The position numbers and the translations under genes were made by a program. The notes under the pieces were generated by a model, which saw only the letters and a list, made by a program, of their open reading frames with translations, was not told the origin of the DNA and searched no databases. Shown in pieces: positions 1 to 64,000 of a DNA stretch of 64,000 bases. How positions within the stretch are numbered: the stretch's first letter is position 1; every line of letters starts with the position of its first letter. Source of the stretch: Isoetes taiwanensis (Eukaryota > Streptophyta > Lycopodiopsida > Isoetales > Isoetaceae); the NCBI GenBank assembly GCA_021234155.1, contig JAJEKV010000085.1, positions 2,862,706-2,926,705 of the forward strand, given 5' to 3'.

Positions 1-384
1 CCCTTTAAATCCCATGCAGTGTCTCTGACGTCATAATCTATTACAGATGGCCAAAAAAGAATCGATACCTTACAGCATTGAATGCTCGGATCATTCAATA
101 ACTACATATTGCGAACTACTACAACATCGACAAATTCACTTACCAGAATGAATCTACTACTGCAAAGAAATCTGGCAACAACTGATTACAACATCGACAA
201 TGGGTATCAGATGAAGCAATAGACAGCTGTGATCTATCGGATGTCGAAGCAATAGACAGACTATACACCGCTAGTATTGGATGACCAAAAGTGGCGAGGC
301 AACAAAACGTGGCACGAAAAGGGCAATTTTGATTGCGCACAAAAAAATTGTAATGGTTCTATGACAACATAGAACTATCATTCT

Positions 385-536
385 TGAGAAGACGGGCCTT
401 TTTTGGAATGATTATTTTTTCCATGAGAAGACTGGGCCTTTTTTGAAATGATTATTTTTTCCATGAGAAGACGGGCCTTTCTTGGAATGATTTGAGAAGA
501 CTGGGCCTTTTTTGGAATGATTATTTTTTCCATGAG
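385..536. repeat. Tandem repeat, about four copies of a 40-bp unit
   Basis: Four consecutive copies of GAGAAGACGGGCCTTTTTTG followed by GAATGATTATTTTTTCCAT start near 385, 425, 465 and 494. The third copy has lost its ATTATTTTTTCC part. Copies differ by one or two bases. No coding role is visible. Confidence 0.9.
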
Positions 537-540
537 ACCT

Positions 541-1858
541 TTTTACAGCTTATGTATTTCATTAGTTCTAGGTTTTCATCATCGGCGTTCCTCTTGAGCA
601 TTCCTTCTTTTTGTGTTTTAGCTCTGATAGGTTACTTAATCTTTAGAATCTTTTAGCTCCGATAAGTTATTAGTCTTTAGAATTGTACGTAGCTTATTTA
701 CTTTGCAATAGACTTTGGATGATGAGTTTTAAAGGGTTTCTTAGGTAGAAGATTGTTGTGCTTTTCTGGCTTCTGATGTGACTAAAGACGTTTCTTGCTC
801 TATTGCTTCCCAGGTTAGATTGCTCTTTGTAGGTTTCTTGCTTTATTGCTTCTAAGTCTTTGTGTGGCTGGGTTCCCTCCAAGCTGAGTTTTTTGAGATC
901 TTAATATGTTTAAGATGCCTATCGAAAAGCTCTTGGTTCTTCTTTTGCTACTTTGAACCTGCAGCCACTGCTCTTAAAAAGTCATATTTTTCTTCTGGAT
1001 CATTCTCTTACGGTCCGCTCATGATCAGATGATTTTTTGGCTGAAAGATATTCCCTTACCTTGTATCGGATGCCCATGCATTGCCTGTAAAGTCTTTAAT
1101 AGTTCTTCTGCAATTTTTGTTTTTCAGATTGTTCTGCACTTAATTCTAAATCAATTTGCCTAGAGCTCTGCTTTTAATTCTAAATGAAATTGCCTGCAAT
1201 GACTTGCCTTGGAGTTTCAGGCCATTCTGCAGAGCTTTCTCCTTTTTTCTATAGTTTTGTTTCTAAATCTACTTGCCTAGCTCTATTTGCATAGAGCTCT
1301 GCTCTTAAATCTAATAAATTGCCTGGAGCGACTTGCCTTGGAGTTTCAGGCCTTTATGCAAAGCCTTCTTCTTTTTTCTACAGTTATGTCTATGTTGCTT
1401 ATCCTTTATGCCCAACATTCTTCTTCACTTCATTTTTGTTTTTGGTGAAGCTGAATCTTCATCTGCCTTTCCAGTTTCTCATAGAAAATCAATCTATTAA
1501 AGCCAAATCTTCACCTACCTTCCCGGTTTCTCCTAGAAATCCAATTTGCCCTTGCCGCACCTGATCTAATCAGCCTTTTCTGGTATTCAATCTGCCCTTG
1601 TCGCCCTTGGTTGACAGTGCTGGACGAGCAATCCGGACCGAGTTGAACGGTGAATCTGGGTGCCCTTTCTTCGACCAAAATATCTAGCTTATTTAGGGGA
1701 GATCCGGCTCTTCATGCCATATTAGGATAATTCTGTTTGGCCCGGCCCTTTTGGGCAAAATATCCAGTCCTCGACCTCCACAACCCGTTTCTATTTTAGC
1801 ATGTAAAAAGCCCCTTTTTAATTATAACATATCAAAAGCCCCTTTTTTGGAAGGAGTA
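541..1858. other. Non-coding AT-rich stretch with a degenerate duplication
   Basis: No convincing gene. Between about 1130 and 1350 a segment containing TTCTAAAT, AATTGCCT, GAGCTCTGCT and TTGCCTTGGAGTTTCAGGCC is repeated two to three times with changes (the last block at about 1205 and 1332). The rest shows only short ORFs in T-rich DNA that look like chance. Confidence 0.6.
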
Positions 1859-1977
1859 ATTTTTGTCAGGTGGAAATTTCGCCGAGAAATTCCGCGAGTG
1901 GCCCTGCCAGGTCAGCGCCGCTCGTGGCCTGCCAGGTCAGCAGGAAATTTCCGGCGAAATTTCCACCTGACAAAAAT
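1859..1977. repeat. Inverted repeat (foldback) of about 30-bp arms
   Basis: ATTTTTGTCAGGTGGAAATT at 1858-1877 reappears as its reverse complement at about 1960-1978, and the match continues inward through TTCGCCG. The interior holds GTGGCCTGCCAGGTCAGC twice. The structure resembles a miniature foldback element. I could not define a target-site duplication. Confidence 0.7.
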
Positions 1978-2194
1978 TCTCCGACGAAATTTTATGTGAC
2001 CTTGAAATTTTTTTTCCTTCTTGCCTGGAGGATCTATGGCGCCAGAGTCCTCGCGGGCCGATTCCTGCTAGTTTTTGATAGATTAGGGTGCTAGGGTGTA
2101 GATCTTGGTTGTGGAAGGTGAGCGCCTGGCCATCGCCATGATTTTTGTCGACATTTTTGAGGATTTTCATGATTTTTAGGCAGTATAGCTTCGC

Positions 2195-2265
2195 CAAGCT
2201 TCTTGGCGACTTTCTGGCGAGTTTTGAAGCATTTTGGCGAGTTTTTGAAGCATTTTGGCGAGTCT
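2195..2265. repeat. Short tandem repeat, TTTTGGCGAGTTTTTGAAGCA unit
   Basis: About three copies of a unit containing GGCGAGTTTT and GAAGCATTTT lie next to each other. It is non-coding as far as can be seen. Confidence 0.7.
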
Positions 2266-2765
2266 GCTGCTATAAGAAGCTTTGCTTTTGTGTTTTTGTG
2301 TTCTTATGTTGTAATATTTTCTTCTTACTCTGTCTTTGTTGCAGATCTGCAAAGTATCAAGAAAGCAGTCGATTTTGAGGTTTGGATCCAGGCCATTCTA
2401 AGAAAAATGGCTGCCAGGAGGTCATTTTTAGTGATTTTCCACGCTAAAATCCAGAGAAGCAGCTCCTGGTAACCACCTGCGCGATTCCCTGCCTTGAAGA
2501 TCAAAGCAGTCTAGAAAATCTGCAAATACCTTCGCCTTTGCTCTGCCGTTGAGGCAATCGAAGCTTTTGCATGTGTATGGACTCCGTTGTGTATCGAAGC
2601 TTCTGGCATCGCATATGGATCGGGAAAATTTGGGTGACCTTGCGAAACATCTCCAGCGAGGCAGGGGCTGAGCAAGATTGATATGAAACTTATCTGTTGA
2701 AAACCCGTTGAAGCTTAACTGTTAAAATTTATAGAATGTTGAAATTTATGGAAAACAACAGGCAA

Positions 2766-2823
2766 TGACCTTGAAATTTCACCTTGAAAAATCAAGGTGA
2801 TTTAGCCTATAATTTCAAGGTCA
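2766..2823. repeat. Nested palindromes
   Basis: TGACCTTGAAATT (2766-2778) pairs perfectly with AATTTCAAGGTCA (2811-2823). Inside it CACCTTGA (2780-2787) pairs with TCAAGGTG (2792-2799). The outer arm sequence TGACCTTGAAATT also occurs near 1997, so this may be part of a family of small foldbacks. Confidence 0.75.
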
Positions 2824-2829
2824 CTAAAA

Positions 2830-4520
2830 TTTCGTGTCTATTATAACATGTCTGGGATATTTCTATTTGTCTTGGATATTTCTATTTGTCTATTAACATA
2901 TCTTGGATAGATCACGTTTCAACTATGTTTAGATGCCTGCCCCTTTTTTTTTCCGATAAAGAACCTTTTGTAGTTGAGTTGTGTTTGCAGTTTTTGTAGC
3001 TATAATTGCTTCTTTCGTAAATTATAATTGTTCGTAATTGTTCTTATATTTCCAAGACGTGCACGTTATTTTCCTTAAATTCTATTTTTCTTGAGTGCGC
3101 ATTATTTTTTTCAATATTTTTTCCATGTTTTTCCCCTTGCCTCTTGTTTTTTATTTGTTGGGTTTGATCTTTAAACAATAGTGGATTTCTCTTTGAGCTT
3201 TGGAATAAGATGTTGAATCATACTGTATCGAAAGCTTTTGTGCCTTTATAAATCTCCATGAGTGTTATGCCATGGCAAAGCATCTTAGATCTAAGGTTGT
3301 GCCATATATTCTCTTCCTTGTTCAAAACTAATCGTCTTCCTCTTTTGATATGCAAAATTCATGCCATCTAGATCCTACAAACCCCATCGCTTTCCTTCTA
3401 CTCACCAGCATTACCGGTCATACTAGTCTTTTTATTCATTAAGTAATTTTCAATTCATCCTAGACTCTTTTATTTGCTAGACCCCTTTTTACATAGTGTG
3501 GTTCTTACCATTGTTGTTTGAGTTTTCTCTTTCAAGTCATGGACAGTGGTGGAGAAGCTCTTGGAGGAGAATTTTTAGAGCATAAAGGGACAGTCTTCTG
3601 ATGCTTCTCACTATAATCATATATACTCAACTTGAATTATTTAGATGGGGACACCATAGTCTAGTGCCCTTGTATAGTCTTTATCCAAACAAACTTCATT
3701 TTATTCTTCTTTTATTATAGGCTTCCTATCTGCTCTAGGCATCTCTTTCCAGTTTTTTGGAAACCCCATTTCCCAATGATTATTCTCTATTTGCAAGAAA
3801 TAGACCTATCTAATTTTATTTCAGTTGCTTCGAACCCCTTTCTCCAATGACTATTCTTCACTTCCAACAGATAGACCAATCTAATTTTGGTTCTTTTGCA
3901 TTTTTCTATCAATAGACGTACTAATGGTTGTTTTTTCTTGTCTATTAAAGCTGGTTATTTTACTCTTGATATATTTTCTGCTTAATTTTACTCTTGGGAT
4001 CTCTTCTTTTGTTCCGGGGCTGCTCAAATCTATAGCTCCTGAATAGAAAGCCGTTTCTGTTCCACAGCTCTTTTGACGCTTACTGCTATGATTCTATGCA
4101 TATATCTCAGTCAGGTTTTTTCTGCCTTGACTTATGAATTACAATTTGCTACTTCTGCCAGAGTCTTGAATAAGCTTTATGATTTATATCTTTTTCAATT
4201 CCCATATCGTGATTTCTTTGGGAATCTCATCTCTTTTTTTGTATTTTTTCTATGGTTTATTCGACAACCATTGGTTCGAAATTTTTGTAGGCATAACTCT
4301 TTGTGTAGTCTGCAGCAGTATTGCCTTTCCTTCTTGCTTTTTCAGAATTCGCTCCGAGTTTAGGAACTGCCTCAAGTTCCTGCATAAACACCAAACAGAC
4401 AAGTATGATCTTCAAAGTTAAAACTTGAGGGATATTTAAATGGCATTTCTCGAATGTTAAGTGGGCATTTAAATTAAATGTTAAAAAAACCACTTTTAAT
4501 ACTATAACCATTGAAAGTGG
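2830..4520. other. Non-coding AT-rich stretch
   Basis: I see no recognisable gene. Short local duplications such as GATATTTCTATTTGTC (about 2856-2890) are present. The open frames here are short and of skewed composition. Confidence 0.5.
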
Positions 4521-4528
4521 GGGTTCAC

Positions 4529-6330
4529 ATGTCGAAACCCCACTGGCTCAAGTGGTTCAAAAGAGAAAAGGGGATGTTTGGATTGCACAGGTCGCGGTTG
4601 GGCAGATCAGATCGATCTGAGCCTGGGAGTCGCTATTTCGAGCCGGAGAAAAAAGCTCTGGCCTTTAAATAGGCCGAAATTAACTTTGGGCAAGTTATTT
4701 AAGCAGATCAGGGTCTTTTATAGAAGGACACGAAGATCAAAGAAATCTGATGGCAGCTTCCCTCTGAACTGATTCAACTCTCCTGACTTTTCTTCTGTCA
4801 TGTTCTGTGTTGGATTATCTCTTTGAGATAGCTAGAGGTCATTTTGATCTCTCTGGAGTAATTTCCAAGGCTTCTTTGCCAGTTGGAGATTTCTCCATTT
4901 TTCTTGTGTTTGCTCTTGGTTTGAGCAATACGGCAGTAGCAGTAGTATGTGTTAGAAATATTGAAGCAGTGCTTCAAGCTAATCCTGGGGGTTAGTTGCG
5001 GTTGTGCATGGGGAGTTCTGGGAACTCAAGGTTGAGGGGAACTCTGGAAGTTCTAGGTAGCACAACCGACCCTACTTTTTGTAGGCTATGACAATTTGGT
5101 ATCAGAGCCTTGGGTGCAATTTTCCATTCTGATTCTCTATGGCAACTACGTTGGGTAGTTGTGCCATAGAATTTGCAGCTATGATAATATTATGATCACC
5201 ACGTATACCCTGGTGATGTTGAAATTATCATCCATACCATGGTAATACTGCAACTCTATATTGTCACTTCCAGTTTAAGTAGGTATTCAAGATTAAGGTT
5301 GCAGCCTCGTAAGGAGGTTAGCAATTTAACTATGGCCTGGTGGTCATAAAGATCACGAAGGGCATGATCTTGGGGTACCGAAAAGTAAATACTAGGAGGG
5401 TGTAACAAAAGTTTTGTGCTTATATATGTCTCATCGTGATCTAGGATCATGTCTCCATGAATTCAATTCATGGAAGTTGGTCAAGGAAAGTTATCTCAGA
5501 TTGAGGTTTGAACGCTTCATCAGTAGCTGGGGTCGTTTGGATCAATTAGTAGAGTGCTGCTAAGATCAGAGTAACTGCTCAAGAATGGTACGTAGTTGAA
5601 GGAAGCCACGTGGGTCTTCTTGCACTAAGAAGATTAAGGCTTGGTTATACATTGCTGTGCTTGGTCTCTTAGAGCCATGCTTTAATCCTAAAGGTCTATC
5701 TCAGAGTATTGAGAATTGCTGGAGCAGTTCTTCAAGCCTGTAGGTGACTGAATTTGGGTATATCTGGGAAAGGTCCATTTGATCCATGAATTGTCGAGCA
5801 GGTACCTCAGGGACCAAATTAGATGCTGGCTAAATCTCAGAAGATTTGGTGAAGGCATCGATTTGCTGCAACTAGAGATCAGGCTGCCAAATTTGCTTCA
5901 TTGAAGTTATTTGGGCTTCTGGTCGATCACGACTGCCGATATCAGCGATCCCTATTTTATAAATGGTTTAAAGGGTTATTTAAGTTGTATAACTTATATA
6001 TTTGGAACAATTACCCCATTACCAGTTGGACTAGTAGTTGTCTAGGTCAAGGGCAGTACCGGATACTGCAATCGCTTATAGGCTTTTGTACCCTTAACGT
6101 TTCTAAGTTGATAACTTAGAATATTACCCAAGCTAGTTGAGCTAATTATATTAAAAGGACCTAGGGAGCCTTTTCATGCAATACTTGGTATTGTACTCCT
6201 GCATACTAGCTGTGCAGTTTTGGCAAGATCGGTGTTCTTGATCAGTGGCAGCTTTAATCTGGGATTAGAGTGAGGCTACAATTCCAACACTTGGGGAGTG
6301 TTGACAAACGACAGTTTTGTTGTTCGGAGC
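4529..6330 (+). mobile_element. Relic of an LTR retrotransposon (possibly internally deleted)
   Basis: TGGTATCAGAGCC at 5097-5109 is the classical primer-binding site complementary to the 3' end of initiator tRNA-Met. The preceding sequence ends in CTATGACA as a 5' LTR would. A purine-rich tract CTTGGGGAG followed by TGTTGACAAACG near 6290-6300 looks like a polypurine tract and the start of a 3' LTR. The interval between them is only about 1.2 kb and contains no readable gag or pol. This is therefore either a non-autonomous element or a deleted copy. The 5' LTR boundary is uncertain, and the two candidate LTRs share only short blocks (GGCTCAAGTGGT, GAGCCTGGG). Confidence 0.4.
5097..5109 (+). 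other. Primer-binding site for initiator tRNA-Met
   Basis: TGGTATCAGAGCC matches the conserved primer-binding site used by many plant Copia and Gypsy retrotransposons. It implies plus-strand orientation of the element. Confidence 0.75.
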
Positions 6331-6539
6331 CTGGGGCTCAAGTGGTGGGCCCATGAGGGCTTTGCTTTATACGGGGATCGAACAAGAGAGACAAATGATT
6401 TGTCCATAGTTCCTTCCTTTTTGTTTAAAACAATCAATCGACTCTGGGAGTCGAGATTGAAAGGTTCTATTATGTGTTGCACTAGGTGCACTATTGTGAG
6501 AACAAGGCCAAACCTCGGTCTAAGCCTAGGCTAATTACT

Positions 6540-8240
6540 TGATGAATTGATGCAATCAAGTAAAGATTGTGGCATCAAGAATATCATCGTTTGGGTTACT
6601 TTCAATTATGTAAAGCACGTAAATAGAGTGTATGGGCGCTCTATTGATACACAAGTTGATGCTTTGTTCCATAGAAATGGAATAGGTTATACAACTACAT
6701 AAAGATCAACTTGTTAGGAGGCTACTCATAGTTCTTCCAGGAAGGTACATGTTACTAGTCCATAGCATTGATTTAAGCTCGACTTAAAGTTAAACAAAAT
6801 GGACTGATAATGTGTCTAGGGAGGTTAATATATTATAAACCACCAATTCCATTATTTCTTGTGCAAGGATGTGCAAGGTGTAAACTATGTGGGCTTTTAT
6901 TATGCAATGGTTGAACCAAGATATTTTGGTTCAAAAGATTCAAGCAATGCTTGAAATTATGAGCAACATGCTAATATTGTTTTAAACCATAGTGATGTGT
7001 TTGTAATTGGATTCTCGTACAATGAATTGTCGGTTTAGACAATTAGAATTTATTGTGGAGATGTGATATGCACATTCGGAGATGTAATATGCACTTCTAC
7101 AAATATCGACTTATAGATTGTTCTATAAATACCCAGTTAAGTATCCTTTCTAAGCAAGGGTTTGCTTGAATGACTCAATTTCTCTGGGGGAGGAAAGGTT
7201 TTATGACATCGGTAATGAGCGCGTTGTGAAAGATTGGAATTCAACCTAAGAGTGTCTTGGGGTTGCGGAAAATTCTTAATCTTTGACTACTTTATTCATG
7301 GAATTTTTGACTTAGGGTCAAGAATTAAACGGATTAAAGCTCAATTAAAAGCTATTGGCATGGTCAAAAGCTGTTGTTGGCAATAAGGCTTCAAGCATTG
7401 GGACTTGAATTAAGGATTGCTAATAATACTGATATTAGGAGTGAGCTTGAAGGACTATTGGATTTGCCAAAGTCAAAAGGTTGCATAAATAATATCAAGC
7501 TAAGTGTAGCTAGGTGAGATTATGTGACCATGGGTTGAGAACTTATGATTAGAAGTCCATGAGTCGAAGTGTTGGAGATTATCTAGAAGATAATATACAG
7601 ATGACCATAGCAATCTCTATAAGCATAGAGTTTCTTGAATTGTGTCTGAATTGTGATATACTCTTTATTTGAAGGATTATGAATGCACGTCGAGAAGATT
7701 GACTAAAGGGCATGGTGACTGTGTCTGGGACTAGTGCATTAGAGTCTTTTCTTGTGAAAAAGTGATTATGTCCTGGTGGTTGATTCTTATATTCATGTGC
7801 AATGCATCACAAAATGGATGAAGTTTGCCAAGTTGTTACTTGGAGTTGAGTGTGCAATGTGTTAGGCTATGAAAGCCAAGGATAGTTGCATACTAAGATT
7901 GCCACAAGCTTACTTACATGGAACCATTATATAAGTGTGAGAGCATGAGATATTGATCGAGACTGCTAGGCACCGCACTTGGTTCTAGTAAGATTTGACC
8001 AAGTACCTAGGGGGGTACTAATGAAGTAGATATTGTTAACCTAATGTGGTTAAAATATGCATGCAACATGAATAGACCATTGAAATGGTCTATGCGAAGG
8101 ATTGTGAGGTCATGTATTGGATAAATGTGTGAATCATCTAGATGTACTCTGATCAACGCAGTCCTGGAAGATGTGTTGAGAGTAAAATTTATCCATGAGA
8201 AGTTAACTAACATTTCTACTACTATACTATTGTACCTTGG
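6540..8240. other. Unrecognised AT-rich stretch, probably old retroelement DNA
   Basis: No frame stays open for long and I could not align any piece to a known domain with confidence. It lies directly behind the retrotransposon relic and upstream of the PPR promoter. Confidence 0.4.
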
Positions 8241-8380
8241 TTTTTCGAACGCTCAATAAGAAAGCCACTTCACTTCAGCCGAATGTTGTTGTTTGTTTTG
8301 TTTAAGGGTCTTCCCAAGAATTGCTAAGGACAACAAACAATGAAAAATTTAAGACTGCTTTTTGTGATAGCCCTATGTGT

Positions 8381-8390
8381 TATATATAAG
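8381..8390 (+). promoter_or_regulatory. TATA box of the PPR gene
   Basis: TATATATAAG followed by GGGGGC sits about 430 bp upstream of the proposed start codon at 8819. Transcription would start near 8415, leaving a long 5' leader with at least one upstream open frame (8528-8818). That frame ends in a TAA directly abutting the ATG at 8819. Confidence 0.5.
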
Positions 8391-8818
8391 GGGGCTACCA
8401 TGAGGCATAAAACTTGAAATTTTCTCAAGGTTGTGGTGAGGTCTACGTTTAAATTTGCTCTCTTCCCAAACCTCATCTGTTATCGGTATGTAGCAGAAAA
8501 TCAAACCTACAAGAACATGGCACCTGCGTGCGGTGGTCATGTAAATACAATTTGGAGGATGGCGTTCCTCCTAAATTTGGAGAATTCGGCAGGAGTCCCA
8601 TTTGGACACAAGAAGAAATGATTGGTGATTTATCGATACTTATTCAATCGAACCTGAGCACATTTGCGGGCAACCCAAAAACTTTAATAAGAGGAAAACT
8701 TTTATTTCAAAAGCATTTGAAGCATTTCTTTGATACAACAAAGATCCGACGTTTACTGATAAATTGTAGGTGGAAAAAATCAAGCCACGGAAGAGAAGAC
8801 ATTGATGAATTACAGTAA

Positions 8819-10946
8819 ATGCAAGGATCCCTTCGCCGCGCTCTCCAGGTGAATAATAATTTTTTATTTTGCTACCCGCTAATGGATTTTTGACATACCC
8901 CCATGCTTGCTGTTAGTCTATTTTTCCTTCAAATTCGCATGAAAGGGCCATAATCAGGTGATCAAAACTTTGATTCAGAACCAACATGTTTTCTTCATTA
9001 AGACTTGGTTGATATCATCCAATCATTTTGGCAGATTGCGTGAGGAGAAAGGAGTTTCTTTAACCAGAAATACGATTTATTCACTTCTTCAGGCCGGTAA
9101 AGGAATTGAGGATGTCGAGTATGTCAGGCAGGTGCAGTCTCTTATGGCTCAAAGTAGTCTAGATTCGACTACAGTTTTGGGTAACCATCTTATTCGGTTA
9201 TTTGCTCAGCATGGCTGCCTGATTGAAGCAAATCAAATACTAAGCAACATTAAAATACCAAGTAAACAGACATGGGCTGCAATTATTTTAGCCAATGCAA
9301 AGATGGGACAACCGCATTTTGCTCTTGAATTATACCAGAATATGCAACAATCTTATGTTTGTAATGAGTATATCTATGTGGCTACGATCAAAGCTTGCAC
9401 AGTAATAGAAGGACTTATGCATGGGAGGCTGATCCATCTCCATACATTTGAAACCATACAGAAACCACATACTGTTCTAAGCAATAGCCTGATTGACATG
9501 TACGCGAAATCTGGAAGTCTCGACGAGGCAATAACTGAGTTTGAGTGTTTGCTTAATCCAGATATTGTGTCATGGAATGCTATGATCATGGCATATTCAC
9601 AATACGACTGTGGTCCTCTTGCTCTTGGCTGTTTTAAGAAGATGCAAGAAGAGAGAGTAAAGCCAAACGCGGTTACATTTTTGGGCCTGCTAAAAGCGTG
9701 TACCGACTTGAAGTCCATAGCTCATGGCATATTTATACATAATCAAATAGTTGCATTCGGACTTCCGGATGTAATTGTTGGAAGCTCCCTGGTTGATATG
9801 TATGCCAAGTGTGGCGACCTTGGAAATGCATGCAATGTATTCTATAGGCTACAAAGCAAGACAGTTGTATCATGGAACGTGTTACTTGCTGGATATGCAC
9901 AACAAGGGAACAACATTGTCCCGCTCGAGTGTTTCTGCAGGATGCAACAGCAAGGAATAAAGCCAAATGAAACCACATTTTTTGTCCTATTGAAAACATG
10001 TTCAAGCATAGGTGCTGTAGAAGAAGGAAGGCTTGTTCATGAGAAAGTACTCAAAAGTGGATTTCTGTTGCATCTTTCTGTGGCTAACAGCTTAATAGAT
10101 ATGTATGCTAAATGTGGAAAGTTAAAGGAAGCATATGGAGTCCTCGAAAAGCTTCCAGATCGCGATGTGGTATCCTGGAATGCATTAATTGTACCTTTTC
10201 AACACGATCATGCTCTTTTAGTCCTAGACTGGTATGAGAAAATGCAGCAGGACAGTCTAAATCCAGACCAAATTACACTTGCAAGTCTTTTAAAAGCATG
10301 CGCTAGCATAGGAGCGGTAGAGAGGGGAAGGATGATTCATGATCTTATTATGAGAAGAGGGTTTTATTTAGAAGCTATTACAGGGAGTGCTGTAGTTGAT
10401 ATGTATGCAAAATGTGGAAGTCTAGATGAAGCACACAGAGTATTTAAGCAACTTCCAAAGTGTAATGTGGTTTGTTGGGGTGCAATGATAGCAGCGTATG
10501 CACAACATGGTAATGGAACACTTGCGGTAGAGTATTTTGAGAAGATGGAACGAGAAGGAATAAAACCAAATGAAGTTTTATTCACTAGTATTCTCATCGC
10601 ATGCAATCATGCTGGTCTAGTAGCTGAAGGGCGCATGTACTTTAGGTGTATGAGTAATCAGTATGGAATTTCACCAAATGCCGTTCATTGCAGTTGCATG
10701 ATTGATATGTTGGGTCATGTTGGATATCTTAATGAGGCTGAACATTTACTTAGGGCACACATTGAAGCTGATGTTATGGGATGGACATCTTTGCTCAGTG
10801 CAAGCAGATTGCATGGGGATCTGGAGATGGCAAAGCGCTGCTTCATGCAAGTTCTTAGTTTGGACTCGTGCTGCACTGCAGGGTACGTGCTCATGTCCAG
10901 TGCCCGGGCTCATGCCAACATTGGCAACAAGATGGCCGGCGGCTAG
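8819..10946 (+). CDS. PLS-class pentatricopeptide repeat protein (two exons)
   Basis: This is a sequence-specific organellar RNA-binding protein of the PPR family. The long frame from 8958 to 10946 has no ATG before its residue 63. However, an intron with GT (8849) and AG (8957) joins it in phase to a ten-codon exon at 8819-8848, giving an N-terminus MQGSLRRALQ, Arg-rich as in plastid or mitochondrial targeting peptides. The 672-residue product carries consecutive P, L and S repeats. MYAKCGSLDEA-like S-type motifs recur near residues 191, 291, 392 and 492, VSWNA motifs lie between them, and KPN..TF starts P-type repeats. An E-like region (GWTSLLSASRLHGD) closes the protein, which then stops without the usual E+ or DYW tail. 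PPR proteins of this type act in RNA editing, splicing or stability. The family is certain; the target RNA is unknown. Confidence 0.93.
8849..8957 (+). other. Intron in the PPR gene
   Basis: The 109-bp interval starts GTGAATAATAATTTTT and ends CCATAATCAG. Removing it fuses the ten codons at 8819-8848 in frame to GTGATCAAAACT. The stop TGA at 8940-8942 and the absence of an upstream ATG in the long frame make this splice the simplest gene model. Confidence 0.75.
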
Positions 10947-10949
10947 CAG

Positions 10950-12988
10950 GTGAATAAAGATGAGTAACATGAGCAATCAAGAAGATGCTCAGACTGCAAG
11001 CTGGATGGTTTCAATGTAAAAAACATTATGCAAATCACAAAATGCAAGTAGTTCCCAACTAAGTCTGTCATAACAAATGGAATCGCTTCTGGTTAGCAGC
11101 TTGATGGCAAAATTATCTGCAACAACTGTTGGCAGGAAACCATCATCTAGCACCGTAATAAGATGGATTTATGAGATTTAATATCGTACCTAGAGAAATG
11201 CTCTGGCAAGGAAGCCTCACAAACTTTGTGCACAAATTTTCTAGTAAACCTGCTTTACTTAAAGCCAGTTTTACTGGTTTCTGGGATAATTAGGCTTATC
11301 CCATCTTGATAAGAGTTATGTACACTAACATCCCAAGAGCCACATAGCTTTTTATGGAGCTTGGAAACGAGGAAGAATTTATTCTAAGGTTATATTAATT
11401 TAACTCGTGCACATTGCTATAGACTGAGGCAATCTAAAGAGACTTGAGTCTATGGCACTTGGAGAAGGTGCAATATAAATTGGCCATAATGTGGTTGCTG
11501 TGGTACCTTGCCAACATAAGGCATAGACCCAAGACAATGGCCATACAAAAGAGTAGTTTTTTGGGTTGGCCCAAAGGGCAGACTCTTGTTCATAGTGGGG
11601 GTATTCTATACACTGGTCGTTTACCAGCAGCTTGAAGGAATTTGTTATTTGTTGGTGAAGCTGCTGCTTGGGTTTTGGGTGTTGATGGTAAAAGTAGGTG
11701 TAAACATAGGATGTTGTTTTCAATTTCTCTAAAATTTACAGCATTATAGAAATCCATAAGGGATGCAAATACGCACATTGAGACTGAATCAAACCGCAGC
11801 ATGGAGCTTAACATAGAGCTAAAATCCTAAAACCTAGATCTGTAAGAATGTGAATCATGCAAAACTGTGGTAAAACCCAAAACCCTAGAACTGACACATA
11901 CTTGTTCTGTGTCAAACTTTTGCTAATCTATTCCTTGAAATTAGTAGAATATTATTTTTAAGAAAGTTAGTGTTCTCTAAAATATTTAGCACTTTTAGAA
12001 ATTTATGAAACAGATGAATGCAGATGCACATAATGATCATTTCCTGACGATTCAAGCATTAGCATGGAGCTCAAGTAACAGGTATTCAGCATGGAGCTCA
12101 AGTAACAGGTATTCAGCTTCTGCTTACTTCTGTACTTTGTAAAAGTATGGTGCAGAGCTAAAATCCTCAACCCTATAAGAAATCTTGCAAAATTATTTTG
12201 CAGAAGCTAAAACCTTTAAACCCTTGGTTGGAATGGAACAGAGAAAATGAAAATAAACCCTAGACCTTATAATACTGTGAATCATGCAGAATGAAGCTTG
12301 TAATTGGAATAGTGGTTTCTAATATGCTGCGGCAGAAGGTGATGGTGAAATCAGATCACCATAAAAAATATGTGAAGCGCATTAGTGCACATGATGAGCA
12401 GAGGGCTGCAAATTGGGTGATGAGGTAGTTTTTCCTTTTCATGTTATGATCTGTTTAATTTTCTATTTCCGTTTTTGTTTCTGTTCATGCAGGTCAGATT
12501 GGAACATATCAATCCCTTATGTAAATCTAGACAATGGATTGGAACTGAAATACTTAAACGAGATGGTCCTTCACAGTACGGCAAGAACAGCTGAATTATA
12601 GGCATTGATGCTTATACTATTTATTTCCACAGTTTCAATGAAATCTCTAGATTGTTATTTTGTCAAATTTCCTTCTGTTATTGAGGTGTGAGCATTTGTA
12701 TAATATATTTTGCTATGCTTTTAGGAATCTATGTAATTGCATTTGAATGGTATAAATTTTAGGAAAAAATGTTAAATACCCCAATATTTTTTAGTATTTA
12801 TCAAGATGCCCTTTCTCATATTACAACAATCAAACACCGCTGTAATCAAAATTTTTTGCATGCTTGTTTCCTCCATTTTTTATCGAACAAGTCCTTCATG
12901 TTTTTCTAGTGCTCACCCTTCCATACTCATCTTTCCTTGCTTCATTTTGTGCCGCGAATTGCTATCTACTTTGAGATTTTGGATAGCT
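10950..12988. other. Intergenic region downstream of the PPR gene
   Basis: No recognisable gene and no DYW domain in any frame just behind the PPR stop. A perfect tandem duplication of 27 bp (AGCATGGAGCTCAAGTAACA plus GGTATTC) occupies 12061-12087 and 12088-12114. Several AAACCCTA stretches lie at about 11820-12260. Confidence 0.6.
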
Positions 12989-13182
12989 ATGTCTTCCTCT
13001 TCATTGGATGTGTTCATAATTGCCTATTCATCTTCAAGTCCTCATATCGGGTTGAGAAATTTTCAAACTGCGGCTCCAATCCACAAATTTCAAAATTTAC
13101 CTCTTCAAAAGGATAAAAAAGTCTCCAAGCATTCTGTTCGATCAATTTCTGCTGCAAAAAGCGACTGGCAGGGATTCTCAAA
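12989..13182 (+). CDS. Possible first exon encoding a plastid transit-like peptide
   Basis: From the ATG at 12989 the frame reads MSSSSLDVFIIAYSSSSPH and then a Lys/Arg/Gln-rich stretch ending SDWQGFSK. This Ser-rich, acid-poor start is typical of plastid transit peptides. A donor-like AAAGTAAATT follows at 13183. I found no continuing exon that I recognise, and 13387 onward is a palindrome. It may be the stranded first exon of a gene, a relic, or chance. Confidence 0.3.
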
Positions 13183-13386
13183 GTAAATTCTCGGCGATGA
13201 GTTGGAGAGATGGATCGGAAATACAGCAAATTGCAGAGTGTTTGTGTTCATCACGTGGTGTTCCTGCAGCCTGGGTGCAAATTCGATAGATTACTAGCTT
13301 GATGAGCCTCAATGGATCACAAATGGAGGAAGCAATGGCGGAGGTGGGGCATTATGACAATTTCTCAAGAATTAGGGGCATTATGG

Positions 13387-13555
13387 GGTAGATAACGTCC
13401 TCTCCCGAGGAGTTATGGGCCAGGAAAATGGCCGAGTGGCCATGTGGCCACGAAATTCCGAGGCCGTACGGCAGTACGGCCGCGGAATTTCGTGGCCACA
13501 TGGCCACGAGGCCATTTTCATGGGCCATAACGCCGAGGGGAGGACGTTATCGACC
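13387..13555. repeat. Near-perfect long palindrome (two 84-bp arms)
   Basis: The left arm starts GGTAGATAACGTCCTC and runs to GGCCGTAC at about 13469. The right arm begins GTACGGCC and ends GAGGACGTTATCGACC at 13555. The two are reverse complements over almost their whole length with only a handful of mismatches and nearly no spacer. It is far more GC-rich than its surroundings. A transcript would form a long hairpin. A foldback MITE, a small-RNA precursor or a recent inverted duplication are all possible. Confidence 0.9.
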
Positions 13556-13559
13556 TTAA

Positions 13560-15250
13560 CGTCCTTGGCCGAGGCATTTGGCAGAGCCGCCATAGCCAAG
13601 CTTGGCAGCCGCACTGCATTCCGGCAAGAAAAATGCACCTGCCACAAATTTTTGCCCTCTGTAATGTTTCTTCAGTGCATTTTGGGTCTCAAATCCTGCT
13701 GAAGGTGCCCTTTGAATTTTCAGTAGGAGGCCCGTAGTCCAAAAGGGGTAATATCTCATTTTCTTCAGGCCCCTTCGGACTTTGATTAGGAAGCCCATAG
13801 TCTAAACAGGGCAAAATCGCATTTTCTTCAAGCATCTGTAAGATTTCACTCCGGTTTCTCACAAAGCTTTTTTCTGCTCTTTTCACTCCGGCTCACAAAG
13901 CTTTTTTTCTGCTCTGTTCTTGTCGTCGAAATTATTTCGTTATGCCTAACGGACAAGGCAACAAGTTTACTTTTTTCAGCTTCTATGCTCTGTCTTAACC
14001 TGTATATGCAAAAACAAAGCTTACTCTCTTCGTTCAAACTAAAAGCAGGGCTCTGCATTCTTCCACAAGCTTTTTTCTTCGACCAACAGCGAGAAACAGA
14101 GGCCCAATGGTTGCGAGCACTGATTTTTTCGCAGCACATCTGCTATCTTGAAAACGGCTTTGCTTCCTTCAATAATCACCTGCAAATCTGTATAAAAAAG
14201 TACAATAGTCACATGAGAAGCCGCCTGGAGGCCGCCTGGAGGTCTGGCTATGGCTTGGAGGCCTGGCTATAGAGGCCGGAGGCCTGGCTATGGCGGCCTT
14301 TTGCAACCACGGCAGAGTGCCCAGATAAAATAGTAAGTGTGGCAGCAGAGGATGTTATGGACATAACATTTTGTTATGGACATAACAGTTTTGGCCCAAA
14401 ATTGTTACTGGATATAACCTCTCAGAATCGACGGCTGGGATTTAATCCTACAGCTAAATGCAGAGGCCAAGGACGTTAAGGTATATACCCCAAAATAAGG
14501 TTGCAAAATTATCACGATAACTAAGATTTGGGCAATGGTGGGCGGAAGAAAGGGGGTTTCTGTGTTTGTTGTGGAATTTTTCTAAGGTCAGAAAATTAGA
14601 CGTATGCTTTTCTATACTTGGTCTACGGCTTGGCCGGAGGTTTTTTGGACACATGCATGCATCGGCCGATGCTTGGTATTCGCGAGGGCAGGCCTTATGT
14701 CCCAAAGACATATGTGGGGGAAAAAAGACCGTCCTCTGTTTCTAATTTTGCAGGATAAATCCGGCCTGATGGACTACAGATCCGACACTTCTTTTCTGTT
14801 GTGGCCCCTGTTTCGGGTTTTGTAGGGCAGAGCCAGCCTTGTTGGACTGTATTTCAACCATTGGCGAGGTTTACAAGCTCAACCATTGGTGAGGTTTACA
14901 AGCTCTGCTTTAGATTATGCAGCACAAGTTCGGCCTTGATGCACTGGATTTCATGCACTCCAAGGCAGGTAGAGCTTCAGATATAGAAGAAGAGATAGAA
15001 TGGGCCGATTGATGTGGAATCACTCTTAGATTGCCACCCAAGTTTAGGTGCATGCTGAGCCCCGTTGGGTGGTTTGGAGGTTCAGAAGCGGATGAACGCG
15101 GCCTCCTGTGCTGAAAATGCAAAAACATTTTTTTTCTTCCTTTGCAATGGTTCGTGAACCTGTATTTTCCATTTCCATACGTATTTTTATATGTATATAT
15201 ATACACAAGTGTTTGTAATATGATGGACTGCATGAAGCCGACCCTTTAAA
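13560..15250. other. Non-coding region with short repeats
   Basis: No recognisable gene. 14215-14305 repeats GGAGGC(C)TGGCTATGG four times. 14351-14388 contains GTTATGGACATAAC twice in a row, each copy itself a palindrome. 14856-14880 and 14881-14905 are a 25-bp tandem duplication (AACCATTGGYGAGGTTTACA plus AGCTC). Confidence 0.6.
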
Positions 15251-15259
15251 ACACACCCA

Positions 15260-16400
15260 GCGTGAAAGATTCCCCTAAATTTCTGAAGATTAGCTCAAGG
15301 TTCCTTTAGATTCTGCAACATTCTATGTAGATTCTCCTAGATTCTCACAGATTCTACGAAGATTACTCTAGATTTTGCAAGATTCTATCAAGATTCCTCT
15401 CGATTCACAAAGATTTCCCTACATTTTCTAAGATTCTCATGAGATTCCCCTAGGTTTTTAAAGATTATCTCAAGAGTCCTCTAGATTTTCCAAGATTCCA
15501 TGTAGTTTCTCTTAGATTTCCCAAGATTCTATAAAGATTCTCTTAGAATCCCTAAGATTCTCTAAGATCCTATGAAGATTCCCCTAGATTCCTCTAGGTT
15601 CTTAAAGATTTTATCAAGATTCCCTTAGATTCCCTTTCATTCTCAAAGATTCTCTCTTGAACCGTGTAGATTCTCTTAGATTTTCCAAGATTCTATAAAG
15701 ATTCCCCTAGAATACCTAAGATTCTCTTGAGATTCCTCTAGATTCTCTAAGATCCTATGAAGATTCCCCTACATTTTCCAAAATTGCACCAAGATTCTCG
15801 TAGGTACCCTTAGATTTCCTCCTAGATTCCTTAAGATTCTACAAAGATTCCCCTAGATTCTTAAGATTCTATGGAGATTCCCCTAGATTTTATTAAGATT
15901 CCCTTAGATTCTCCGGGATTCTATCTAAGTTCCCATATTCTCCTAGATTTCCATAGGAGAATCTAAGGAAATTGTACTATGGACTATATGACGTCGACCA
16001 TGCAAAATACACTAGTGTAGAAGATTTCCCTAGATTGTCCCAGGATTCACCTAAATTCCCCATGATTCTATGTAGGTGTTCTTGGATTCCCTTAGATTAT
16101 ATGAAGATTCCTTTAGGTTATCCAAGGTTTTATCAAGATTTCGCCAGTTTCCTAAAGATTTTATGAAGATTCTTGGGATTCCTTTAGATCTGAAGACCCC
16201 CTTATGTCTCCAACATTCCATCAAGATTCCCACGTAATCTCAAAGATTCCACCGAGATTGTCCTAGATTCTCAAAAATTCTCTCACGATTTGGATAGATT
16301 TTCCAAGATGATATGTAAATTTTCCTAGATTCTCTAGGATCCTATTAAGATTCTTAGATATTCTATGAAGATTCCCTAGATTAACTAACATTTTCTTTCA
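15260..16400. repeat. Degenerate AGATTC-rich minisatellite, about 1.1 kb
   Basis: Nearly every 10 to 16 bases the sequence returns to AGATTC or a close variant, in a loose higher-order unit resembling AAGATTCCCCTAGATTCT followed by CTAAGATTCTATG (about 30 bp). Copies have drifted strongly, so the array is old or assembled from heterogeneous units. All occurrences point the same way on the plus strand. GAAGATTC recurs at several places (near 15570, 15756, 16098, 16163 and 16364). Short frames inside are artefacts of the repeat. Confidence 0.9.
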
Positions 16401-17100
16401 GAGACTTTATAAGTGTCATTGCAAGGTAGGACAATGTTGAACACAATAGCTTTAATAAAAGAGTGTTCTATGCGCAAAGTTTGTTGGCTTTAGTTTTCGA
16501 GCGCACAAAGTTTGTTGGTTTTAGTTTATGAGCATATGGAGAGTGGAGAGTACTCTAATAGAAAAGATTTGAGACGACGTATGATGTGCTTGAGGATATT
16601 TATGCCATGATGTTTGTATGGGCGTTCTTTTACGCATGTTTTTGACTCTCTTAAGCAGTTGCAGTACGTCCATTGGTATGGGCAATAAATCAATGCAGTT
16701 GCATTTACAGGTTGTTGGTTTTATTGAACAATTTGTAAAAGAAGTTGCATCAACATGGAGATGCAAAGATTATCGTAAATTATGATGTGTCAAGATGTTT
16801 AATGAACATCAAGAGCCCTACATTCATAGGTCACAAGCAAGTATCGAGCTTTAAAATTAACTTATAAACGCATACTGCAGGCAACCCACAACCCACAGTG
16901 CAAAAGCTCCTTGTTTTATGTTTTCAATTATCTTCGCAACTATTTCTACTATTCGAATGCTTGTGTACTTAATAGTTTAAAAGGTTGATGGCCTCCTTAG
17001 CATGTTTGTGGGCTTTTCTCACATTCTCTGTCTTAAATCAAAATGATAACTCAAAGCGAAGCTTTTGAAGACAGCACATGAGGTTAACATGCATATAGAA
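16401..17100. other. No gene recognised
   Basis: AT-rich DNA between the AGATTC array and the glutamate dehydrogenase relic. A direct repeat CGCAAAGTTTGTTGG / CACAAAGTTTGTTGG occurs at about 16471 and 16504. Nothing else is supported. Confidence 0.5.
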
Positions 17101-17106
17101 AGAATG

Positions 17107-17601
17107 CGGAATACAACAAAATGCAGCAGGGGTGATTGGTCCATTGGCTGCCTCAGCGATTATGTTTGCCTGCATATCAAGAACATATGAGATACATCAT
17201 GCATATATGCATATAGATGTCAACCTGGAGATCAGGAACCTTTATGCGCTCAACATTCCCCGAATGAATTTGGGATTCTAGTGCTGCAGGTATCAAAACA
17301 TGGCAACGAAGCTCCAAGATCTCATTTGAAGATCCATTCTGAACCATAATTTCAATAAAGATTCATCAAATGGTTTAACTCGTCAACAACTTATAATCTC
17401 ATACTTGCATGAGATGAGATCTGCACATGAAATTTCACATGTGGTATCTTACCGTTTTAGCACCTGGGAAACCATTTATTGTGCCCTTCATTCTAAAATA
17501 CTTCTTCACAGCTCTAATGTTCAATCCCTTTCACTTTCATCCACTACCCCTCCATCCTTCTCGGTTATGGCTACAACATGCCCTCCAGCTTCTTCTATAC
17601 A
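17107..17601 (-). pseudogene. Glutamate dehydrogenase relic, three minus-strand exons
   Basis: Three exons can be read on the minus strand. The first (17601-17453) gives CIEEAGGHVVAITEKDGGVV and, after a shift of frame, GLNIRAVKKYF and INGFPGAKT. The second (17338-17240, exactly 33 codons) gives NGSSNEILELRCHVLIPAAL and ESQIHSGNVERIK. The third starts at 17169 with ANIIAEAANGPITPAA. Borders are GT..AG and in phase. This is the C-terminal, NAD(P)-binding part of the Glu/Leu/Phe/Val dehydrogenase fold, in the style whose signature is CD(I/V)LIPAA..Q and AKIIAEGANGPTTPEAD. An apparent 5-bp insertion breaks exon 1, and the third exon runs out soon after GPITPAA. No N-terminal exons were found. 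I judge it a fragmentary pseudogene; an intact gene with sequencing errors is the alternative. Confidence 0.7.
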
Positions 17602-17609
17602 CTGTTTAA

Positions 17610-18430
17610 CATTGACAAAATAAAACAAATTGTAAACAAAAGACGGACATTAGAGACAATTAAAATAGCTGTAAACTCAAGTTGCACTACTGCATACTTC
17701 CTAGTTGAGCACTTCAAGAAAATCCACATGGACAGATGAAGTGAATACTCAGGATTCCATCATCCATTCAGGTGTATTAGCTCATCCATTCAGGTGTATT
17801 GGAAGATAACTAACAGATTTACATTCTCCATCATTAAGCATTATATACAGATTGGATCCATAGCTTCAGCCTTCAAAACCTTACTATCTCCAATGCTGCA
17901 GAAACCAGACTGAGAGCAAGAAATATAAAGACGAGGGAGCTTGAGTGACCCAAGTGACTAATACTTGCTAATTGAAGACTAATTGATCCAAACCTTGTGT
18001 TCTTACCATTTGACCTGCATCCAAACAAATTAAAAACCAATCAGTGAATTATTTGGAAAGCAGACAGAACATTAACGAAGGTTTCCAGTTTAGGGAGTGA
18101 CACAAATTCGAGCCGCAACAATTCTTGCCGACTAAATATTAGACAAATCAATACAGTGGGAATTAGGAAAAAGAAAAACCTTTGGTTACTGGAGTGTTCA
18201 CCATTTTCTATCATCCAGCTTGCAGCCTGATAGTACAACAGGGAACAGATTAAAGCCACAGCCACATTTTAAACAGCTTTTGAAACAGAACGGATATGCC
18301 ATAAATAGATCTTAGAAAGCTTTGCGTAGGAGTAGTAGGACTAAGTTCCTGACGAATTAAAGCCATAGCCCAATTGTACGAATTTTGAAACAGAACCGAT
18401 ACATTTTTAAAGATTTGCGCAGAGAACACG
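17610..18430. other. Flank between the dehydrogenase relic and the transposon
   Basis: No recognised coding sequence. A short direct duplication CATCCATTCAGGTGTATT occurs at about 17761 and 17784. If the dehydrogenase gene was ever complete its upstream exons should lie here, but I could not read any. Confidence 0.5.
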
Positions 18431-18440
18431 ATTGCAAATT

Positions 18441-18495
18441 AAACGGGAGTGTTGCATCACTCCCGTTTCAAAGATTCCCTTTAAAAAAATACCAT
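18441..18495 (+). repeat. Left terminal inverted repeat of the transposon
   Basis: AAACGGGAGTG, six bases, then CACTCCCGTTT form a perfect 11-bp hairpin at the very end, followed by CAAAGATTCCCTTTAAAA. The right end repeats AAACGGGAG and CAAAGATTCC in inverted orientation. Confidence 0.7.
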
Positions 18496-20233
18496 GTTTC
18501 TAAAATAAGCCTTTTTTGATAGTTGTTGAGAATTTATGGAGGTTCGCATTTTTTTCAATGCCATTTTGGCCCATCATTAGACGAAAACTTTGTACTTATG
18601 AAATAGAAATCATAAAAATAGCGAAATTTAGGCATAGACTTGAAGAGACTGAAAGCATTACAAAAAAAAGCACCAGAATAGAAAGGAAAAAAAAGTATTA
18701 TGTTTTTAATAAATTGTTGTACATCAATATTGAAGATTCATTGTAATAAATAATGATACTTTTTTTATATGCGATAGTCAAAGATCTACATCATAGTCCT
18801 CCTCATTCTTTTTCTTTGCTCTCTCTAGGCTCGTCCTTCGTTTCTATCTGCTCCTTTCTTTGGAGACTTAAGTTTTGTATCCTCCTTGTTCTAGGAATGG
18901 TAGCTAAAGCTACTTCTTTAAGCTCTGCAAAGGTTGCCTCGTCGTCTAGTGAGCTCGAGAATGGAGAATTTTGTATCTCTCGAGGGCGTTAGTTTAGCAT
19001 AATCGGATGAAGACTTGGCCCCTAACTCTTGATTTTCATCGGTAAAGTAGGTAAGGCAACCCGGTCTCATCTTCACAAAATGCAACCTCCTTATCAATAT
19101 CCACGGCTACACGGTTGCGGCCCTTCTTAAGTGCGCATGCGATAGTAGTACGAGAACCGGAGAAAGCATCAAGCACCCAATCTCACGGGGCGAGAACATG
19201 TCCGGGAGATGGTTGATGAGCTTTTGTGGTTTACGGTAGTGATTCACAATCCTGCCTTGTGCACTTGGGTCCCGCAATTTACGTAAAGAGGCGCTGGAAA
19301 CTCTAGGGCGTTTGAAAAGTTTTGATGGGCGGTGTTAAAGTGTTCCATGGTCCTCTTCCCATCAAAACTCCAATAAGCTACATGAAGGTACTCTACCTTG
19401 CTGAGCAACCTTGGTCCTCCACCATGGTAGTTGATGTTCGTTTTGTACCTAGTGAAGCATTTAAAGTGATGTTAGCAAAAACAAGAAAACACTTGAAAAC
19501 CCGAAGCTTGAGGGGAAATACTATTAGGAATACACACCACGTAATTAAAGAGAAAAGTAATTGTATTCGGAATAAGACTTTACCGACAAAGGTTTTCATA
19601 TCCCGCTTTGAACTGGAGAACCAAAGTGATTTTTGAAAGCTGATTCCACCAAGCGGTGCATGCTCGAATGGAGCGTAACTAAACGCCAATGTTTGGCCGT
19701 TGAGATCTGCTTGATTCCTTCAATGAAAGCATTAAACTCTGAAAATTTGAAGGGCTGGTCGTCGTATCTGCTGTCTTTAAGCTTAAACCCGTAGGGAAGA
19801 TCAGCAATAACCAAAGTAAAGTCCTGTGGCTTAACCGTTCCGACAAGGTTCGTGCAATCACCATGAATGATTGAATATAAATTGTTTTGATCAAACATGC
19901 GAGAATCTCGTAGTCGGATGGTTCTGGCTCAACAGTTCTTCTTTCAGCTAACGACCTCTCTTCCCGTGCTGTTCTAACCAAATTCATAAAGCCCTCGGGT
20001 AGGTCTTTATTTTTCTTTTTGCTCTAAAGAAAAACAAAACAACAACTGTCAAGAGATCGTTTGTGCAGAGAAAAGGAATTCTAAGAGTAATTACCCAGCC
20101 CTCAAAATTTGGTGAATATTGCACAATGCGCTCGTCGGATGTGGTAATTGGGTAGAGTTCCTTGCACCTTTCCCATGTGTCGACGTTTAGCTGCTCCATC
20201 AAACATGTTTGACATGTTATGACGTTCTTTTGG

Positions 20234-20685
20234 CTGCAAGACGTTAAGGAAACAATGAGTTTAAACGAAAGAATGAAGGCAACGTAAAAGAAAAACAAAT
20301 AAAAGTCAAGCTATTTGTATTCTGGAATACTCGAAACAATATGCAGAAAATAGTTCTGCTACAGGACAAACACATTGCTTGTCTCTAGAAAAGCAATGTG
20401 TATTCCGGAATACAGATTGCTTCTCTAAAGGAACGCATGCGTATTCCAGAATACACAGGCCAACATTCAGAGGAGCAATGTGTATTCCGGAATACACATG
20501 CCTTCCTTCACACAGGCAATGTGTATTCCGGAATACACAATGCCTTTCTAGAGACAAGCAATGTGTATTCCGGAATATACATTTCCCGTGTAAAGGAAGG
20601 CATGTGTATTCTAGAATACACTAGCTACGCCGATGTTTTTGGGAATCTAACATGCAAAGACTAATGTTTGTGTCAGAGAACTTAC
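20234..20685 (-). other. Intron of the methyltransferase-like gene holding a palindrome array
   Basis: On the minus strand the donor AAGTAAGTT (GT at 20684-20685) and the acceptor CTTGCAG (AG at 20234-20235) join ELHN to QKNVITCQTC in phase. Seven palindromes occupy 20315-20621 inside this intron, so splicing would remove them all. Confidence 0.65.
20315..20621. repeat. Array of seven GTGTATTCCGGAATACAC palindromes
   Basis: Copies start at about 20315 (TTGTATTCTGGAATAC), 20398, 20439, 20480, 20521, 20563 and 20604. Four keep the central TTCCGGAA exactly, and variants change the centre to CTGG, CAGG or CTAG while keeping the GTGTATTC and GAATACAC arms. Spacing is near 41 bp for most neighbours (20398, 20439, 20480, 20521, 20563, 20604), about four turns of B-DNA. 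Linkers share words such as GCAATG and AAAGGAA but are not identical. Confidence 0.92.
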
Positions 20686-22577
20686 TTGTGCAATTCCTTT
20701 GACATTTCTTCTAGGCTAAACTCCTTATCAACAACTTTTTGGAGAAGCTGCTCGAGAAGCTCCGTGTCGGAGAAGCCCTGCATTTCCTTGAGACGGTAAT
20801 GGTCATTTCTTTTTTTTTGTAAATGCGCGTCGAGTTTTTTTTTCTTAGGCTGTCTCCTTTCCCTTGCTCTTTAACTCCCTATTTCGAACATTGTAAATAT
20901 CGGTCACGGGTTCCCAAATCTGTTCAAGAAGATTCACGTTAAATAGTTGATTTGCTATTACGGAATACATTTTGTGCTTACCTTGCCATCTCTAAAAGCT
21001 ATTTTGGAACCGGTTGTGCGTGGCCAATGAGAGGCGCCTTTTGTTGGCCCGTCATATTTCAAAAGACATTCAATGGCACACGCCTCCTTAAGCTCCAAGG
21101 AAAAGCGGCTTCTTCAGGTCCTCACCGTACTTTTCCTTGAAAATTACATTACTCCACATTGCATGAACAGGATCTTGTCGTGAAGCTCATCTTTAGTTTA
21201 TATTCGATTTGTCGGTTAAGCTTCTTCATCGGTAAGACCACGATGAAGCGGCCTGAGAGAGGGCGGAGAGGTACCTCGGGTTCTTCTTCTCTTTATAAAG
21301 TTGCCTTCTTGCCTTAAAATTTTGTGATTGCCTCCCAAGGCGTAGTGAGTGTAGGTCTGCGTTTTTCTGTCATCATAGTCACGGGGGTTTTGCCTTTTGC
21401 TCCCACATCCAACAAGGACAACTATTGGGGCCACATGAGCATTTGGATTGCTCCTTATTACATCTTTTAGGTTCCTTAAGTGATCGGCATAAATTTTGCG
21501 AACACGAAGTGGCCTTTCACCGGCTTCATTTTTTGATTGGAAGCTTCATTGAAGTGGCCCGGCAAATAAATGACACCTTGCACAAACTTGTGCAAGTTAA
21601 TCTCTTCCATCTTTTCATTTGTTTTGTCAACTTTTTTTTTCCTTAATAGCAACACGGGTGCTTTACCCTTCCCCTTCTTCTTCTTAGGTTCCTCGGAAAT
21701 ATCCTCTGCTTTGCAATTAAAGCCGTACTTTTTTTTAGGCTCTTTAGCGAGAATCTGTTTCCTTTGCTTCTTTGGTGGTGGTGGCGGTGGCCTTTCATCG
21801 GTTGTGATGGACTCCCAAATTGTGATGATGCCTTCGCCGGGCTCGGTTGGTCATCCTCTTCCCCTTGTGATGACTCATTTGTAGGGGAAGTCTTCGCTCG
21901 TTATGTGCTTGAGCGTAGTTGATGATGGCGCAGAGGCGACCTCTTCTTGAGGTAGTGAGAAACATACTTATATAGAGGATGAGGATTTACTTTCACCACT
22001 CTAAAATATGATTCATCAACATGAATAAAGCCTTGGGATGTCCGAAAAAGGCAGTCTCCCTCACGACCAGGACTCCCGGCTACTTCACTCACGGCCTGGA
22101 TGGTGCCCATGCAGACAAATTCCCTCTCATCGTACCTTTTTGCTCCAGCACTCCGACAGACATGTAGGAAAGTAAGTGTGCTGTACTTTCCAGAAGTACC
22201 CCTTGTAAAAAACCATTGAGTTTGAAAGTTTTTAGTAGATAGATAGCGGTGAGATGTCTCCTCAACCCTTCTCTGTGGGTGCGGTTTCGTTGGGATTTTA
22301 ACGGTCCTCTTGTGTTGTTTCTTGCTGCCTTCTTGTCTGTGCAAATTGTGTGTAAACACGATCTTGTTAGAGAAAGCAGTGGCAAAAAACTATTCCAGAA
22401 TACAAAATGTCTTGCGAAAAGGAAAAAACAAGGGCAAAAAAAGGACAAAAATGCCAAAACAACACTGCAATCTTGACAAAAAAACAGGTCTAAACAAGTT
22501 TTAGAAGCAGAAAAAATGCCTAAAGTTACTACAAAAATCACGGAAAAGTAACCTTACAAAACATAAGAACACGAAAG

Positions 22578-22766
22578 TGTATTCCGGAACACACTTTCGC
22601 CTTTGAGGGATCGCCTTTCCTCGAAGGCGTAAGTGTATTCCGGAATACACTTACCCCTTTCCTCGAAGGCGTAAGTGTATTAGGAATATCGTCGCCTTCC
22701 CTCTCGGCGAAAGTGTATTCGGAATACACTTTAAGCCGAAGGGAAGGCGACGTGTATTCCGGAATA
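22578..22766. repeat. Second palindrome array between the divergent genes
   Basis: GTGTATTCCGGAACACAC (22578), GTGTATTCCGGAATACAC (22633), GTGTATTAGGAATATC (22674), GTGTATTCGGAATACAC (22713) and GTGTATTCCGGAATAAG (22752) follow at intervals of about 40 to 55 bp. Linkers contain inverted CGAAGGCG / CGCCTTTCG words. Further half sites (GGAATAC) occur up to about 23090. The array lies between the first readable part of the methyltransferase-like gene and the ATG of the transposase at 23155, where a shared promoter would be. Confidence 0.88.
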
Positions 22767-23154
22767 AGAAACAGACACACAAATGATTGTACCTTGTACT
22801 TTCTTACTCACCTCTCCATGTTTTCTCTATGAGTATCGGAATACAGCTCTGAATATTATAATCGAAGGCGCTGGCGCTGGCGACTTCAGCTCAGAGACTG
22901 GAATACGCAACTGAAGGCGCCAAAATTTCCTTTTAAAGGTGTCCATTCCGTCTTGCTCGTTTTCTATGTGAAGTGGAATACGTTTGGCCTTCTTTGTTAC
23001 GCTCTAGTGTATTCGGGAATAGCTTTTAGTTTGCCTTTCGCTTAATTGTTGCAGGAACTTCTACTTGTAGTAGGCGGGCTTGTATTCTGGAATAAGAAAA
23101 GCTCTGCAGTAGAGAAACATTATCTAAACTCTACACTGTTTTGCAGTTCTTAAG

Positions 23155-26100
23155 ATGACAAACCGCTTCGTCAACAAACTTCCACCACCTTTCGTTGTCT
23201 CAAGCTCGTCTAGTTCTGAGGACACACTCGGGACCAACGTCGTTTCTTCTGAAGACCGGTTTTCTCCGACTCCTACCTCTACTTCATCGTTCTTGCTTCT
23301 TGAAAAGACACCGAGTCCAGCACGTAACAGACTTCCACCACCCTTCCAACCGTCACCAAGTTCAGTAGACTTGCCACTGGGATCTCCTTCCAAAGCATCA
23401 CCACCCGGTTCGGACATTTGCCACCACCCTTCGTTCCATCCCCGGACCTCTGAAGCTCCACAACAAAGGGTGCTCAAGAACAAGCTACCCCGCCTTTTTG
23501 TAGTTTAGCCTCCTTCGTGCAAACATACAAGGAACACGAGAAAACACTGTAAGGCTGTGAGATTCACTACAATTTCTCTCACCAGGACTTCACTACAAAT
23601 GAAGACGAAGCTCCAGCATGCACTCCTCTTCACACAACAACGGTTGTGACACATGGATACAAGAACAACTGATGCCACAACCTCTTATGGGCCATCACCA
23701 CCCTTTAACACTGTACCCCCGCCTATTCCGGGAACAACTTCACGTGGTCTGTTTTCCTCTACAAGCACACCACTTTCGGAATGAGGAAGTCACCCCCAGA
23801 GTAGAAGTTTCATCAGAAGATGAAGACACCAACGAGGAACAAAGAGATTACATGTTCTCCAGCCAATCTTCAAAGAAATTCAAGGTGGATTTTGGTTTGA
23901 GGGCTTGCTCCTCTGTAAGAAGAAGAAATCTTATGGATGAACAGAAAATGAGGAGACTTTTGAGAACTAAATGCTGCTCATTGGGTTGCATCAACAGATT
24001 TAACATGTCCAAATTACGAGCAGTTAGAGACAACTACAGTTCCATGACATTGGCAGACCAGAATGCCTACTTAGCTTATCATGTAAGACCAGACCGCAAC
24101 ACCTTCTTGCACTACATTAACCGTCAAGAAGTTTGCCAGAAATGTTTTATGGTTGTCCACCGTTTAGGGTCCACAAGAATGTCTAGAATACACAAAAGAC
24201 TGGACAAAAATCCAGCAATCGATGATCATTGTGGACCAAGAAGAGTTGTAACCATGCATGCCCTTGCTGCTGTGTCATGGATGGAGAAATATTTTAGAGA
24301 AACATGTGAGAAGCTACCTAACAGCAACATGTATCATTTAACTGATAACATCACCAAAAAAGATGTTTTTAATGAGTACAAAGAGACTTGCACTTTCGGC
24401 CAAAGACATCTCTTACTCACACTTCACCAGACTGTGGAAAAGTGAATTCGGTCTTGTGAAAATTCCTAGAAAACATAGAATGTCTGTTTGCTCGAGGTGT
24501 GCAGAATTAAAGAGTCAACGAGAAACTGCAAAGACAGAGGTCGAAAGAAGTAAGTTCATGTTCTCCAATCTCTCACTTGTTTCAGAGAAAATGCTTTGAC
24601 CTGATTTCTTCTACAGATATTGTGCAACAGAACCTTGCCAGACATCGTGAACAACAAGCAAGAGAGAGAGAAGAAAGCTTGCCAAGCATAAAAAAAGCTC
24701 TTGAACGTCCCACCGCAATACATGTCATTTGTGATTGATGGAATGGACAAAAAAAAACAACTCTACCACATTTCTTGAACATTCCTAAAGATGTGGAGGA
24801 ATGTTTTGTTAAGGTCCACCTTGTAGGAGCTATGGTCTTCAAAGGAAGTCTAAGGTGCAAAGTATTTTTGACGTATCCAAACTTGCATGGTGACCCGAAC
24901 CTCACAATTACAATTCTTAACAAGGTCCCTGCGGGCGAGCAAGAGCAATTACCACCGGTTGCTTTTATCACGCAACTTGACAATACTACAAGGGAGAACA
25001 AGAATCAAACACTCTTTGCGTCTTTGTGCCATGTTAGTGGAGCTAGGGATCTTTAGAAAAGTGAAGCTCGGTTTCTTACTTGTAGGCCACACTCATGATC
25101 AGATTGACCAAATGTTCGCCAGATTTTAAAGTGCGCTTTAGAAGGAAGAAGGCTTTCGTCTTCCTTCTTTAGTTCGAATTATTGAAGATTCTTACACTCC
25201 TACTCCAAATTGGTCGCATCTTCTTAAAGAGATTTTGCTGATTTCAGAGAGTTTGTTTTTCTCAACGTTCAAACAGAGAACAAGTCGTGAACAAGTTGAA
25301 TGATCTCACCTTTCAACATCATATCAAGTTCTACTTGAAGGATGGCCAAAGCTTCTTCAGGGAAGAAGTATACCACAACTAAGGATTTGGAGTCCGCCCG
25401 AGGGATTACGCTTCCTTAAATATATTCCAGACACTTCCTTCATAGAACGTCTTTGAGCAACTTCCTCTCAAAAATCCTAAGGAGTCCAAGCGAGAAGAAA
25501 AAGTACCAAAAGCCATTGAAAATGGAATTTCCTCGGAGCTTTAAGTACTTCTTAGAAGAAGATGGGATGTGGTGGAGTAATTTCTTTTCTAAGCAGAAAA
25601 TTGTTGTACAAAATATAGCTCTAAGACAGTTGCAAGAACCATTTCAATGGCCTAACACCTTCCATCAACCCCAAAGCACCAAGCGAGGTCCAAGCGGTGC
25701 TACATTTGCACCTGATGATAGAAGACGAGAGGAGGACCGAGTCATGTACCTCGGACCAAGACGCAGGAATGAGCCCCAAGGTAATATCACGAAATTACCA
25801 AAGGTATGCTAATTGCTCTTCCGACCGAGGAGGATGACAAAGGTCGGCGGATTACGGATAGCAAAAGTGCTTGACCACGGTCAAGGAGGAAGGCTTAGTC
25901 ACTAAACTCAAGATTCATTGGCTTGCAACATTTCGAGAAAATGCTTTTGAAGGTAGATATGAGTTAGAAATGAGAAGCCAAGGAAAAGGGAGAAAGTCCA
26001 AGAAGGTGGGTTGTAGGGACGAAGTGAACCTTAATGGCGTGACTATATTGTGCTATGATTTTAAATTGAAATCGACAATCGTCACGCCTTTTAAGACTAT

Positions 26101-26221
26101 CAATTTGCTTAAAAAAGCTTGTAATTACGAAGAAGATGATGAAGAAGGTGGTGACAATGCTTCACCGTGCGTTGATAGTGATGAGGAAGATAACTCAAGC
26201 ACTTCCTCGGAAAGTGATTGA
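23155..26221 (+). pseudogene. DUF7869-type putative transposase, copy A (frameshifted)
   Basis: From the ATG at 23155 a Ser/Pro-rich region repeats the phrase (K/R)LPPPF. The frame 23618-24445 follows, with Cys pairs (KCCSLGC, CQKCF) that suggest a zinc-binding N-terminus. Core blocks are then spread over frames. WKSEFGLVKIP leads to a CSRC pair near 24490. FVIDGMDQ appears after a one-base shift at about 24745, LDNTTRENKNQ lies near 24975, and GHTHDQIDQMF near 25087. These D...LDN...HTH..D blocks match the conserved core of copy B (55367-57895) and of DUF7869 proteins, in which I infer an RNase-H-like DDE/D active site. LPSLVRIIEDSYTPTP downstream matches copy B's FPRLMKILHEYTTPNP. The C-terminus (25871-26221) ends in an acidic, Ser-rich tail. 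Several stops and shifts make it inactive as written. Confidence 0.7.
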
Positions 26222-26479
26222 AAGAAGTGAAGGTGATGACGATGGCATAAATGAACATGAAGACGCCCCGGATCCCTCTCTCATCACTCCTCACACTTTT
26301 GCACATAAGCGAAGTCTTAGAAAAAGATCAGAATTTTGATGTGAATATGAAGATTCTATCTTCAAATTTTGAGAATACTACAGTTTCAATTACAGACTTA
26401 CTTCAATTTTTTGTTAAATATTTTATCCTCTGAAATTAGAGTTTCTCTCTTAAAACATACTTTAAGAACATTCTTTTTG

Positions 26480-26610
26480 CTAAGAAAAGTGACACTTTAA
26501 AAAAGTCAATTCCTTCGTTGCAAAAAAAAATTAGTCATTTCGGGGGGGGTCAAAATAGAATTTCATGCATCTTTTTTTTTTTTAACCTCATTTTACCCCC
26601 TTTTTTGTAA
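26480..26610. other. Homopolymer-rich 3' end of the transposon
   Basis: Runs of G, T and A (GGGGGGGG near 26540, T-runs and A-runs to about 26622) separate the transposase tail from the right terminal repeat. No coding content. Confidence 0.6.
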
Positions 26611-26611
26611 A

Positions 26612-26676
26612 AAAAAAAAAAAGGAATCTTTGAGGAATATTCCTTTTGCTCTCGTTTCAATGATTTGCTCCCGTTT
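26612..26676 (-). repeat. Right terminal inverted repeat of the transposon
   Basis: On the minus strand this reads AAACGGGAGCAAATC, then GAAACGAGAGC, a second imperfect copy of the terminal motif, then CAAAGATTCC and a T-run. It matches the left end at the terminus and at the subterminal box. Confidence 0.7.
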
Positions 26677-26705
26677 AATACGCAACTTTGTTAGAGGTAG
26701 GAATA

Positions 26706-26910
26706 CTAAATTTGGATGAATTCTTCAAATTCAGACATCTCAGAAGGCTCAAGAGCTAAATAACCATTAAGCCCATCTTCTGTGCCATTGGAAAGAAGCA
26801 GAACAAATTCTACTGTGTCATTCACCACAGGACCTGCATAGATTGGCCTGCCCCAACCAAGCAGAAACAAAAATCCCTCCTGGAACGTTAGGAATACCTC
26901 TGTAAACCTT
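26706..26910 (-). pseudogene. C-terminal relic of a BAHD acyltransferase
   Basis: The minus strand reads GWGRPIYAGPVV, then a hydrophobic beta-strand region, then GYLALEPSEMSEFEEFIQI and a stop at 26706. This is the layout of the BAHD C-terminus: the structural DFGWG(K/R)P motif, followed by a SLE...M..FE end as in hydroxycinnamoyl transferases. Just before GWGRP the codons for DF are separated from it by an apparent 11-bp insertion, and no HxxxD part or N-terminal half could be read upstream. It begins 27 bp outside the transposon's right end, so it was present as flanking DNA. Confidence 0.5.
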
Positions 26911-27256
26911 GCCATGGTCGATTGAATTCTCCTGCCGGAATACATACCACAGAGGCACATATAACACTACCTCGATCGATTTTTTTAACAAAAAACAAAG
27001 AAGCTGCAACTGGTCGGATGTGTTGCCATTGCCGGATCCCCTTGACCTTCATCAAGGAATCATATTTCATCTATCAAGCTTATAAATTCTTGGGTCGACC
27101 TGTTCCAGCACAAATGACCCGCCCGCTGAATCTGGCGTCCTTGCAAAATTGGAGGCGACAGAGTAAACACAAAAGCCCGCGATCCAGGCAATCGATTAGA
27201 ATAAAGTTCTGGAATTTTCGAAATTTTCGTATGCACATTGCCACCTCACTAAGGGT

Positions 27257-27449
27257 GCTTTCCCATGGATCTCCGACCTCAAGGTTTTCTTGAGGTCCAG
27301 ATAAGGGTGTGCAAGTTCCCGTGGGCGCCTCAACCTCAAAGACTCAGGTTTTTGACCTGAATCAGAAGTAATCACCAAGCATTTCTTAACGCTGAGGTTT
27401 TTGACCTGGACGCAGATTTCCAGGTCGCCAATCTCATGGGAAAGCATCC
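27257..27449. repeat. Inverted repeat with internal hairpins
   Basis: GGTGCTTTCCCATGGATCTC with CGACCTC at 27257-27284 pairs imperfectly with AGGTCGCCAATCTCATGG and GAAAGCATCC at 27421-27449. Inside, CCTCAAGG...CTTGAGG and AGGTTTTTGACCTG form smaller hairpins. GTTGCCACCTCA / ATTGCCACCTCA occur just outside each arm. It looks like a small foldback element. Confidence 0.6.
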
Positions 27450-27599
27450 TAATTAAATAACTAATTCTGTTGCCACCTCAACATATCATAAGAAGCCTTA
27501 ACTTTCACGCACCTTCTCATTACTTTTATCCGGATAATGAGATTTCTTGGCACCTTCTCTAGCCCTAAAATTGGGCCAAGATTGAACTGCCCAAACCTG

Positions 27600-27770
27600 C
27601 CCACCCGATCCGACGGTCCACGCATGGGGTGCATGCCCCATGCATGCCCATGCATGCCCCCCATCACATCCGAGGGCCATAACTGCGCCACCTCAAGATT
27701 TAGACGGCCAGGATTTGTGTCTATATACACCTAATGGCGATGCCCCCCATCCGATATACCTATAAATATA
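27600..27770 (+). promoter_or_regulatory. CATGCATG cluster followed by a TATA-like box
   Basis: GGGTGCATGCCCCATGCATG and CCCATGCATGCCCC (about 27625-27660) contain several RY-type CATGCA words. CCTATAAATATA lies at 27758-27769. No reading frame that I recognise follows, so this promoter-like layout may be chance or the remains of a lost gene. Confidence 0.25.
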
Positions 27771-28227
27771 TCATTTGATACACTGGGGAGCGCCCAAGTA
27801 TACATGGGTGTGATGTGTATATTTGTGGATCCTAGATCTGGCATATTTGTAGGAATATGCCAAAATCCAACGAACCTTAAAAAACAATAAGGAGTGAACA
27901 ATAAGGAAATATTGGGGTATTTTAAATAATTTTCCCTTTTATTTTATTGTTTTTAGACACCAAGAAGGTTATATAGGCAAAAATGGCTTTAAATTCATCA
28001 TCACAAATATTTTTTAAATGACTTTTAACAATAAAAACATTATGTCATTCATATGATGAACCAGACTTATGCCATGTTTCTAAATGCAACAAGTATGCAA
28101 TTCGCACATTGATTTGAGCCCGAGCGAAATATTGGCTCCCCAAAGGGGGTTGGATTCCAAAAAACGGCGAGCCGAATATGCCGTGCATGATTATTATAGT
28201 TTATTATAATATGAGAATCAATTTTAT

Positions 28228-28300
28228 TGTAGTAACGCTGTGTGGTGCAGATGGTTAGTTCATTTGGTTTTCACCTTCTTTGTGCGAGTTTGAACCCACC
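28228..28300 (+). mobile_element. tRNA-derived SINE-like head
   Basis: TGGTGCAGATGG (28242-28253) fits an internal RNA polymerase III A box. GAGTTTGAACCC (28286-28297) fits a B box at a normal distance. The sequence between cannot form a proper tRNA. A T-rich stretch follows. No end of the element could be fixed. Confidence 0.4.
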
Positions 28301-28315
28301 TTTTAACATTTTTTT

Positions 28316-28440
28316 TAACTTTGGGGGTATTCTACTTGTGGAATAAGTTTTAACTTTGGGGTATTGGACTTGTGGAATAAGTGTGCATGCCGAAACCACG
28401 AGTCTAATACCCCCTATTCCACGAGTCAAATACCCCCCTG
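28316..28440. repeat. Direct duplication plus inverted copy
   Basis: TTAACTTTGGGGGTATTCTA with CTTGTGGAATAAGT (28316-28349) is repeated at 28350-28383. A related inverted word (GAGTCTAATACCCCC, ATTCCACGAG) follows at about 28410-28438. The three copies share the core GGGGTATT...GTGGAATA. Confidence 0.7.
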
Positions 28441-28449
28441 GAATTCAAG

Positions 28450-29780
28450 TCTAAATGGGGAGCCAATAAATGCATCGATTTTGAGCCGCATGCTTTGTAC
28501 CTTGTAACAATTTAACAAATAAAATCCTCAAGCATCTGAATATGTATATGGCCTTCCATTTTTTCCAGTAGAATGCTAACTGGTGCTCGAGTTGCCCGCA
28601 CTGCCCATTCTCATACAAGGTCTTAAATTCCCTATGATCGCTTTTTGTTTCAACTAGATGTACAGTGGAGAGATGTCAAAAGCTAAGATCCGCCTGAACT
28701 CGAAATCAAAATAATGATTTTTTTAACCAAAATCTAGTTCTTTGATTAGGGAATTGTTGGAAAAGAAAAATAATCTAAACATAGATCACAAACATATAAA
28801 TCTCCATCTAGCAAAAGAAAAAAAAAAGGACCTTTATCAAAAGAAAAGTTCCCATGGACCAAGAATATTGTACTAAATTGTAGACCACAGTAGGCGATGA
28901 CCATAATCTTGCTTATTAAGTGACTAGAAATAACATAGCAAAAAAGGGATTTCTCATCAATAGCCCATAGCAAAAGGACAACTATCTCAAAGGGACTAAA
29001 CATAAGAATGGGATGCAAAAGACAACGAGTGAGACAATAAAAGACAAGGGCACAAAAAGGAGCTAGGGGGACCATCATGGGCAATGGGCAATGGCACAAG
29101 ATGACAATGTATCCAAGTGAAGCAAAAAGCAAAAGACTAAATAAGTGACCAGGGCATCGCATATAAATGGGTCAAAAGAACTTATGGAGCAATAATTAGT
29201 ACTGAAGTCAATGGGGCAAATGGAGTAACTAAGTCAACGGGAAAGAAAGGCGTGAACCAAGATAGAACATATATGACTGACCAGACTAATCGCACAAGGG
29301 CACAAAGACAAGACTAAGTAAGGAACCATCATAAAGGAGCAACCAAAATAGAGGAGCAAAATAACAAACCGAGATTATAGAGATCAATCGATATCACGAA
29401 AATTGTTCAATAAAAGCTGAAGGCAACCTCAGGTGGGCATAAAGATATGCGATGATCGACAATGTCCAAGAACAACAAAAGAAAGATCTCAGAAGTGGGT
29501 CCAAGCGTCCAAATGCAACCAAAGGAGCTCCAAAAGAAGACACTACTAAGAATGGAACTAATGCCCACACATATCTATCTGTAGATAGAAGAATGCATTC
29601 AAATGGAACCAAATAGGCAAGAAAAAGGAACCATGTAAAAAGTCTAAGGCAAGACATCATGTAATACAAACATTATCTACCAAATGCATATGACAAAAAT
29701 ATGCATCAACCATACTGTGTAGAATGTCAGAGACCAAAATAACCAGTATAAATGGCACTATAGATAGCTTAGGATGAGGC
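28450..29780. other. No gene recognised
   Basis: A-rich DNA with several medium-length minus-strand frames of hydrophobic composition (for example 28746-29162) that look like reverse reads of an A/G-rich strand. Phrases such as GACTAAATAAGTGACC and GACTAAGTAAGGAACC suggest old internal duplication. Confidence 0.4.
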
Positions 29781-29787
29781 AATGTAT

Positions 29788-29810
29788 AGGGTTGAAGCAC
29801 AATATAGTGT
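29788..29810 (+). repeat. Shared element terminus, copy 1
   Basis: AGGGTTGAAGCACAATATAG then TGT matches the sequences at 61038 and 63069. All three are followed within 1 kb by a 5'-leader-like region and then coding exons on the plus strand. I read this as the 5' end of a repeated element family. Confidence 0.5.
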
Positions 29811-30554
29811 ACAAAAAAGTCTTGTTTCGAACTACTAAAGTAGTTAGAAAAATAGTGGGATGTCAGGTGGTATTTTGAATTTTCCGAAACTAACGGGGAG
29901 AGGGAGGGATCGGGACGAAATAGCAAGAATGGGAGGGAGGGAATTCTTTTGCTGCCGACTCTTCTGGCTCCTTCGTCATTCAACGTCCCACCTCTGCCAC
30001 ACAGTTAAAACGGCATCAAGTTTTCTCCTCCATCTTTTCCCTCAGGTTGTTCTTCCGGCATCATGAACGTTCTTGTTCTTTTTCTTGTTCTAAATCTTAT
30101 TCTATTGCATTAGCTTCGTCTTCTCCAGTCTTCACACTAATGCTCTTTGTTTTAATCACCATAAGGCATAAAATTTGAAGCTGTTAATTCTCTATTTAAA
30201 TTTGCAGAGAAGAGGACTCGACCTAATTCATATTCTTTAAATTGAGTGCTCAGATAAATTGAGTGACTTTGCGTGATCTTCCCTAACTTCTTACCATAAC
30301 TATTAAGTATTTTTAGCATACCTCATGTAATTGACTGAACATGCTTTATGTAAGTGAATAATGTAGGCAGCTTGTTGAATAATGCTGGGTCTTAATATTT
30401 TACATGCTGCCGAGTTCATCTTTCTAGGCAGGGAAAATATAGGACTGTAATAGCTCTTATGGACCAAAATCGTCTCTAGCCAATTGTTACAAAATATTTA
30501 CATTTGATTCAAGCATTTCTTTAAGTCTAGCCAATCTTTAAACTCTGTCTTAAT

Positions 30555-31091
30555 ATGTTTATAGATCTCATGGAAGCAATACCAAACGATGCAATTCCAA
30601 ATTTGAGCAGCAAAGGTTTGACCTTTAAGGAGTTATATAAATCAAAGGACAAGAATGTTGATGAGAATGACATGCGAAAGATGTGGGGTCTAAAGGTAAA
30701 TGGTAAGTCTTGTTATAGGTTCAGATTATTGAAGGAAAATAAGAAGGAAGAGTTTCTATCATTGTATACAAAAATACATGATCGTAAGAAGGTTTTAGGA
30801 GGGCAGGTGCCTCAAGCATTGGCAGTAGCATTTCTCTTACATTGCAATGGCCGTGAAATAAACTGGATGAGCTTCTACAAGCATGCAAAGTCAGCTGCAA
30901 AGAGTAGAGCACTTTCAAACAATGATTATGAGGATGGGCTGGAAAAAGTTACAACAAATGTTGTTCCTCAGTTGACAATGTCTCCAATTGCGCCAGTGCT
31001 TGTTGATAAGCCCACTTCACAAATCTATGTTAGCTCTAATGTGACATGTAAGACCCAGGTGAATGATGCCAATTACGCAAAAAAAATACCA
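30555..31091 (+). CDS. Unrecognised exon downstream of the shared terminus
   Basis: The frame from ATG 30555 gives about 179 residues without low complexity (GLTFKELYKSKDKNVDEN, MRKMWGLKVNGKSCYRFRLL) and ends at a donor-like CCAGGTACTA at 31091-31096. Codon use and length suggest a genuine exon. I recognise no domain. The region 31100-31640 behind it is non-coding with a tandem repeat. Confidence 0.45.
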
Positions 31092-31454
31092 GGTACTATT
31101 TGATTGCTGTTTTTTTTTTTCTGTAGTACATTCTTAGCTAAATCTAAAATCGTTGTTGTATTCATAGTTAGAAGCATGTGCTTGTATATGTTGTAAGTCA
31201 AACCTGAACTTGCAGTTAACTCACAGGTAAAAGCATTTGTGAGTTGCAGCTACAAGCTTAAGCACATGTTCTAGTTAATGTTTACTACCATCTTAATCAT
31301 TCGATCCCAATTTGCAATTGCGGTGGAAGCTTTCTGATTGTTTGTTGCAGATGTGTCATGCCTTACTATTTACAGTCTCAGTCTCAGCCATGGTGCACCA
31401 CGCCTTAGTAGTTGCAGATTCAGCCACAGTCATAGTGAGAGAGTGTGTCATGCA

Positions 31455-31576
31455 GTTGCAGCTTCCAGCTTGAAGCTTGTGTCCCATAGGTCAAAGTCAC
31501 AGCTTGCAGCTTGAAGCTTGTGTCCCATAGGTCAAAGTTGCAGCTTCCAGCTTGAAGCTTGTGTCATAGGTCAAAG
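31455..31576. repeat. Three tandem copies of a 39-42-bp unit
   Basis: GTTGCAGCTTCCAGCTTGAA then GCTTGTGTCCCATAGGTCAA occurs at 31455, 31497 and 31538 with small changes. The preceding 100 bp contain looser AGTTGCAG and CAGTCTCAG words. Confidence 0.9.
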
Positions 31577-31641
31577 ATACAGCTTGGGGTGTAAAATCGC
31601 TAGTGGGGTACAACTTTTGGCGAAGCGTTTAAGCACTTTAA

Positions 31642-33345
31642 GTGCTGAAACTCGCGGACGTCGAAGCCCGTCACGCCCTTCTCCCTCCTTTTCCCCTGGG
31701 CGCGAAAACTCAGATCAGTGTTTCACTGTTGATGATGGAGGCATGGAGCACGGATGATTTTCACAGCATCAGAGGTCTGTGCAATTCGGGGGTGAAGCCC
31801 CACGAGGAAGAAGCTTGGTTGGAAAATAATGTCACGGATCGAGATTGGGATTCTGTTTGGACAAAGAAGTTGAACAAGGGAAAGATAAAATGGCACTGTG
31901 CAAAGGAGCATCTTCAAGAGAAGTTGGAAACACTCTGTAAAAAATCTACAAGAATTGTCACAACAAAGAAGTAAGAAAGCAACCGGCCCTTGCTTTTTGG
32001 CGTTTGAAAATTGCACTAGATCAATACTTGCACCGAGGAACACAAAGTAAACCTGGCTGCATTTTGTCGTGGCAATGCCAAAGATACCACAACAATAGAC
32101 AAGTAAAAAACAGAGGCGATGTTGTAGCACATGTTAGGAAAACCGAAATGAAGGCAAAACCAAAGGTGCAAATTTGGATCAAATGAGATTAGTGCATGTG
32201 ATGAAAACATAAAAACCTTAGAGAATGCAAAGATGGGGATTGGAAAATCAGTTTACTTATCACAAAGAATCGAAGCAAAGAGGGAAGTGAGCTGAAAGGG
32301 AATGAGAAGGCCTCGAATTACGAGAAAATGATGTTGGAAGAGGTCGAGAACAGTTTTAAGATGTGCCACAAATGATTTGGCTACAAAACAGGAGGAGTTC
32401 AAGCTTAATCCAAACCGTGAGTTGGAGGCGTAAATTAAAGATTTGGAGCAGGTATCGGATGGAAACTTGGCACAGGAACAAGGTACAAAAGCAATGAATC
32501 CTACATCCGTTAATGAGCGGGTGAAATGTAAACTCAAACTTGAGGAGGAGTTAAAAGTTCTCAAGAAGAAGCGAGACTTCGCAATTCTATATAAACAATT
32601 TGTGGAAGCTAAAAATGGATACTCCTGCAACATTTAGCATATCTACTATTATACGAGATAAGTTGTTAGTGGAAGATCCATTTTATACATGTTCAGCATG
32701 TGGTCTGGAATTCACTAAAGCTTATAGGTTAAGTTTAGCACTGAATTGCCAACATGAATATCATATAGCTTGTTGTTCATTGTTGAGACGAGGACAATGT
32801 ATTCATGGTTGCCCTGGAAAGGTGCCAGAGGGTGTATTTGACGAGCTAGGTTTTGGCCATGTTGCAGGTGCTTCAAATAGTACACCAAAAAAGGATGTGT
32901 TAATCCGTCCTGCAATTGAGGTCTCACCCTTCAAGGTTCAAAGAAGGACAATGGTGCCATTTGAAGATGCACAACACCTGCAAAGTCCTATAGGAGTACA
33001 GTCAATTGTGACTGATTTGAATGCAACAGCAGAACCACCACCACCAGTCCAAGAAGCTGTCCAAGAAGCTATAGAGGAAGCTGTAAACACAGCACCAGTT
33101 GTAAACACAGCACCAGTTGTGAACACAGCACCAGTTGTGGAAAAAACAACATACCCGATTGTACACACTGAAGTACCTAAGGAAGTTGAGGGAGTAATTC
33201 CATCGGATGAGGGCAACTTGGGTGAATATTTGCCAAAAGGAAAGGGCAGAAGAACAAAGAGGGGTAAGCTGGAGGATAGCAAAGAAATTGTTCAGGCTAC
33301 AAGAAAGAGAACAAGAAGCAAACTATGCAAAAAGATGTGAAGCAG
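31642..33345 (+). pseudogene. RING-like zinc-finger protein, interrupted
   Basis: The first part (31700-31975) reads WLENNVTDRDWDSVWTKKLN and a charged helix. A coiled-coil stretch follows (KLKLEEELKVLKKKRDF, 32520-32580), and after a one-base shift the frame from ATG 32615 to 33340. That frame contains YTCSACGLEF, ALNCQHEYHIACC and GQCIHGCPG. The spacing of these Cys and His residues is that of a RING or RING-like finger (C-x2-C ... C-x2-H-x2-H-x3-C ... C-x3-C). Then comes a low-complexity tail with a triplicated NTAPVV phrase and a Lys/Arg-rich end (RTKRGKLED, RKRTRSKLCKK) suited to nuclear import. Stops and shifts in the N-terminal part suggest decay. The next coding piece is the phosphatase-like domain at 33690. 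Confidence 0.5.
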
Positions 33346-33689
33346 TCTCAATCATGACACCACACCTATCGAAGTGTGTTCTGAAGAAAATGCAGAATCA
33401 GGCCCTCAAGTTTCAGGTGAGCCTGATCTTCAAAAAGTGATTGCTGCCCTTAATAAACCTGGAGGGTCAGTGTGGGCATTGCTGGGCAAGCCCAGAAATA
33501 GTGTTGCTTAAAACATTGAATATTATTGATTTTCTTTTGTTGCATTCATTTGTGAGGATTACCAGTTGATTCTGTTGTTAGGTCGAGAATCTGTTGTTGA
33601 TCTGAGTAAAAGGTTTCCACATTCAACCCATTTTTCATTTTCATCTTCATCTATTTATTCATGTAGTAATTCCTGTTGTGTAGGTATTC

Positions 33690-34330
33690 AGGATGTTCCA
33701 ACGTACTAAATATTGATTTGGCAGCAAAAGATAAACTCATTGTCTTGGATTTAAATGGTGTGTTGGTAAAAACATATGGTGCAAATGAACACATACGCTT
33801 GGAAGCAGGATTGACAATGACATACACTAGCAGAAAGAAAGTGATATTCGGACGTATGGTGTTCTTCTTGAAGACTTTGTTACGAAGTGTTGTGTTGGTA
33901 TATGGTCATCAATGCAACTCTCTAATGTGGAAGATGTCTTTTGCAAGTACTATGTCCGATTTGAGGGACGGATTTCAATTTGTATGGAGACAGAAAAATG
34001 TGTGCAGACCAGTTTTCACCACCCTAACAAACCCGGGCTGTCAAAGTCATGATGAAGCCACTTGGGAAAATATATGAGTCATACCCAAGATTCAAAGGTA
34101 AGACTTTGCTTCTTGATGATTCATTATACAAGACTTACCTTATGGAGTCCCCGGAAATTTCAAGGGTACATGCATTCAAGATGGATGTCTATGATGAAGT
34201 GCTAACAAGTACTCACCCCAAAGATAGAAGAAAAATCGCAGGCCAAGACCGAGGAAAAAAAAAAGAAGTTCTTGGTGAAGAACACACACGAGATACAAGC
34301 CTTGGCCTAAGGCGGATAGAAAGATTATGA
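33690..34330 (+). pseudogene. FCP1/SCP-like HAD phosphatase domain, frameshifted
   Basis: KDKLIVLDLNGVLVKTYG (33728-33781) is HAD motif I in the DLNG form seen in plant FCP1-like proteins, where the second aspartate is Asn. After a one-base shift, LLEDFVTKCCVGIWSS corresponds to the F..VGIWSS motif II region. After another shift KPLGKIYESYPRFKG and KTLLLDDSLYK form the C-terminal motif III/IV (..LLIDDSPYK..). Thus a whole NLI-interacting-factor type domain can be followed across three frames. FCP1-like enzymes dephosphorylate proteins such as the RNA polymerase II C-terminal domain. A motif I with Asn is expected to be weak or inactive. It follows the RING-like protein on the same strand and may have been one multi-exon gene with it. 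Confidence 0.6.
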
Positions 34331-34334
34331 AGCT

Positions 34335-35185
34335 ATGCTTGGAAAGACTTTACGGAAAACGATTTGCGATTCTGCGGGTTTGTGAAGGAGGAATTGGAGA
34401 AGGTTTATGGTGATGGCGATTGTCATTCTCCATGATTATTGGCTTTGTTTGTCATTTATTTAGGCCAAGGAATCCTACACTTTTCATATACCATCTTTAT
34501 CTTAATTTAAGAATGTTTTTGCTATATTGTTTATGTAGTTCAATGCGAGACTTGTCTATAAGTTTTGCTATATTGTTTATATCTACTTCAATGCCGATTT
34601 GCAAGGGATGCTTAAAACTTATCAAGTGCTTAAAAAAAAAATTGCCCGCAAGTGCTAGTGCGGTATGAGTCTTAATGGCGGAATCGCTTATTGTCATGCG
34701 ATGCAGTTACTTTTATGTAGTTGCTTAACGCTAGCGAAGTGTTAATGTCATCATGTGCTTCTTTGTCATGCGGTTAAGGTGCGATTCTGTTTATGGCATA
34801 AGTGCTCGTGTGTTCAATGCTTACTTACTCAGCGGGCTTCTGCTGAAACCGATTAAAATGCTTAGTGTTTGAAACTAATTAAAGAGCTAGAACCTTCGTT
34901 ACATTCAAGCGAATCTGAATGGTTTGCATGTGAAATTGAACTTCATAAATTTGATAGATAGACAAAAATAACATTTGATAGAGAAACAAAAACTTTGATA
35001 AAGACAACAAAAAAAGTTTGATAGAAACAAGATTTTTATAAAAAAGGGCCCTCGGGGCGATTGTCGCGATGTTATAAACAAAATTTTTTACAAAAAAATT
35101 CGGCCCTCAGGCCAGTGTCTTCTTCAGGGCAGGGGGTGTCTTCTTCAAGGGGGGTGTCTTCAAGGGGGTGTCTTCAGGGGTGTCT
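34335..35185. other. 3' flank with palindromic AAGCACTTTAA words
   Basis: No gene. Words such as CAAGTGCTTAA and AAGTGCT near 34620-34810, and AAGCATTTTAATCGG read on the minus strand near 34865, resemble the palindrome AAGCACTTTAAGTGCT at about 31631. This hints at inverted ends of an element around the RING/phosphatase region. Confidence 0.35.
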
Positions 35186-35188
35186 TCT

Positions 35189-35670
35189 TCAGGGGGTGTC
35201 TTCTTCATCTTCATCTTCATCTGCATCTGCATCTTCATCTTCATCTTCATCTGCATCTGCATCTGCAACAAATGAAAATGAAAAATTAAACAAATGAAAA
35301 TGAAAAGTTGATTACTAAAAACAAATGAAACATGCATACCTTCAAGGACCGCCCTGAACTCCTCCAAGTCGGTCGTTTCGTCTTCAATTTCGTCTTCCTC
35401 TTCTTCTTCTTGCCGGACTTCTTCTTTATCGGACTCGTCTTCTTCTTCAGAATCTCCTATCCATCCTTGCAGAACAGCAGTGACATATTCCTGCGAATTC
35501 ATTTTCGATTCCTCATTTTTTGATTCCTCATAGGAATCAGAAGAATCGGAATCGGAATCAGAAGAATCCTCTTCAAATTGAGAGGCAGTAGAGTGGACAG
35601 GAGAGGAGGCAGCAGAGGATAAGCACCTCTTGGAGGTGACCTCCGGCTCCTCGCTTCGAGCTCGCTTCAT
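35189..35670 (-). CDS. Small acidic nuclear-type protein, two exons, intact
   Basis: Exon 1 runs from ATG 35670 to 35340. A 77-bp intron (GTATGC ... TTTGTTGCAG, 35339-35263) is removed. Exon 2 (35262-35189) ends at TGA. The 405-bp spliced frame encodes 134 residues. The protein starts MKRARSEEPEVTSKR, a basic nuclear-localisation-like stretch. It continues with Ser/Asp runs (DSSDSDSDSSDSYEE), a short hydrophobic patch (EYVTAVLQGWIGD) and Glu-rich runs, and ends in DADADEDEDE-type repeats and DTP. The microsatellite of TTCATC/TGCATC at 35209-35262 encodes this Asp/Glu tail. Reading straight through the intron instead gives a hydrophobic and Met/Lys tail, so splicing is much more sensible. The composition is like acidic histone chaperone tails, but no family is recognised. 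A paralogue lies at 54457-54866. Confidence 0.6.
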
Positions 35671-36130
35671 GCCGGAGGAATTGGGAATGCGGATTGGGCG
35701 GAGTGCGGAGGAATTGGGAAGGAGTGCGGCGGGAAATGGGCGGAGCGTGAGCTTGTGAGAAGAGCTTACGCGGCAGGCCTCACCGCTTAAATCATGTGCT
35801 TGCCGCGTCGATTAAAACGAAAAACCTCACACGCGCCAGAACAATTAATTCGTAACTAGGCTTAAATATTTCGAATTGACACATGTCACATCGAGGAAAT
35901 GCCTTGACAATATAATTTTGCCAAGAATGTTGGGATAGTGATGGTACCAAAATAAATAATTGAATCTTATTCCAATGTCACAAATCTACATTCTTATAAA
36001 CAACAATTCAATCTTCATTTCGAAGTACGTGTCCATGCACACCAATTATTATTATATATAAAAATGTGTGCTTACGTGCTTAGGTGCTGGAACAACAAAT
36101 CACTTGAAAAGAATAACATCAATTTGGTTA
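35671..36130. other. Upstream region of the acidic-protein gene
   Basis: GC-richer for 150 bp, with a repeated GGAGGAATTGGGAA / GGAATTGGGAAGGAGTGCGG. Then AT-rich DNA without a recognised gene. No clear TATA box. Confidence 0.45.
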
Positions 36131-38350
36131 AGTGTCAAAGAATTACAATGTTATTGGGATACTGACCATAATTGTTTCATGGGTCTCCTGTGAAATTCTG
36201 TACATGTCTGTGCCTTCTATTTTTTCCATATCAATTTTAGGATATCTTACCACATGGTCAGTACCGAGGAGGCTTGGGTTGTTTAGTGAGCAACATGTAC
36301 TTGAAATTACCCAAGAATTGATAATACAATCCACTTAAGATAACCTCATGCACTCCAAATTTTTGCCCCCATCCATCTTTGTATGAATCTTCAAGTGTGC
36401 ATTTGGGTTTCATGTGCACTTGAGGATGTAGAAGTCCACACCCTCTACGAATTGTCTACCTCGCATTCACCGCAAAATTGTCACCTACCTCCACCAAATT
36501 ATTGATCCATTCATTGGCTTGTTCAAGAGTCTCCTTTTTCTTCTCAACTCCACGGTTTTAAGTCAGTTACCTCCCACTTTCCAAATCTACGTATTGATGC
36601 GGGGAGTCCCAATTATGATCCATGCAAAACAAGCGAGAAATATGCGGGGGCATCTATGAGCAAGCCTGTTTGGTCTACTCCTGGCGACAAGTCCGACATC
36701 TGATGAATCTTCTTTGTGCCTTTAAGCGTTTCAATTTCATATTCTTCCATGTTTGCCACAACAGGCGGGGTTCAATTTCCCAAAAATATCTTTTGATCTC
36801 ATCTGTTTCATCAAGCGGTAGGCTGCTGAAATATGTACACGTAAATTTTACAATATCTTTAGCATGCCTCGGTTGCACACCATTAGGTTTGAGTTGTTCC
36901 TTACTTAGCGACCTTTTGATAACAAAGACTGCACCATCATGTTCACCTTTACCATGAGCGGTGGCAAAGTAGTTCCACACTATTTCCTTGTCATTCATTG
37001 TGAAGTACACGCCTAAGAAAAAAAAAGTTTTCGACTTGAATTGTGATGAGCAGCCATCACTCCAAACCCAATGCTTCTCATACTCTATTTCTGTTCCTTA
37101 AGCCATGCAACATGTTTTTGTAGGCGTTTTCCACAAATAATGAGTCATGCACTTTATCATCGAGAAATGTAAAAGTGAGTCTCTTTTATGATCTTCCTAC
37201 CATTGTTGAGTCTATTCGATCCTGCTCCAATCTTACGTTCTTTTTTTTTTTTCTTCTTTGGGCCGGTCTTCTTACATGCGCACAGAACAGGAATATCGCA
37301 CTTTTGTCATGTCTATATGTTATGTGAACAAGTATAGAACTTGGTGCGTATGCCGGTGCATTGATTAGGGGCTCATTACGGATCTTGATCTTTGTAATTT
37401 TTTACGCAAAGTCAATAACGGATACAATTGTATCTTCCGGAAATGATGACACACATTTTTTTAAACTGGTTGGCTTCGCCAATGTGCTATGTAATTGTGT
37501 GGAACAAAATCTGATATTACCTTCTTCACATCCTCTTGAAACTCTTTGGGACTTCTCTCCTTCTGTACTAATCTCAAGACAGGTTTGTACCTCAAAGCCT
37601 TTCTTGGATCCCACGAATTCTACGTCCCGGTCCACGCGAGGTTGCTTTTCAAATGTCTTCCAAGTAACTAGTGATGAACCCGTGCCATCCATTTCCTGTG
37701 GACATTTTCTAATTCTATCCAACCCACATTTTTTACACGCCAACATCAAGCAGTTATGATCAAACCACTCCTTATCATCACCTTTGCTGCAGACCACTTG
37801 TCTCCATAAATCACTGGTGCACTTGATTGTATGCTCCTTGGCTGCACATTCTGGGCCAGGGCCACAAATCTCACAGTGGCAGTTGCAATTGTCATGAACT
37901 CCACCCGATTTTCTCAGGCCATTTCAATCCTCGCATGATGTATTCAAATTTCAAGTGGTAGATGCAACGGCATGTATGCCTCTCACGCATCCTCCTTACA
38001 AAAACTCGGTTTCAACCTCTCAAAAGTCTGCAATGCAATTTTGATATGAGGATTCTCCTCTCTAAACACGAGGTAGAATTGCAAACTGCAGTAGGAAATC
38101 GTGTGAATGCCAAATAAATGCTACATATAATGAACCCTACAATATAGGATGAATACTTACTTGGCTGACTTCAAGAAGGTGAATTGGATGTTCCATCTTT
38201 ATTCGCCTCTCGATACATACCCTCCTCACGTCTTTCTTGTATGGAGAAACTCTTGTATTTTTTTCGTCCCGGAACTTGATAAATGACTTCTCTATTGTAA
38301 TCTAACATGCTATCCATCCGCTTCCTCCTCCCGAACATTGACCAAGGTCC
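36130..38350 (-). pseudogene. Transposase-like gene with Cys-rich domain and HGKG signature
   Basis: Read on the minus strand, 37915-37402 gives HDNCNCHCEICGPGPEC and, after a short gap, CTSDLWRQVVC...FDHNCLMLACKKCG...CP, a dense Cys/His region that probably binds zinc. Next comes VTWKTFEKQP. The frame 37010-36675 has VWNYFATAHGKGEHDG and VFVIKRSLSKEQL, close to the (F/Y)FATSHGKG..DG.G..KR block found near the C-terminus of many plant and animal DDE-type element proteins. Towards 36350 a CTLEDSYKDGWGQKFGVHE block resembles the small C-terminal domain of such proteins. Stops and frame changes occur throughout and no start is defined. It is probably a transposase pseudogene, possibly of a class related to the DUF7869 elements. 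Confidence 0.5.
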
Positions 38351-38359
38351 TTCCCTTTG

Positions 38360-39342
38360 TTAGCTTGCACCCTTCTTTGAAAAGCATTTGAAATTGTTTT
38401 TCCGGGATCCGAGCAATCTGGCCCTTGCTTGATTCAATGGCTTGACACCATTTGTACTGCCGCCTGCCATTATCGGGGTGGACTTCCTTGCCTGAAGCAT
38501 GTCATGATTCCTCTCAAACTTATGTTCTTGCATTGTTTCCTTCAAATTCTTCACCATTTGCTCGGCCATAGTAACCTGCTTAGATTTCTTTATAGAAGCA
38601 ATTGGTAAATCCCTTGCCCTCCAAAGAAGACTGTCAAGGATACGGCCTTTTTCATTGTCATCAACATTTGTACTAATTTGGTTGAATACTTCATAAATTT
38701 CTCCTGAAATTAGATCGTATTCGAGCTGCACCTTCCTCTGGCTTTGATTCCTCGGTGGGATAAGAATATCATCTAAGAGAAGGAACTCCTGGCCTTGGTG
38801 ATAGACAACTGGAAGGGCATCCAATCTGGTCAAGCGTGCTCCCCGCTCCCGGTGTGGCGGCATTTCTTCAGCCAACTGCTTCCACCGGACGAAGTCATCC
38901 ATCCCTATATGCTCGTCCTCTTTCTCATCTGAAGAATCATGGACCTTGCCCTTCTCTGCCAGCAGGGTATCATCCTCCACATACTGGTCCATGAGAATGG
39001 CTAAAGCAAAAGCCACTTCAAAGTATTCCTGCCCCTCATGCATGATGAAGGGTGGATTGCGGTCCCATCGGAGTTTGCCCTTTGACACATCGTAGGCATG
39101 GGTGTCTCCTCCGAGCATTTCCCTCACTACAGCTCGCTCTATGTAAAGCTGTGGTGGCTCCCCCAAAGGAATGCAAAGAGGAAGCATTTCTTGGGTATAG
39201 AACTCTAAAAATCCAGCATAGTCAGGATGACTTTGCATGTTGGATATGAGGTTTATCAGGAAGGGCTATAGGAGATCGAAGGGAACTTGAGGGTCCCAGT
39301 GTTCTCCATCTTGATACCATTCGAGTAGAGTTGAGGTGGCCA
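38360..39342 (-). pseudogene. Unknown ORF next to the H3 fusion, one amber codon
   Basis: The open frame 39238-38360 extends upstream in frame to an ATG at 39342 (MATSTLLEWYQDGEHWDPQV) if a single TAG at 39267-39269 is ignored. The 327-codon product has an acidic N-terminal half (FLEFYTQEMLPLCIPLG, GGDTHAYDVSKGKLRWD), a charged middle, an amphipathic region (EVFNQISTNVDDNEKGRI) and a basic end (RARLLGSRKNNFKCFSKK). I recognise no family. It is 237 bp from the stop of the histone fusion, on the same strand. Overall style (short Trp/Tyr-rich phrases, basic tail) resembles the fusion's N-terminal region, so both may belong to one element. Confidence 0.45.
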
Positions 39343-39578
39343 TTGGCGCTGCAAGGGATGGAGGAGGAGGATGAACAGAGAGGTAAAAGATAAGGAATGA
39401 AACCTAAAACTTTTAAATACCTGTTCCATTTTTATGCTGACGTCAGCATCCATGTTTTAAATAATCATTAAAAGTTAATTATTTATTTAAATAATTATTT
39501 TGCAACAAGGACAAAGTAAGCAAAAATTGGATTAATATTCATCTTTACAAAATTGATACAATATATGCCTGAAGACAA

Positions 39579-40862
39579 CTAAAGATGGTCTCCCCGGATC
39601 CTGTGAGCAAGAGCTAAGTCTTTGGTCATAATTGTGACCCTCTTTGCGTGGATAGCGCAAAGGTTCGCATCATCGAAAAGAGCTATCAAATAGGCCTCAG
39701 CAGCCTCCTGGAGTGCCAAAATAGCAAAAGTCTGGAAGCGGAGGTCGGTCTTGAACTGTTGGGCGATCTCACTGACCAACCTCTAGAAAGGCAGCTTCCT
39801 CAATAACAACTCCGTGGTCTTTTGGTATTTACGGATCTCCCGTAAGGCCACGGTGCCCGGTCTAAAGCGGTGGGATTTTCTTGAAGTAGCCGCTCTCTGA
39901 GTCAGGGCTGGCTTCTTGGGCAAAGTCTTACCTGCAGAAACTGGGTGGGACCGTGCTGCATCCACTCGTCCTTGTCGGCGACTCGAACTCGTGTGTTTCC
40001 CTATGCTCCCGACAGCCTTGAGCTTCTCCTTATACTGGCTCCTGGACTTACGAGCCGTGGACTTCCGCCGTCTCTTAATGGGCGGCTTGTCCGCTTGGTC
40101 GGGCTCGCACGGGATCGAGTTGGGCTGTTGCTGCTGCTGCTGCCAATCCTGGTTTTGTTGTTGCTCTTGCCGCTCTTTCTGCTGTTGCTCCTGCTGGTCT
40201 CTCTCAGGCTGTTCCTGAGCCTCACGGGCTGCAGCCATATCTGCCTCCATCTGCGCAAGACGTCGGGCCGCAACCCGTCGGAGCAGTTCCATGTGGTAGC
40301 GGTCTGGCCGGGCTCGCATATCCAACTGGATTGTTATCAAGTAATCCAGATTGATATGAGATGGGACCTCACCCCACATGAAGCTCTGCGTAGCCTCATC
40401 ATACTCATATGGGGGAAGGTCAAAGGGTTCACAGTTGATGATGGCTCTCCCGTCACCTAAGTAGACATACTCACGGCCTCTAGCTGTGGTGTCTCCCCTT
40501 TCTATTTCTCTGATGTCATCTTCTCGGGCCAGTCCTCTAATGCAGGCCGCCCCCCTCCGGATGGCCTCCTCTTCAGGGACTTCTTCACACTCAGGTGGGT
40601 AGAACTTGACCAGCATCATTACCTGGTCGGGTTGCTCGACCATAGTATATGCCTGTCGTTGGAGGTTAAGCTTGATCAAGAAGCGCTCAGAGAGATGGAA
40701 AATGGGATAGGGTATCCTAAGGCCATCACTGAAACGTTGCACCAACTCATTTAAGAGGAGCTCGACCATGTTAGAGTCGGTAGCCAAGTGCTCCCCAAGC
40801 AGGGAATAAATCTGAGGCACCGTGAAGTTGGCGGGGCTCAAGGTGCCGTTGGTACAGGCCAT
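39579..40862 (-). pseudogene. Histone H3 fused to a large unknown N-terminal region, amber at H3 Gln68
   Basis: From the ATG at 40862 the frame runs to TAG at 39783-39785 and continues in frame to TAG at 39579. Residues 1 to about 230 are an unknown region ([52 protein letters not shown]). A Gln/Glu-rich stretch follows (40250-40100), then a basic tail-like segment with TARKS and [16 protein letters not shown]. The last 100 or so residues are a full histone H3 fold. [17 protein letters not shown] is the alphaN helix, [11 protein letters not shown] starts alpha1, and then the stop replaces Gln68. The same frame goes on with [38 protein letters not shown] and [11 protein letters not shown]. Loop 1 has canonical H3 length, unlike centromeric H3. 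H3 is one of the most conserved proteins, so the missing Gln is unambiguous. No chromatin function can be claimed for a broken copy. Confidence 0.85.
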
Positions 40863-40869
40863 AGACACA

Positions 40870-41490
40870 GGTGCTGAATGGAAGGAAGGCGGGAAATGAG
40901 GCGCTAAGGGTTGGTGATGGCAAGGACGCAAGCAGAGGCGGGGTTTACGAGCTCGAGTTTCGGCGGCTATAGCGGACGGCTAGGGTAGGCGGGTGGGAGG
41001 CGCAGACGAAAAAAAAGAAACGTCTCTTTACTTTTAAGTTTTAAATTTTTTTGAAACTTTTTTGTTAATTATTTTTATACGGCAGAAATATGTGTGCGTA
41101 TACGGTCGGGCGCCGGTCTGGTTATACGTCCTCCTATTTCGATTCTAAAATGCCCAAACTTGAGCGGCGCCTGAGTTGGGTTTTGGGCCACCTCATCGAC
41201 CTGCTGTTGCCGGATGACGACTCCTCTAGGGTATTTGGATCACACCCGATGCATTGGAGCAAAAATCTCGTCGATCCGAGCTACCTGGAGAAAGTTATGG
41301 CGCTTAGAAAACCCCAACCTCTAGCTCCACTTTCTGACCGTAATCATTCCATTAGAGAATACTCCCCTACTCACTAGGTCATTCCTCGCATAACTAGGCC
41401 AACTAACATGCTAACTACGGAGTTTGACTACTTTAACCTAGGAGAAAGTACCGTCAACTAATGAGTTAGACTATGGCCAGTGCGATGACC
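40870..41490. other. Upstream region of the H3 fusion
   Basis: GC-rich just above the ATG, then AT-rich from 41030. A plus-strand frame at 41090-41374 shows no domain I know. The minus-strand LTR primer site lies at 41499, so this may be the internal leader of a retrotransposon. Confidence 0.35.
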
Positions 41491-41498
41491 AAAACCAT

Positions 41499-42950
41499 GC
41501 TCTGATACCACTGTGACGCTCCCAGAGTCTATACAATGCTCCCATCGTATAAACACGGGAATTCCACTCCCATGGCGACTACATCACCATGGTAAGTCCT
41601 TTCGTCGGACTCGGACCACTTGGGATGGCCAAGTGTCCGGGCGAGGAACACGGAGGTGTCATTCGTCCCACGTCCTCTATGGGAAATCCTATACAGGAAG
41701 CATACATATACGTTAGCATACAATCATCATGCAAAAATAATATATCATCACGAAGGGTGGCCTATCCATCATCATCACAGAGAAGACAATACATCCATAA
41801 TAACACGAAATAACACCATGACAAGGCACTACCCGGGGCTCAGACTCCAAGGGATCAACTGACGGCCAGGGCCTCAAGATATCAACAGACGGAGGTATAA
41901 CATGGCGTTGGCTGGCATAAGACAATGGCTAGGGTAGTCCACTCCATCTGCTGAATCATGCTATGACGTGCTTGTAGCCCTCCGGAGACGCAATCCCAAG
42001 GAATCACCCTGCGGGACTACTCCAGGTTACATCTCCCCGGTCCGCTGAGGCAGGTCAGAGAGGCGTCTCCTCCCCGAGCATGATGGATCCCTGGGTGCGC
42101 TAAAGAACACGTGCCCCCTCAGTGTCCCCCGCATCCATACCCAACTTACTCTCCTAAATCTAAAGGCTGGCTCACCAGCCCGTTCGAGCCTAGGGCGGCC
42201 ATATAGGCTCCCACCCTCCGCTCCAGAGAGTGTCAGACCCATACCCGACCCACACACAGTGACCGGCTATAAGCCTAGCACACTATAGGAGTCCTGTAGC
42301 CGCATTAGGCAAGACCCCACCCCCGATTCACCATCATACTCGTTATCTGGTGCTGAACTACATCATAGTATCCACAGCCAGGTTGGCTCTTGTGCATAGG
42401 CTGCATTTATTGGGTGTTACGGGATCTAGCTAGAGACATCTCTACTGCTAAGAGGCTTTTAGGTCTCTACCCTTCCCTTAATTCCCAATACATAGAAGAA
42501 CTGGGAAGAAAGAATATAACACCAGCTAAGTATCTAGAACAACATACAAAAGAGAATTTAATCATTCCATCCATTCAAAGAAGTGTCAGTAATGACTAAC
42601 CAGTCTCTTGGCTGGAGCCGTTGTCACAGAAGGCATCCATAGTTCGAGACTTGTTGGTAGGTGTTGACAAAAACGGGTGTAAGCTGGTGGCTGCTGCTCC
42701 TCTTCACTCCCAATTCGAATTTGGGGATGAATTGGGGGTAGGACCCCTATTCCATTATCCAAAATGGCAAGTCCCTCCTGGCCAATCGATTTGGGCCAGG
42801 TGGCACCCCCTCATTGGTGACAATTAGTTAATTGGATAATTATCCATTGGTTTTATTAGCATAGATAATAAAATCCATTGTAGGCGAACTCCCACTTGGG
42901 CCCCTAGGCCTACTATGTACTAGTGACGTGTCATGGTATGCATGCGTATC
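41499..42950 (-). mobile_element. LTR with primer-binding site, minus orientation (copy 1)
   Basis: GCTCTGATACCA (41499-41510) is the reverse complement of the tRNA-Met primer site. Next to it starts TGTGACGCTCC, the LTR edge. Blocks shared with the LTR at 43038-44330 include GACAATGGCTAGGG, CTCCAGGTT.CATCTCCCCGG and GTGACCGGC.ATAA.CCTAGC. They are in the same order, so this is one family about 1.4 kb long. Short frames inside are not genes. Confidence 0.65.
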
Positions 42951-43037
42951 CCGTATAGATACCTGGAACGTCACGCCGGTTAGACTATTTAGCTAGGGAT
43001 ATGGTTAATGCTAATTCTTGGTCAACCAAGAGCATGG

Positions 43038-44330
43038 TTCTGATACCATTGTAACGCTCCCCACAAAATATACGGCGCCTGGCCGTACACGCCGTAGGAA
43101 ATCCCCCATCCGGTCCTTCGACCGCACGGGCCCTTCGTCTATCCTGCACTCCAGGGTATCCCTAGTCCGGGAAGGGGACACGAAGGTATCTTGCGCGCCC
43201 TTCCCTTATGGGCTCCTATAACATCAGAAGCATAAACAACGTCAGAACTAGCAATAACAATAGATCGAACTACCTCGAAGGGTAGCACATCCATATATCC
43301 ATAGATACAATAGAGATAAGCACATGCCATAAAACATGAGAGCTCCTACCCAAGGCTTAGACTCATGGGGAGGTAGACTGACGGTTAGGCTACAAGATCG
43401 AGCAGATCGAATCATAAAATTGTCGGGGCTGGCTATAGACAATGGCTAGGGTTGACCACTCCATCCGCCCCTCCTGTGCATACTTTGCAGATGGGCTAAA
43501 TCGGGCTTTAGTACGACTCTAGCCTTCCGGATACGCAATCCCATGGTATCACCCATCGAGACTGCTCCAGGTTGCATCTCCCCGGTCCGTTGAGGTAGGA
43601 AAGGTTCCATCTCCCCTTCCGGGGTCTAAAGGTTCCACGGGCGGCTAGAGAATCATGGCGACACACGATTCTTCCCTGACTTAACCCCCCAAAACAAGAG
43701 TCAGGCCGTCACCTGCAGCTCTTGAGAGGTAGGAAACACCATTGCCTCAGGAGGTATCGGACCCATGCCCGGCCCACTCGAAGTGACCGGCCATAAACCT
43801 AGCCTGTTATGGGGTCCCCAGTAGCCGCGCTCAGCAGGGACCCTCCCTCCGCCTTGCTTCTAGCCCCATTATGTAGTGTTGAGTCATATCATAGCCCCCG
43901 TAGCCCGGTGGGTTCCTATGCACAGGCCGCATAATAATAAAAACTAAAGGGTCTAAACTAGGATCATTACTAAGTAATGGTTACTAGGTCTCTACCCCCT
44001 TTCCCAATACAAGAGGAGCAAACATGATCACCCAATATCACATATCCACATAACATGATCATAATAAGAAGAACATCTAAACCTAATCATATACATCTAA
44101 CTTACAGTTAGGGTTCATTGATTAGGGTTCAAGATCTATACTGAGGTGTCTAGGAAGGTTCTACTAGAAACAGAAAATGCTAACTCATCTGGAGTACTAA
44201 CTTCCCGTGTGGCGGGTGCCCAATAGGTTAAGGCCACGTGGAAAATGGTCTTAACCTAAGGTTGGCTAAGTTATATGAATAACTTAGTCATGCACCTTAC
44301 ACCACTAATCTATGGTATACAATGTCTCCT
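43038..44330 (-). mobile_element. LTR with primer-binding site, minus orientation (copy 2)
   Basis: TTCTGATACCA (43038-43048) followed by TTGTAACGCTCC repeats the layout of copy 1 with moderate divergence. Only about 90 bp lie between the far end of copy 1 and this primer site. The two LTRs are therefore almost tandem, with most of one internal region missing. The distal ends (about 42950 and 44330) are approximate. Confidence 0.6.
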
Positions 44331-44339
44331 TAGTAAGCT

Positions 44340-44780
44340 TTTGGATAACAGCCCTTCAAAGTTGGTAAAGGCATCGCACTACAAAAAACTGATCAATCAT
44401 ATGCTTGTCAGGGGTCCAAAGTAGTACATGCTAACATACTTGTCCATGAGAAGTGTAGAGCGATTACGTCCATTCGCATATAGGAGCATACCACCTCATA
44501 ACTGAGACAGGTAAATGGGCCCGAGAAGAGCGAGAAAATAGGGTCTGCCAATGTTGCTAGCTGGGATTGAAGATTAATGCCACACTCTACAGCAATACCC
44601 TGCATTTGCACCTATTTCGGCATGATATGAGGGGTTGGTTACACCTAAACAACTGCTACATGCGATGATGAACATGGCTTCAGTAGGGACGTTGACATCT
44701 TATATTAAGGAGATATTAGGCAAGCGGGCTCAATTGTGCCCCTGATCATTACAATGTCACGTACAAATCTAAAATTTACA
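44340..44780. other. No gene recognised
   Basis: AT-rich sequence between the LTR pair and a LINE 3' end. Nothing supported. Confidence 0.4.
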
Positions 44781-44789
44781 ACAACCTTG

Positions 44790-44915
44790 CTAAGTTTTTT
44801 CTCCTTAAGGAACCTTCCGCACCGCCTTTTTTTTTTGGGGGTCCTTGTCAGTAATACGTTGTCTGTTCTTTGTCTATTTATTCGTTTGGGTCCATAGACC
44901 ATCTAGTCTATTTGA
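44790..44915 (+). mobile_element. LINE 3' end fragment (copy a)
   Basis: TTTTTTCTCCTTAAGGAACC...GTTCTTTG...TTTGGGTCCATAGACC matches the 3' ends at 46650-46790 and 49640-49790. ATAGAC and GTCTAT (44894-44911) form the shared terminal hairpin. No microsatellite tail is present here. Confidence 0.55.
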
Positions 44916-44919
44916 AGCT

Positions 44920-46515
44920 CTAAAAGTAGGAGAGCATGCATTGATAAAGAGTATCACCTTAGTATCAAAATCCTGATGTGATGATGTGACAGACATGGTA
45001 TTTCTACTATTCATATGGTACCCTACATTGATTGGTCTCAGCTAATGATAATTTAATCATCTTATTTTTCTACTCGAAACCTCTCTTTCCTAGAAGCGTC
45101 AAATGATCCTTTTTTCATGGATCTCAACCTTTGCTTTAAGATTAGACTAAAACTAAAAAGCGAGAACCAAAAAACATACATCTAGAGATGTAAAATAGTT
45201 AATGGCATGGAGGAATGTATGATGCACACATATGCATGCTCTGGCACGTACATTAGATGCCATTGTTTCATTTATGATAATAATAGACAACTAAAAAATA
45301 AAAGTTTTGAATGTTTTGATAACTAACCTCGTAATAATGTATTCTCAACGGAATATGTACAAAAAAGAGTAGGGACCACAAGAAAACAAATAATAAAACA
45401 AACATAAATATATAGCACGATCTACCAAGGTGTTATTGGCAAATCTTTATGTATGAAGCGTACCCCTTTAAATTACTTTAAGATTATAACAGAATATTTA
45501 CAATTCCTTGTCGAATATGGATCATATATAGGTAAGCAAATTTGGAGGTTTATATATAGCTAGCAATATTATAGATAATTGTCCATACATATATTCATGT
45601 CTTACTTAATCAAGCATTTTATAAGCATTTGTAAGATTCAAATCTATCCATAAGGAAACAAGTATATGAGACTCAAATATTTTAATAGATTCCGCTGACT
45701 TATTCACGCATTATAATAATGTGCAAGTCTACAGCTTTTGGAGATGCTTGAATAAGACCTAAAGTGGCCTTTAGGGAACAATAGGGTCACAATTGTAGAT
45801 TGAGGGGACAACAAGGTGATTGGCTTACCTTCATAAAAGTTAAAAATAACACTGTGTGATATGCTGCCACTCACACATTGCCATGTGGATGCAATAATAG
45901 CATGTATAGTCAACTATGTTTGCTAGATGCGGGTTTGCACCCACAGATTCTATTGTTTATATTTCAATTATAGACAACTTATGTGGCGGCTTGAGCTCGT
46001 GAATTATCTTAGGGATATGACATTATCATTTAAATCATATAAAGAACGAATTTATGTTTGGTCATATAGTATTTAATACACACATAATGATGTGTTAGCA
46101 ATTTATTAAGTCAAATAGGTAAATAATTTTGTCTTCTTTTTGACCATCAATGGTTGGCTTGACATGCCATCACTACATTTACTTTTGTTGTTTATATATG
46201 TGGGCGACAAAATGCTCCTCTCTTCTTCTTCATTTGATTCTTTTGTTGTCTTTCTTATCTTGATTTATTCAAATAATCATTTCATCCTTCATTATTCTAT
46301 TCTATTATATTCTATTATGTGTATGTTACATCATGTTTTGGAGGCTTTTGATAGTTATTTGCTAGCTTGTTGTCAGTTTATTTGTTGTTGGTTGTATGTC
46401 TTTTCTAACTCAACTTGTAGACATATTGCCATCACCGCATTACCGCATTTTCTTTGTTTTTTCTTGTATGTCTTTGTCATGCTAAAGTATTTAGGACTAA
46501 CTGGTTTATTCTGAA
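44920..46515. other. No gene recognised, very AT-rich
   Basis: Short frames only. The composition and lack of repeats give no hint of function. Confidence 0.4.
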
Positions 46516-46840
46516 AATTTTGGACTAGATAGATGGATAGATGGATAGTGTCCACGGGAACCCAATAAAGAGGGCCTTAAATGCATGGAGGAGTAAGCAA
46601 CCCAACAAGGACAACATAACAATAAAGAGAGTAATTGAATGATTGAATTGGATTGGCGTTATCGTCTACGGAGACAAACGGCCTATGGGACCCAAACAAA
46701 CAGACAAACAAACAAAGAACAACCAGCCTATTACTTCTAGGATTAAAAGACCCCTGCCCTGGTTTTTGAGGAAAAAACTTAGCAGTAATAAGCTTGTTGA
46801 TGAATTGTACATTTGTACATGTCAGTGTAATAATCAGGGG
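46516..46840 (-). mobile_element. Two LINE 3' ends in minus orientation (copies b and c)
   Basis: Copy b: GATAGATGGATAGATGGATA followed by GTGTCCACGGGAACCCAATA, which on the minus strand is TATTGGGTTCCCGTGGACAC with a (TATCCATC)n tail. Copy c: at 46665-46790 the minus strand reads CTCAAAAACCAGGGCAGGGG, then CTTTTAATCC, then GGGTCCCATAGGCC...GTCTCCGTAGACGATAA. This matches the LINE at 47560-49800 almost motif by motif. Confidence 0.6.
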
Positions 46841-46869
46841 CACAATTGAGCTTGCATGTATAGTACCTC

Positions 46870-47530
46870 CTAAATATAGGATGCCAATGCTCCTACTGAA
46901 GGCATGTTCATCATCACATGTAGCAGTTGATTAGGTGTAATTAACTCAACATATCATGACCAAATAGGTGCAAATGTTGGGCAATTTTGAAGAGCATGGC
47001 ACTCACCTTTTATAGTTCCCAGTTTGGCAACATTGGCAGGCCTTTTTTCTCGCTCTTCCTAGGCATGTCTTAATTCTGAGGTGGTGTGCCTGCACGAAGG
47101 GACACAATCGCTCTAGGCACTCATGAGCATATGCATTAATAAATATCTCTCTGGACCTCTGACAAGCATGTGATTAATCTAGTCCTTATAGTGCGATGTC
47201 GTTACCAACTCCAAAACACTGTTATTCCAAAGCTCAGTGTTGATGGAAATTGGCAGGAGTGCATATAATTTCTTATTGGTTTAATAATCAGATGTGGTTG
47301 CTGACATAGAAAGAGTTTAGAGCTAAGTTCCTCCTTTTAAGGTGGCAAAAGGTATCTTTAGTTCTTCCTCCAATAGCATAAGTGGATGCCTCCCCAGCTT
47401 CAGGTGGTCCATGAGCATGTCAAAACAGATACATTTAGTGAATTCCATGCACAAAATCCTGCTTGTTGTTGAAATCCTACCTCCCTCAGCAAAATTGTCT
47501 TTGGTCATCCATAGGACCAACAAAAAGCAC
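46870..47530 (-). pseudogene. Possible zf-RVT fragment of a non-LTR element
   Basis: The minus strand shows ACQCC and, after a shift, ECHALQNCPTF, reminiscent of the C-x2-C ... E..H....C end of plant reverse-transcriptase zinc fingers, and MDHLKLGRHPLM upstream. Many stops. This is a weak assignment made from short motifs only. Confidence 0.25.
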
Positions 47531-47539
47531 TATGGAGAT

Positions 47540-49800
47540 GGGTTTGTTACCAGGCATCAGGGGGAGATGTTCGGCCTGCTGGACACTCATCTTCGAACCT
47601 TTTGGCGCAGAGTGCTTCGAAGGCCAGCCCAGCCTACAGGGGACATCACACCGGCGGTGGGAATGATTTGCAAAGCAGACTCTATGACCCACCGGACGCA
47701 GACGCCCATACCCCCACGGGATGGCCCCCATTGGTTCTCGTGGAGGAGGATGTTGTGGAGGGCACCGGCGGGGGCTAATGGGAAGGTGACACCGATGGTA
47801 TCTGGTGAAGTTACTCAAATGGGCAGGCGGCCGCTTGTCGATCCTCACTACCGTTCAATGAGCATTGCGGGAAGGTTTCCCAGACAATGGACCACAAGTA
47901 GGGTTGTTCCCATTCACAAGGCGGGCGACCCACACTTGTCCGGCCAATTACCAGCACGACGATCATGGTCGAGGCGCAGCAGATGCGAGCCCTCACACAA
48001 GCGAGCTTTAGACCCGCCACTCAACGATTGACCATATCTTTACACGCGGTCGATTGAAGACAAACCGGAACCATCGGCCGGGACTTGTATTGCCGCTTTG
48101 TGGACTTCGCTGAAAGGCTTTTGATACGGTTCAGGGGAAAAGCCGTGGGCTAGGACTGCATCAACCGGGGCGCTGCCGCCTGTGCGTAATGCCATATACA
48201 AGTGTATGAGAGTTGCTTTGGGGATGTACCGGGACGGGCCAAGCATTCACACCAAGAGTATCGGGGTCCGCTGTGGTTGCCCCCTCTCACCAACACTTTT
48301 TGGCCTCTACATTGATCAGTTAGAGCCCCGGCTTACTAAGCATGGGGGGATGGCATACGACTTTTGCACCCGTGTCATCCGCCCCACTCATCTATGCGGG
48401 ACGATGTTGGCCTGCTGGCCCACACCCCGAAGCTATGCCATCCGGATGCCCGAGACACATTTTGTCGCTACGAGACATGCGGCGTGAATCTGGCCAAGAC
48501 CACGGGTGGTTCTCATATCCTCTTCACGCCACCCCATGCCTCCCCGTGCACTCACATATCGGGGGATGACTGTGGAGGTCAGCCCACCTACAAGTACCTA
48601 GGGGTGGAGTTCCCCTCCTCGCCTCTGCTGGGAGGCGTCTATCCGCTTATGGGTTGCGCAGATTTGGAAAGCGTTTTTATACCATGCAGAACAACAATCA
48701 CCGTGGTGAGCTCTATGATTGGGGCCATCGGTCCACATCTGTTTTTAACCGGTCGAGCTCGTCCTTCCAGACGGGTCGAGGTTTGGGGCCCTCGTCGCCT
48801 TTGGCGCACTGGAATGACTTGGAGCAGTGTAAGGCATTTTTGGCACGGGCACTTGGGGTGAAACCTTCAGTCCCCATCGATTCTCGCAAGCAGAAACCGA
48901 TTCTTGCCGCTTCAGCCGGCAGCCCTTGATAGACACATCGCCTATTTTGAGTAAAGTGGTTACTATGGGTGATGCCGGCTCCGCTTTTGGCTTACACCGG
49001 GTGGGCAATGGGCCCCCGCTCAGGCATGTTGGAGGGGTAAGAGAGATCGCTGGTTCGGCCAGATGGAATGCGAGGAGCACAAGTGCGTCACAGTGGACCC
49101 ACAGCACCCGATCGTGGACGACTGCGGGGAGTACCCTAGATGCTTGCTTCCTTGGCAAGCTCTGGGACCCCGGCGCTCTAGAGCAGGTCAAAACGGCCCA
49201 TTACAAGGAGCACATCAACCCCGTGTTAGCCCAGGGCCCACAGCTCTACCTCGTTCCAACCGCCGAAAAAAAGGCAGAGTCATTGTCTCCATTCGCGACA
49301 GGGTGCCCACCATCTTCGCGATCGAGGCGGGCAGGGCTCACGTCGGTCTTTGTCAAGCGGGTGCCATTGAGGATGAGTCTTACACTTTCGAGTTGCCCAA
49401 AGATTGATCGGATCGGGGCGAATCGCTCCCTTAATGCGGCGGACTTGCCCTACATTTGCCGATGAACACACCGCGGATTAACGCGTGCCTGGGGTCGTAC
49501 ATTCAGGAGGTACTGGACCTGCGAGGTCACCTTTGCCCCCGCCTGGCTACCCGCTGATTAGGCACTACGGGTGCGATGCATGAGTGTATATATTTGGGTG
49601 TTTTTGCATTTTATATGTTAGGACAGTTTGTCGGCAGGCTGATTGCTGCCACGGTTTTTCCCTCAAAAACCCTTCGTGGCGGGGGTTTTTTAATCCGGGC
49701 AGTAATCCGCTTGCTGCGTTTTTGTATTGGGTCCCATAGACCGATTGGTCTCCGTGGACGATAAAAATACCTTCCTTCCTTCCTTCCTTCCTTCCTTCCT
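47540..49800 (+). mobile_element. LINE (non-LTR retrotransposon) fragment with reverse transcriptase
   Basis: The plus strand reads RQWTTSRVVPIHKAGDPH (near 47880, the entry block of LINE reverse transcriptases), GVRCGCPLSPTLFGLYID (48261-48320) and RDDVGLLAHTP (48391 onward). The last stands for the usual (F/Y)ADD(V/I) catalytic box with the first residue changed. YKYLGVEF follows near 48590, typical of the thumb region. The GC content is far higher than that of the flanks. Stops and shifts are common, so it is dead. The 3' end has GGGTCCCATAGACC, a hairpin, GTCTCCGTGGACGATAAAAA and a (TTCC)n tail ending near 49800. The 5' part including the endonuclease is missing. Confidence 0.75.
49770..49800. 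repeat. (TTCC)n microsatellite tail of the LINE
   Basis: Seven TTCC units directly behind ATAAAAATACC. They take the place of a poly(A) tail. Confidence 0.9.
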
Positions 49801-49805
49801 CTCAA

Positions 49806-50640
49806 AGTATTTGTTTTGTGGTGGCAAATCATTCATCATTATGTGGGAGTTAATGTTGCAGTTCAAAAATTTTGCCCAGACGTGTCTGCAATTTGTCCCT
49901 TTTGGACAGAAAGGGACGAGACAATTGAACATTGCTTCTTCCTGTATCAACATGTCAAGCTTGCTTGGTTATGACTTCAAGACATCTTTCACTGCAATTT
50001 GAATAGTCAACATGTGTTATTAGCAGTCTATCAAAGTAGCTTGGAAAATTTGGCAAAAAGGGTTTTTTATTTGTCTCCTGCATGGACATTTGGTCCATTT
50101 GAAAAAGAATCTTCTCATATTCAAAGGTCATGTTTGTTCTGATGCACATGTTGGAAAACTGAGGATGATCAAAAAATTATGTACGCCTTTTTTTCTTGGA
50201 AAAGCGTCTTTTTTGCTTGTTTCTTTTCCTCTCTCTCCTTGAAAACATGAATTTCTCCTTGAATTGGGCAGAAATTCTCTTCATTAGCTTGCTGCACGTG
50301 TAGAGGGCCAACACTTTTAGATTCTAAGCACCATAAGCTTTCTATGGATGCTATAATCTTTGCGATTCTCAAACAAGGATCAAGATTTTGTGGTTTCATG
50401 TCTAGACCTCCTTTTGATCGTTGGACCTTGTTTCTAATCGACCATACCTTTCCAGACAACATCTTTCAACAAGAGTACTCTTCTGTTCCAAGTTGCATGG
50501 AATTCGAGACAAAGATAATTGACTCTTGGTTTCAAGAATTTGTAAGAAGCGGGAACATCTTGTCCATTGGGATTTTCAGATTGCATTGCAAATGGGGCAG
50601 GGGAAAAATTATTGTCAAATTCTATTTGGAATAAGTTTTT
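49806..50640 (+). pseudogene. zf-RVT-like remnant of a second LINE
   Basis: The frame beginning FVLWWQIIHHYV contains CPFWTERDETIEHCFFLYQH (49891-49950), which fits the C..C....ET..H.F..C pattern of the zinc-binding domain at the end of plant LINE polyproteins. The following 600 bp are full of stops. Confidence 0.4.
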
Positions 50641-50699
50641 GGATTTCAAAGATAATGGTTCTTTCATATAAGCGTGATTGGCATCTGTGATTTGGATCA

Positions 50700-51200
50700 G
50701 ACCTCTTCTAGATAAATTAATTCTCTTTTAATTGCTCTGCTTTCATCTTTCTATCTTCCCCTTCTTTGCCATGTTTTTTTCGAAATAATAGCCTTTTCCA
50801 CGTGATTCTGTTGCTTCCACCTGAGCTTTTTCTATGGAACCTATTATTTCTTCCAACGATATAAATCTACCCATTCTCCACGCCTTTCCTGTGCTCGTTC
50901 CTGCCGATAATTCCCAGCTACTACAACATTAAGTTATTTTCATAAAAATCCAAAAGGCATGATCTTATTTGGTAATTTTGCTAATTCTCTTCAAGGCAAA
51001 CAAACCATAAATGCAGTTATTCACAAAGTGCCTGTCTGGGTTAATCTTTCAAATGATCAGATGCCTGGGGATATCTCCATCCGCCTGATTCTGTTAAACT
51101 TTTTTATCTTATGGAATTCCGGAACATGTGGCGGAAATAACCTTTCCATTGTTCACTCAAAACTTTAAGTCCTTGAGTGATTCTGTTGTGATAAGGTTAA
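50700..51200. other. No gene recognised
   Basis: T-rich DNA before a microsatellite. Nothing supported. Confidence 0.4.
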
Positions 51201-51204
51201 TGAG

Positions 51205-51264
51205 ATAAGATAAGATAAGATAAGATAAGATAAGATAAGATAAGATAAGATAAGATAAGATAAG
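51205..51264. repeat. (GATAA)n microsatellite
   Basis: Twelve uninterrupted GATAA units. On the minus strand this is (TTATC)n and directly follows a LINE 3' hairpin, so it is the tail of the minus-strand LINE fragment. Confidence 0.95.
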
Positions 51265-51783
51265 AGGTCTTTTAACATCCACGAGAACCCAATGGGTTAT
51301 GGGACCAGAACAAAGAAAGAGGGCATAATCCCCAACAATACCTGGGGACTATGCCCCATAAGAAATCACAACCAGGGGATGAACCCCAATAATACAAAGG
51401 AAAAAGAACACAAGAAACAACAGAGAGTAATATGGATGTTGGAGGCGTTATGACGAATATCCCAGCCAGGGATTCTGGGGCCACTGATCGCAGATGATGG
51501 CCGTGCCTCTTCTATATACTGCCCACTCTTTTTGCAGCCTAGCCTCTCGTACTCTGCACAACTCTCCTCGTCGTCTGGTTAGCTGTATGAGGGAGAGATC
51601 TTCCTGGACAGAGAAACGAGTATTCTTCAAGTGGCTACCATGTTGAAGGACGTACAGTCTGTCACGAGAGGTCGTGAACTGCACAACAATATGACCAGGT
51701 TGATCCAGCCTCTGGGCCCCAACTCTTTGGGCTGTACTGATGCTAGGTTGCTGAATGTGCATGGTGTCCATGAAAAACTGCAC
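51265..51783 (-). mobile_element. LINE ORF1p fragment joined to a LINE 3' end
   Basis: The minus-strand frame 51783-51448 reads AQRVGAQRLDQPGHIVVQF, RDRLYVLQHGSHLK, VQEDLSLIQLTRRR and LQKEWAVYRRGTAII. This is the RNA-binding ORF1p pattern of L1-like elements (aqR.G.....rP..ivv.F...dR..vl, eDLs..q...R). Downstream on the same strand lies a 3' end with CCCATAACCCATTGGGTTCT (stem AACCC/GGGTT at 51286-51298) and the (TTATC)n tail. The endonuclease and reverse transcriptase are absent, so it is an internally deleted copy. Confidence 0.65.
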
Positions 51784-52247
51784 AAATGTCCGAGCAAGAG
51801 TCTATTTCAGGTATCCCCACTAGATGCAAATTTAGGCTCTTGTCTTGTTCGGAGTCAGGTATGGAAGGTGGAACGTGCTATGTCTGCCTGTGGGATTGCA
51901 AATCAGTCGTTATAGTATCTATACAAGAGACTGAGCCTGAGTGATTAATGGCATCCGTGCTTCTGTCTGGTTCCGGGTCAGTTTGTGCAATGTCATCCAT
52001 GCACTGCAGCTTGGTCGGGGTGCCGCAGTGTCGAAGATGAATGTTTCATGTTAACTACAAATCAAAAAAGGAAAGTAGGATTATGCAAGATCGACTCCAT
52101 CGATCTGATTGCAAACTGTTATGGAATTCCGCTCGGGGATAAGTATGTCCGAGTTACAGTGATTAACTGCTGCGCTATGGATGAAGCTTTACCAGACATA
52201 CAAAATCCCAGACTGTTTCAAGCACAGTCTACTGTTTCAAGCCCGGT

Positions 52248-52655
52248 CTACTGAGTAGCTTGGCTATCGATACTCCCATTTCCATTCCAGGGCATAGTGA
52301 ATTCTTCAGGTAAAACCCCAGGCTCCAGCTCCACCTCCCCCGCCTGCTCCACCTCCTCCTCCACCTCCTGCTCCTCCTCCTGCTCTACCTCCTGGTCATG
52401 CTCCATTGGTTGAGGCATCGCATTGTATGCCGCCTGCGATAGTGGTTCGTGTTGAGGCATCCGGGCATAGAGGCTGGCCACTAAGAAACGAAGCTCCTTA
52501 TTTTGAATCTCGAGCTGACGGTTGCGAGATTCGCTCTCGATCAATGCATGTACAACATGATCGAAGTGGTCAGCTAATACGGCCAGCCACCGTGTGATCT
52601 CAAGGGCCTCTGAGCCCAGATTTAAAATGGTCCTGCGCTCTGCATTCATCATCAT
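52248..52655 (-). CDS. Coiled-coil acidic protein of unknown function
   Basis: An uninterrupted 135-residue frame from ATG 52655. The N-terminal half is a predicted helix with heptad-like hydrophobics (LGSEALEITRWLAVLADHF, ESESRNRQLEIQNKELRFL). The C-terminal half is Glu-rich (EVEQEEEQEVEEEVEQAGEV) and rich in Gln/Pro. I recognise no family. Neighbours are LINE fragments and the palindrome array. It could be the small accessory ORF of an element. Confidence 0.4.
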   Translation of the reverse strand: MMMNAERRTILNLGSEALEITRWLAVLADHFDHVVHALIESESRNRQLEIQNKELRFLVASLYARMPQHEPLSQAAYNAMPQPMEHDQEVEQEEEQEVEEEVEQAGEVELEPGVLPEEFTMPWNGNGSIDSQATQ

Positions 52656-52879
52656 TGATCCAAGGACTGCATGGGTTGCAAGATTTGTGCAACTGGGGCT
52701 CCAGCCAGACTGGTGCTCGGATGTGGTTCAACCGGACTGGAGCTTGGAGCCGCAACTGGAGCCGAGCTGTGTGATTGCTGCCTCAAATGGACGTAACCCA
52801 CTATTGCATCTTGGTCACCAACTGGATGATTAATATAACTTGGCTTCTATCAATAGGAAGTTAGAGGAGTATCAGTATT

Positions 52880-53300
52880 CACGTCTGGCGTGTTATATTT
52901 ATTTATTTATAAACTTAGAAACTAAAAGACACGCCCGGCGTGTTTAAATTAAAAGTTGAAACTAAGGATAAAATTGTTTACACGCAGCGTGTAAACTGGC
53001 ATATAGGAAAAACTATACACGCTCGGCGTGCATTCAGCAGAGAGAGAAAAAAAAACATGTACATATAGATAAGTAAATAGATAAAGGCCAAACAATTATT
53101 TACACGCTTACACGCTTAGCGTGTAAATAATTGCCTGGCTTTTATCTATTTACTTATCTATCTGTACATTTTTTTTTTTCTCTCTGCTGAATGCATGTCG
53201 AGCGTGTATACATATTCAAAGCTAAGGTTAGCATGTATTCAGAACACGCTTAGCATGTATTCGGAACACGCTTAGCGTGTATTGGAACACGCTTAGCGTG
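52880..53300. repeat. Array of ACACGC...GCGTGT palindromes inside a foldback
   Basis: Short palindromes of the type CACGC(T)TAGCGTG appear near 52885, 52931, 52980, 53017, 53111, 53246, 53266 and 53287, with CCGG or TTAG-like centres. Related copies lie at 53957 and 54975. The stretch 53014-53210 is also a long inverted repeat: TGCATTCAGCAGAGAGAG, a run of A and GATAAGTAAATAGATAAA on the left match their reverse complements on the right, centred on TACACGCTTAGCGTGTA at about 53111. Confidence 0.85.
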
Positions 53301-53569
53301 TTTCAAATTTTATCTTTGAGATTTTTCTAATGCTTTCTACTATTCATAATAGAAACTTGCATGCAACAGCATGATTAATTCAGGAAGAGAAACTCAAGAA
53401 TCTACTCGAAACAAAAAGAAGCAGATGAAATTTATAAAAAACTATTCTGGTTTTCATAAACATCATCTGCTTCCTCTGCCTCGAGCAAATGCATAAGCTT
53501 CTCTTCTTGGATTAAACCTATCATTAACATGCAGCTTAAAACTAAATCAAAACTAACCTTGAATTCTGA

Positions 53570-53930
53570 GGCTTTTGGATTCAAAGAACGGAGCACTTTG
53601 CTTTTGGTTTTAATTCCGAGGCTTTTGGATTCGAAGACCGGAGTCCTCTGCTTTTGGTTTTAATTCTGAGCCTCCGATATCCTCTGCTACCAATGTCCTC
53701 TGCTACAGATGCTACAGAACAAAAGGCAGAGTCTTTTAGTAAGTTAGGAATTGCCGAAACCAAAGAAGCATCTAACATTGCTGAAAAGAAACCTGCTCAC
53801 CAAGATTTTAGGAGGGCGAATGAAAACACAGCAGAAGTGCAACCGGCAAATCGTATGAAGAAAACAAGAATATGTAAGAACTTTGAGAGCGTGGAATGGA
53901 TTTATATAGGCATAATTAGAAATAAATAAG
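53570..53930 (+). other. Short repeat-bearing segment, coding doubtful
   Basis: TTGCTTTTGGTTTTAATTC and GAGGCTTTTGGATTC are each repeated (53560-53665). A plus-strand frame 53654-53926 is open but Ala/Glu-rich without a domain. The minus strand shares its end (53890-54020) with the promoter region of the acidic gene at 54866. Confidence 0.3.
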
Positions 53931-54293
53931 CGTGAATAATTGATTGCTTGAATTAACACGCCTGGCGTACGGTCTTCCCGCCAGACATAACATGTATATG
54001 GTATATATATGGAGAATATTGCATTTCATGCAATAAATTCTCACGGATTTTATTCCATTTATTGGATTCGAAAAAACAGAATTTATAAATTTTATAAAGG
54101 CTAAATTAAAAATGATTTTAAAGACTAAATTATCAAGGCTAAATTAAGAATGATTTGTAGTGTTGGAGAATTTTTTTAGGTCGTATCGGAAAATTTCCTA
54201 TGGTTACTTTGATGAATCAGAGATCTCATGCGGTTGATTTATAGTAATCCCCAGACTTTATTGAGACAAATGAAGAGACAAAATTTTAGAGAT

Positions 54294-54427
54294 ACAAAAA
54301 TGCTTGGAGAAAATATTTTGATTTCATTCAAAAATTAGTTTATGTACAGATGCCCGAAGGGATACAAAAATGCTTGGAGAAAACAGTTTGATTTCATTCA
54401 AAAATTGGTTTATGTACAGATGCCCGA
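54294..54427. repeat. 67-bp tandem duplication
   Basis: GATACAAAAATGCTTGGAGA to CAGATGCCCGAAGG is present twice in a row with two or three differences. A third partial CCAGATGCCCGAAGGCTT follows at 54438. It lies where the 3' untranslated region of the minus-strand acidic gene would be. Confidence 0.9.
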
Positions 54428-54456
54428 AGGCTTGTAACCAGATGCCCGAAGGCTTT

Positions 54457-54866
54457 TCACAATATTATACACAAAAAATGCCCAGAGGCGTGACCGAAAC
54501 TTCTGTAAGAAACAAAAAAAAAAACAGGACTGCCCAGGATCTGCATCACTCTTCTTCCATATCTGCAAGAAAGAAGAAAGAAAGGTGTTAGAAAAGAAAG
54601 AAGAAAGAAAGGTGCAAAAACAAAAGCAGACATGCAAACCTGATTCCGAGCGCAACCATTCCAAAAATAATCCTCCTCCTCCTCCTCCTCCTCCTCCTCC
54701 TCCTCCTCCTCCTCCTCCTCGGAATCCTCGGAATCAGAGGAGAATTGCTGCAAAAAATCAATGGGGAGGGGGAGGGGGAGGGAGATTCAGGGAAATCAAC
54801 CCGACGTCTCTTTAAGGAGACCTCGGGTTCTTCATGAAGCTCCCCTGCTGAGGCCGAACGCTTCAT
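54457..54866 (-). CDS. Acidic protein with poly-Glu tract, paralogue of the gene at 35189-35670
   Basis: From ATG 54866 the protein starts MKRSASAGELHEEPEVSLKR, matching MKRARSEEPEVTSKR of the gene at 35670. A Ser/Pro-rich stretch follows. A frame change or short intron ending TTTTTTGCAG (about 54749) leads to QQFSSDSEDSEEEE and a run of about 16 Glu encoded by the (GAG)n / (CCT)n microsatellite at 54670-54720. A donor-like CAGGTTTGC near 54640 and an acceptor TTTCTTGCAG near 54565 would join a further short exon. The exact splice pattern is unclear. A TATA-like CTATATAAATCC sits about 50 bp upstream of the ATG. Confidence 0.5.
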
Positions 54867-54913
54867 GGCAGCCAGAGAAAAAAAATTGGAAGGAATGGAG
54901 GTCTTGGGAGCGT

Positions 54914-54932
54914 GAACTGGATTTATATAGGG
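54914..54932 (-). promoter_or_regulatory. TATA box of the acidic gene
   Basis: On the minus strand CCTATATAAATCC lies about 50 bp upstream of ATG 54866. The same block including GCGTGAATAA and TTCCCGCCAG is found at 53900-53990, so a promoter segment is duplicated. Both copies contain a GCCTGGCGTAC / GCCAGGCGTAC palindromic word. Confidence 0.45.
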
Positions 54933-55039
54933 TTAATTAGAAATTAGCGTGAATAAATGATTGCCTCAAATAATACGCCAGGCGTACGAAATTCCCGCCA
55001 GCTATATCATCTAGGGTATATTATGGAGAATAAATTCTC

Positions 55040-55340
55040 GTGGCTACCTTATCAGTTATATGTCTTTTCGTATTCTGAAGGCTAAATTTTCGATAATTAA
55101 AATTTGGATATATTTATATAAATGTGATTTCCTTGTTGTTGCCACGAAAATTCTTGTTTTAAATGATTTTGTTTATACCCATTGTTATTATTATATTAAA
55201 CCTATTTCTAAGGAATTTCTTGCTTTTTAAAAAATTTGATTTACCTCAATATATTCCATAAATGTACGTACTTTTCTTATCTTATGGTGTATAAATATTT
55301 CCTACTCATTGACTAAAAAGGGTGCAATTTGCATAGGTCA
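55040..55340. other. AT-rich spacer upstream of transposase copy B
   Basis: No coding signal. It contains CTTATCTTATGGTGTATAAATATTT, a TATA-like site near 55290. Divergent arrangement of the acidic gene and copy B around this spacer. Confidence 0.4.
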
Positions 55341-55366
55341 ATGGTGCCTCTCCAACTCAAAATGGT

Positions 55367-57895
55367 GTGCAACATATTGAAAAGAGCAATTTCAATGAAA
55401 AAGCACCTCCTAGCAAGAATGTTGAAGAAAAACAATTAGTCCTCCATAGTAGGGTGCAATGGAGGAACAAGAAGGTGAGAATCATGCACAAGTGCAACAA
55501 GGAAATAGTAGGCCAAGGAGTAATTGTGCTAGCAGATCCTGGTCAAGCTGTTAATGATGAAAGGCTAGGGGAAGACAATATTGGTATTGCAATTTCTTTG
55601 TTGGAAGACAACTGGAAAGGCAAAGGTTTGGGTGACAAGGAATATTTTGGTTGTGTCAAGCAATTGGAGGTTCCTTGCATCATGGCATGGCCTATAAGTA
55701 GTGTTCAATTTGTGGAGGATTATATTTTTCCAGAGCCTGAGGTTGTTGGGGACAATGATTGTCTTGATATTGATCCATTGACAGTTGGAACTCTAAACCT
55801 AGGCAAAAGGGGAGAAGTATCAGTTGCCAGACATTATCCTAGCAAAAGAACCAAGTTGATTAGTGACACCAAACATGAGACAATGGTGAAGGTTAGGGGC
55901 TCAGATTGTTGGGAGTGATTGTATGCAATTCTTTACAATAGAACAATTGGTGGAAGCAAGAGCCACTTTTCAAGAGTATACTGTTGATGAGAGGAGGACC
56001 TACATGTACACACTCTTTGAGCATGCACTTCAGGATGAAAGAAACCCAAACAGAAACCCTTTGCTAGGCAAATGGATATATAAAAAAGCATGGCAGAATA
56101 TCCATGCAATTCCAACTTCTTCATGGCATAATTGGCAAAAAAAATAGGCAGAGGGGAACATGATTGCTTTACATGGAAATAATGGTTTGTTGAGACCAAC
56201 AGCTAGGATCTTGGCTGCCAGGGAGATATTTGAAAAATATATTAATTTCAATGCAGAGTCTATGCCACACAAAAGCAGAAGGGATGAAAAGGGAAGAGCA
56301 GTTGTTGAGAAAAGGTTACCATCGCATTGTACTCAAAAGAGTATTTTGGAAGAAGTGAATTCCCTACTTCGAGAATTGGGAATTATTCCAATATCCCAGC
56401 CTAGCTTTAGTAGGCTATGGAAGAAGCATTTCAATCATGTCACCATAGCAACTTCAAACAACTTTGCAAAGTGCAATTTATGTGCTAAGTTGAAGGAGAC
56501 TCTTGATAAGACTGTGCAACCTAGTCAAAGGGGAATAAGGGAGCATATGAAGGACCATATGACTGATCAACTATCATGTAGATCATGTTATTGGAAGTGG
56601 AGGACTTTATCTGCATTGGAACCTAATAACTATTTATGTATTATACATGACAAGATGGACCAGCAAAAGACTTGTCTTCCACAATTCAAGTACATGTCTA
56701 GTGAACATGTTGGAGCTTCAACTTCACGTGCTAGAGCTCAAGATCTACCCAAAAGATCCCTCTTGCAACTTGATAATTGTGCTGGCCAAAATAAGAACAG
56801 GTGGATGTTTTCTTTCCTATCCTACTTAACAGCTGTGGGGATATTTGAAAGAGTTAATTTAGGGTTTCTTATGCCCGAGCATACCCATGAGGATGTGGAT
56901 GCATTATTTGGCAAATATAGTTGTATACTGAAGCAGCAGACAGTGACCAACTTTCCTAGGCTAATGAAAATCTTGCATGAATACACTACTCCAAACCCTA
57001 TAGCTTCTCTCATAGAAGAAGTGCCCGATTGGAAGAGCTTTATGGATGGTTATACATTGGATCTTGAAGGTCATTCCAGACGTCTGCAGTTCACTTTTTG
57101 GGTGAGAGATGGGACTCCAATCTTCCAATGGAAGATGAGACCTTCAGAGGAGGAGTGGAGGGGAGGGGAGGAAATATGGCATAAAGATGAGAATGGCAAG
57201 CCTATGATACCTCCAGGTCAACCAAAAGCTCTAAAACCTACTAAAGAAGTGAAGCAATTGGGATTGACTAAGGAAGGAATCCAGGACTATATAAAGCATT
57301 GGCAAACCAATTCCGATGACTGGTGGCTTACTGGAAGAAGGTGATTAACTTGTTGGGGGAGATAGACACATCCTCAGATGAATTGAAAGAAGGGTGGTTG
57401 CCTAAAACTAGGTGGAAGACCTTAGCAGGTGCTGAGGATGTTGATGACACTGTTAGTAGCATTCGTAAGCAATATGCTCCTCTTCCTTCCGACAAACACT
57501 ATGTTGGTCCTAAGAACAATAGATCATAAGGCATGGATGCTTATGAACCTTCCACTGACTTGGAATGCCACCAATTTGTGGTAGTAAAGCCAGCAGATTT
57601 AGATACATATCCAATGTGGCTGGGGTTCACCATCTCTGATATTTGCAAAGAAGAAGGTAATATTAACTTCAACCATGTGCGGGTAGAATGCTGGTGTCCA
57701 ATGCATCAGTTGACCAACATATCGGATAAAGAAAGGTACTCAGATTGTTGGACAAAGAGATGGAGGAGAAATCCGAGTGATCCTGATCTTTGGCTAGACT
57801 ATGAAAGTGTTTTGTACTCATGCTCTCCAAACACTATTCCAGCTATAGGTTCAGGATGTCAGGAAGAAGGCTATGATATCATTGGGGGTGCTTGA
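55367..57895 (+). pseudogene. DUF7869-type putative transposase, copy B (nearly intact)
   Basis: Four successive open frames form one protein of about 840 residues. 55367-55918 has a small beta-rich region (KCNKEIVGQGVIVLADPG, PCIMAWPISSVQF) like the DUF8039 domain in plant element proteins. The frame from 55923 continues through one TAG at 56145-56147 to 57341. It carries CNLCAKL and CRSCYWKW zinc-type pairs, then HDKMDQQKTCLPQF (about 56647), LQLDNCAGQNKN (about 56764) and PEHTHEDVDALF (about 56874). By analogy with other RNase-H-fold transposases, the Asp residues of these three blocks are my candidates for a DDD/E triad. A shift at about 57330 and a TAA at 57527 precede the last part (FVVVKPADLDTYPMWLGF, VECWCPMH), resembling a BAH- or chromo-like end. 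With only two stops and one or two shifts it is younger than copy A. No terminal repeats were found. Confidence 0.75.
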
Positions 57896-57899
57896 AGAA

Positions 57900-58055
57900 A
57901 TTTGAATAACTATGAAAAAAAATTTCATCACGTTTGCTATATTGTGAAATATTGACTATTTTGTAAATAATATGAGATTACATTTTCATACTTTTAAAAT
58001 TAAGACATAATCCCAATTTAATTGAATGATGGTTAATTATAGGCCTCTAAACTTT
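57900..58055. other. AT-rich 3' flank of transposase copy B
   Basis: No coding sequence. Starts directly behind the TGA of copy B and leads into the LINE. Confidence 0.4.
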
Positions 58056-58059
58056 GAGA

Positions 58060-60545
58060 ATACCCAATTGTTCTTCCTCAAATGACATCCTAAACTGGAT
58101 AATGAGAAAATGAACAACCTATGTATTGCCTCGAGTTCTCTTCATGGTCTAAGCCCAATCTAAGGATGAGGAATGTTTTCGGGCCTTTTGAAGTTCAGCT
58201 GGAACTTATATTTCAACTAACTATTTTTCATCCAGACCTCCCAGAGATTTCATTCAACTTGACCTTGGCTATCTTTTATATTGATGCTTTTGGTAAGAAA
58301 TCTTCTTTATTCTTAGAATGGTCGGGTCTTCCATCAGAGTGTAAAAAATGAGGCACTGAAAAACTTATCTGTAAAAGATATATGTTGAACGCGTTGATAG
58401 GAAGCCACAACAAAAAAGACATTAATTCTAAGGTGAATGATGAAAGCAACAATGGCAATATAGTGACATGATATGATCAGACTTGTGGAACTAATAGGGA
58501 GCTTAATGTTACTATATCAAAATATGCAATTTCTCCAAAAGGTGAGCATTTTGTTGAACAGAAGTCAATGGTAACTTCAAAAGGATTAAAAAGAAAAGAA
58601 TGCCCAGAGGAAAAAAAAAGAAAAAGAAATTGGATTTCTTTATACTAACAAAAATGGAATGCATTTATTGAGCAGTTCTAAGCCATATAGTTCCCTTTGG
58701 ATGGAGGTATTAAAATGCCTGTAAAAGGCAAAAATTCAATTAAAGAGATGGATACAACTGCTTCTTTAGACACATCTACAAATAATCTCAATTTTCAATT
58801 GTAGTAAGAATATAAAGAGAATTTGCATCATATAAGCAGTAGACAAAGGTAGTTCTAAAGGCAGCTGCAACTATCTCAGCTTCAAATATGGCAACTTTGA
58901 ATGCCAAATTCTCAAATGCCAAAGACTCGAATAATTAGGGATAACATATATGGGTTTCTTCTTTTTGTCAAAAACAACCACCTCCTCTTCTATAACCAAC
59001 TATTAGTATATTGAAAATTGCAAAGGATGTCACAACTTTTTCACATAACAAATTAGTTGACAATATAGCAGAAAATGTTCCTGAAAGTGACCAAAAACAG
59101 GTTGAATATTCCAACCAATTCAATGTGTTGGCTAACTTCAACTCAAAACAAAATTATGATTTAATGTTATTGAGGCAATAATTCCCATGTTATTTCTGAT
59201 TCTCAAAAGATTTTTTCAGTTAATGTCTATTAACTTTTATAAATAGAAGATACTATTATCAGGAATGTAATATGGCGATGCTAAAATGAAGGTACAATAT
59301 AGAACCCATGTATATGGCATCAAACTAGTTTGAGACCATAGGACATGCAATTTTAAAAGACTTTGTAACATCCGATCTGGGACGATGTTCTAGATAGTGA
59401 TAAGGAAATTTGTGCTCATGATGAATTCCTCTCTTACTCTTTCCCTCCTACTTAGGATCTCCCTTCTTCTAAGAGAAATGCCAGACAAATGAGAAACCCA
59501 ACTTTTGCATCTTTACCTAATATTAATAAAACTCGTGCTGGCAACATGAGTAAAAAGAAGGACCTTAGAAAAAAGACTAATAGAAAGGCCAAAATATAAC
59601 TTTCTTTCTTTGCTCTCTATCCCCTTATCATTTCCACATTTCTATAAAAATTCTGTCATGGAATGTAAGAGGCATCAAAGGGCCTTCAAAAGAAGATGTG
59701 CCATTGCAAAACTTATAATGCTGACATTATAATTTTAAAAGAACTGAAATTGCCGAGATTTGAATGCTCAAATCTTGGTGATTGGATTTATTCTGTATCT
59801 TCCTCCATTTAGATTGAATCTTCTGGTGCTAGTGGAGGGCTAGCTATAATTTGGAAAATTGTCTCTTATCGTCATTTTTACAATAACCCTTCTAAAACGT
59901 AGCAGGCTATAACATTCTCTACCAACGCCTCCATACTTGGAGTCCTAAACGTGTATGCTTCTACTAACCCCAGGGATAGAGAACCAATTTGGAATGAGAC
60001 TAAATACTAGCTTGCATCTCCGAGTAATGCAGATTGAATTAATGCAGGTGACTTCAACAATACTCCTTCTTGGGATCTCAAATGTAGAAATAGAATTAAT
60101 ATGTCCAGGAATGAAAAAGTTCATTGGGACTCTATGTTTCATGCTATTCTCTTATGTATTCCCTTCTTCTACCTCAAATTGCACTGATTCTATGCCTCTA
60201 ATCCTAGCTCTAACTTTTGGAATAATTGCTTTATCATTAATGATGAGGGCACCTCGATTTCTGATTACTAACCTCAATTCTTGCATACTTCTCATGCCAT
60301 TCATGTTTCAAGGTCTGCAAACGTGCCTTATAAGTTTAGTTGTTCGTCCCTTTTTGTCAATGAGAATTTTTGCACGGATTTCATTGCTTTCTAGAACAAT
60401 TTAAAGGAAAATTCGCCTCCTGACACTCATTTGAACTCAATGAAGACCTATTTCAAGATAAAAAGGTTAAAGACTGGATTAAATCATGTTCTAAACATAA
60501 GCATGACAGCAAAGTTAAAAATCATATTCTTAGAGAGTGAGGAAG
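58060..60545 (+). mobile_element. LINE 5' half with ORF1-like region and endonuclease domain
   Basis: 58120-58350 reads VQLELIFQLTIFHPDLPEIS and FYIDAFGKKSSLFLEWSGLP, close to the DUF4283-type nucleic-acid-binding region of plant LINE ORF1. 59640-60130 reads ILSWNVRGIKGPSK, ADIIILKELKLPRF, GASGGLAIIWK, LGVLNVYASTNPRDREPIW and NAGDFNN with changes of frame. These are the ordered blocks of the exonuclease-endonuclease-phosphatase domain of L1-type elements (SWN.RG, E, GGL, N.Y.P, GDFN). No reverse transcriptase follows, and decay is advanced. Confidence 0.65.
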
Positions 60546-60549
60546 CTTA

Positions 60550-61030
60550 AATTCATGGAATTATTTAAGGGGTAAATTTAGCTATTTGGCAAATTTTTAG
60601 CACATTTTTTTAAAATGTTAGATAAAGCAATTTAAAAAATTGGGAAAAAATTAATAATTTTAGCTTAACTTCTTTCGTGCCCACACCGATCTTCAAGCTC
60701 TTTAGCCAAAGCTATAAAGTAAGAGAGTAAAAATTTGGAATGAGTTTCGAGCTAGTTTAACTAAAGTAACTCTAGGTAATAAAAAAATATATGATTATTA
60801 GTAATTTATTCCTAACATCCATGGAACAATTTGAGATCTACACTTAGCTGGCATTCCTTTGCATATTTCCACAAAGAAAATAACTAAAGTAAATGGAAAC
60901 AATTGGAAAAATGTATAATCACTTTAGCTTAACATTTTTCTTTTCACAACATAAAAAGTTTTGGATGAATTTTGGGCTAATTTAGCTAAACGTCAAAAAG
61001 TATAAGAGGGGAAATTTACAGGGTTTAGCT
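60550..61030. other. AT-rich stretch, no gene
   Basis: Words like TTTAGCTAAA and AAAGTAA(C)T recur loosely. Otherwise nothing. Confidence 0.4.
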
Positions 61031-61037
61031 AAATTAT

Positions 61038-62228
61038 AGGGTTAAAGCACAATGTAGTGTCTCATTTAGGTCGTCCCTATTACTAAATTCGTTTGGCTCT
61101 TATCGCAACCACCGCCACGTAGGGAATTTTCAAAAAATAGTTCCAAGAAACTCGATTGGATTTTTTCCAAGAACCCAGTAATGTCAGGAGAGGAGTCGAT
61201 CTCATGTTTGTATCAGGGAAGGGAAGGATCACATAAATGAAGGCATGCAAAATCGATACCATCACTGCAACCACACCCCAACAAGTAAGGCAAAAAAAAC
61301 TACTTTCTTTCAGATTTTATTTTACAAAAACTCAATTACGAGTACGTCCAATCTTGTCTTTGGTATCAGACCAGTAACATGAGAAAGTATGAAGAGGAAT
61401 TAGGAAAATTCGAGCTTCTTTGTTACCAGATTGAGACCACAGACAAATAGCTTCTTGTTATCAGATTTCTTTTGAAGAACATAGCTATGGAAGACGAAAA
61501 TGTGAACAATTCAAAGGGAAAAAAGAAGAGGACATCAGAGCAAGAGACTTTAAAAAAGAGAAGGCAAAGAAAGCGAAGAAAAGAGGAAAAACAAGCTACT
61601 CTACAAGAGAGTTCTTGTTGTGTCAGCCAAAGGAACATTCGCAGGAGAAAAATTGTGGAGAATATAGTGTTTTCATTCGTTAGAAATACATCTAAAATGG
61701 ACATTGAAGAGAAAAGAGAAGTTTTGAGTGATTTCATGAAAGATAAAGAAGTTAGAGAGTTTCTTGGTGAAGAATTCAGGAATGTGGAGGTGAAAAATTA
61801 GTTGGTTGGTAACATTAGAGGAAACATTCAGTCCGTAAAATCTTCTACAAGCATAGACTCCATGGCAGCGAAAAAAAGCGTACTTGCAATGGCTATTGGA
61901 GATGGTGGTTGCACAAGTAAGACTATTAGTAAGAGAAACTTGGGTAAAGTTTTGGGAGTCCATTGCATTGGCAATAGATAAGCACAAACAAGTGCATGTT
62001 GATAAAGCTGGGTGGGTCTTTTACAGAAGATCCAAGAGGTTCGGTTCGATTACAGATGATGTCATTGAGCTGGTTCATGCATTTTGGGGTGCAAATACAA
62101 TAGTTTCACCGAATGCAAAGGATGTGAGATACAAAAGGCTGGCAAAGAGTATTAAACAAGAACATGCCACACATTATTTGGAGGATACACAGGTTCAATT
62201 CCTTCCTTCCTTTTTCTATATATTGTAA
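61038..62228 (+). mobile_element. 5' part of an element with the shared terminus (copy 2) and transposase-like N-terminal exons
   Basis: The terminus AGGGTTAAAGCACAATGTAG then TGTC (61038-61061) is followed by a leader and a basic frame from ATG 61487 (KGKKKRTSEQETLKKRRQRK, nuclear-localisation-like). After stops and shifts, 61930-62195 reads LVRETWVKFWESIALAID, SITDDVIELVHAFW, NTIVSPNAKDVRYKR and EHATHYLEDTQ. I associate these with the N-terminal region of large plant and cnidarian DDE-type element proteins (a DDxSR/SPN-like segment followed by KD...KR). The core with LDN and HTH blocks is absent. The region ends in a loose AGTTACAGTTAG repeat (62400-62660). Confidence 0.45.
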
Positions 62229-62399
62229 AAAATTTATAAATTCTGATTAATGCAAGTTGCTTGGTTAGATTTTATATGTTTGTACGACATTTGTTTTTTT
62301 TCTTTAATTTGTTATTTGTGAAAGATGATAGTAGTAGTTGCAGACTACATTATGAGTAGTTAGAGTTCCAAGTTCTTGTATGGTAGAGATCATGTTATA

Positions 62400-62660
62400 G
62401 TTCAAGTTTTAGTTCCAATCCTGAAATTGTAGCTCCTACTTTCAAGTTCTAGTTGGAGTAGACTAGTAGGTTACATGTTCAGGTCACAGCTTATACTCCC
62501 AATAGCAGTTACAGTCAGACAATGGTTACAGTTAGAAACTAGCTACAGTTAGTTGCAGTCAGACAATAGTTGTAGTCCGAAAATAGCTACAGTTAGTTAT
62601 AGTCATGTTTCAATCAGTTACAGTTGCAGGTCATATTTACAAATAGTTACAGTTGCTGTA
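62400..62660. repeat. Degenerate AGTTACAGTTAG / AGTTGCAGTC repeats
   Basis: The word (T)AGTTRCAGT recurs about ten times with drift, often as TACAGTTAGTTGCAGTCAG. A similar but distinct repeat lies in the other element at 31360-31576, again downstream of a shared terminus and first exon. Confidence 0.7.
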
Positions 62661-62832
62661 AATGATGTTTTTTGTGTAAAGAAGTTTTGGATTTAAGCTT
62701 TTTCTAAGTTAACTTTTTTCTGTAAGCTCTTGAATGAGTAACTTATGATTCCGAATGTAAACACTTGATACAAATTATGATAATATATTATTGTTTCTCC
62801 CATGAACTGTTCTGTCTTTTTATACATGCATG

Positions 62833-62837
<5 letters not shown>

Positions 62838-62866
<29 letters not shown>
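62838..62866. repeat. T homopolymer of about 29 bases
   Basis: Uninterrupted run of T following GCATGCAA. On the minus strand it is a poly(A) tract, compatible with the tail of a retroposed sequence reading from 63060 toward 62838 (GGTCTTGTACTGGTTTTC), but no source gene was recognised. Confidence 0.8.
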
Positions 62867-62871
<5 letters not shown>

Positions 62872-63068
62872 AAGATATTTAGATTTTATTAATAAGAAAA
62901 CCAGTACAAGACCTTGTGACCTTATTTCAGGCTCCACAATAGGCCAGATAGGAAGAATTCATATGCCCATGGTCGCCAGATGGGAAGTATTTACAAAGAA
63001 AACCCATAACAACTATGATGATATTGGTTAGGATACAAAGAGATCCAATATTTCTCCCTCAACCCTAA

Positions 63069-64000
63069 AGGGTTAAAGCACACTATAGTGTCTTATTTTA
63101 GTTGTCCCCCTGTCCCCCCTAATTAGTTTGAAAATTAGTTCGAAAGGTAGTTAGACATTTACCTACTTCGTGTCTTGCTTCAACCACCACCGCCCGCCCG
63201 AGAGAATTCAAAATTTGGGGGAGAATTTTCGGTGCACGATCACTGATCACTGATCAAGAAGAATGTATGGACTTTCTCCTCAGATTTGGGTCTGACAGAA
63301 GATCAAATTCGGCCTTACAAGAATGTAGAGCCTTTTTGCATACTTTCTTTCGAAGACAAAATTTCGGGTCTGTTGCTTTGCTTTGAATCCAAGATTTCTT
63401 TCATTGTAATTTGATTTCAATAGACATGACTTTGCTTTGTTTTTTATTTGCATGTACCATTGGTTTCCTTAAATTTTTTCGGGTCTCTTATTATTTGCAG
63501 AAGATCAAATTCGAATTTCAAGATTGTAAGGCCTCTTGAAATTTCGTTTGAAGACTAAAATTTGGGTATGTTGCCATTCAAAGTTTGCTTTTAATCCAAG
63601 ATTATTCTCATTCTAGCAATTAAAATTGATTGTAGTGCTCTCTTTGTTTTGTGTTTGATTTGCATGTAGATTTGGTTTCCTTCTTGTAATCATCCAGAAA
63701 AATATATCCGGCATGCATTCAAGAGCCACAATTAGTGATCATTCTGTTATATCTTGTACTGATTCAAGAATGGTATAAACTTGTTTGTTCTAGAAGCATT
63801 ATAAATTTTAGTATGTTATTTTGTTTATAGCAGCAATTTTGGTGGCCAGGATTAGTGCAATGTTTCCCCCTGACTTTTGTAAACACAGGTTTGTTTGAAA
63901 AAAGAAAAGAAAAGGTGGTGCATGAAGCTCTTACAGGAAAACTGATGGCAGAATTTTATGCTAGCTATAGGTGTAGTGATGCATCTATAGGAAAGAATAA
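63069..64000 (+). mobile_element. 5' part of an element with the shared terminus (copy 3), running off the window
   Basis: AGGGTTAAAGCACACTATAG then TGTC at 63069-63092 matches copy 2. The block CAACCACCGCC and GAGAATTCAAAA also matches 61108-61135. About 200 bp are tandemly duplicated (63296-63498 and 63499-63680, both starting CAGAAGATCAAATTCG). After a possible acceptor TTTGTAAACACAG (63887) a frame opens as GLFEKRKEKVVHEALTGKLM and continues to the end of the window without a stop (63890-64000). No domain is recognised. Confidence 0.45.

Follow-up and report, generated by a model that had tools for sequence, protein, structure and literature searches.

The window, a 64-kb stretch of Isoetes taiwanensis DNA, holds at 18425-26692 (~8.3 kb) one decayed copy of a large DNA-transposon family. 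Between its inverted ends lie two divergent genes, one for a DNA methyltransferase (MTase) and one for a DUF7869 transposase, each with frame breaks, stops and introns in this copy. The MTase exon limits given below were inferred from GT/AG dinucleotides together with copies L044-L047.

18421..18424, no strand: left target-site duplication AGAG, equal to right 26693-26696
18425..18449, plus: left terminal inverted repeat (TIR) AACACGATTGCAAATTAAACGGGAG; the TIR pair is 80% complementary, and other copies are alike outward
18443..18466, plus: left-end hairpin ACGGGAGTG-TTGCAT-CACTCCCGT, then CAAAGATTCC at 18469-18478
19060..22389, minus: MTase gene, several exons (limits inferred), decayed
22389-21901, minus: MTase gene, N-terminal domain without family assignment
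about 21545-20981, minus: MTase gene, ParB-resembling exon
about 20023-19590 and 19450-19062, minus: MTase exons
19785..19805, minus: motif IV, ADLPYGF
19132..19179, minus: motif I, WVLDAFSGSRTTIACA, with WVLDAFSGSRTT from 19179 down
20316..20620, no strand: array of seven palindromes TGTATTCCGGAATACA (0-2 mismatches), inferred MTase intron
20954..20969, no strand: single palindrome (3 mismatches), second inferred MTase intron
22389..23096, no strand: six palindromes (0-3 mismatches), between the divergent genes
23128..26339, plus: DUF7869 transposase gene, decayed, limits inferred (tblastn)
about 24551-24617, plus: transposase intron
24739..25129, plus: DUF7869 core (PF25273), in two overlapping frames
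26623..26632, minus: right CAAAGATTCC box
26668..26692, minus: right TIR
26693..26696, no strand: right target-site duplication AGAG, equal to left 18421-18424

Ends of the element

An earlier note on this DNA had placed the inverted ends at 18438..26679, with TTAA outside them. The ends TTAAACGGGAG...CAAAGATTCC are indeed present as an inverted pair, and in the 64-kb window the 11-mer has a single forward occurrence (18439) and a single inverted one (ending 26678); TTAA adjoins ACGGGAG at either end of the element. In Markov simulations of the 2-kb flanks, an inverted TTAA+7 pair arose in 126 of 4000 runs and such a pair plus a shared 10-mer within 70 bases in 1 of 4000, for features that were picked only once the ends were known. 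Because CAAAGATTCC has two further matches (15842 and 16241) inside an unrelated, simple degenerate AAGATTCC tract, the box by itself is weak evidence for an end, and the end evidence rests instead on TTAAACGGGAG and on the copies found elsewhere in the genome.

Those copies share bases further out, so the element extends over 18425-26692, with TTAA inside a TIR of about 25 bp (AACANRRTTGCRWATTAAACGGGAG), and the coordinates first proposed were 13 bases short on each side. The target-site duplication is a variable 4-mer, exact in 15 of the 17 pairs that could be read, from 30 elements or ends in all: ATAC, GTCA, AACT, GTAA, TAAA, GGTT, AGAG, GTAT, ATAT, CCAC, TACT, CAAA, CCTT, ATGA and CAAT. 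A TTAA duplication is thus ruled out, TTAA being a part of the TIR common to copies, and an element of the TTAA-specific piggyBac or Kolobok type (PMC9587614), suggested by the TTAA beside ACGGGAG at both ends, is extremely improbable.

Copies across the genome

The end pattern occurred 877 times in the 1.66-Gb genome, compared to 0 times for a control pattern, and the ends recur as inverted pairs with matching duplications; a failure to do so would, by the note, have spoken against its reading. The left-end hairpin, in identical or near form, is present in most of the genome left ends listed. We took 20 left ends as they were listed, without choosing among them; in 13, both genes lay within 10 kb and had the same divergent arrangement, which bears out the pairing of a beta-class MTase gene with a divergent DUF7869 transposase gene. 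One-gene copies, which the note had counted as evidence against this pairing, do exist on the MTase side (6 of the 20 had MTase sequence without their own transposase in 10 kb), but none of the 20 carried the transposase alone over the same distance. Among nine end pairs selected for closeness, eight lacked a transposase match; these short copies look like deletion derivatives, as is usual for non-autonomous copies.

A beta-class methyltransferase under purifying selection

Both catalytic motifs that the note had reported can be read on the minus strand at the positions listed above. Within each of two other copies, L046 and L029, ADLPYGF precedes motif I in the form DAFSGSGTT, and motif IV before motif I is the defining order of the beta class. 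The stitched window reading scored 33.0 bits against PF01555 (gathering score, 26.7) over the motif I region only, and L046 scored 70.2 bits; in both cases the match falls on the profile's C-terminal side, where motif I lies. The closest solved structure is CcrM, in an alignment that spans both motifs. Judged by its sequence, the protein is therefore a beta-class DNA methyltransferase belonging to PF01555. It resembles CcrM and other PF01555 enzymes in its Pfam and PDB matches and in its motif order, but its gene has introns and a long N-terminal extension and lies in a plant-type genome. Where measurable, its dN/dS was 0.02–0.15, which indicates strong purifying selection, and the retrieved MTase exons are open in at least one copy (L046). 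We are nearly certain of the element structure and the selection on the MTase taken together.

A search of 5.8 billion proteins returned no MTase relatives at E 0.01, and the MTase region alone returned none at E 10, although both are weak tests because the query was the decayed, stitched window reading. Viral contigs contained no match to the window's MTase ORF or to an archaeal-virus MTase, and the latter, annotated as partition-related, gave no connection when used as a bridge profile.

By eye, the part upstream of the catalytic exons resembles ParB (PIVVLVD...YVLGGNHS...GLTDEEA..VANTHN). Searches of Pfam, NCBIfam, PDB and phage proteins gave no support for a ParB domain, and single-sequence fold prediction was uninformative (pLDDT 40). 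A plasmid and phage search with this part returned insignificant matches only, three of them to plasmid or phage proteins with no ParB domain; one such protein is DUF7188, to which the window ORF also matched insignificantly (E 0.21). The phage search likewise found no relatives of the N-terminal half of the MTase.

The DUF7869 transposase

DUF7869 blocks in two ORFs exceeded the PF25273 cut-off (E 1.5e-13 and 1.2e-14), and tblastn with P0001/P0002 aligned pieces of the gene at 31–81% identity. The protein is predicted to adopt an RNase H / DDE fold, and with that predicted fold it has the three invariant acidic residues of a DDE/D transposase. The top Foldseek match, with none at or below E 0.001, was an Argonaute MID-PIWI domain (E 0.0012); PIWI and RNase H have a common fold. 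Against PDB sequences the DUF7869 profile found xylanases only, at E 0.9. A protein search yielded 145 matches; of the 120 listed, many came from the liverwort Riccia sorocarpa, with some bivalve proteins and one named from the fern Adiantum; viral contigs searched with P0002 gave no match. We also considered a C-terminal BAH domain, suggested by Foldseek BAH rows and the source name of P0088, but Pfam was negative for it in six relatives. We found no mention of DUF7869 in the open-access papers searched.

Palindrome arrays outside the inferred exons

The palindrome TGTATTCCGGAATACA, in extended form about AAAG-TGTATTCCGGAATACA-CTTT, is spaced at 41–42 bp for six of the seven occurrences in the 20316..20620 array. 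All 14 palindromes of the window copy fall outside the inferred exons; those of other copies were placed by position zone only, and the zones include some exon sequence. Palindromes are kept in short copies that have lost nearly all coding sequence. The note describes neither these arrays nor the stops, broken frames and introns of the two genes in the window copy. The arrays are probably cis-sites of an element protein, and the MTase is a candidate for that protein, at what we judge to be even chances.

Discussion

Contrary to the earlier note, which knew of no described group with such a pairing, transposons with MTase genes have precedents. In the 21.5-kb Sola1-1_Ec32 of the brown alga Ectocarpus, a Sola1 transposase is faced by a ParB-MTase gene on the other strand, and transposon ParB-MTases of green and red algae are cited in the same report (PMC12477816). 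Like Sola1-1_Ec32, the Isoetes element is a DNA transposon with an N4C/N6A-type MTase gene inside it on the strand opposite the transposase, the arrangement of this accessory class. It differs in its size (~8.3 kb), in a ParB-resembling part rather than a named ParB domain, in a transposase assigned to DUF7869 rather than named Sola1, and in its plant-type host; palindrome arrays and dN/dS values are on record for the Isoetes element, whereas the passages on Sola1-1_Ec32 in PMC12477816 contain none. Its 4-bp target-site duplication is also that of the Sola superfamily, although its duplications are mixed in base content and those of Sola2 are AT-rich (PMC3627910). The same source reports mariner elements that likewise combine a transposase and a methyltransferase, but these are virus-borne, with Methyltransf_26 and C5-type MTases and a second, endonuclease-type protein. 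Fungal TET/JBP-carrying DNA transposons also encode a DNA-modifying enzyme, in their case a dioxygenase, with other transposase groups (PMC12730594). Phage and prophage fusions of ParB-CTPase with N6_N4 methyltransferase would be a prokaryotic counterpart if the N-terminal half of the MTase is ParB-like (PMC12704722).

Since enzyme-carrying elements are already known from algae, the Isoetes family looks like their land-plant version. Among the open-access papers searched, we found no land-plant precedent for a transposon with an MTase. What is new is the plant-type host, the DUF7869 transposase, the purifying selection on the MTase, and the palindrome arrays in introns and the divergent promoter.

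VANDAL elements offer a further parallel. Their anti-silencing gene VANC is an accessory gene within the element, and a short motif is densely arrayed in their introns and intergenic regions (PMC5735166). The Isoetes element likewise has an accessory gene and motif arrays in non-coding parts, but its motif is palindromic, unlike that of VANDAL, and its accessory gene encodes a DNA methyltransferase, whereas VANC works through loss of host methylation (PMC5735166). We propose that the MTase is drawn to the arrays, perhaps through its N-terminal half, and would methylate element DNA near its own promoter, with N6-adenine a likelier target than N4-cytosine. The mark, or the bound protein, may sustain expression and mobility of the element in the face of host silencing and could also serve, in trans, those short copies in which the arrays are retained, much as VANC proteins do. 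Self-marking of the element is what we infer. The proposal as a whole, in which a guided MTase marks element DNA and sustains expression and mobility, we hold in even balance; that the benefit is anti-silencing is somewhat less probable. More tentative still is the fullest version, in which the element's own N6-adenine MTase reads the intron and promoter arrays, writes a non-host mark, escapes silencing and aids array-bearing short copies in trans.

The arrays might instead be internal sites at which the DUF7869 transposase assembles a transposition complex, with the MTase acting elsewhere, for example by shielding DNA after excision or by adjusting the activity of the transposase promoter. 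Palindromes in both halves of short derivatives, as expected of cis sites for transposition, and the regular 41-42-bp spacing fit this explanation, but copies with both genes have their arrays deep in the interior (about 2 kb and 4–5 kb from the ends), unlike usual subterminal sites, and we consider it possible but on the unlikely side. Dam exerts replication-timed control of IS10 and Tn5, and the MTase could similarly methylate the ends or promoter, such that hemimethylated DNA after replication would activate excision or the transposase. The closeness of this beta-class MTase to CcrM among solved structures and the palindromic sites in the divergent promoter are compatible with such control, which is nonetheless improbable, with no recognition motif identified at the ends. 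That the MTase is a captured or chance neighbor, a passenger of one copy, is barely credible even though accessory genes without a known role are frequent in giant transposons (PMC12477816), because the 13 two-gene copies among 20 and the strong purifying selection contradict it and rule out a chance pairing of the two genes.

The Isoetes family bears on the questions of why transposons carry DNA methyltransferases and whether plants use 6mA or 4mC. Its exact ends number in the hundreds within a single genome, selection has preserved its MTase, at least one copy has open MTase exons, and its candidate target motif, with short derivatives as natural controls, makes it suited to tests of self-marking by a transposon. 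If the fullest version of the proposal is true, the family would be a self-addressed, DNA-marking eukaryotic transposon, and a plant-type genome would thus hold a counterpart of VANC that works as an enzyme.

Ends of the element and its target-site duplication

Across the whole window, the 11-mer TTAAACGGGAG occurs once forward at 18439 and once inverted, ending at 26678, and is absent elsewhere, so the end motifs that the earlier note had described at 18438..26679 are real. Using features that had been picked after the ends had been inspected, Markov simulations of 2-kb flanks produced an inverted pair of TTAA plus seven bases in 126 of 4000 runs, and the pair plus a common 10-mer within 70 bases in 1 of 4000. 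The ends also recur elsewhere in the host genome (444 forward and 433 reverse occurrences of the end pattern; reversed control, 0). The note's placement of TTAA outside the ends did not hold: sequence common to the genome copies continues further outward, the terminal inverted repeat (TIR) begins AACANRRTTGC and contains the TTAA, and the four bases just outside AACA match at both ends, constituting a target-site duplication. The window copy (18425–26692) has an exact duplication, AGAG. In a set of ten elements, comprising this copy and nine pairs chosen for two closely placed ends (one, L018, was not parsed), nine duplications were readable, of which seven, the window's included, were exact, with L023 matching at three of four bases and C430 at two of four. 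In a second set, of 20 left ends, the duplication was exact at all eight readable right ends. Other features of the window were as follows:

8943–10946 (+), 667-aa open frame, PPR protein-like by eye
15500–16400, degenerate AAGATTCCCCTAGATT-like tract that mimics the end box CAAAGATTCC
39783–40979 (−), 398-aa ORF with a long unrelated N terminus followed by a terminal stretch that is histone H3-like by eye

Two divergent genes in one unit

Between the ends of the window element lie two divergent genes, both intron-containing and both frame-broken. The plus-strand gene, the transposase, passed the PF25273 (DUF7869) cut-off in two ORFs, in agreement with the DUF7869 blocks noticed earlier, and its relatives include proteins of Riccia and Adiantum, which, together with the PPR-like frame, hint at a land-plant host. 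Elsewhere in the window, another DUF7869 ORF, distinct from these (56148–57344, +; 398 aa; PF25273 E 1.4e-32), is 24% identical to P0002, a protein query that also matched the transposase gene. The minus-strand gene, the methyltransferase (MTase), encodes motif IV (ADLPYGF) and then motif I (WVLDAFSGSRTT), the order that had been proposed.

The 20 left-type ends were exact end matches taken in listing order, leaving out one earlier left end, at C2, that had already been collected. At 13 of them (L029–L035, L037, L038, L040–L043) matches to both genes lay no more than 10 kb away, always in the same divergent arrangement, which supports the proposed single unit. Single-gene copies, which the earlier note had considered, do exist for the MTase, with six left ends (L024, L025, L027, L028, L036, L039) having MTase sequence without a transposase of their own, from a 38-residue fragment up to most of the gene (the transposase matches at L039 are those of the overlapping L038), but none of the 20 had the transposase alone. 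L026, the left TIR of which could not be read, had a 19-residue match 6.4 kb off and nothing else.

The nine close-end pairs comprised three of 8.4–10.4 kb (L022, L023, C430) and six of ~3.3–4.3 kb (L014–L019). Both genes were matched in L022 only; L018 matched neither gene, and the other seven (C430, L023 and all of the short pairs except L018) had MTase fragments alone. The window copy and L022 are 83% identical across 4 kb of the transposase half but only 66–67% identical in two long pieces of the MTase half, a gap that may reflect either module exchange or faster evolution of the MTase.

The claim that such elements are not a described group is too strong, because one article already pairs a ParB-MTase with a DNA transposon in Ectocarpus, where Sola1-1_Ec32 is reported to have ParB-like and DNA methyltransferase domains in one protein, and cites green and red algal precedents, those of Iyer 2011 and Petroll 2025 (PMC12477816). 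In the open-access papers that our searches brought up, we found no such element in a plant-type host, with a DUF7869 transposase or with arrays of this kind, and no comparable measure of selection.

The methyltransferase and its conservation

The stitched window MTase scored 33.0 bits against PF01555 (cut-off 26.7), with the match confined to the motif I region. A protein search of the host genome, in which 72 of 5826 first-look candidates were scored, gave at least 193 MTase matches, many of those listed being without stops. We fetched four copies chosen for open exons (L044–L047; no N-terminal exon in the fetched sequence). The ParB-resembling exon was open across 212 codons in all four, and L046 alone was open through motif I, the others being broken before or at it. 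The L046 MTase region matched the motif I side of PF01555 (E 3.3e-19) and aligned, along as much as 96% of its length, with phage DNA methyltransferases at ~21–26% identity (best E among the matches listed, 6e-9). Its alignment to the solved CcrM (E 3.4e-10) covered both motifs. Among named enzymes of solved structure, MboIIA and RsrI came next, both of them N6-adenine enzymes, with N4-cytosine enzymes ranking lower.

Pairwise Nei–Gojobori dN/dS for the ParB-resembling exon was 0.02, 0.03, 0.04 and 0.08 in four of six pairs, with saturated dS and dN of 0.05–0.06 in the other two. For the MTase exon (110–112 codons including motif IV) it was 0.15 in one pair, with saturated dS and dN of 0.09–0.14 in the other five. 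Picking open copies biases this sample against stops, but that choice alone does not yield saturated silent change with so little amino-acid change, and we therefore take the enzyme to be under strong purifying selection.

Judged by eye from its motifs, the N-terminal half of the protein resembles a ParB/Srx-type domain, an identity that is at most putative. Pfam returned DUF6551 alone (0.012–0.02, under the cut-off), and NCBIfam, PDB and phage searches gave no ParB-type support. A further N-terminal domain common to the window (21901–22389, −) and L029, a two-gene copy, reads TQWF.TRG..GKYSTLTFL... and had no Pfam match.

Palindrome arrays in putative introns and between the genes

Allowing up to three mismatches, TGTATTCCGGAATACA occurs at 14 sites in the window (0.28 expected), all within 20316–23096:

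Seven within a single inferred MTase intron, of which six are spaced 41–42 bp apart
One in another inferred MTase intron
Six between the two genes

Across 15 two-gene copies (the 13 from the left-end set, L022 and the window), each with 3 to 18 sites, 132 of 134 sites fell inside three zones; these were drawn on positional grounds and take in some exon sequence, and L029:1186 and L035:3241 lay beyond them.

Zone 1, 1.07 kb wide, around the same MTase intron
Zone 2, 1.4 kb, between the genes
Zone 3, 0.1 kb wide, near 1.2 kb, which in the window copy is an additional intron

The short derivatives L014–L019, which have lost nearly all coding sequence, carry 4–5 palindromes in the left half and 1–7 in the right. 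The consensus over 177 distinct sites is about AAAG-TGTATTCCGGAATACA-CTTT. Outside the core, arm complementarity exceeded that of shuffles at some positions (position 6, 0.51 versus 0.28) and was close to it at others (position 3, 0.59 versus 0.57). At 20370–20621 and 22575–22766 of the window, the palindromes lie within longer imperfect inverted repeats, the arms of which vary from site to site and are often still complementary, as though it were the dyad symmetry that is maintained or restored. The placement in introns and between genes is closely like that of the motif arrays of VANC21, an anti-silencing protein, which an excerpt of the VANDAL21 work places in introns and intergenic regions (PMC5735166).

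The results show a family of mobile elements whose MTase is under selection and which carries motif arrays of its own. The arrays may alternatively be assembly sites for the transposase, or the system may provide replication-timed control. In our proposed anti-silencing mechanism, the MTase protein, or the transposase, would bind the arrays, the MTase would methylate element DNA near the promoter, and the gain to the element would be escape from silencing.
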